The notes under the pieces are model-generated. The model searched no databases. It was not told the origin of the DNA and was given only the letters and a program-made list of their open reading frames with translations. Position numbers and translations under genes: made by a program. A DNA stretch of 37,450 nucleotides. Origin: PVC group bacterium. Lineage in GTDB: Bacteria; Verrucomicrobiota; Kiritimatiellia; SLAD01. Numbering within the stretch: the stretch's first letter is position 1; each line of letters starts with the position of its first letter. This document shows, piece by piece, positions 1-37,450 of the stretch. The stretch lies in assembly GCA_003562335.1 (NCBI GenBank), contig PWVE01000055.1, positions 1 through 37,450 of the forward strand, in the 5' to 3' direction.

Positions 1-84
1 AAACAAGCAGGCCTCATAAGCCAATACTCCAACTCGCGCCTTTACAGCCCACCCCTGAAACCTAAAAACCCGAAACCTGAAACC

Positions 85-115
85 TCAGCGGCGATTCTTC
101 GCCGCTGGCCGCTGA
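85..115. promoter_or_regulatory. Perfect inverted repeat upstream of vapBC (CAGCGGCGA-TTCT-TCGCCGCTG) with a second GCCGCTGA copy that could pair alternatively; possible terminator or autoregulatory operator
   Basis: 9-bp perfect stem at 86-94/99-107 with a 4-nt loop; TCAGCGGC (85-92) can also pair with GCCGCTGA (108-115). Confidence 0.4.
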
Positions 116-148
116 GAATATTGGTTTACGGCGATCCGTACATGCGGT

Positions 149-385
149 ATGTTTATCCATATGAAAACGACGCTCAATATCAGTGACGTGACGATGCTGG
201 AAGTCAAACGCGAGGCGGCACGCCGTCGACAAACCATGTCCGAATTGGTCGAGGCCGCACTTCGAGCCATAGTGGAGCCGGAGCAACGCAATGTCGATTT
301 GCCGCCGCTGCCTAAATTTAGCGGAGGGGGGCTTCGCGTCAATGTGGCCAACAGAGATGCCCTCTACACGGTTCTGGAGGGATAG
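149..385 (+). CDS. VapB-like ribbon-helix-helix antitoxin (start may be the ATG at 161)
   Basis: MKTTLNISDVTMLEVKREAARRRQTMSELVEAALR is a typical RHH N-terminus; 2 nt before a PIN-domain ORF. Confidence 0.8.
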   Translation: MFIHMKTTLNISDVTMLEVKREAARRRQTMSELVEAALRAIVEPEQRNVDLPPLPKFSGGGLRVNVANRDALYTVLEG

Positions 386-387
386 GT

Positions 388-867
388 ATGTTTGTTGTTG
401 ATACGAATGTCCTGATCTATGGCGTGGACGCGGATGCTCCCGATCACGCGCGGTGCTGCGAGCTGCTGGAGTCATTTCGTGAGATGACAACCCCCTGGTA
501 TGTTACATGGGGTATCGTCTACGAGTTTCTACGTGTCGTGACGCATCCCCGAGTTCTTACCTACCCACTCACCCCCGAACAGGTATGGATGTTTCTCGAT
601 GCGCTATTCGCCTCCCCGCGCCTTGGAATACTTACCGAGACTGACCGTCATCGACATGTGGCCGCCGAGGTGTTTGCCGAGGTTCCTGGGATAACAGGAA
701 ATCTGGTGTTTGATGCACACACGGCTATCTTGATGAGAGAGAACGGCATCCGCACCATCTATACGCGAGACACGGATTTCAACCGGTTTCCGTTTTTGGA
801 TACGATAGACCCAGTCACAGACAATCGCCGAACCAGCAAATCCATACGCGGTAAACCACGCCGCTGA
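388..867 (+). CDS. VapC-like PIN-domain ribonuclease toxin
   Basis: FVVDTNVLIY start, conserved acidic residues (NLVFDAHTAIL, YTRDTDFNRF); paired with RHH antitoxin. Confidence 0.85.
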   Translation: MFVVDTNVLIYGVDADAPDHARCCELLESFREMTTPWYVTWGIVYEFLRVVTHPRVLTYPLTPEQVWMFLDALFASPRLGILTETDRHRHVAAEVFAEVPGITGNLVFDAHTAILMRENGIRTIYTRDTDFNRFPFLDTIDPVTDNRRTSKSIRGKPRR

Positions 868-1293
868 TTTGCGCCGTTCGGCCATTCTAAAACGCAGGTC
901 CTTTATTGCTAAACGAGAGTGCCTGATGAGGAGGATGAGGGTCACATATAACAATTAAGGCTCTTCCGGCAAATCTGGGGGGCAAAAGGCCCGTGCATTT
1001 TAACATTTGATTATTTCCAGCCTCTTTCCTTATCTGCTTTGTTTCGTTTTCTTGCCTGCCCCGATCCTGTTATCCCGACCACGCCGCCTGTCGGCGGGTG
1101 TCGGGACCAGTCTCCCCCTTGCGGTCTCGCTGCGGCAGAGGCCCTCCCCGAAGATGTGGCCGCCCACTGCCTCCGCTCGTTGACGGCCGATATAAGGGGA
1201 CACAGAAATGGGATTTGTATACATGCTGCAAACAGTCGGTCCTGCCAAGAAAACCCGTCAGTTTAAGCGCGTGGCGGCGACAAACATGACGTT

Positions 1294-2037
1294 ATGAGTG
1301 AACCTGTTTATTTGATCTTTGGCGCGTATGGCGGTATTGGCTCGGCATTAACGCGTCTGCTGGCCGAAAAGAGGTGCCGCCTGATGTTGGCAGGCAGAGA
1401 TGCGTCAAAGCTTCGGGCTTTGGCGGACCAGCACGAAGCGGAATCTGTGCTGGCCACTGCCACGGATCATGGCAGCATTGAACAGGCCGTGCAGCGTACC
1501 AAAGAAATCTATGGTCGTGTGGATGGTGTGGCCAACCTTTTTGGATCCATGTTGTTGAGGCCTGCCCATCTGACTAAAGACGAGGAATGGAATGACGTAT
1601 TGAGCGTTAACCTAACCTCTTCGTTTGCTCTGACGCGTGCCGTTAGCCGGGCTTTTCCGAAAGAGGGTGGGTCGGTTGTCTTTATGTCCAGCGTCGCGGC
1701 GCGCGTCGGGCTACCCAGCCATGAAGCCATTGCCGCCGCCAAAGCCGGTTTGATTGGTTTGGCCCTGTCGGCCGCCGCGACCTACGCCCCCAAACGCATT
1801 CGCTTCAACGTGGTCGCTCCCGGCCTCACGCGTACCCCGCTGACCCGTTCCATCACGGAGAGCGAAGCGGCGTTGCAGGCGTCCACGCGCATGCATCCCT
1901 TAGGCCGTGTCGGGGAACCCGCCGAGGTCGCCGCCGCCATCGCTTGGTTTTTGGATCCCCAACAGTCGTGGGTAACCGGACAAGTCCTGGGTGTGGACGG
2001 CGGCCTAGGCCATGTACGGTCCCGTATCGGAACCTAG
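1294..2037 (+). CDS. SDR-family NAD(P)-dependent oxidoreductase
   Basis: GAYGGIGSAL Rossmann motif, catalytic S...AxxxK region, C-terminal VTGQVLGVDGG. Confidence 0.85.
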   Translation: MSEPVYLIFGAYGGIGSALTRLLAEKRCRLMLAGRDASKLRALADQHEAESVLATATDHGSIEQAVQRTKEIYGRVDGVANLFGSMLLRPAHLTKDEEWNDVLSVNLTSSFALTRAVSRAFPKEGGSVVFMSSVAARVGLPSHEAIAAAKAGLIGLALSAAATYAPKRIRFNVVAPGLTRTPLTRSITESEAALQASTRMHPLGRVGEPAEVAAAIAWFLDPQQSWVTGQVLGVDGGLGHVRSRIGT

Positions 2038-2054
2038 CGCAAGCTAACGCCACA

Positions 2055-3557
2055 GTGAAAGCGTGCACCCTTATCTTCCCGCATCAACTGTTTGCCCGGC
2101 ACCCGGCTGACGACCGCGATCGCCCCGTGGTGTTGAGCGAGGATTCCTTGTTCTTTGGTGATGCCCGCTATCCGGCGCGGTTTCACGTCCAGAAGTTGGT
2201 CTTCCATCGCGCGTCGATGAAGGCGTACGCCGCCCGGCTCACTCGCAGGGGCCGGGACGTGCGTTATATGGCGTACCGCAAGGGCGAAACCGCCTGCGAT
2301 TTGATCACCCGTCTGGCGGCTGACGGGGTCGAGGAAATTTTCTGGGCTGATCCGGTCGACGATATACTCGAGCGCCGCGTGCGCTGCGGTTGCGAGGGAA
2401 ACGGGATACGTTTACACACCTATCCTAGCCCCATGTTCTTGACACCGGTGGATTGGGGGCTCAACGCGTTGGGCACCCGGTCGCCCTATCGCATGCAAAC
2501 CTTCTATATCGCCCAGCGTAAACGAATGGACCTGCTGCTCGACCGGGCACAGCGGCCGGTAGGCGGGGCTTGGAGTTATGACGAGGACAATCGGCAGCGT
2601 TGGCCGCGCAACCGGTCCGCTCCCGCCGTACCGGGAGTACGCCCCAATGCCTATGTGCGGGAGGCCTTGGACTATGTGGCGGAACATTTTCCAGGCCACC
2701 CGGGCCGGGTGGCCACGTTTGCCTACCCGGTCACCCATCAAGCCGCACACCGTTGGTTGAAGACCTTTCTGGAAGAGCGTCTGGTTGGTTTCGGCACCTA
2801 TGAGGACGCCATGGTGCGGGAAGCGCCTGTTTTGCATCATTCGCTGCTTACCCCTTTATTGAATACGGGCCTGCTGACACCTGCCGAAGTCCTGCACGCC
2901 ACGCTCCAGCGGGCGAGCGCCGAGCCGACAGTGCCCTTGAATGACCTTGAGGGGTTCGTGCGACAGATTGTTGGCTGGCGCGAGTACATGATGTTGCTCT
3001 ATCGCAAAATCGGCGTCGCCCAACGGACGCGCAACTTCTGGAACCATGCCCGTGCGCTACCCCACGCCTTTTATACCGCTAGCACGGGGTTGGCACCGGT
3101 GGACCATGTGCTGCGAGGAACGCTGGACCGAGCGTATAACCATCACATCGAACGCCTGATGATACTCGGCAACTTCATGCTACTCTGCGAAATCCATCCC
3201 GACGAGGTGTACCGCTGGTTTATGGAAATGTACATTGATGCCTACGACTGGGTCATGGTGCCGAACGTCTATGGCATGAGCCAATTCGCCGACGGCGGTT
3301 GGTTGAGCACCAAACCTTATATCAGCGGCTCAAATTATGTGCGGAAGATGAGCAACTTCCCGGCGGGATCGTGGTGCGCCATTTGGGATGGCCTGTTTTG
3401 GCGCTTCATTCACACCCATCGCCGTTTCTTCGCCACTCAGCCACGTCTGGCCATGATGGTGAGACAACTGGAACGCATGCCCCACGAGACTCTCCAGCGA
3501 CATCTACAGACCGCAGAAGAACAACTTGCAAAAATGGGTGCTGCGCGGGGGTATTGA
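2055..3557 (+). CDS. Cryptochrome/photolyase-family protein (deoxyribodipyrimidine photolyase-related)
   Basis: ORF runs from 1944 but a GTG at 2055 gives MKACTLIFPHQLF after the SDR stop; NHHIERLMILGNFMLL, MYIDAYDWVMVPNVYGMSQFADGG, KPYISGSNYVRKMS are typical of this family. Confidence 0.85.
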   Translation: MKACTLIFPHQLFARHPADDRDRPVVLSEDSLFFGDARYPARFHVQKLVFHRASMKAYAARLTRRGRDVRYMAYRKGETACDLITRLAADGVEEIFWADPVDDILERRVRCGCEGNGIRLHTYPSPMFLTPVDWGLNALGTRSPYRMQTFYIAQRKRMDLLLDRAQRPVGGAWSYDEDNRQRWPRNRSAPAVPGVRPNAYVREALDYVAEHFPGHPGRVATFAYPVTHQAAHRWLKTFLEERLVGFGTYEDAMVREAPVLHHSLLTPLLNTGLLTPAEVLHATLQRASAEPTVPLNDLEGFVRQIVGWREYMMLLYRKIGVAQRTRNFWNHARALPHAFYTASTGLAPVDHVLRGTLDRAYNHHIERLMILGNFMLLCEIHPDEVYRWFMEMYIDAYDWVMVPNVYGMSQFADGGWLSTKPYISGSNYVRKMSNFPAGSWCAIWDGLFWRFIHTHRRFFATQPRLAMMVRQLERMPHETLQRHLQTAEEQLAKMGAARGY

Positions 3558-3626
3558 CACCGTCCGCGTCGCGGCTTATGGTGGCGGGGTGCAATGGGAA
3601 ATCTCGTTGCACAGTGTGGACTGCGC

Positions 3627-3703
3627 GGGCGATTAGCTCAGTTGGCTAGAGCACTACCTTGACATGGTAGGGGTCACAGGTTCAAGTCCTGTATCGCCCA
3701 CCA
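3627..3703 (+). tRNA. tRNA-Val(GAC), CCA encoded
   Basis: GGGCGAT/ATCGCCC acceptor stem, anticodon loop TTGACAT, GGTTCAAGTCC T-arm, encoded CCA. Confidence 0.95.
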
Positions 3704-3719
3704 CGCGCGGATTAACCCG

Positions 3720-3755
3720 AGCCGTCTGTCAGGCGGTATAATTATTTTTTTATTT
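3720..3755 (+). terminator. Possible Rho-independent terminator after tRNA-Val
   Basis: CCGTCT-GTC-AGGCGG hairpin followed by TATAATTATTTTTTTATTTT. Confidence 0.45.
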
Positions 3756-3781
3756 TGAGTGCATAACGACCGTCATATTTA

Positions 3782-5551
3782 ATGAAACTAGACGTCACAT
3801 CCGACTTATACAAAATGCGGCATAGCGCCGCCCACGTCATGGCCGCTGCGGTTTGTCGTCTCTTTTCCGACGTCCAACTGGACATCGGCCCCCCGACCGA
3901 GGAGGGATTTTATTACGACTTTGATGTGCCGCACCGGTTGACCCCGGAGGATTTTGAAGCCATTGAGCGCGAGATGGCGGCGTTTATCAAAGAGGACCAC
4001 CCGTTCGAGTGCCTTACCGTTTCCCGGCCGGAAGCAGCCGCAATGATCGAGGCCATGGGGCAGCGGTACAAACTGGAACGGCTGGCGGATATTCCCGAGG
4101 GGGAACCCATCACCTTTTATCGCTGCGGCGAATTCGTGGATTTATGTCGCGGCCCGCATGTTGAGCGTACCGGCGGCGTCAAGGCGTTCAAGCTGTTGTC
4201 GGTGGCGGGCTCCTACTATCGCGGGCGCGAGACGAACCCGATGCTGCAACGCCTCTATGGGACGGCGTTCCCGTCTGACAAGCAATTGCGGGTGCATTTA
4301 AAGCAGTTGGAGGAAGCCAAGCAACGCGATCATCGTAAGCTGGGCAAGGAACTCGATCTGTTCAGCCTGCAGGAGGATGTGGGGCCGGGCCTGATTCACT
4401 GGCATCCTAAGGGGGCCCGGATTCGGTCCGAGATCGAGTCCTACTGGCGGCAAGCACACTTGGACGGGGGGTACGACCTGCTCTATTCGCCGCACATCGG
4501 GCGCGCGGGATTATGGGAAACCTCGGGGCACTTGGATTTCTATAAGGAAGGCATGTACGCCCCCATGGAAATTGACGAGAACCCCTACTACGTCAAGCCC
4601 ATGAACTGCCCGTTCCACATCAAGATTTACCAGTCGCACAAGCGTTCCTACCGCGATTTGCCGTTACGCTGGGCCGAGCTGGGCACGGTTTACCGCTATG
4701 AGAAGGCGGGCGTACTGCATGGGTTGCTGCGGGTACGCGGATTTACGCAGGACGATGCGCATATTTTCTGTACCCCCGCCCAAGTGGAGGCTGAAATCGC
4801 GCGGGCGGTACGGTTTGCCATTGCTATGTGGCACACGTTTGGCTTCACCAATATCAGCGCCTACCTCTCCACCCGCCCCGACAAGGCCGTAGGCGATCCG
4901 CAGCGCTGGGAGCAGGCGACCGCATCGCTGGAAGCCGCCCTGCAAGCGGAAGGTATCCCTTACGAAACCGACCATGGAGGCGGGGCCTTCTATGGCCCCA
5001 AGATCGATCTCAAGGTCAAGGATGCGATCGGGCGCGAGTGGCAAATGAGCACCGTACAATTTGACTTTAATTTACCTGATCGCTTCCAACTGACCTACGT
5101 GGGTGAGGACGGTCGTGAACATGTGCCGTATATGATCCACCGGGCTCTGCTCGGCAGTCTGGAGCGGTTCTTCGGGATCATGGTGGAGCATTATGCCGGG
5201 GCCTTTCCGTTGTGGCTGGCGCCGGAACAGGTGCGCGTGCTGCCCCTGACCGAAAAACAACAGGAATACGCGCTTGCGGTTGGCGAACGATTAAGGCAAA
5301 CTGGACGACGATTTACGGTAGATGAGCGCGCCGACAAGATCGGCGCTAAAATCCGCCATGCGCAACTCGCTAAAATTCCATATATGTTAATTGTTGGCCC
5401 GAAAGAAGAACAAGCAGGCACCGTCGCGGTACGGGCGCGTCCCCACGGGGACGTGGGCGTCCGCGCGCTGGATGAGGTGCTGGACATCCTTGACCAGGAA
5501 AATGCGGAACGCCTGCTGGCCACGACCATGGAACCCACCCCGAAAGGATGA
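3782..5551 (+). CDS. thrS: Threonyl-tRNA synthetase lacking an N-terminal TGS domain
   Basis: [11 protein letters not shown] editing domain, [20 protein letters not shown], class II catalytic core, C-terminal anticodon-binding domain; N-terminus starts at the SAD/editing domain. Confidence 0.95.
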
Positions 5552-5562
5552 CCTAGCTTATT

Positions 5563-6117
5563 ATGGCTATGCGTAGACCCCCTCCCCGTGCTCCCCAGAA
5601 CTTCACCCGTATCAATCACCGGATTCGTGTACCCGAGGTCCGCTGCATCGACGCGCAAGGCGAACAGATTGGTGTTATCGCGACCCGGGAAGCGTTGCAG
5701 AAGGCGGAACGACTAGGGATGGACTTGGTTGAAGTGTCGCCGACCGCCAAGCCGCCGGTCTGCCGGATCATGGATTACGGCAAATTCAAGTACGACCAGG
5801 AAAAGAAGCAAAAGCATCAAAAGAAAAATGCAGCCGCGACCAAGGTCAAGGAATTGAAGTTTCATGCCAATGTGGAAGAACATGACTATGCCACCAAGGT
5901 GCGCCACGCACGGGATTTCCTGGAAAGCGGGAACCGGGTAAAATGTTCGCTCTTCTTCCGGGGCCGCGAGGGGGCCCATCAGGAGTTAGGCTTTGAGGTC
6001 ATGAACCGGGTACTGGAAGATTTAAAGGATATCGGCAACGCCGAGCAACCGCCGCGGTTGATGGGGCGTAGCATTATAATGCTGCTAACGCCGAGCCAGG
6101 CAATCAAGGGCAAATAG
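5563..6117 (+). CDS. infC: Translation initiation factor IF-3
   Basis: [54 protein letters not shown]. Confidence 0.95.
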
Positions 6118-6119
6118 CC

Positions 6120-6710
6120 ATGAACAGATCGAACCTGCGTCTAGCTTGGATCATCAGCCGTCTGGTGGGGGTCATTGTTGGCGTGGGCTTGGCCAGCGGC
6201 TGCATGACCTATGCCGATCAACGAACGCGGACCGCCGTGCAGGAACGCGAAGATTTGCTGCTGGTTCAGGAGGAGATCCGCCGGGTAGCCGCCCAAGTCG
6301 AAGGGCTGGAAATCGAAATAGACCGCCTGCAGCGTGACTTGAACCGTGTGCGCGAGGAAGGGCGCCATGATCAACAAGCGCGCCAGGCTGATCAGGCCCA
6401 AAGGTTACGGGAAATAGAGGAGCGGGTGCAGGCCCTGGATCGCGCCCGCGAGACCGATCGCCGCGAAATCGTGGACCAATTGAGCGGGACCATCAATCAA
6501 CTGATGCAGCAAGCGCAAACCGCCCGGCAGGCCACCTCTGCGCGGCAAACACATAGTGGTTACGGGTATGAGCATGAGGTCCAGCCCGGGGAAACCCTCT
6601 CCCATATCGCGGCGGCCTATGGCGTCACCACGAGCACCATCATCAACGCCAACAATTTGCAAAATCCGGATCGACTACGCGTCGGACAAAAGTTATTTAT
6701 TCCGGAATAA
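6120..6710 (+). CDS. Lipoprotein with coiled coil and C-terminal LysM domain
   Basis: GVGLASGC lipobox; [47 protein letters not shown] is LysM. Confidence 0.85.
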
Positions 6711-6725
6711 CCGGAGGGGGAAATA

Positions 6726-7805
6726 ATGACGGAATGGTATTTACGCAAGAGTGACGGGCAAATATACGGCCCGGTTGAACTGGCTGATCTCCAAGGGTGG
6801 GCGGCCGATGGCCGCGTGGAACCGGGCGACGACATTTCGGAAGATCGCGCCCGCTGGATTCCCCCGGAGCAGCTTCCTGACCTGGAACTGGAATACGTCC
6901 TACTGCTCGAGCAAGGCCAAACATATGGTCCACTGCATCTAGCCACACTGCAAACATTATGGGTCGAGGAGGAGGTTGACCCGGCCATGCGCGTACAGCA
7001 CGTTCGCAGCCAAACCTCCAAAACCTTGGCCGAATGGGTGTTGCCCTTGTTGCTTAAAAAATACCAACAGGCGGAAACGCAACAACGCGCTTTACAGGTG
7101 GAGTTAGACCGCTTGCAAGCGGCACCCACCACGCCGCCGACGCCTCCGGAAGAGACGGCGGCTGCAATCGATGCCGGACAACAGCAAGCTGAATGGGAAG
7201 CCCGTTTGACCGCCGAACAAGAAGCGTCGCGGGCAGCGGAGACGCGCTGTGCGCAACTGGAAGAGCAGCTGCAGACGCTCACCGAAAAGGAAGATTCCTG
7301 GGCACAAGAGCGCGAGGCGTTACAAGCACAGCTTGACGCAGCGGAAGCCGCCCGGGAGGCCTTGCAAGCACGCTTGGATGAGCAATCGGGCGCCGATCTC
7401 GAGGCGGCGGGCGATGAGGCGTTACGCCAGGCCCATCAACAATTGCTTGAAAATTATGACTTGGTCGCGGCCCAACTGGAAAAGAAGACACACGAGCTGG
7501 ACGCCTTAAAAGGCGATGCGCCCGGCGGCCAAGGCCATTTGACCAGTCAGCTGGGGGACCTACAACAGCGCCTCAAGGAAACCAACGAGGTACTGGAAAA
7601 AGAGCGTGAGGAACGCGAGCTTCTTGAGCGTAAACACCTGCAACTGTCAAAGTCGTACCGCGAACTGAATGCCCGCTACATTCAACTGCGGCAGGGCCAA
7701 TCCAGGCCCGCGCGCAAGCCGCAGCCGACCGCCAAGAAGGAAGAGGAAGACACTTCCCCCTCGGCGGACGCCCCGGATCACAAACCGAAACTGCGCTTGA
7801 CCTGA
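6726..7805 (+). CDS. GYF_2-domain protein (two GYF_2-like repeats) with long coiled coil
   Basis: WYLRKSDGQIYGPVELADLQGW and YVLLLEQGQTYGPLHLATLQTLW; long Gln/Glu/Ala-rich heptads. Confidence 0.7.
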   Translation: MTEWYLRKSDGQIYGPVELADLQGWAADGRVEPGDDISEDRARWIPPEQLPDLELEYVLLLEQGQTYGPLHLATLQTLWVEEEVDPAMRVQHVRSQTSKTLAEWVLPLLLKKYQQAETQQRALQVELDRLQAAPTTPPTPPEETAAAIDAGQQQAEWEARLTAEQEASRAAETRCAQLEEQLQTLTEKEDSWAQEREALQAQLDAAEAAREALQARLDEQSGADLEAAGDEALRQAHQQLLENYDLVAAQLEKKTHELDALKGDAPGGQGHLTSQLGDLQQRLKETNEVLEKEREERELLERKHLQLSKSYRELNARYIQLRQGQSRPARKPQPTAKKEEEDTSPSADAPDHKPKLRLT

Positions 7806-7831
7806 TCCCGGTCGACGTGTAGTCGAGAGGG

Positions 7832-10258
7832 ATGACCGAGGACCTCGCCCACACCATTCAGGACACGGCGTGGCAGATACAGGATCCTGTCCTGATTTTT
7901 GCCTTAGTCATGTTGCTGATGCTACTGGCCCCAATGGGCTTCGCGCGCTTGCGGGTGCCCGGTATCGTCGGACTCATTGTGGCCGGCATTGTTGCCGGGC
8001 CACCGGGCTTTGGCTGGTTCGCGCTGGACACGACGTTTGAGCTGCTCGGCAAGGTGGGACTGCTCTATCTGATGTTTCTGGCCGGGCTGGAAATCAATCT
8101 GCGCGAATTCACCCGGCAGCGGCGGCATAGCCTGATATTTGGTGCGCTGACCTTCTTTATCCCGCAGGTCGGCGGGGCCTTGGCGGCGCGCGCCTTGTTC
8201 GGCCTATCGTGGCCTGCGTCGATTCTGCTGGCCAGCATGTTCGCCTCGCACACACTGGTGACCTACCCCATCCTGGCCCAACTCAACATCACCCGGTCCC
8301 GGGCCGTAACCACAGCCATCGGGGGCACTATTTTGACGGATTTGGCCGCGCTGTTAGTGCTCGCCATTGTCGAGCAAACCACCGCCGAAAGCCTGACTGT
8401 GGTCTTTTGGATGCGGCAGATTCTGTTACTCTTTCTGCTGGTATGGGCCATCCTGTGGGGGTTGCCTAAAGTCGGGTACTGGTTTTTTCGCCGGGCGCAA
8501 CCCGACCCCATCGCTGAATACCTGTTTATCGTGGCGGCGGCCTTTCTCAGTGCCTATGCCGCCCATTTAGCCGGGGTGGAACCGATTATCGGCGCCTTTC
8601 TGGCCGGCTTGGCCCTAGGCCCGCTGGCACCGGAAAACGGGGTGCTGCGCAACCGGATACAGTTTATGGGCCATGCCTTGTTTATTCCGTTCTTTCTCCT
8701 GTCAATCGGGATGCGGGTCGATATCACCATCCTGCTCACCGACCCGCGCGCTTGGGGCATCGCGTTGTTCATGACCATCGCCGTTCATCTGGCCAAGTGG
8801 CTGGCCGCTCAAGGTAGCGGTCGCTGGCTGGGGTATACCCGGGCGGAACGGAATTTGGTGTTCGGTATCAGCGTTAATCAAGCGGCCGCCACCTTGGCGG
8901 CCGTGCTGGTGGGCGTACGCATTGACTTGTTCGATGTGTCGATATTGAACGGCAGCATTTTGATGATTTTGGTTTCGTGCATTGTCGGTGCTTGGGCGAC
9001 CCAACGGTATGGCCGACAGGTCGCATTGGAAACCGTTCCCGTCCGGTCTGTAACCGGTGCCGGTGACCGGATACTTTTGCCGTTGAGCAACACCGATACC
9101 GCGCCCGCCTTGATTGAACTGGCTTGTGCCATGCGCCCGGCAGATTCCGCCGCACCGCTGTACCCGCTCAATGTGGCCTTGGACGGACCGGACGCAGAAC
9201 AACATCTGGCGGTCGGCGAAGCCTTGCTGGAAGCCGCCGTGGTACATGCCGTCGCCGCCGATGTTCCCGTTGAAGCGTTAACCCGGGTGGATGTCAATCG
9301 GGCTGGTGGCATCATTCGCGCCATTCGTGAAAAACGGGTACATACGGTCATTCTGGGCTGGCAACGCAGTGAACGGGGGGGGAGCCTGTTTTTTCAGAAC
9401 CTGTTGGATCAAGTGCTGGAGTTGACGCCCACCCAGCTCTTCGCCACCCGCTTGCCGCAGCCCGTCAATACCACCGCCCGTTTGATGGTCCTGCTCCCCC
9501 CGCAAGTGGAACACCAAGCCGGATTCCATGCCACCATCCAGCAAACCCGACGACTAGCCACCAATTTAGGTGCTGAGCTGTGGCTGTTCGGCAACCCTGA
9601 AATGCAGGGCACGATGGCCACCTGGCCGGACGCGGGCGCGTTGCTGGCCCATTTCCACAGCTATACCCGGTGGCGCGAATGGCCCACCTGGCTGGCGGGG
9701 CAGGTCCGCGAATCCGATATGCTGGTGATGGCACAGGCGCGGCGTGGTAGCGCGGCGTGGCACCCGCGCATCGAACGCAGTCTGCAACAACTGGACGCCG
9801 CCTATCCCCACCACAATCTACTCATCGCCTATCCGGCCCAACAGGACGCCACGCCCGTCGCGTCGGTGCCGCCGACCGAAGACACGCCCATCCAGCACGT
9901 GCTCAAGTTAGCACCCGACCTGTCGGTTGACGCCATGATCGCCCCCTTGGCGGCCCGTATGGTACCCGACGCGGCCACGCACATTGCGCAGGCCCTACAG
10001 GAACTGGAACCACTCGAACTTCAGGAAGGCATTTTCCTCCTGCACACCCACACCCCGCACGTGACGGGTACGGTAAAGGGATTGGCCTTTTCCGAATCAT
10101 CTGCAGCGGACACCCCGGACCGGTTGGTTTTTGCCCTGTTGTCCGCCAAAGACCTCTCGCCCGAAACCCACCTCCAGGCACTGGCCGCCATCGCCCGCTT
10201 GGTGCGCTCACCAGAAGAACTGGCCCAAGTCCGGGCCACGGCAATGGACAATGATTAG
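7832..10258 (+). CDS. CPA2-type cation:proton antiporter with C-terminal UspA-like region
   Basis: Multiple TM helices, GLIVAGIVAGPPGFGW, FLAGLEINLREF, GAFLAGLALGPL; long soluble C-terminus. Confidence 0.85.
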   Translation: MTEDLAHTIQDTAWQIQDPVLIFALVMLLMLLAPMGFARLRVPGIVGLIVAGIVAGPPGFGWFALDTTFELLGKVGLLYLMFLAGLEINLREFTRQRRHSLIFGALTFFIPQVGGALAARALFGLSWPASILLASMFASHTLVTYPILAQLNITRSRAVTTAIGGTILTDLAALLVLAIVEQTTAESLTVVFWMRQILLLFLLVWAILWGLPKVGYWFFRRAQPDPIAEYLFIVAAAFLSAYAAHLAGVEPIIGAFLAGLALGPLAPENGVLRNRIQFMGHALFIPFFLLSIGMRVDITILLTDPRAWGIALFMTIAVHLAKWLAAQGSGRWLGYTRAERNLVFGISVNQAAATLAAVLVGVRIDLFDVSILNGSILMILVSCIVGAWATQRYGRQVALETVPVRSVTGAGDRILLPLSNTDTAPALIELACAMRPADSAAPLYPLNVALDGPDAEQHLAVGEALLEAAVVHAVAADVPVEALTRVDVNRAGGIIRAIREKRVHTVILGWQRSERGGSLFFQNLLDQVLELTPTQLFATRLPQPVNTTARLMVLLPPQVEHQAGFHATIQQTRRLATNLGAELWLFGNPEMQGTMATWPDAGALLAHFHSYTRWREWPTWLAGQVRESDMLVMAQARRGSAAWHPRIERSLQQLDAAYPHHNLLIAYPAQQDATPVASVPPTEDTPIQHVLKLAPDLSVDAMIAPLAARMVPDAATHIAQALQELEPLELQEGIFLLHTHTPHVTGTVKGLAFSESSAADTPDRLVFALLSAKDLSPETHLQALAAIARLVRSPEELAQVRATAMDND

Positions 10259-13200
10259 AACGTGTACAGCGCAGAGCCGCTCACCGTGTGTTCGGTGTAT
10301 TCGTCGGTGGCATTGACGCTGAATTCGGTCGACAGTTTCAGTCCGCTCTCGAAGGTCCGGCTGACCGTGCCGGCAAATCCGATCATGCGTTCCCAGCCCC
10401 GACGGGGCCCGGCACCCGGCGACCAACCTTCGGCTTCGCCACGCGCCAGGGCCGTGGCAAATGCATCGCGTTCCTCCCGGCGGACGCGACTCTTTTGCAC
10501 CCCGATATGGGCACGTACCATCCCAAAGTAATTGGGATAGCTCCGCCTCAATCGCAAAAGTAGGGCATGCCGTTGATCCCAAAACGGTGTCCAATACAGG
10601 TCACTGTCGCGATCTACGGTATCGACCATATTTTCCACACCGAACCATACGTCATACCGTTCCGATAACTGCCACAAATTCTCCAACTCCCCTTTGAGCA
10701 GGGAATTGCGGTCCTCGTAGTACGCAAAATAGGCCAGTCCATTGGCATGCCAATAATCCCGGATACGCCAAATCGCGCGGACACCTAAACTGTCGAACTG
10801 CAGCACTTCGCGCGCCGAGGGCACAATCCCGCGGTGATAGCGGGCCGCCATATCAATGGCCAGTACCGGTCGCCACTGATGCTCCAACGCAAAGGTGTAG
10901 GCCGTCTCATCATCAATATTGGAGCCGTCATACGTGTAGCGCCGGACTTCGCCCAGCGTAAAGGAGCCGGAGGGATGGGTGTGGTTCAACGCCAAGCCCA
11001 CAAAATCCTTGTCGGCATCGAAACGGGTCCGCTCCACTTGGTTGGACAACACCGTACGGGTCTCCACCGTGATCCGCGAACTGCGTGAGCGGGTCACTTC
11101 CCCGTTCTCAATACGCTCTTCTTCAACGCGCTGGCTCGACCGGGACGTTTCCTGCACCTCGACAAAACGATTGGTTTCGACTGTTTGCTTGATCCGTCCA
11201 CGACCCGCCCGCACCTGCAAGCCGGTGCGCCGATTCACGTATAGACCGCCGAAAATCGATGCTTCCCGATCGTCAATCATGATATTGGCCCGGGTGATTT
11301 GGCCTTCCACCCCGATGTGCGGTCGCCGCAAGGCAATGAATCCTTCCGGTTCGCCATCCGCTCCGCGCAGGTCTTCCGCCACTTCCGGCAACGCGGCCAA
11401 GCGGCCCAAGTGACGATGGATCATACTATTAACGTTGGCCAAATCCTCTTCTGGATAGCCGTCACGCTTCAGCAGCTCCGCCTGTTCCAGCGCAAGGTGT
11501 AAACGACCGGTCAGGGCCGCGATTTCGGCCCGCATACGGCGGGCTTGGAACACGGGGTGTTGCCGATACGCCGCGCGCAACACGTCGCGCGCGGTCGCCT
11601 GACGATCCGGCTGCCAGCGTTTCAACCACAGCGCATCATCGGTCTTTAGGCTGTAGCCATGCTCGTGTTGCATAAACCCTTGACGGTATACGGTATCGGC
11701 TTCATTCAAGACCACATCCGGGACGCGAAAGGCCTCGATATTGACACGCCCTTCCTGCCCGATTTCGCCTTCGGGATAGCCCACCGAGGTGATTTTTTCT
11801 TCGTCGATGCCAAGTTCCTGCGCCAGCACAGCGCGCGACTGGCGGAACTCGCGGCGCACGCGGACTTGGTATTCCCGCAAGGTTTCCAGTCGTCCGGCTT
11901 CCGGCAACCAAACCCGGTTAACCAACGGCAATCCCCACTCCGTTTCATCTTCCGATAGCGCCGCCAATTGACCGGCCGCCCACAATCGGCTGTGGATTTC
12001 CCACTGGCCCCCGGCATGGAATTCCCGAATTTCCTCAAAAGAAGCCACTTCGCGATGGTCCGGGGAAAGGACATCGCCCGCCCCGACAAACATGGCCGCC
12101 TGTATGCCGAGATCATCCATGATCTGGGTCCCGTACCGAAAAGAATTGCGGAAGCCGCCGTCGAACGTCAGCATGGCGACCATTTCAGGGGAATAGTCGC
12201 TTAGGTCGGTTTGCTTTTCCCGGCGCTCCCCGGTCCACGCATAGCGGGCGGCGTTCACCACCCGGTTCAACCACGGGCGGCGTTCCAGCCGGTTGGCCGG
12301 CTCTTTCTGGTCGAAGAAGGACGGCAGTTCGGACGGGGTGATAAATTGGAAGCCGGCCCGGCGCAATGTCATTAGCTGTGCCCGCACCTGGCGGGCCGAG
12401 GGGAGATGTGAGAACTCGCTGGGGCTGATTCCCCCGTAGAGCAGCGTGAACACGGCTCCTTGCGAACCTTCATATTCCAACCGGTCCAACGCGTCCAGAG
12501 CCGCCATCACTTCGCCGCGCGCCAAGCAGAGCCGGGCCCAATATAAATGGCGAAAGGGATCGTTGGCGTTCAGTACGTTATAATTCTCACGTAATTGCGC
12601 TTCCGCCCGGTCCAATTGCGAGCGCCCCAAATAGGTCTCCACCAACCCGAACAGCGCCCGGCGCGCGTAGGGATTGAACTCATCGAGGACCCGCTGAAAC
12701 ACCTCTTCGGCGGCGGCAAACTGCCGGTCGGCTGCCAGCATTTCCCCGTAGAATAGATGGGTACCGATGACGCTATCGTCATAGTCCAGCGAGATACGGA
12801 CCACCCGCAGGATCTGCGCGCGGCTAAAAAGGTCGGAGCCCTGGTCCAGAATGCTTTTCATGTAAACCGCGATGCGCATGGCCAATTCCGCTTTGGCGGA
12901 ATCTTCGTCGGTATAGTCCATTAACTGACGCAAACGCGTGACGGCCTCCTCGGGGCGCTTGCCGCGGACCGCCAAGTTGGCCAGGATATTCATGGCCTCT
13001 AAGTTGCGCGCATCAATTTCCAACACCTGTTCGGCATCCGCCCGTGCCGCGTCCAAATCCCCCAGCAATACCCAGACATTGGCGCGGGCCAGCAGAAAGG
13101 TGGGATTATCGGGAATCCACTCATTGATATTGTTCCAATGCACAATGGCTTCCTCGTACTGTTCATCGGTATAGAGGGCCCAAGCCAATTCGATTTCGAC

Positions 13201-13815
13201 ATCGATCCGGTCGGGGTCCTCCGCAAACAGCGTCTGCAACAGGCGCACGGCCTTGCGATACTGTCCGCCCCACAGCCAAACGCGCGCCAGGTTGAGCCGG
13301 ATATCGTACTGCTCGGGTTCCAATTCCAAGCTGGTGATGTAAAGCTCGGCGGCCCGTTCGAACTCCGCTTCGCGCGTGGCCACTTGGGCGAGCAGGTTAT
13401 AGCCCGTAGGTTCGTTCGGCGCGATGGTGACCAACCGGTTCCAAAGATCCTCGGCCTCCTCGCGCCGATCGGTGGACCAGTACGCCCATCCCAAACTGCT
13501 CCATGCTCCGATCAGGGTAGGATCTTTTTCGATGGCTTGCTCCAGCAGGGGGATCGCCTCATCGTACAGCTCATCCTGTGCGAGCGTCATGCCCTGGAAC
13601 ATCGCGGCCATGGCCGGCGTCACGGCCAATGCGTCTTCGGCGGCTTCTTCGACCGGATCGTCTTCCCATTCAAAAAGATCGTCAAACAGCGTCGGCGACA
13701 CCTCGTCAAACGGGTTCACCCCGTCTTCCGCGAGCTCCGCCATGCTCAGTGCCGTGCACACCAGCACCGTTACCAGGCCCGCACCGGATATCACGCGCAT
13801 GTGGGCGTGGCGCAT
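10255..13815 (-). CDS. Signal peptide + TPR array + PgaB-like (degenerate) polysaccharide deacetylase domain + outer-membrane beta-barrel (PgaA-like)
   Basis: TPR repeats at about aa 60-450; LPLVNRVWLPEAGRLETLREYQVRVRREF matches the PgaB deacetylase region; C-terminal third alternates like OM strands and ends SGSALYTF. Confidence 0.75.
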   Translation of the reverse strand: MRHAHMRVISGAGLVTVLVCTALSMAELAEDGVNPFDEVSPTLFDDLFEWEDDPVEEAAEDALAVTPAMAAMFQGMTLAQDELYDEAIPLLEQAIEKDPTLIGAWSSLGWAYWSTDRREEAEDLWNRLVTIAPNEPTGYNLLAQVATREAEFERAAELYITSLELEPEQYDIRLNLARVWLWGGQYRKAVRLLQTLFAEDPDRIDVEIELAWALYTDEQYEEAIVHWNNINEWIPDNPTFLLARANVWVLLGDLDAARADAEQVLEIDARNLEAMNILANLAVRGKRPEEAVTRLRQLMDYTDEDSAKAELAMRIAVYMKSILDQGSDLFSRAQILRVVRISLDYDDSVIGTHLFYGEMLAADRQFAAAEEVFQRVLDEFNPYARRALFGLVETYLGRSQLDRAEAQLRENYNVLNANDPFRHLYWARLCLARGEVMAALDALDRLEYEGSQGAVFTLLYGGISPSEFSHLPSARQVRAQLMTLRRAGFQFITPSELPSFFDQKEPANRLERRPWLNRVVNAARYAWTGERREKQTDLSDYSPEMVAMLTFDGGFRNSFRYGTQIMDDLGIQAAMFVGAGDVLSPDHREVASFEEIREFHAGGQWEIHSRLWAAGQLAALSEDETEWGLPLVNRVWLPEAGRLETLREYQVRVRREFRQSRAVLAQELGIDEEKITSVGYPEGEIGQEGRVNIEAFRVPDVVLNEADTVYRQGFMQHEHGYSLKTDDALWLKRWQPDRQATARDVLRAAYRQHPVFQARRMRAEIAALTGRLHLALEQAELLKRDGYPEEDLANVNSMIHRHLGRLAALPEVAEDLRGADGEPEGFIALRRPHIGVEGQITRANIMIDDREASIFGGLYVNRRTGLQVRAGRGRIKQTVETNRFVEVQETSRSSQRVEEERIENGEVTRSRSSRITVETRTVLSNQVERTRFDADKDFVGLALNHTHPSGSFTLGEVRRYTYDGSNIDDETAYTFALEHQWRPVLAIDMAARYHRGIVPSAREVLQFDSLGVRAIWRIRDYWHANGLAYFAYYEDRNSLLKGELENLWQLSERYDVWFGVENMVDTVDRDSDLYWTPFWDQRHALLLRLRRSYPNYFGMVRAHIGVQKSRVRREERDAFATALARGEAEGWSPGAGPRRGWERMIGFAGTVSRTFESGLKLSTEFSVNATDEYTEHTVSGSALYTF

Positions 13816-14540
13816 CAGCGGTCCGTGGCTCCCGGCTCGGCAAACAGATCGGCTATCAGGCGGTCGGCCAACAGATCCGCCCCGGCCCGGTTAAGGTGAA
13901 CGCCGTCCGCTTCGCGCACACGCAACGGCATCCCGTCCGGGCCCGCTACGTGCATGGAAAAAGTGCCCGGCCGCCTGCTAAATAATTCTGCGGCAGGATA
14001 AAAATCGACCTGTGACCGCTGCCCCGCCTCATCGGCCACCAGCTTGTTGATCAGTGCGATGTCATCGTTCAACCGGCTATCGCGCATCGGTGGCAATTCC
14101 AGCCAGATAACGCGCTGCTCGCTGCGCGCCGTTAATTTGTCCATCACGCGCGCCACGCGCCGGGCGTACTCGGCCGACCATTCCGCCTGTGCGCGCGGCT
14201 GGATGATACCGTCCCGGGTGCGCATGGGTTGCCGGTCGTTGGTCCCGAACCAGACCAGTGTCCATTCCGGGTTAAAGCCAGCCGTCAGCTCATCCACCCG
14301 CTCCATCCAATCGAACACGTCGAGGCGCGCCAAGCCGGATCCCAGCGATGTGACCGCGTGGGTCTCAACACCCTCCATCCGGCCCAACCGTTGCTCGAAG
14401 CTATGCGCCGGCATACGCATCATCGAGTCGCCAATTAACAAAACCCGAGCCGGCGTTGCCCATGCCGGCCATCCGGCCGCGCCCATCAATCCTACACACC
14501 AACACAGCGCCAAAAAACGTCGTTTACTAATAATGCTCAT
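13815..14540 (-). CDS. Exported SGNH/GDSL hydrolase, DUF459-like
   Basis: VLLIGDSMM (block I), WFGTNDRQPM (GxND), DGVHLN (DxxH); signal peptide. Confidence 0.8.
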   Translation of the reverse strand: MSIISKRRFLALCWCVGLMGAAGWPAWATPARVLLIGDSMMRMPAHSFEQRLGRMEGVETHAVTSLGSGLARLDVFDWMERVDELTAGFNPEWTLVWFGTNDRQPMRTRDGIIQPRAQAEWSAEYARRVARVMDKLTARSEQRVIWLELPPMRDSRLNDDIALINKLVADEAGQRSQVDFYPAAELFSRRPGTFSMHVAGPDGMPLRVREADGVHLNRAGADLLADRLIADLFAEPGATDR

Positions 14541-14815
14541 GGTTCATCCTCCAGCCAACCTTCAAAAATACGCCGAAATCGGTACACCCCTGTACGCGTC
14601 GCGACCGCGTTCAGCGGGGCCGTGGCGGTCATCCACGCGGTACGCACCGGTCCATACTCCCGGCGCGATGCCTCTTCGTAGATGGCCCGACCGTTCAGCA
14701 GGGCCGCCACCACGTAGAAAACGAAAAAGACCACTAACGCCTGACGAAACGGGATACCCGTGTTGGCGGCCGCGCGCCGGTCACCAATATCGATGTCGTG
14801 TTCCTCCTTACTCAT
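14537..14815 (-). CDS. Small single-pass membrane protein coupled to the SGNH hydrolase
   Basis: TM segment ALVVFFVFYVVAALL; ATGA overlap with the downstream SGNH gene; internal Met (MSKEEHDI) chosen as start. Confidence 0.6.
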   Translation of the reverse strand: MSKEEHDIDIGDRRAAANTGIPFRQALVVFFVFYVVAALLNGRAIYEEASRREYGPVRTAWMTATAPLNAVATRTGVYRFRRIFEGWLEDEP

Positions 14816-14870
14816 CGTGGGAGGGAGTCTAGGTCGCGCGCGCCGGAATCGCAAGGAGAAAGGCGAACAG

Positions 14871-15677
14871 CTATTCTCCGCGATAGCCGAGGCAGAGCGA
14901 TAGCCAGACGGCGGTCACTTCTATTGCTTCCCGTTGGTGTGGCAGGGTGTTGAAGGTGTGCTGGGCCCCCTTTACACCATGGGCGGTCACTTCGCGACCC
15001 GCCGAGCGCCAGGCATCCACATAGGCCTGCCCCTCCGTCACCGGCACGCTGGCGTCCGCTTCTCCGGTTACCACCAGCACGGGAGTCGTGCCGGGTGTCG
15101 CCACCTGCGACAACGGATCCAAGGTGCGCAATTCGTCTACAAAGGCCGCACCAACCGCCCATCCCCCCATATCCACCACGCCACCGGACCGTTCGACCCG
15201 GGCGCGATCCTCACTCGAAAGGCGATCCCACAAGCGCTGCGGTCGGGCCACGGGGTTCCACAGGGCCAGCGCACGCAGATCCGGATGCGCCGCCGCCGTC
15301 ACGGCGGCCACCAACCCACCCAAGCTGAATCCCAATAGCGCCATATAGCCAGGATCCACGTCCGTGCGTGAGCGCACATAATCGAGGGCGGCCTGCGTGT
15401 CGGCAATCTCCCGGGCTACGGTCATATCGCGAAACGCACCCGCGCTATCCCCGGACCCACGGAAATCGAAACGTAACACCCCGATACCGTGCGCCGCCAA
15501 GGCGCGCGCCAACAATACGAATAAACGCTGGCTTTCGGCCTTGTGCCCGGTGAATCCATGACAGCAGATGACAGCGGGTGCGGCCTCAAATGGCGCGTTC
15601 GCCGTATGCCAAATGCCCACCAGTTGTTCATGCTCCACGGTGAACGTAACAGGCGTTTCGGGTAAGGCCGGCCTCAT
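14871..15677 (-). CDS. Alpha/beta hydrolase
   Basis: CCHGFTGHKAESQRLF, RFDFRGSGDS, GFSLGG nucleophile elbow, VVTGEADASVPV. Confidence 0.85.
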   Translation of the reverse strand: MRPALPETPVTFTVEHEQLVGIWHTANAPFEAAPAVICCHGFTGHKAESQRLFVLLARALAAHGIGVLRFDFRGSGDSAGAFRDMTVAREIADTQAALDYVRSRTDVDPGYMALLGFSLGGLVAAVTAAAHPDLRALALWNPVARPQRLWDRLSSEDRARVERSGGVVDMGGWAVGAAFVDELRTLDPLSQVATPGTTPVLVVTGEADASVPVTEGQAYVDAWRSAGREVTAHGVKGAQHTFNTLPHQREAIEVTAVWLSLCLGYRGE

Positions 15678-15751
15678 CGGGCATTCTCCTTGGCGGTCGC
15701 CACCACATCCCGGCCCAACATTCCTTTAGCCCCTATGACAACAATTCGCAT
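15674..15751 (-). pseudogene. 25-aa N-terminal fragment resembling an RmlD/SDR-extended Rossmann protein (MRIVVIGAKGMLGRDVVATAKENAR)
   Basis: GxxGxLGRDV motif then immediate stop; stop overlaps the hydrolase ATG (ATGA). Confidence 0.5.
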
Positions 15752-15765
15752 ATAGGGCGCGCGGC

Positions 15766-16533
15766 TCACGGCATGCGCAGGCTGGGTTCGGGCTCGTCCT
15801 CTTCCGTCTCTTCCAACAAGGTGGAGAGGTCCGCATGGCGGGGAATCAGCGGGGTGACGAACGCGTAGATGAAACAAGACGCACAAATGGTCAGTGCCGA
15901 GGCGACCGCCACCTGCATTTTCAAGAAGAGGAAAGTCACAAACAAGATGCAGGGAATAAACCCGATCAAGGCCTTGGTCGGCTTGGGATAACGAATATTG
16001 GAGACCTGCAGAATCAAGAACAGCAGGGTACACGTCCACACCACACTGGCCATGGGCCCACGGTGCAGTACGTAGCGCTCGGTATTAAACAAGCCTGATT
16101 CCGCCACGAAGATAAACATGGAGAGCCAGCAGGCATTGACCGTGATGGGCAACCCCTGAAAGCCGCGCTGACCGCGGAACGGGTCCTTGATCCGAAAACG
16201 CGATAACCGCATGACGCCGGATAACACAATGGCCCCGGCCAGCAGGAACCCAAGAAAACCGAATTCCTTCAACACCGCTTCATACGCCAACATAGCCGGT
16301 GCCAAACCAAAACTGGTCATGTCCACATACGTATCCAGTTCCGCCCCGAACTTGGTGGTGCCCTTAATCAGGCGCGCGACGTTGCCGTCGAATCCGTCGA
16401 GCAACATGGACAGCATAATCATTTGCGCGGCCAGCAAAAATTCGCCCTGTCCACTCAGCAGTAAACTGTAAAATCCGGCCAGCAGCGCGGCCACGGTAAA
16501 AAGGGTTGGTACAACCTGTCGCCAGGTAATCAT
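15766..16533 (-). CDS. pssA: CDP-diacylglycerol-serine O-phosphatidyltransferase-like
   Basis: DGFDGNVARLIKGTTKFGAELDTYVD fits DGx2ARx8Gx3Dx3D; multiple TMs; start set at MITWRQ giving an ATGA overlap with psd. Confidence 0.85.
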   Translation of the reverse strand: MITWRQVVPTLFTVAALLAGFYSLLLSGQGEFLLAAQMIMLSMLLDGFDGNVARLIKGTTKFGAELDTYVDMTSFGLAPAMLAYEAVLKEFGFLGFLLAGAIVLSGVMRLSRFRIKDPFRGQRGFQGLPITVNACWLSMFIFVAESGLFNTERYVLHRGPMASVVWTCTLLFLILQVSNIRYPKPTKALIGFIPCILFVTFLFLKMQVAVASALTICASCFIYAFVTPLIPRHADLSTLLEETEEDEPEPSLRMP

Positions 16534-17195
16534 TTTGAGTCTTTCCGGCAACGCGCAATAACTGTTTCTCCTGCCCGCACGCGTTCACCTTTTGCGATCG
16601 TCACTTCAACATCGGACGCGCGCAGGTAAATATCCATGCGCGACCCGAATTTCATCATTCCTATTCGTTCAGCCCGATCCAACGCTTGCTCCATTTCCAG
16701 CCAGTAGACGACCCGTCTCACGACCGGCCCCACGATTTGCTTCACCAGACAGTCGGTCTGGTCACCCCGGATATAGATCGAACTGTGTTCGTTATGCTCT
16801 GATGAAGCGTTGTCCATTGTCAATAAATGTTTACCGGGGGTATAGGCCAGCCCCGCCACCACGCCCGCCAGGGGCGACCGGTTGACGTGCACATCAAATG
16901 GATTGAGAAAAATACTGATCCGCACGGCTTCGCCCTGCAGGTAGTGGCGTTCCGACACCGTTTCCACGGCCCGCACCAATCCATCGGCCCCCGACACAAT
17001 TACTGCCGGATCCTTGGGGGGCGTACGATCCGGATCACGGAAGAAGTAGATAAAGAACGCCACGGCCAATACCCCCGCCACCGCCAGCACCGCCGTCAGC
17101 GTGCCAGCCCCCAGCACGCTGGCTACGCCAACGGCCAGCACCGACACCGCCACCGACCCCCCAATCAACGGGTACCCCTCTTTTACTATGCGCAT
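16530..17195 (-). CDS. psd: Phosphatidylserine decarboxylase
   Basis: FFRDPDRTPP, LNPFDVHVNRSP, GMMKFGSRMDIY with the GS processing site. Confidence 0.9.
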   Translation of the reverse strand: MRIVKEGYPLIGGSVAVSVLAVGVASVLGAGTLTAVLAVAGVLAVAFFIYFFRDPDRTPPKDPAVIVSGADGLVRAVETVSERHYLQGEAVRISIFLNPFDVHVNRSPLAGVVAGLAYTPGKHLLTMDNASSEHNEHSSIYIRGDQTDCLVKQIVGPVVRRVVYWLEMEQALDRAERIGMMKFGSRMDIYLRASDVEVTIAKGERVRAGETVIARCRKDSK

Positions 17196-17201
17196 GCTCT
17201 G

Positions 17202-18833
17202 CTACTCCTCGTTGCGGGCGTGACTGGTCACCACCCATTTTGATAGTTCCCGGTCCGGATCCGCCACCACCGCATCCGTGATGGTAAACGCATCCCGTCC
17301 AGTATTGCGGGCTATAAGATTCAGCCCATATTCATAATTGCGGAACACCTCTTCGCAAACCGTGCGCATGGCTTTGCCGGTGGTGCGCACTTTGGCGCAC
17401 AGCGCTTCGATCGCGGCTTCTTCAAATATTAATTGCAGCCCGTGGACTTGGCGGAAGCGCTCCGCGAATTGCTGCACGTCCGCTTTCCATAAGTCCACTT
17501 GCGAATCGCGATTCCGCGCTAATAATTCCTGTAACGCCCGGTCGGGGGCCTCGACGGTTTCGGCATTGATTTCCAGCAATCTGACGCCCGTGGACGGCAG
17601 CTCAAACTTAAAATCGCGCAGGATGCGCTCCAGCACGGTCATTAAGCCGCGCGCGCCGGTCTTTTCCTCCTCCGCCCGGTGGGCGATGGCCTTGATCGCT
17701 TCCGATGTCGTGTGCAGCGTAATCCCGTAGCCCTGTAAATCCTCGCGGAACTGCAAGAGTACGCTGCCTTCCGACTTGACCAGTACCTGTTCCAGATCAC
17801 CCGCCGTTAACGGATCGCAAACCACCCGCACGGGCAAGCGCCCAATGAATTCGGGTTCAAACCCAAACTGGATAAAATCAGCGGTATTGACGCGCTGTAA
17901 ATAGTGGGCGTCGCGAGGGCCCGACGCCTGACCCGCTTCGTCGTGCGCAAAGCCGATACGGGACCGTTCCAAACGTGTGCGGACAATGTCCGACAACTTG
18001 TCGAACGCCCCGCTGACGATGAACAGCATATGACGGGTATTGATCGTGCGGGCCGCCGGACGGCCCCCGTGCCGCTGCATTTCCATGATGGCTTGCATCT
18101 GCCCGATCAAATCGGTCTGGCTGTGCAAGTTGACTTCCGTCTCCTCCATCAGTTTTAACAAGTTAATCTGTACCCCGCGACCCGATACATCCCGGCTACC
18201 GGCGGTTGAAGGCCCCGCAATCTTATCGATTTCGTCTATATAAATAATGCCGTAGCGCGCCCATTCGATGGAACCGTCAGCCGCCCGCACGAGATCCCGG
18301 ACAATGTCTTCCACGTCGTTCCCGACATAACCGGTCTCCGAAAACTTGGTGGCATCCGCTTTAACAAACGGCACCCCCACCAGCCGGGCAATACAACGCA
18401 TCAAATAGGTCTTGCCCACACCCGTGGGGCCCAGCAGGATAATATTCGGCTTGGCGTATTCCTGCTCCATGGTTTCCGGTTGCTCAATGCAGCGGCGCAC
18501 GTGGTTGTAGTGATCGCATACGGTCACGGCCAACACCTTCTTGGCCTCTTCCTGCTGCACCACGAAACGATCGAGATAATCCCGGACCTCGCGCGGCTTT
18601 AGGCTGAAGTCCCGGATACGCTGCAAAACCTGATCCTCCGCCTCGGGCTCGGAACCCTCCGGGGCGGTCGATGCCCCCGCAGTAGCCCCGCCCGCAAACA
18701 GATCGCTCCCGAGAAAGGCTGCTTGCGTCCGGTTCAGCAAGTCCATGAACTGCTGTTGCAGGTCATCGACCTCATCATGGGAATCATCAGCCATCGGTTT
18801 TACGGACTGGTTCATAGGACGGGCCGGACGCAT
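17202..18833 (-). CDS. ClpX-like AAA+ unfoldase without zinc-binding domain
   Basis: [12 protein letters not shown] Walker A, IIYIDEIDKIA Walker B, GYVG pore loop, RIGF loop, sensor-2 TGARGLMTVLERILRD. Confidence 0.85.
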   Translation of the reverse strand: MRPARPMNQSVKPMADDSHDEVDDLQQQFMDLLNRTQAAFLGSDLFAGGATAGASTAPEGSEPEAEDQVLQRIRDFSLKPREVRDYLDRFVVQQEEAKKVLAVTVCDHYNHVRRCIEQPETMEQEYAKPNIILLGPTGVGKTYLMRCIARLVGVPFVKADATKFSETGYVGNDVEDIVRDLVRAADGSIEWARYGIIYIDEIDKIAGPSTAGSRDVSGRGVQINLLKLMEETEVNLHSQTDLIGQMQAIMEMQRHGGRPAARTINTRHMLFIVSGAFDKLSDIVRTRLERSRIGFAHDEAGQASGPRDAHYLQRVNTADFIQFGFEPEFIGRLPVRVVCDPLTAGDLEQVLVKSEGSVLLQFREDLQGYGITLHTTSEAIKAIAHRAEEEKTGARGLMTVLERILRDFKFELPSTGVRLLEINAETVEAPDRALQELLARNRDSQVDLWKADVQQFAERFRQVHGLQLIFEEAAIEALCAKVRTTGKAMRTVCEEVFRNYEYGLNLIARNTGRDAFTITDAVVADPDRELSKWVVTSHARNEE

Positions 18834-18836
18834 CGC

Positions 18837-18890
18837 TTACAATCCGAAGAAACTCAACGAGATCACACATCCAATTGCTACTTTTTTCAT
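18837..18890 (-). other. 17-codon small ORF upstream of the ClpX-like gene (MKKVAIGCVISLSFFGL)
   Basis: GGGA Shine-Dalgarno-like sequence, basic start plus hydrophobic core, stop 3 nt before the next in-track start. Confidence 0.3.
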
Positions 18891-19069
18891 ATCTACGTCC
18901 CTTTAAAGAAAGACCACCGTCCACCGACTATTTGTATCGCAACCGTTAACCCACTTGTGGCACCCAAGCAAGGGATTAATCGTGACCAATTCCCTAATTT
19001 GACTTTCCCCGCAAATCGGCTAGGTTAGGTCCGTCAGCTTATTTAAGGGAAGGAATCACGTAGGACGTC

Positions 19070-19414
19070 ATGGCGACAGTGAACGATATAATTATTTATT
19101 GTGACGAAGACGACGGGCAACCGCAACCTAATACGTTTCGCCTGTGTCCGTTGGGAATTCAATATTATGCCGCCCGCCCACTCAACGAGTGCTGCCTAAT
19201 GGATTTCACCCTGGCTCTACCGGGCGCGGATGCCGATGACCCGGATACCATTTGCTGTACGGGACTTGTCGTCCAGTGCTCTGCCCCTGATAACGGGAAT
19301 AACCTGTATCGTATTTGGGTAAAATTCATGGATTTGGCGCCATACGTTGAAGAGCAGCTCCGCACACTTTGCAAAGAGTGTCAGCTAAACTGTCCTTTCT
19401 GCGAGAACTACTAG
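19070..19414 (+). CDS. Small protein, possibly PilZ-like, with C-terminal CxxCx3CxxC
   Basis: ORF with upstream AAGGAAGG; CTGLVVQCS...YRIWVKFMDL resembles PilZ strands; LCKECQLNCPFCENY tail. Confidence 0.55.
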   Translation: MATVNDIIIYCDEDDGQPQPNTFRLCPLGIQYYAARPLNECCLMDFTLALPGADADDPDTICCTGLVVQCSAPDNGNNLYRIWVKFMDLAPYVEEQLRTLCKECQLNCPFCENY

Positions 19415-19427
19415 CCGACTGCACACG

Positions 19428-20201
19428 GTGACACGGCCCTATTACGAAGTGCTGGGAATCCATCCGGAAAGCGATTTCCAAACGCTGCGCAAAGCCTATT
19501 ATCACCGCGCCAAGACCTGTCACCCGGACCACCACCCCAATCAGCCGCGGAAAGTGGAGGAATTCAAGCGGTTGGTAGAGGCGTTCAACGTCTTGTCCGA
19601 CCCGCTGGCGCGGGCCGCGTACGACCAACAACGCGCCAACGCAACATCTTCCGCCCCTCGCGGGACATACCGACCAGATATGGTGACGGAGCCTCCGATC
19701 CTGGACACACGGGCCGACGATATTCTGGAAGAGATGATCGTGGGTAACATCGTTCCCCGCAACACCACCCTGCAAACCTTAATGCTCGATCTGGAACGTA
19801 CCGCACAGTTCATGCTGTTGCGCGAGGCCAAGACCTACTTTTATACCGGACAGATTGAGGCCGCGCGCGTGCGGTTTGAAAAATATCTAGCCTTCGCCCC
19901 ACTCAATGTACTCGCTTGGTATTACCGTGGCCGCTGTGATTTGCGTCAGGGAAATGCGCGCCAAGCCGCCCGGGCCTATGCCGAAGCCATCCGCATAGGG
20001 AGTCGGCGCCAACCGCCGCTCTATTGCTACCGGATCCGCCAGGAACTGCACACGCTGCGCCGGACTCAACTTGGCGGGTGGGCACGCTTGTGCAGCCTGT
20101 TCCGTACCCCGCCATCGGCAGAACCGTTGCCACCCGACGTTGCGATGCGCCGTGAAGTAAACCGTGCCATACACCGTTTGGCACAAACGCGACCGGAGTG
20201 A
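19428..20201 (+). CDS. J-domain protein with TPR-like C-terminus (GTG start)
   Basis: PYYEVLGI...KAYYHRAKTCHPDHHPN...AFNVLSDPLARAAYDQQR; HPD motif. Confidence 0.85.
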   Translation: MTRPYYEVLGIHPESDFQTLRKAYYHRAKTCHPDHHPNQPRKVEEFKRLVEAFNVLSDPLARAAYDQQRANATSSAPRGTYRPDMVTEPPILDTRADDILEEMIVGNIVPRNTTLQTLMLDLERTAQFMLLREAKTYFYTGQIEAARVRFEKYLAFAPLNVLAWYYRGRCDLRQGNARQAARAYAEAIRIGSRRQPPLYCYRIRQELHTLRRTQLGGWARLCSLFRTPPSAEPLPPDVAMRREVNRAIHRLAQTRPE

Positions 20202-20310
20202 ATAGGTGGCTGTCAGGTTTCATGCACCAAACAGACATAAATCCGTGGTCAAGAGACGGCGTGTGTCGGAGACCAAAAAAGGCAATCAACGCTATACATG
20301 AGGTAACAAG

Positions 20311-20838
20311 ATGAAGATGGAAATACTGTTTTGGTCATTTTTGGGTATGGCCCTTTCAACGCCTGCTTGGGCCTTGCAGGTCGGGGATGCCGTTCCCAAC
20401 ATGGCACGCCCCTCGACCGGTGGGGAGGATATCCGGTTATCGGATTTAGCAGGACGCTGGCTGGTCCTTTACTTCTATCCGCGTGCCTTCACGCCGGGCT
20501 GCACAGCTCAGTCCTGCTCGCTGCGCGATACCTACGGTGAAATTCAAGATCACGGAGCCGCTATTCTGGGGGTTAGCCTGGATTCTCCCGATCGTCAGCG
20601 GGAATTCAAGGCTGAGCATCATCTGCCTTTTGAGTTGCTGAGCGACACGGATAAAGAGCTGGCGCGCGCCTTCGACAGCTTGATGGTGGGCGGTCTAATG
20701 GCCGCGCGCAAAACCTTCATCATCGATCCCGATGGGCGCGTGGCCTATCGCTTTGATCGGCCCGACACCCGCAATCATGGCGAGGAAGTAGTCGCCAAGC
20801 TGGAAGAACTGCTCGGGTCGGAACGCAAAAATAATTGA
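20311..20838 (+). CDS. Exported peroxiredoxin (AhpC/TSA, Bcp-like)
   Basis: Signal peptide; GRWLVLYFYPRAFTPGCTAQSCSLRD. Confidence 0.9.
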   Translation: MKMEILFWSFLGMALSTPAWALQVGDAVPNMARPSTGGEDIRLSDLAGRWLVLYFYPRAFTPGCTAQSCSLRDTYGEIQDHGAAILGVSLDSPDRQREFKAEHHLPFELLSDTDKELARAFDSLMVGGLMAARKTFIIDPDGRVAYRFDRPDTRNHGEEVVAKLEELLGSERKNN

Positions 20839-20891
20839 TTTAGCTTTCTGCAAACGGTATGGAAGGTGCGTTCACTCCACGGGAGGACCGC

Positions 20892-21614
20892 ATGATAAAA
20901 AGCGCACCATCATTTCCTTTGCGCGGTGCCCTAACCGCGCTGATTTTCTTGTTGCTGTCGCAGTCGGGTGTACGCGCTGAGACGGATGAGTCGTCCGCAG
21001 TTGAACCGGGCATGACGCGGGCCGAAGTGGTCGCGCGCTGGGGCGATCCGCCTAGTCACGCACGCAGCGGTGACACGGAACTGCTGCACTACAACCGCGG
21101 CCGTGAGGTGTTTCTACAAAATGGACGTGTCCAGTACGTGCGCAGCGAGACCTCGCGGACGGGCCGCCCCATGTCGGCCACCAACCTTGAAGAACGGCTG
21201 CACCAATTGACGATACGCGCTGAGGGCTCGGCAGACTTTGGTGCTTGGGAGGAGCGCGATTTGTCGACGGGTGAAACGATCGCGCTCCTGGCCTTTTTTG
21301 TCTTCATCATGCTGCTCATGCTGGTCACCATGTGGCGCATCTTCACCAAGGCCGGTTATGCCGGCTGGACCAGTCTTGTCCCCATTTACAATGCGGTCGT
21401 GCTGATGTGGATTGCCGGTAAGCCGGGGTGGTGGGTTCTGTTGATGATGCTGCCGGTGGTCAACATCATCATTATGCTTCTGGCCGACATTGGGTTGGCC
21501 CATCAATTTGATAAAGGCACGGGTTTTGGCGTCGGTTTATTTTTCCTGCCGCTCATCTTTATGCCCATACTTGCCTTCGGCTCAGCCGAACACGTTAATC
21601 CACGGGAGGCCTGA
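20892..21614 (+). CDS. Membrane protein: BamE/SmpA-like N-terminal motif plus DUF5684-like TM region
   Basis: VEPGMTRAEVVARWGDPPSH...LLHYNRGREVFLQNGRV; AGYAGWTSLVPIYNAVVLMWIAGKPGWW. Confidence 0.65.
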   Translation: MIKSAPSFPLRGALTALIFLLLSQSGVRAETDESSAVEPGMTRAEVVARWGDPPSHARSGDTELLHYNRGREVFLQNGRVQYVRSETSRTGRPMSATNLEERLHQLTIRAEGSADFGAWEERDLSTGETIALLAFFVFIMLLMLVTMWRIFTKAGYAGWTSLVPIYNAVVLMWIAGKPGWWVLLMMLPVVNIIIMLLADIGLAHQFDKGTGFGVGLFFLPLIFMPILAFGSAEHVNPREA

Positions 21615-22630
21615 TGAACACCCCACCACCATCCATTGCCGTTTTCGATACCAAGCCCTACGACCGGGTGTCCTTGTGCGCGGCGGCCGCAGCCAAGCAG
21701 TTGACGTGGACCTTTCATTCGTTCCGCCTCGAAAGTGCCACGGCCGCCGCTGCCGAGGGGGCCAACACAGCCTGTATATTTGTAAATGATCATGCCGATG
21801 CTGCGGCCATTGACCGGCTGGTGCAGGCGGGCGTAAGCCATCTGGCTCTGCGTTGTGCCGGTTTCAACAACGTGGACCTGCCCGCTGCGCGGGCCGCTGG
21901 TTTGCGCGTTACCCGCGTGCCCAGCTACTCGCCGCACGCTGTCGCGGAGCATACCATTGCATTATTATTGACGCTCAACCGCAAGATTCATAAGGCCTTT
22001 AACCGGGTGCGCGAACTCAACTTTTCACTCAGCGGTCTGGTGGGATTCGACTTGCACGGGAAAACGGCCGGGATTATCGGCACCGGCCGCACCGGGGCCT
22101 TGGTGGCACAGGCGCTGCGCGGTTTTGGCATGGAGGTCATGGCCTACGACCCTTACCCACAAGCGGCTTGGGCCGAAACGCATGGCATTACATACGCCGA
22201 TATGACCACGGTCTTTCAGCGCGCCGACGTACTCTCGTTGCACGTCCCCCTAACCCCGGAAACGCAGCACCTGGTCACGGACCGCACCTTGGCCTTGATG
22301 AAGCCGGGCGCCATCCTCATCAATGTCAGTCGTGGTGCCCTGGTGGATACCACCTATTTAATTCAACACCTCAAATCCAGCCACTTGGGCGGGGTGGCGC
22401 TTGACGTCTACGAGGAAGAGGAAGGCGTTTTTTTCGAGGATTTGTCGGCGGAAATGCTGCAAGACGACGAACTCGCCCGCCTCTTAACCTTCCCCAACGT
22501 ACTGATTACCTCACATCAAGCCTTCCTCACGCGCGAGGCCCTGGCGGAAATTGCACGGGTTACCGTCGACAACGCCCTCCGGGCGGCCCAAGGCCAACCG
22601 GCGTTGGAGGAAACAGAATTGACGGGTTAA
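21614..22630 (+). CDS. D-2-hydroxyacid dehydrogenase (D-lactate dehydrogenase-like)
   Basis: GKTAGIIGTGRTG, LHVPLTPETQHLV, LINVSRGALVDT, ITSHQAFLT. Confidence 0.9.
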   Translation: MNTPPPSIAVFDTKPYDRVSLCAAAAAKQLTWTFHSFRLESATAAAAEGANTACIFVNDHADAAAIDRLVQAGVSHLALRCAGFNNVDLPAARAAGLRVTRVPSYSPHAVAEHTIALLLTLNRKIHKAFNRVRELNFSLSGLVGFDLHGKTAGIIGTGRTGALVAQALRGFGMEVMAYDPYPQAAWAETHGITYADMTTVFQRADVLSLHVPLTPETQHLVTDRTLALMKPGAILINVSRGALVDTTYLIQHLKSSHLGGVALDVYEEEEGVFFEDLSAEMLQDDELARLLTFPNVLITSHQAFLTREALAEIARVTVDNALRAAQGQPALEETELTG

Positions 22631-22653
22631 AACAGAAACAAAAGGAGGTTGAC

Positions 22654-24048
22654 ATGAACAACCATACCATCCACCGGCGGCTATCATTTTGGGTCCGCAC
22701 CATGACCGGCTGCATCGGCCTGGCACTGACCGCCTGCGGCAACACCACCAACTCGACAGAACCGGATACGCCCGCCCCCGCCCCTGCCACGGAATCACGG
22801 ACACCACCGGTGGCCGTGCTGCGCTCCCTGGCCCAGCCGCTGGCGGAGAGCGATAATTTAGATCCGCTACTGGAACGGGCCACCGACGCCCGCGTCGTGT
22901 TGCTGGGCGAAGCCTCCCACGGCACGTCCGAATTCTATACGTGGCGCGCCCATATCAGTCGTCGACTAATCGCCGAACAGGGCGTGGATTTTATAGCCGT
23001 GGAAGGCGACTGGGCGACCCTGTGGAAACTGAATGCGTACGTCAAACATCTCGACTCCCCCTATGCTTCCGCCCGCGATATCATGAAAACGTTTACCCGC
23101 TGGCCGGTCTGGATGTGGGCCAACGAGGAGACAGCGGAACTGATTGAATGGATGCGGGACTTCAATGCCAACCGCCCGCCGGCTGAACGGGTCGGCTTTT
23201 ACGGCATAGATGTGTATGGCGAGCAAACGGCTATGGAGGAGGCCGTGAACCGCCTAAAAACCATTAACGAGGAGTGGGCACAGGAGGTGGCCGCCGCCTA
23301 TGCCTGTTTTGACCCTTATCGCGACAATATGCACCAATACGCCCGGGCCGTCGCCCTGGGCGAACGAACCTGCCAATCCGCCGTGGAACAAGCCTATGCG
23401 TTGCTGCAAGAGGCGGTGGCCGGTGCGGCGGACGACGAACGCTATGCCCTCTGGGTGACCAAAATGCACACGAAAGTGGTCAAGAACGCAGAACGCCATT
23501 TCCGCCTGATGGTGCAGGGCGGTGCGGCCTCTTGGAATGCCCGGGTCGACCACTTCTTCGGCGTCGTCGACCGCCTGCTTGCATGGTACGGTCCCGACGC
23601 ACGCGGCGTTGTTTGGGCCCACAACACGCATATCGGTGATGCGCGCGCGAGTGCCATGACGGCCAGCGGCCAGCGCAACATCGGACAGCTTGCCCGCCAG
23701 GAATGGGGTCTGGACGCCGTTTGGGCTGTGGGGTTTGGCACGCATCGCGGCACGGTCCAAGCCGGACGCGAATGGGGGGCCGCCATGGAGACCATGACCG
23801 TTCCGCACGGTCGCGACGGCAGCGCTGAGGATTGGATGTACCAGGCCACCACGGAACCGGCCTTGTTCATATTCGACGAAGCCCCGGATTTGAGTTCGTT
23901 AATGGAGGTTGTCGGCCACCGGGCCATCGGCGTGGTCTATCAACCCGAACGCGAACGGCTCGGCAACTACGTGCCCACCATTCTGCCGCGTCGCTACAAC
24001 GCCTTCATCTTCATCCCCGAAACCACCGCCCTCACGCCCGTGCAGTAA
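22654..24048 (+). CDS. Lipoprotein of the erythromycin esterase-like family
   Basis: LALTACGN lipobox; LLGEASHGTSEFYTWRAHISRRLI, VAVEGDW, VWAHNTHIGD; strong SD AAAGGAGG. Confidence 0.85.
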   Translation: MNNHTIHRRLSFWVRTMTGCIGLALTACGNTTNSTEPDTPAPAPATESRTPPVAVLRSLAQPLAESDNLDPLLERATDARVVLLGEASHGTSEFYTWRAHISRRLIAEQGVDFIAVEGDWATLWKLNAYVKHLDSPYASARDIMKTFTRWPVWMWANEETAELIEWMRDFNANRPPAERVGFYGIDVYGEQTAMEEAVNRLKTINEEWAQEVAAAYACFDPYRDNMHQYARAVALGERTCQSAVEQAYALLQEAVAGAADDERYALWVTKMHTKVVKNAERHFRLMVQGGAASWNARVDHFFGVVDRLLAWYGPDARGVVWAHNTHIGDARASAMTASGQRNIGQLARQEWGLDAVWAVGFGTHRGTVQAGREWGAAMETMTVPHGRDGSAEDWMYQATTEPALFIFDEAPDLSSLMEVVGHRAIGVVYQPERERLGNYVPTILPRRYNAFIFIPETTALTPVQ

Positions 24049-24085
24049 ATCGTTACGGCATAATGGAGACTTCTTAACCCCCAAT

Positions 24086-24107
24086 TCTCGCCAACTTCGT
24101 GGCGAGA
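24086..24107 (+). terminator. Stem-loop after the esterase-like gene
   Basis: Perfect 8-bp stem TCTCGCCA-ACTTCG-TGGCGAGA; no U-tract, so the terminator role is uncertain. Confidence 0.35.
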
Positions 24108-24383
24108 GCGCGAAGCGTGTGGCAGAGCGGGAGGTCATTCAACGTCACATTATTGACCCCGCAAGACCCCAGGACTAATAAAGCCCCAAATCCCCGGACC
24201 AGCCCCGATCTCGGCGCTTCGCGCCTCCGCGCCCGACGGCAAATAGGGATCGACGTTCACCGGCCAATGCGGTATGAGTTGGCGCGTGTATCTGATTCGT
24301 TCCCATTGTACGGTGACGTCGAATGCAAAGGCTGGATTTCGCGCAGTTACCGTTCGAAATCTACGAACTGACGAGGTAGCATT

Positions 24384-24695
24384 GTGGAGAAGAGGGCAGA
24401 ATATGTTATCAGGCTTGGTGCCGGAGACCGCTACCGGCATTTACATGTCCGGGTGCGGGAGCGAATTGTGTTCTTTCGGGTCCAGTTGGAGACGCGGGTT
24501 GGAGGGGTATGGCTACCCGTGGTACGCTACGATACTGCGCACGGTTTTGCGCATCGCGATCTACTGGATCAAAAGGGCCGGGCGGAAAAGACGCCACTGT
24601 TCAACCAGGATTTAAACGATGCGTTAACCTTCGCAGAGAAGGATCTGAAGACGAACTGGCGGTACTACAAGCAAAGGTTTCTGGAGGAATCATGA
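24384..24695 (+). CDS. Small conserved-looking accessory protein (DUF7718-like)
   Basis: GTG-start ORF; YDTAHGFAHRDLLDQKG motif; ATGA overlap with next gene. Confidence 0.5.
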   Translation: MEKRAEYVIRLGAGDRYRHLHVRVRERIVFFRVQLETRVGGVWLPVVRYDTAHGFAHRDLLDQKGRAEKTPLFNQDLNDALTFAEKDLKTNWRYYKQRFLEES

Positions 24696-24961
24696 ATACG
24701 GACGATACGATGATAGAAAAAAATATCGAGCTCAGTGCCGAATTCAGCCGGTACTTGTTCGAACACCCCGAAATCGAAGCTTCCCTGCCCATGGATGCCG
24801 AAGTGGTGCTGTTGCCGGAGTTCGATCCGGCTCTGCGTGCCTTCAATCAGAAGTTAGGACAAACGATGGAGGCGCAAGGGGAGAACGTTGCGTATGTGCG
24901 CATTGGTCCCATGCGTCCGAGAGCTCTCTCTCGAATAGAGTCGCTGGCTGTTGGCGCTTGA
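24692..24961 (+). CDS. DUF5647-like small protein
   Basis: MIEKNIELSAEFSRYLFEHPEIEASLPMDAEVVLLPEFDPAL...VAYVRI matches the family pattern as remembered. Confidence 0.6.
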   Translation: MNTDDTMIEKNIELSAEFSRYLFEHPEIEASLPMDAEVVLLPEFDPALRAFNQKLGQTMEAQGENVAYVRIGPMRPRALSRIESLAVGA

Positions 24962-25131
24962 TGCAACTCAAGGAATATCAACGCCACGCACTCGAAACGA
25001 TCAGGCATTTTTTGATCAAGCCTGGCTGTGCGTTACGAAATGGTCTTCAATGTACTGGCACGCGTTTTCCAGGTTGGGCAGAATTTTTGTGCAGAACCGG
25101 ACCATCCACGGACTTGACTCCTGAAAACTGA
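24961..25131 (+). pseudogene. Truncated start of a type III restriction / DEAD-DEAH helicase-like gene (MQLKEYQRHALETIRHFLIK...)
   Basis: TGATG overlap with the upstream gene; about 20 aa typical of Res/helicase starts, then unrelated sequence antisense to the next gene and a stop. Confidence 0.5.
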
Positions 25132-25429
25132 ACGGTGAAAACGCGACCACGAACTTCTGCAGGTCGTGGGAGGCATAAAACACCTCCATGGACGTGCCGA
25201 CCGACGATTTGCTGTAATTGACCAGCACGATATCGGCGTCGCGAATATCCTGCAGGTCAAATTCAACAATTTCATTGGCGCTATCGACCTCGCGATCCTT
25301 GAAATTACGCCGCATGGGATCCAGCAACTTGAAGTTATCCGCTAATCGCCGTTTAGCTTCTTCCCTCCACGCACGCGCCTCGCCTGCATGCTCATCCATT
25401 ATCGGTCCGCACAAATAAATCTTTTTCAT
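25016..25429 (-). CDS. Nucleoside 2-deoxyribosyltransferase-like protein
   Basis: MKKIYLCGPI, DLQDIRDADIVLVNYSKSSVGTSMEVFYA. Confidence 0.7.
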   Translation of the reverse strand: MKKIYLCGPIMDEHAGEARAWREEAKRRLADNFKLLDPMRRNFKDREVDSANEIVEFDLQDIRDADIVLVNYSKSSVGTSMEVFYASHDLQKFVVAFSPFSFQESSPWMVRFCTKILPNLENACQYIEDHFVTHSQA

Positions 25430-25588
25430 ATATCACCCCGGGGAGATTATCACTGGCCGCTCATTGTCGCCAAATCAAAGCCGGGTTCAATCCCAAAGTC
25501 CGTTTGGCAGGTGGTCAGTTCAAGCTTGACCGTACCGGTCATTTTGTAACGATCACCGTTCAGTTAACGCGCAGCGCACTGGAGTCGA

Positions 25589-26578
25589 ATGCCGGCCAAA
25601 TCTTGTACACCCCTCAAAACCATACGCAGACAACTGGAGACCTGGCTGGTCCGCCTGGCATTACGCTGGATTCCAGGCTGGTCGCGCGGCACCGTCTGTC
25701 GATGGGCTCGCTTACTGGGTACGCTGGGCTACGCCTTGCCACTGCCGGTCAAAAGGGTCGCGCGCGCCAATCTGGAACTGGCCCTGGGAGCCACCCACGA
25801 TCGGCAGGCGTGCCGCCGCATCCTGCACGCCGCTTACCAGACGTTTGCCTTGGTGCTGCTGGATATTTTCTGGTTCACGCGCGACACCGCCCACCGCATC
25901 CAGGAGTGGGTGGAATTTGATCCCGACCTCGCCGCCGACCTTTTCCAAAAGCGCGCACACGTATGCGTTACCGCCCATTTGGGCAACTGGGAGTTGCTGG
26001 GACACGCCGTCAGCGTGCGCGGCTATCCCCTGCACAGCGTGGCGGCCCCTTTGATCAACCCCGCCGTGGAACCCTACTTTGCACGGACCCGCCAGGTATC
26101 CGGCCAAGTTATCATCCCACAAGCTGGTGCCATTCGCCGACTACTGCGCATTTTGAAAGACGACGGTAAAATTGGGTTGTTATTGGATCAAAACACCAAG
26201 CTGACGGATGGCGGGCGCTTTGTCGATTTCTTCGGTCTACCCGCCCCGATGTCCGAGGCGGGCGCCTCGTTGGCCATTCAGACACAAAGCGAAATCCTGT
26301 TTGGTTTCTGCATCCCGAACCGGTCGGGCCGGTACCATGTGCATACCGCCCCCAGCATCGATCCCCGGGCACCCGAATGGGCAGCGCGTCCCAAAGCTGA
26401 ACAGATCAGCGGTATCACACAACAAATCGCGCACCACATTGAACAGGCGATTCGCGCGCACCCCACCGCTTGGTGCTGGATGTACAAGCGATGGAAACAC
26501 TACCCACCGGATCGCGGCCGGGCAGGTTACCCTTACTATGCCAAGCCCCCCAAACGCCCGCCACCAAAGGGGGGCTAG
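25589..26578 (+). CDS. Lipid A-type lauroyl/lysophospholipid acyltransferase (LpxL/HtrB family)
   Basis: [39 protein letters not shown]. Confidence 0.85.
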
Positions 26579-29193
26579 TGCCCCAGCTTCAAACCGTCTG
26601 AATCGGCAGGGTCAATGTCAACCACGACCTGGTCCCCCTCCTGTACCGTTCCCTTCAACACTTCCTCGGCCAGTTTGTTAATGATCTTACGTTGCAACAG
26701 TCGTTTGAGCGGCCGGGCACCGAACGACGGATCATAGCCCTGTTCCGCCAACCGGTCGGCGGCGGCGTCCGTCAGCGTCAAGGTAATGCGCTTATCCTCC
26801 AGGTACTTGCGCATGGCGTCGAGCTGTACCCCCACGATGGCGCGGATCTGTTCCTTGTTCAGACTGTGGAAAATGATGATTTCATCAATCCGGTTCAAGA
26901 ATTCCGGGCGGAATTCACGCCGCATCAATTCAAATACGCGCCGCTCCATGTCCTCGTAGACCTCATCGCCCGGCTTGGCCTGCGGGTGATGGTCCAGGGT
27001 TTCCAGAATCAAGTGGCCCCCAATGTTCGACGTCATGATGACCATGGTGTTGGTAAAGTCGACCGTGCGGCCGTGCCCGTCCGTAAGACGTCCGTCATCG
27101 AGGATTTGCAACAGCACATTAAACACGTCCGGATGCGCCTTCTCAATTTCGTCGAACAAAACCACTGAATACGGTTTGCGCCGCACATGTTCGGTCAAGT
27201 ATCCTCCCTCGTCGTACCCCACGTAACCCGGCGGCGCCCCGATCAAACGGCTGACCGTATGCTTTTCCATAAACTCGGACATGTCGATCCGGATCATGGC
27301 GTGTTCGTCATCAAACAAGAACGCCGCCAAGGCCCGGGCCAACTCGGTTTTGCCGACACCAGTGGGGCCCATAAAGATGAACGAGCCCAATGGTCGGTTC
27401 GGATCCTGCAAGCCGGACCGGGAGCGGCGCACCGCATGGGACACGGCGGCCACAGCTTCCGACTGACCGATGACCCGCTGCTGCAAACGCTCCTCCATCT
27501 GCAACAATTTTTCGCGTTCGCCCTCCAGCAAGCGCTGAATCGGAATATGGGTCCACGTGGATACCACCGTGGCAATATCCTCGGCGTCCACCTCTTCCTT
27601 CAGCATCTTCTGTTCCTGTTGCAACTCATCCAATTGCTGCTTAGCCGCCTCAATTTGCTTTTCCGTTTTGGGAATGCGGTCGTACATGATTTCGGCCGCA
27701 CGCTCCAATTCGTTCTGGCGCTTGGCTTCCTCCTCACGGTTACGCAACAGGTCCAGCGACTCGGTCAACGCCCGGATTTGCTGGATGCATTCCTTTTCTT
27801 TTTCCCAGTGCAGCTTCATGCGCGCACTGTCCTCGCGCAGCCCCGCCAGCTCCGCCTCCAACTTGTCCAGTCGCGCGCGCGATTCGGCATCTTTCTCCTT
27901 GCGCAAGGCTTCACGCTCGATTTCCAACTGCATGATCCGGCGTTCGACCGCGTCGATCTCCGTCGGCATGCTGTCAATTTCGATCCGCAAGCGGCTGGCC
28001 GCTTCATCTACCAGGTCAATGGCCTTGTCAGGCAAAAAACGGTCGCTGATATACCGGTGCGACAAGGTGGCGGCGGCCACCAGTGCCGCATCCTGAATAC
28101 GCACGCCGTGATGTACCTCGTAGCGTTCGCGTAAGCCGCGCAAGATGGCAATGGTATCTTCCACCGTCGGTTCATCCACCTGCACCGGCTGAAAACGCCG
28201 TTCCAACGCCGCATCCTTCTCAATGTATTTGCGGTATTCATCCAGCGTGGTAGCCCCCACGCAGCGCAGCTCGCCGCGGGCCAGGGCAGGTTTGATCATG
28301 TTGGACGCGTCGACCGAACCCTCCGCCCCGCCGGCCCCGACCAGGGTGTGTAACTCGTCCACAAACAGGATGATCTGCCCGTCCGAAGCCGTGACCTCCT
28401 TCAAAAAGGCCTTGAAGCGGTCTTCAAATTCCCCGCGGTATTTGGATCCAGCCACCATGGCGCCCAGGTCGAGGGACACGACCTGTTTGTCCTTGAGTGT
28501 CTCCGGTACATCGCCCGCGATAATGCGTTGGGCCAGCCCTTCCGCAATGGCCGTCTTCCCGACCCCCGGCTCGCCAATGAGGACCGGATTATTCTTGGTC
28601 CGGCGCGACAACACTTGCACCCCCCGCCGGATTTCCGCATCCCGGCCGATGACCGGGTCGAGCTTCCCCTGGCGGGCGGCGGCGGTCAGATCACGACCAT
28701 ACTTTTTCAACGTCTCGTATTTATCTTCCGGCGCCGGATCGGTCACGCGTTGACTGCCCCGCACGGCTTGTAACGCCTTCAACACCGCATCCGGCGTCAG
28801 CCCCAATTCCTGCGCGATGGTGTGCACATCCCCCGCTTTGGCTTCGATCGCCGCCAGAAAGAGGTGCTCGGTACTGACGTACTCGTCCTTCATCTCTTCC
28901 GCCAACGCAAACGCACGGTCCAGTACCTGTTTTAGCCCCCGGGCCAAGTAGCGTTCCTGCGCGGCACCTTCAACCGTGGGGCGGCTCTGCAACACTGCTT
29001 CCAGCCGGGACTGCAACGATTCCGGTGCCACGCCCAACCGGCTGCAGAGCGGGCGGACCACGCCCTCCTCCTGCCCCACCAATGCCAGCGCCAAATGCGC
29101 CACGTCCACCTCGGCATGACGGTGCTGCTCAGCCAGGCGCTGTGCCCGATGCAATGCTTCCTGTGATTTTATGGTTAAACGATCCATTTGCAT
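26575..29193 (-). CDS. clpB: ATP-dependent disaggregase ClpB
   Basis: Two Walker A motifs ([30 protein letters not shown]), long middle coiled coil, [13 protein letters not shown]. Confidence 0.97.
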
Positions 29194-29317
29194 AATTCAC
29201 CTGCTTGTTTACCTTTTTGCATGTGTAGACCTGCTGAAGAACGGCTGTGTTCAATTGATTGCGTCCTGAATACATACTCGCAAACTTGCACAAATACCGT
29301 ACATTGGCACACGCCCA

Positions 29318-30007
29318 ATGACCACGCATTCTAATAGTGATCGCCCGCCTAACCGCAAGCGCTTTATCAAGCCGGTGTGCCTGCTGGGGATGGTCGTGTT
29401 CGCGATAATCGCGCAACAGGCCGGCTGGGTGGACTTTGGCCACCTGCACGACGCATTAGCGGCCCAGGCCCACCAGTGGTGGGCGCCGGTCGTCCTAATC
29501 GCCCTGAAGATTTTCCTGTATGCCTTTGCCTTGCCGGCTTCCACCTTGATTTTACTCGCTGGCAGCCTGTACCCGCCGTGGGCCGCCACGGCCATCACCG
29601 TCATTGGTGGTACCGTGGGGGCGCTGGGCGCGTATGCGGTGGTGCGTTTTCTGTCGGCTGAATTTGTAGCGCGCCACGCCGGCCAACGCTCTACCCGCTG
29701 GCTGCGCGATCACGCTGGCTTTTTCAGCTTATGCGCCCTACGCACCCTGCCGGGTTTTCCGCATTCGATGCTCAACTATGGGGCTGGCCTGCTCCGGCTG
29801 CCGATGCCCTCCTTTCTGGCCAGCACCGTGATCGGCCTCACCCTGAAAGGCTATGTCTACACGGCGGCGGTACACGCCCAGGTACAAGCGGAAACCACGG
29901 CTGAGCGCCTGTCCTGGAACACCCTCTGGCCGCTGGTAGCTTGGGCGGCGTTGCTTGCCGTCGGTGCCCTATGGAAACATGTGACCACGCAAAGGAACGT
30001 TGCTTGA
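29318..30007 (+). CDS. TVP38/TMEM64 (VTT-domain) membrane protein
   Basis: LPASTLILLAGSLYPPWAATAITVIGGTVGALGAYAVVRF; LRTLPGFPHSMLNYGAGLLR. Confidence 0.8.
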   Translation: MTTHSNSDRPPNRKRFIKPVCLLGMVVFAIIAQQAGWVDFGHLHDALAAQAHQWWAPVVLIALKIFLYAFALPASTLILLAGSLYPPWAATAITVIGGTVGALGAYAVVRFLSAEFVARHAGQRSTRWLRDHAGFFSLCALRTLPGFPHSMLNYGAGLLRLPMPSFLASTVIGLTLKGYVYTAAVHAQVQAETTAERLSWNTLWPLVAWAALLAVGALWKHVTTQRNVA

Positions 30008-30111
30008 CGGCGGCCGGATAGTGTAGCGTGCCATGACATGACGCGCCTATCGCCAAAACCAACGGCTTAACACATAATGCGAATGAAAAATGGCATATTC
30101 CGTTAATCAGC

Positions 30112-31548
30112 ATGAATGAAACGACATCAATCCCGGCCAGCCCTGCTATTCCCGTGCCGCCTTTTCGCTACACGCATCGGCTTTGGCAAAATGCGGGCTG
30201 GATTATGCTGGGGGACTGTCTAGCCCTCATCTTCGCGTTAACGGCCAGCGGACTGCTCCGGCATATCCTGCGGGGCGACGCGCTGATTCCGCCTTGGAGC
30301 TGGCTGATTCTACCGGTGTGGTTGAGTGGTGCCCTCGCCACCAACGTGACGCCGGGCTGGGGGATGGGTCCGGTGGAACATTTGCGTAAAGTGGTGGTCC
30401 TGCTGACCGCCGCCTTCGCTTTAGCGTCCGCCGCACTCTTTCTGACCCAAACCGCAGCCGAGGCCAGCCGCTTTACATTGACCAGCGCGTTCTTCATCAG
30501 TTGCGTTATGGTCCCGTTCATTCGCGTACGACTCAAAGGGGAACTGTTGCGGCTCGGGAAGTGGGGGATACCCACCGTCATTTATGGCCGGGACGAAACG
30601 GCGGCACACGTGCTCGAGGCATTGGACGCCGAGCCGGGACTCGGGTATGTGCCGGTCGGCATATTCGACGATGAATCACGTCGGGGCAGCTTGATCGACG
30701 GCATACTCGTTCTGGGCGGGCTGAGCGATAATACCGATAACGCCCCTTACGCCATTCTCACCACCAGCCAAACCAGCCGGGAGGAATGTATCCGGCTGCT
30801 GGAAGGTCCCTTAAAAATTTACCGGCGCGTGATCCTTATCCCGGACCTGTTGGATGCACCGTCGCTATGGGTTACCCCGCGCGACTTTATCGGACTGGTG
30901 GGATTGGAGGTAGCGGTCAAGCTATTGAATCCCATGGCCCGGTGGAGTAAGCGGGTGGCGGATATCGTGATGGTAACGTTGACTGCTCCGCTGTGGCTTC
31001 CGGTGTGCGGCCTGCTGGCCGCGGCCATCTGGTTGCAGGACCGTCATTCCCCCTTCTTTATTCAGGAACGCGTCGGCTACCAGAATAAACGGTTCAAAAC
31101 CTACAAATTCCGGACCATGCATCCCAACGCCGAAGAACTGCTCGCCCGGGAAATTGCCACCAATCCCGAAGCAGCGGCCGAATGGGCGCAGGAATGCAAG
31201 CTGCGTGACGACCCGCGCGTAACGCGGGTGGGTGCCTTTCTGCGCAAAACTTCCCTGGACGAGCTACCCCAACTCATCAACGTACTGCGCGGTGAAATGT
31301 CGCTGGTCGGCCCGCGGCCCTTGCCGGAGTACCATTACGATCAGCTGGCCCCCGCGATCCGGGAACTGCGCGAACGGGTCCGGCCCGGTTTGACCGGACT
31401 GTGGCAAGTATCCGGGCGCAGTGAGGCCGGGACCCCGGGCATGGAACGCTGGGACGCCTACTACGTGCGCAATTGGTCGGTCTGGCTGGACATTGTTATT
31501 CTCGTGCGCACGGTACGCGTTGTGCTGACGGCGCAAGGAGCCTATTAA
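30112..31548 (+). CDS. Undecaprenyl-phosphate sugar phosphotransferase (WbaP-like polyprenyl glycosylphosphotransferase)
   Basis: N-terminal TMs; KRVADIVMVTLTAPLW, RFKTYKFRTMHPNAEE, LRKTSLDELPQLINVLRGEMSLVGPRP, RPGLTGLWQVSGRS. Confidence 0.92.
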   Translation: MNETTSIPASPAIPVPPFRYTHRLWQNAGWIMLGDCLALIFALTASGLLRHILRGDALIPPWSWLILPVWLSGALATNVTPGWGMGPVEHLRKVVVLLTAAFALASAALFLTQTAAEASRFTLTSAFFISCVMVPFIRVRLKGELLRLGKWGIPTVIYGRDETAAHVLEALDAEPGLGYVPVGIFDDESRRGSLIDGILVLGGLSDNTDNAPYAILTTSQTSREECIRLLEGPLKIYRRVILIPDLLDAPSLWVTPRDFIGLVGLEVAVKLLNPMARWSKRVADIVMVTLTAPLWLPVCGLLAAAIWLQDRHSPFFIQERVGYQNKRFKTYKFRTMHPNAEELLAREIATNPEAAAEWAQECKLRDDPRVTRVGAFLRKTSLDELPQLINVLRGEMSLVGPRPLPEYHYDQLAPAIRELRERVRPGLTGLWQVSGRSEAGTPGMERWDAYYVRNWSVWLDIVILVRTVRVVLTAQGAY

Positions 31549-31552
31549 CATC

Positions 31553-33778
31553 ATGAGACAGATACGAAAACTAGCGTGCCTTCTCGCCCTGTTGAGCTTC
31601 AACCCGATTGGGGGGTGGGCGGGTTTGGCGCCACAAGAAGTCGCCGTGCTGGTAAACGCCAACTCCCTGGCATCCAAAGAGGTGGCGAATCATTTCGTGC
31701 ACATGCGCCACGTGCCACCGCAAAATGTAATCTACCTGAATGTGCCGGCAACGGCGCTGACCGCCCGGGCCGAGATTTCGCCGGAAGCCTTTACCACCCA
31801 TATATGGGAACCAACCCTGAAGACCCTTCAAGAACGCGGGCTCGATAAACACGTGCTGGCCTGGATCTATTCAGTCGATTTCCCGGTAAGGATCACGACG
31901 CGCCCGCGCACCTCGTTGATGGGCATGACCTTTTTGCGCAACCAGTTTCCGGACGATCCCGAACAGGTGGACAAGGGCCTTTACCTGTCCCCGTTATACG
32001 CCGGGCCGGACGCGCCGGACGCGCCGCAAACGCCGGGGGCCTCGCTGCTGCGTTACCGGGAGCATCTGGACACCGCCATGCCCGTACCCAGTATGATGCT
32101 GGGGCACGTCGGCGCACGCGGCACCACCGTCGCCACCGTGCTGCGTAGCCTGCAACAAGGCGTTGCCGCCGATGGCAGCGCCCCGCGGGGCACGGTCTAT
32201 TGGCATCAGTTGGAAGATATCCGTACGGAGATGCGATCGTGGCAATTCCCGCTGGCCCAAAGCGAACTGCGCGAGATTGGCGTGGCCGGTCAGGTCCTGG
32301 ACGGACTACCGGGAGAGGCCAACGACATCATCGGCTTGCAAGTGGGGCGTGCCGACATCAACGCGTCCGGTGCCGGACGGCATCAAGCTGGCAGCATGGC
32401 TGAACATTTAACGAGCCACGCCGGTGAGTTTCACCTGGCCCGTCAGACCAAATTGACCGACTGGATACGCGCAGGCGCGACCGCGTCGGCCGGGACCGTA
32501 ACCGAGCCCTATTCCATTTGGACAAAATTCCCGCACGCACGGTTTTTCCCACACTACGCGCGGGGACACACGATGCTCGAGAGCTTCTATCTCTCGATTC
32601 GCAGCCCCACCCAAATCCTCCTCGTCGGTGAGCCATTGGCCCGCCCATGGGGGCGTCCACAACGGTTGACCGTGATCACCCTCGAAGACGGCCCGCTAAG
32701 CGGGCCAGCGTCCTTTGTGATCGCCCCTATGCCGCCGGGCCCTTTGCTCTACCGGATTTGGCTTAATGGCCAACTACAAGCCGCGCCCTCCGGTTCCACC
32801 CAGTTTCAGTTTGATACCCGCCAACTGCCCGACGGCTATCATGCACTACGCGTCGGCGCCCACCAACGCGGCATCCATGTTCACAGCGGGTTCGGCAAGC
32901 TGGATCTCGAGATCAACAATCACGGGCGGGCCATTACCATTACATCCCCGGAACAGCGGGCCGGGCAGGATTGGCAGTCGAGCGTGGTGGTCAAGGTGTC
33001 CACCCAGGGCGACCCGGAAAGGATTGAATTGTGGCACAACGAACGACGCTTAGCGATGAACGCCGCCGACGCGGCCGAACTCCGGGTTGACGCCCGCCAA
33101 TTGGGGCCCGGTCCCGTCCGGCTGCAGGCCCGGGCGATCTACACCGACGGCATGGAAGTGCGTAGCCCACCGCGCCTGATCATGGTCGAACGGGAAACCC
33201 CTGAACCCGCCATCGCCGAACTGGCACAGCGCGATGCAGCGGGACAACGCCAAACCTTGGACGCCGGTCAAATGGCCTGGTCCTCGGAGGAGGTCGAAAC
33301 GACCACGCAGGACGGGTTTCAGATTAAACCCGGCGACAATCGTTACGACGCGGGCTTCTGGCCGGACAAATATGCGGCGATCAAATCGTTTTCAGTTCGG
33401 TTTGAGGTGCCGTCGGCCAGGTCCATGCATTCGCAAGCGGAACGCATTGGCTTGATATTTGGAGCGCAGGCGCACGACACGTTCGACCATTTCATGTTCC
33501 ACGGCGGGGTCAGTGCCTGGCGATTCGGCCAGGTACAGGCGGAACGCACCACGACGGCCGTGGAACGGGGCTATCCGTTTCTGCGCGGACAAACCTATCA
33601 AGTGGATTTAATTTTTGACGACGCCCAGGTCACGGCATTTGTTGATGGCGAACAAATCGCCACCTGGACACGTAACGAATCGTTACCTGCAGGTCGCATC
33701 GGGCTGTTGGCCGGTGGGCAACCGGTGACAATTCATGCCGTGCACGTCGACGGCCGCCTGCAAGAGGATGCCCCATGA
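31553..33778 (+). CDS. TIGR03790-like family protein with C-terminal lectin-like domain
   Basis: EVAVLVNANSLASKEVANHFVHMRHVPPQNVIYL...AFTTHIWEPTLKTLQE...VLAWIYSVDFPVRI; C-terminal FVDGEQIATW...GRIGLLAGGQPVTIHAV. Confidence 0.75.
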   Translation: MRQIRKLACLLALLSFNPIGGWAGLAPQEVAVLVNANSLASKEVANHFVHMRHVPPQNVIYLNVPATALTARAEISPEAFTTHIWEPTLKTLQERGLDKHVLAWIYSVDFPVRITTRPRTSLMGMTFLRNQFPDDPEQVDKGLYLSPLYAGPDAPDAPQTPGASLLRYREHLDTAMPVPSMMLGHVGARGTTVATVLRSLQQGVAADGSAPRGTVYWHQLEDIRTEMRSWQFPLAQSELREIGVAGQVLDGLPGEANDIIGLQVGRADINASGAGRHQAGSMAEHLTSHAGEFHLARQTKLTDWIRAGATASAGTVTEPYSIWTKFPHARFFPHYARGHTMLESFYLSIRSPTQILLVGEPLARPWGRPQRLTVITLEDGPLSGPASFVIAPMPPGPLLYRIWLNGQLQAAPSGSTQFQFDTRQLPDGYHALRVGAHQRGIHVHSGFGKLDLEINNHGRAITITSPEQRAGQDWQSSVVVKVSTQGDPERIELWHNERRLAMNAADAAELRVDARQLGPGPVRLQARAIYTDGMEVRSPPRLIMVERETPEPAIAELAQRDAAGQRQTLDAGQMAWSSEEVETTTQDGFQIKPGDNRYDAGFWPDKYAAIKSFSVRFEVPSARSMHSQAERIGLIFGAQAHDTFDHFMFHGGVSAWRFGQVQAERTTTAVERGYPFLRGQTYQVDLIFDDAQVTAFVDGEQIATWTRNESLPAGRIGLLAGGQPVTIHAVHVDGRLQEDAP

Positions 33779-34317
33779 GTCGGCCCTGCGTATTTTTTGA
33801 TCGTGACGGCATTGTCAACGAATCGCCCGGCCCCGGCTATGTGGAACGTGTAGCCGACTTCAAACTTGTGCCCGCTTTTTTCGACGCCTTGCGCGTGGTG
33901 CGGGACCGTGGCTACGCAGCGGTCATTGTCACCAACCAGCGCGGGGTAGGACGGGGCCTCATGTCACGGGCAACCTTGGACGCCATTCACGCCGTCTTAC
34001 GTGCGGCCTGTGCAGAACGCGGGTGCCCGCTGTTGGCCATTTACGATTGCACCGCCAATGATAATACCGATCCGCGCCGCAAACCGAATCCCGGCATGTT
34101 GTTGCAGGCCGCCCGCGAGCACGACCTGGATTTGTCCCGGTCCTGGATGATCGGAGACAACGAAAAAGATGTCCAAGCCGGTCAGCGCGCCGGGTGCCGG
34201 ACCATTTTGGTGCACCTGCAACCATCCGTCACCAGCGCCGATCATGTGTTGCCCGCCATGGAAAAGCTCCCGCCGCTGCTGGAAAAAGTACTGGCCAACG
34301 CAAAAACGCTGGATTAG
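33775..34317 (+). CDS. HAD-IIIA phosphatase, GmhB/HisB-N-like
   Basis: FFDRDGIVNE, VIVTNQRGVGRG, RRKPNPGML, SWMIGDNEKDVQAG. Confidence 0.85.
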   Translation: MSRPCVFFDRDGIVNESPGPGYVERVADFKLVPAFFDALRVVRDRGYAAVIVTNQRGVGRGLMSRATLDAIHAVLRAACAERGCPLLAIYDCTANDNTDPRRKPNPGMLLQAAREHDLDLSRSWMIGDNEKDVQAGQRAGCRTILVHLQPSVTSADHVLPAMEKLPPLLEKVLANAKTLD

Positions 34318-34334
34318 GAGTAGACAAACGGCCA

Positions 34335-34372
34335 GACCGCCGTATTATGGCGGTCGTGTTGCCACCGGCAAC
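34335..34372 (+). terminator. Two tandem hairpins between the GmhB-like gene and tRNA-Tyr
   Basis: GACCGCC-GTATTAT-GGCGGTC (34335-34355) and GTTGCC-ACC-GGCAAC (34358-34372). Confidence 0.4.
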
Positions 34373-34381
34373 CTACCGGAT

Positions 34382-34467
34382 GGCGGGATACCGAAGCGGT
34401 CAAACGGGGCAGACTGTAAATCTGTTGGCTAATGCCTTCGAAGGTTCGAATCCTTCTCCCGCCACCA
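34382..34467 (+). tRNA. tRNA-Tyr(GTA), CCA encoded
   Basis: GGCGGGA/TCCCGCC acceptor, anticodon loop CTGTAAA, long variable arm, GGTTCGAATCC T-arm. Confidence 0.95.
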
Positions 34468-34723
34468 TCCTCTTTTCTTTGTCCGCACTGCGGGATGCCG
34501 GAGTGCGGGAATACACTATCCCCGCCAAGCCTCTGTCCCTCGGGACATGCTCAATTCTGGCAGGTTTTTGTTTGGCATAGGCCCGTCATTAGATACACCA
34601 GTGTGTTGACTGTCCTCCGCAATCTGTTGGCAGTGCCTACTTGTAGTATCGATTCATCTCCTCAAAACGCTCGACTTTGCTCAGAATGACTCGTTACTTA
34701 ACGAGAACGGAAAAGGTCCTGAT

Positions 34724-35737
34724 TCACTCCGCTGTATAAAGCGGGCGCATGGTTCGGTCGGTGGCGCGGTAAACGCGTTGCTCTTCCAAATGGCCATGGA
34801 GCCGTTCAAATGGTGGGCGGCGATTAAACATCTCCACGATGGCCGTAATCGGCTGGCCCGCCTCCATGTAGACACGTACCGCCTCCATGATCTGGACAGA
34901 AGGCGTTATGGGATCGAGGACGTAATGCGTGGATACCATATCGATGGCCGGAAAGTGGTGCCGGAACCAAGCGCGATAGTAGGTGTATGAGCGGCACGAC
35001 ATGAACCAAAAAACTTTGCAACGCGGTTCAATTCGTTCCCACGCGGGATGATGGCCACCTTGGACCCGGACCCAGCCGCCGGGAAGCTCCGCGAGTACTC
35101 GGTCTTCCGCGAGGAGATGATTCGATGGCAGTTCGAGTGTCGGCGGTGCAAGATGGAGCCACTCTGCGTCCTCCGGTGTGTCCCCAAACCACAACCCCCG
35201 GCCCAGATTGGCGTGCCCAAAATAGAAAACCATATCCACCTCCTCAAACGAGGACACGAACTCTTCCCATGAATCTACACGCCGGACACGCCAGAGACCG
35301 TCGGCTGCATTAACCTCGTCTATCCACTGCTGTAAAGGCGCGCGCAGGCGCTTATCTTGCATATGCAGTGCAACATCGATAACGCCCTCACTACCGGCAA
35401 GGTCACCATATGTCCACTGCGGACTGAATGGGCGGGCGGGATCAAGCGTGACCGGTGGCAGGGGATCGCCCCATGGCTCCGCTGACACCGGCTGGTTCAC
35501 CTCCCCCAGTATTTGCTTTACCAACGAGAGATTGCCATCCCGTGGCGAGAGGTTCCAGTGCCTTAGCAAGCGTCGAGCGGTTATGCGGTCCACCAACCGT
35601 TCAACCACCGGCCCCCGGTATGGATCGAACAGTAGCGGCAATAAGATCAGCAGCAGGCAGATCCACGCGACACAACGCCTATGGAGGCGCAGCCAACGCG
35701 CCCTACAGCACGGAATACTTCTTTGATTATCAGTCAT
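34724..35737 (-). CDS. Membrane-anchored protein of unknown function with a caspase-like GHA...SC pattern
   Basis: Start set at MTDNQRSIP (35737); TM VAWICLLLILLPLLF; VDMVFYFGHANLGRGLWFGD and KVFWFMSCRSYTYY. Confidence 0.6.
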   Translation of the reverse strand: MTDNQRSIPCCRARWLRLHRRCVAWICLLLILLPLLFDPYRGPVVERLVDRITARRLLRHWNLSPRDGNLSLVKQILGEVNQPVSAEPWGDPLPPVTLDPARPFSPQWTYGDLAGSEGVIDVALHMQDKRLRAPLQQWIDEVNAADGLWRVRRVDSWEEFVSSFEEVDMVFYFGHANLGRGLWFGDTPEDAEWLHLAPPTLELPSNHLLAEDRVLAELPGGWVRVQGGHHPAWERIEPRCKVFWFMSCRSYTYYRAWFRHHFPAIDMVSTHYVLDPITPSVQIMEAVRVYMEAGQPITAIVEMFNRRPPFERLHGHLEEQRVYRATDRTMRPLYTAE

Positions 35738-35822
35738 GTCGCGGCTTACCCAAAGCCGCAGTATATGGCCCACTTGGGGGGCAGTCCAGCAACGGATTTT
35801 GCAGGGAAGCTTGGAGCTTGGT

Positions 35823-35865
35823 GGAGCTTGGGGACAGAGAACAGGAAGCTTGGGGACAGAGAACA
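35823..35865. repeat. Two tandem copies of GGA(A)GCTTGGGGACAGAGAACA
   Basis: Near-identical units 35823-35843 and 35844-35865. Confidence 0.7.
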
Positions 35866-35966
35866 CGCCCTTGGCTCGATTCCGATCTCGCGGATTGTGC
35901 GAGGTGTGATTCGCGAAGCCGTGATAAGCGAATTTTGAAGAGAATATGGATTTAGCAGGACTACGC

Positions 35967-36089
35967 TTAGCGGTAGGAATAGCCACCCAGCCAGCGCCGG
36001 ATTGTTTGGGCCGGAACCATTGTCAGCCGGGCCGCCTCGGGGATGGCGTAGATGCCGACCCCGACAAAACTGGATATTTCCGCGTTCAC
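35967..36089 (-). pseudogene. 40-aa MerR-like HTH N-terminus (DUF433-type antitoxin start), truncated
   Basis: GTG start after GAGGAG: VNAEISSFVGVGIYAIPEAARLTMVPAQTIRRWLGGYSYR then TAA. Confidence 0.5.
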
Positions 36090-36357
36090 CACACCTGCTC
36101 CTCTTGTCTGTCCTGACTGCACGATGCCTCATTCTGGCCTGTTCGGCAATGCCAACTCTCGGCCAAAATATCCGAAGGCTGGGCAGCTGGAGGGTCCGTC
36201 CCGGGATTTTGGTATCGGGGAACCGGCAGCGGATGCCGGAGAAACAGGTGTTGGACTTTCGGTCCCACTGCACGAGGCGGCCGGGGGTGTGATTGATTGA
36301 CGAGGTAGTGACAAACGAACCTTGAAAGAGGGATTCCGATTGCGTAGATTTCACCCA

Positions 36358-36429
36358 ATGCCTGATCCATCCAAGGTCCAAAAAGCTCTTCAATACGCGC
36401 TACTCATTGCCGCGCAAGGGTGTTTATGA
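36358..36429 (+). pseudogene. 23-aa truncated gene start (MPDPSKVQKALQYALLIAAQGCL)
   Basis: Short ORF ending with an ATGA overlap onto the ORF at 36426; looks like the first helix of a longer protein. Confidence 0.3.
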
Positions 36430-36680
36430 TAGATCGTCTGTCCAGAAAGAAACGCAAGGCGATGCAGGCGCGCATGGCTGAACTGCGCTCGCGTTTCAAG
36501 GCGCAGCAGACGGCCGAAACAACCTATCCGGCCCCTCCCCCCGGTCGCCAGGATGCGGTATTCGAGCAGGGCGTCGAATGGCTCGACCGTTTGGCCGGTA
36601 CACCATTCCCTGGCGAGGGTGCAGCCGTGCACTTTACCGATGACGTATGGAAGTCGGAAGCACGGAGTGGGCATGGCTGA
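36426..36680 (+). CDS. Hypothetical small protein
   Basis: 84-codon ORF with basic helical N-terminus (MIDRLSRKKRKAMQARMAELRSRFKAQQ); weak support. Confidence 0.35.
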   Translation: MIDRLSRKKRKAMQARMAELRSRFKAQQTAETTYPAPPPGRQDAVFEQGVEWLDRLAGTPFPGEGAAVHFTDDVWKSEARSGHG

Positions 36681-36743
36681 CTATCCGGACGACTGCATCC
36701 AGAGCCTGACGGCTTCGTGGTGGGAGGCATCAACTTGATCGGC

Positions 36744-37165
36744 CTACGCGTTAAACTTCTCAACCAACTTGTACACCCTTGAGCCATGGTCGCGGGGCCA
36801 TAGATCGTCCGGTTTTTGATCCAGTCCCTTTGCGCGTCGGATGGCATCCGTGACGCCGGGCAGCAGCGCATCCACGTCATACTTTCCCTTTTTTTCCGGC
36901 GTATATCCCGGCAGCACATCTGCTAATCTTCGCTGACAATCATGCCTGTCATTGAAAAAGCAGGGATCGCGGAAATGAAGGTATAGCCAAATTTCGAAGC
37001 AGGGGTTGCTCAGTGCGATATTGAAGCCGGAATCATGTGCGGCCCGGCAGGTATCATCCAATTCCTTTTCGGGCCATGCATCGCGGTCAATGATCATCCA
37101 GCCTTCGTCATGCCCTTTTTGATAATCCTTGCAAAACGCCTAAACCCTCTGCGCCGCCGACTCAT
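36744..37165 (-). pseudogene. RloB-like protein, N-terminally deleted and frameshifted
   Basis: MIIDRDAWPEKELDDTC...FNIALSNPCFEIWLYLHFRDP is RloB-like; frame extends back through FCKDYQKGHDEGW to a TAG, while the coupled ATG at 37165 (MSRRRRGFRR) is in another frame. Confidence 0.65.
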
Positions 37166-37450
37166 GCCGATCGCACCTGTTCCGTGCTTGCTTGCGGCAT
37201 ACGCCCCATGGGTGGCACACCTGCAAATCGCCCTAGCAAATAGTTCTTCCGTATGTCCTTATCAAATCGGACACCCTTGAAGTCGCTCAGGGACGTAAGC
37301 TTGGAATGGCCGCTATCCATCTTGTCCAGAAACCAGATTTCGTCACGACGGAACAGATCCTGATCAAGGAGTAGTGGATCGTGCGTTGTGAATAACAGTT
37401 GCGCGCGCGACGCCTGCGTACGTGCGCCAAGGAAGCTTTCTATCAAGCCC
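37162..37450 (-). CDS. C-terminus of an AAA/ABC-type ATPase (RloA/AbiL-like), truncated by window edge
   Basis: QLLFTTHDPLLLDQDLFRRDEIWFLDK...LTSLSDFKGVRFDKDIRKNYLLGRFAGVP. Confidence 0.75.
   Translation of the reverse strand, partial: GLIESFLGARTQASRAQLLFTTHDPLLLDQDLFRRDEIWFLDKMDSGHSKLTSLSDFKGVRFDKDIRKNYLLGRFAGVPPMGRMPQASTEQVRSA

Follow-up and report, generated by a model that had tools for sequence, protein, structure and literature searches.

The window analysed here, a contiguous stretch of 37,450 nucleotides, contains on its minus strand an open reading frame (positions 10255-13815) that encodes a protein of 1186 amino acids (P0001) with the C-terminus SGSALYTF, a length and an ending that the initial annotation gave with no strand; on the plus strand, stops occur throughout these positions. 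Reading the sequence suggests a signal peptide at roughly aa 1-26 (13738-13815). There follow a TPR superhelix of 22 helices (aa 67-451; 12463-13617), recognised from Pfam TPR matches and the structural model, a polysaccharide deacetylase fold of the PgaB-type CE4 class (aa 454-735; 11611-12456), recognised by profile, model and Foldseek, a four-helix linker seen in the model (aa 742-802; 11410-11592), and finally an outer-membrane barrel of 16 strands (aa 830-1186; 10258-11328), for which we relied on models, Foldseek and a Pfam scan of the family. Just upstream, and also on the minus strand, lie a PatB-like SGNH/DUF459 protein (13815-14540), which retains GDS, GTND and DGVH blocks and overlaps the porin start by one base, and a small protein with one transmembrane segment (14537-14815). 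On the other side, a plus-strand gene (7832-10258) converges on the porin gene and overlaps it by four bases; its product is a Na+/H+ antiporter of the CPA2 type that carries a Usp domain and may end in a weakly PTS EIIA-like segment. Scans for promoters and terminators returned signals at chance level.

The domain order was modelled with AlphaFold2 from a 47-sequence family alignment (pLDDT 87.0, pTM 0.77), which yields 11 TPR pairs across aa 67-451 and an alpha/beta domain at 454-735. Four helices (742-802) then lead to 16 strands within 830-1185, among them one very long hairpin (aa 864-946; 10978-11226). This is the arrangement that the initial annotation had proposed, with TPRs at 60-450 and a PgaB-like fold at 455-740, boundaries that prove correct to within about 10 residues; it had also anticipated a barrel of 14-18 strands. 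Pfam, applied to the window protein itself, reports the TPRs along with a sub-threshold match to Polysacc_deac_1, a match found in 42 of 45 family members. Because the Foldseek list for the whole protein consists mostly of generic TPR matches, we modelled the C-terminal 387 residues separately and compared the barrel alone. The same 16 strands and the same long hairpin are recovered (pLDDT 88), and the top matches are BcsC (6tzk and 9b8a) and PgaA (4y25), with PelB (9h80) at rank 9, so that an earlier barrel call made from amphipathic alternation and a terminal aromatic residue now has two models and a Foldseek top ten containing BcsC, PgaA and PelB behind it. The three proteins named are all exopolysaccharide porins linked to TPRs. 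Note that this placement came from fold comparison only: the barrel profile found no match when searched against PDB sequences, and among 43 family barrels nine match OMP_b-brl and three BCSC_C (weak). Family proteins mostly end in an aromatic outer-membrane barrel signature such as YRF, YTF or YNF. From topology and model together it follows that the CE4 domain would be positioned at the periplasmic mouth of the pore.

The identity of the middle domain is apparent at the level of both sequence and fold. Its profile matches the PDB sequences of a polysaccharide deacetylase (4wcj), PgaB (4u10, 3vus and 4f9d) and BpsB (5bu6) with E-values between 1.4e-16 and 4e-12, and Foldseek aligns the whole model to PgaB (4f9j and 3vus) with a TM-score of 0.79 over the N-terminal domain. 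Together, these IcaB/PgaB-type matches place the domain in the PgaB/IcaB branch of CE4, in keeping with the fold originally suggested for this segment. Unlike PgaB, the window protein has no C-terminal glycoside hydrolase domain (TIGR03938): in the model, CE4 is succeeded by four helices and then the barrel. The domain also differs from PgaB and IcaB in being fused to an exporter and in having lost its metal ligands, a point to which we return below.

How does this protein compare with known exporters? With PgaA it shares a predicted TPR superhelix that leads into a barrel of 16 strands (TM-score 0.72 to 4y25 in Foldseek), and the barrel profiles match weakly (hhalign probability 67). PgaA, however, carries no CE4 insert, and the window protein scores only 33.3 bits against the PgaA model TIGR03939, in the TPR region alone and against a cut-off of 366.65, where a true PgaA from the same class scores 520. 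The label "PgaA-type" given to the protein earlier is hence apt for its mode of working but not for its family membership. BcsC and PelB, among the best fold matches of the barrel, are likewise TPR-plus-barrel exopolysaccharide porins, but neither has an enzyme-fold domain between the two parts. The nearest parallel for the fusion as such is the BcsZ-BcsC fusion known in Zymomonas (PMC7112194), where a periplasmic polysaccharide enzyme is also joined to an export porin; that enzyme is a cellulase rather than a CE4 protein, and the system is a different one. In the literature we searched, we found no earlier account of a PgaA/PgaB or deacetylase-porin fusion.

The fusion is real and well-defined, is widespread in Kiritimatiellae, and represents a new form of TPR-porin exopolysaccharide exporter. 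Looking for the same architecture in related genomes, as the initial annotation had recommended, we counted about 44 out of 146 with a strong match (best E-value under 1e-40), all of them members of the class Kiritimatiellae. Across 390 genomes of the phylum strong matches were likewise confined to this class, the best match outside it being a true PgaB at 55 bits. When 85,462 species genomes were scanned, 70 loci emerged, all family members except L131 and L132; note that the scan patterns were derived from the window's own family, so that distant fusions elsewhere could escape, and that coverage outside the phylum was pattern-based only. Full-length proteins with the same domain order in dozens of genomes rule out chance or an assembly join as the source of the fusion. 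Of 126 CE4 domains placed in a tree (built with a quick method and midpoint-rooted), the 88 porin-fused domains form one clade with support 99, separate both from PgaB and from a group of inner-membrane CE4 proteins. Other classes of the phylum carry a separate-gene pgaA-pgaB-pgaC operon in which all three genes exceed curated cut-offs (L167), and a candidate for such an operon exists within Kiritimatiellae (L172), where PgaA was scored and lies above its cut-off. The single clade and the separate-gene operons are most simply explained if the fusion was one old event rather than the general state of the phylum.

Several loci depart from the one-gene, one-domain layout. At L043 (7454-18184), L044 (5734-17127), L054 (3386-12046) and L104 (6483-13349), two or three genes of the porin family stand in tandem, and tandem copies often combine intact and degenerate CE4 domains (L043, L044, L102, L104). 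Two reading frames are very large: one of 1695 aa with two CE4 domains (L060, 7547-12631) and one of 1795 aa with one CE4 domain and barrel-like matches (L179, 6849-12233). In the genome from which the window derives (G000), contigs C235 (L010) and C142 (L011) carry porin-family segments that are 89% identical over 963 bases, a similarity that could stem from a recent duplication or from differing strains in the MAG.

Turning to the active site of the window copy, the family alignment reveals losses at all three metal-ligand positions. In motif 1 (aa 550-555; 12151-12168), TFDGGF replaces the family's TFDDG, so that the base Asp552 is kept and the metal ligand Asp553 is lost. In motif 2 (aa 605-616; 11968-12003), which reads WEIHSRLWAAGQ where the family has W..GSHL.xA[H/S/N/G], the metal His has become Arg610 and position 615, assigned as the second metal His by the H-x4-H spacing of PgaB/IcaB, is Gly. 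The LLYHG motif (aa 458-462; 12430-12444) has Gly in place of His461, a residue present in 41 of 47 sequences. The Asp-His-His metal triad is thus absent (Gly553, Arg610, Gly615), and in the resulting ligand state, DGRG, Asp552 is the sole survivor; the YPxGE(I/V)GQ motif is retained. Across the family, 34 of 84 sequences have DDHH, about 32 lack the last His only (with Ser, Asn, Gly, Ala or Thr instead), and the remainder are more degenerate or incomplete; D-D-H is present in most porin-fused rows. Since many members lack the second metal His, the share of fused domains that are active is uncertain. Within the window's own genome, a copy on C23 retains all ligands (HDDHH) and one on C142 reads DDQE.

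We considered whether sequencing error at the catalytic motifs might account for these losses and rejected this, since an ortholog in the same genus, 63-76% identical, has the identical residues G553, R610 and G615. This ortholog is flanked by the same SGNH and small-protein neighbours as the window gene. Comparing the two, dN/dS is about 0.19 for the CE4 domain, 0.08 for the TPRs and 0.06 for the barrel, values that are rough because dS is near saturation. That a congener shares the ligand losses while dN/dS remains low suggests that the CE4 domain is kept but is probably not catalytic, and we predict from its residues that the window CE4 is a pseudo-deacetylase. The earlier description of the segment as a deacetylase accordingly stands as regards the PgaB/CE4 fold but not as regards predicted activity.

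There are two scenarios in which the window domain would not be a conserved non-catalytic module. It might still deacetylate with the help of a non-canonical metal site: Asp552 and the YPxGE(I/V)GQ motif persist, and the second His varies in some other family members too. We consider this improbable given that Asp553, His610, His615 and His461 are all replaced, the first three identically in the congener, and that metal in PgaB is coordinated by D115 and H184 (PMC13366581), with the H49A and D114A variants of Bordetella bronchiseptica PgaB being inactive (PMC5933820; residues in the numbering of that protein). Alternatively, the gene might be a decaying copy without function, as the missing catalytic residues, the missing MBOAT neighbour and the quicker evolution of the CE4 domain (2-3 times that of barrel or TPRs, relative to dS) could be taken to imply. 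If so, we would not expect an intact frame of 1186 aa, a retained C-terminal barrel signature, dN/dS well under 1 across the folded domains and a same-genus ortholog flanked likewise by SGNH and small-protein genes; we give this scenario little credence.

Relatives of the window gene reside in a recognisable exopolysaccharide locus with the order GT2 synthase, inner-membrane CE4/LamG-like/TPR protein, MBOAT protein, small one-TM protein, SGNH (DUF459) protein and porin. Among 51 porins with flanking sequence, MBOAT is found within 10-15 kb in 35 cases, the CE4 protein in 32 and GT2 in 26, and SGNH lies within 10 kb of 39 porins and within 500 bases of 30. The combination of MBOAT and a PatB-like SGNH/DUF459 protein resembles O-acetylation systems of the PatA/PatB and AlgI/AlgJ type, from which the Kiritimatiellae locus differs by a third small membrane protein and by its linkage to the fused porin. 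The window retains the conserved small-SGNH-porin cassette (10255-14815). It differs from a pga operon in that its porin has no adjacent synthase, and there is no adjacent MBOAT either; GT2 and CE4 genes are found on C142 and an MBOAT gene, the only one in the 2.66 Mb of this genome, on C132, and we infer that these are the partners of the window porin. Of the two GT2 proteins on C142, one scores highest against NodC, followed by PgaC/IcaA, and the other highest against PgaC/IcaA. These references are all hexosamine polymerases, and every score falls short of its cut-off. In the relatives, too, the locus departs from pga, with a GT2 nearer to NodC and a protein in the PgaB position that lacks the metal triad.

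Genes for a response regulator, a KaiC-like ATPase and an ExeA-like AAA ATPase recur near the exporter locus (L050, 6908-9156, and many other loci) and are possible regulators of polymer production. Elsewhere in the window, a minus-strand gene (17202-18833) encodes a ClpX-like ATPase of 543 aa, which at 347.7 falls narrowly short of the ClpX cut-off of 359 and exceeds the 418 positions of the model in length, and plus-strand genes at 30112-34317 for a bacterial sugar transferase, a protein of 741 aa that gives a weak LamG-like match and a HAD phosphatase make up a possible second polysaccharide locus.

The strongest mechanistic hint that we obtained comes from the separate CE4 protein encoded beside GT2, which a hydrophobic N-terminal segment, as we read it, would anchor in the inner membrane. 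In 27 of 28 cases it lacks the Asp-His-His triad, typically with D/E-H/Q and Q/E instead, compared with DDHH in 7 of 10 PgaB-like sequences of the phylum. Although the motif 2 alignment in this group is uncertain by about one residue, no alignment restores the second Asp. These CE4/TPR proteins (L009, L011, L043, L045, L050, L058 and others) share a conserved non-canonical set, T-F-D/E-H/Q ... G-A-Q/E-S, suggesting either a family-wide pseudo-enzyme or a repurposed site. With the metal site lost from the protein in the PgaB position, the part of working de-N-acetylase probably falls, family-wide, to the fused domain; on paper, the competent-looking deacetylase of these systems is the one fused to the exporter. 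This triad loss and the ligand loss in the window copy are the points that go beyond the initial annotation.

Two further readings concern what kind of device the protein is and how it arose. TPR_Slam matches the TPR region, so that TPRs and barrel might constitute a Slam-like apparatus for protein secretion or surface lipoproteins instead of a polysaccharide exporter. The TPR matches are generic, however, the barrel is closest to BcsC and PgaA with PelB near, and the locus of relatives holds a GT2 synthase, a CE4 protein and an MBOAT, making this very unlikely. Equally doubtful is that PgaB was put into PgaA by a recent local gene fusion. The fold is the same, as is the functional pairing in E. 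coli, but a recent event sits poorly with a deep porin-CE4 clade standing apart from PgaB and inner-membrane CE4, with the absence of the glycoside hydrolase domain, and with above-cut-off pgaA-pgaB-pgaC genes in the phylum and an above-cut-off PgaA in the class itself.

We therefore favour, with good though not full confidence, the view that the product of the window gene serves a synthase-dependent exopolysaccharide system of Kiritimatiellae as its outer-membrane exporter, the CE4 domain being non-catalytic in this copy and deacetylation being left to another. The grounds for this explanation, the best available, were computed here: architecture, homology, locus conservation, ligand losses and purifying selection. 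We infer from them the substrate, the passage and direction of the polymer, its O-acetylation and the non-catalytic or gating role. An inner-membrane GT2 synthase would make and extrude the polymer, which the TPR superhelix would guide across the periplasm to meet the fused CE4 domain just below the pore, before release through a barrel of the BcsC/PgaA/PelB class; MBOAT, small protein and SGNH protein would probably O-acetylate it. The CE4 domain of the window copy has most likely been kept as a module that binds the polymer or gates its passage without catalysis, and another copy in the genome would take over deacetylation. The PgaA TPRs nearest the outer membrane bind the deacetylase domain of PgaB non-covalently in E. 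coli (PMC9384988), so that the fusion would make a known contact permanent. Pushing the argument further, the catalytic deacetylase may have left the PgaB position, now occupied by a conserved pseudo-enzyme, for the exporter, coupling deacetylation to pore entry, and in some paralogues, including the window copy, the pore-embedded domain may then have become a conserved non-catalytic polymer-handling module; we would give this evolutionary account about even odds.

A natural single-chain fusion fixes the geometry of a scaffold-deacetylase contact that is non-covalent in E. coli, which makes the fused exporter well suited to cryo-EM. Matched versions, some active-looking and others inactive-looking, could be used to ask whether deacetylation must occur at the pore. 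Cultured Pontiella strains, members of the Kiritimatiellae, make N-sulfated polymers that probably contain hexosamine (PMC7356697). N-sulfation in Pontiella would need free amines, and one might speculate about a tie to the fused porin family, should Pontiella carry such a gene. More generally, the exopolysaccharides of Kiritimatiellae are poorly known, and the fused porin is a candidate for the system that exports them.
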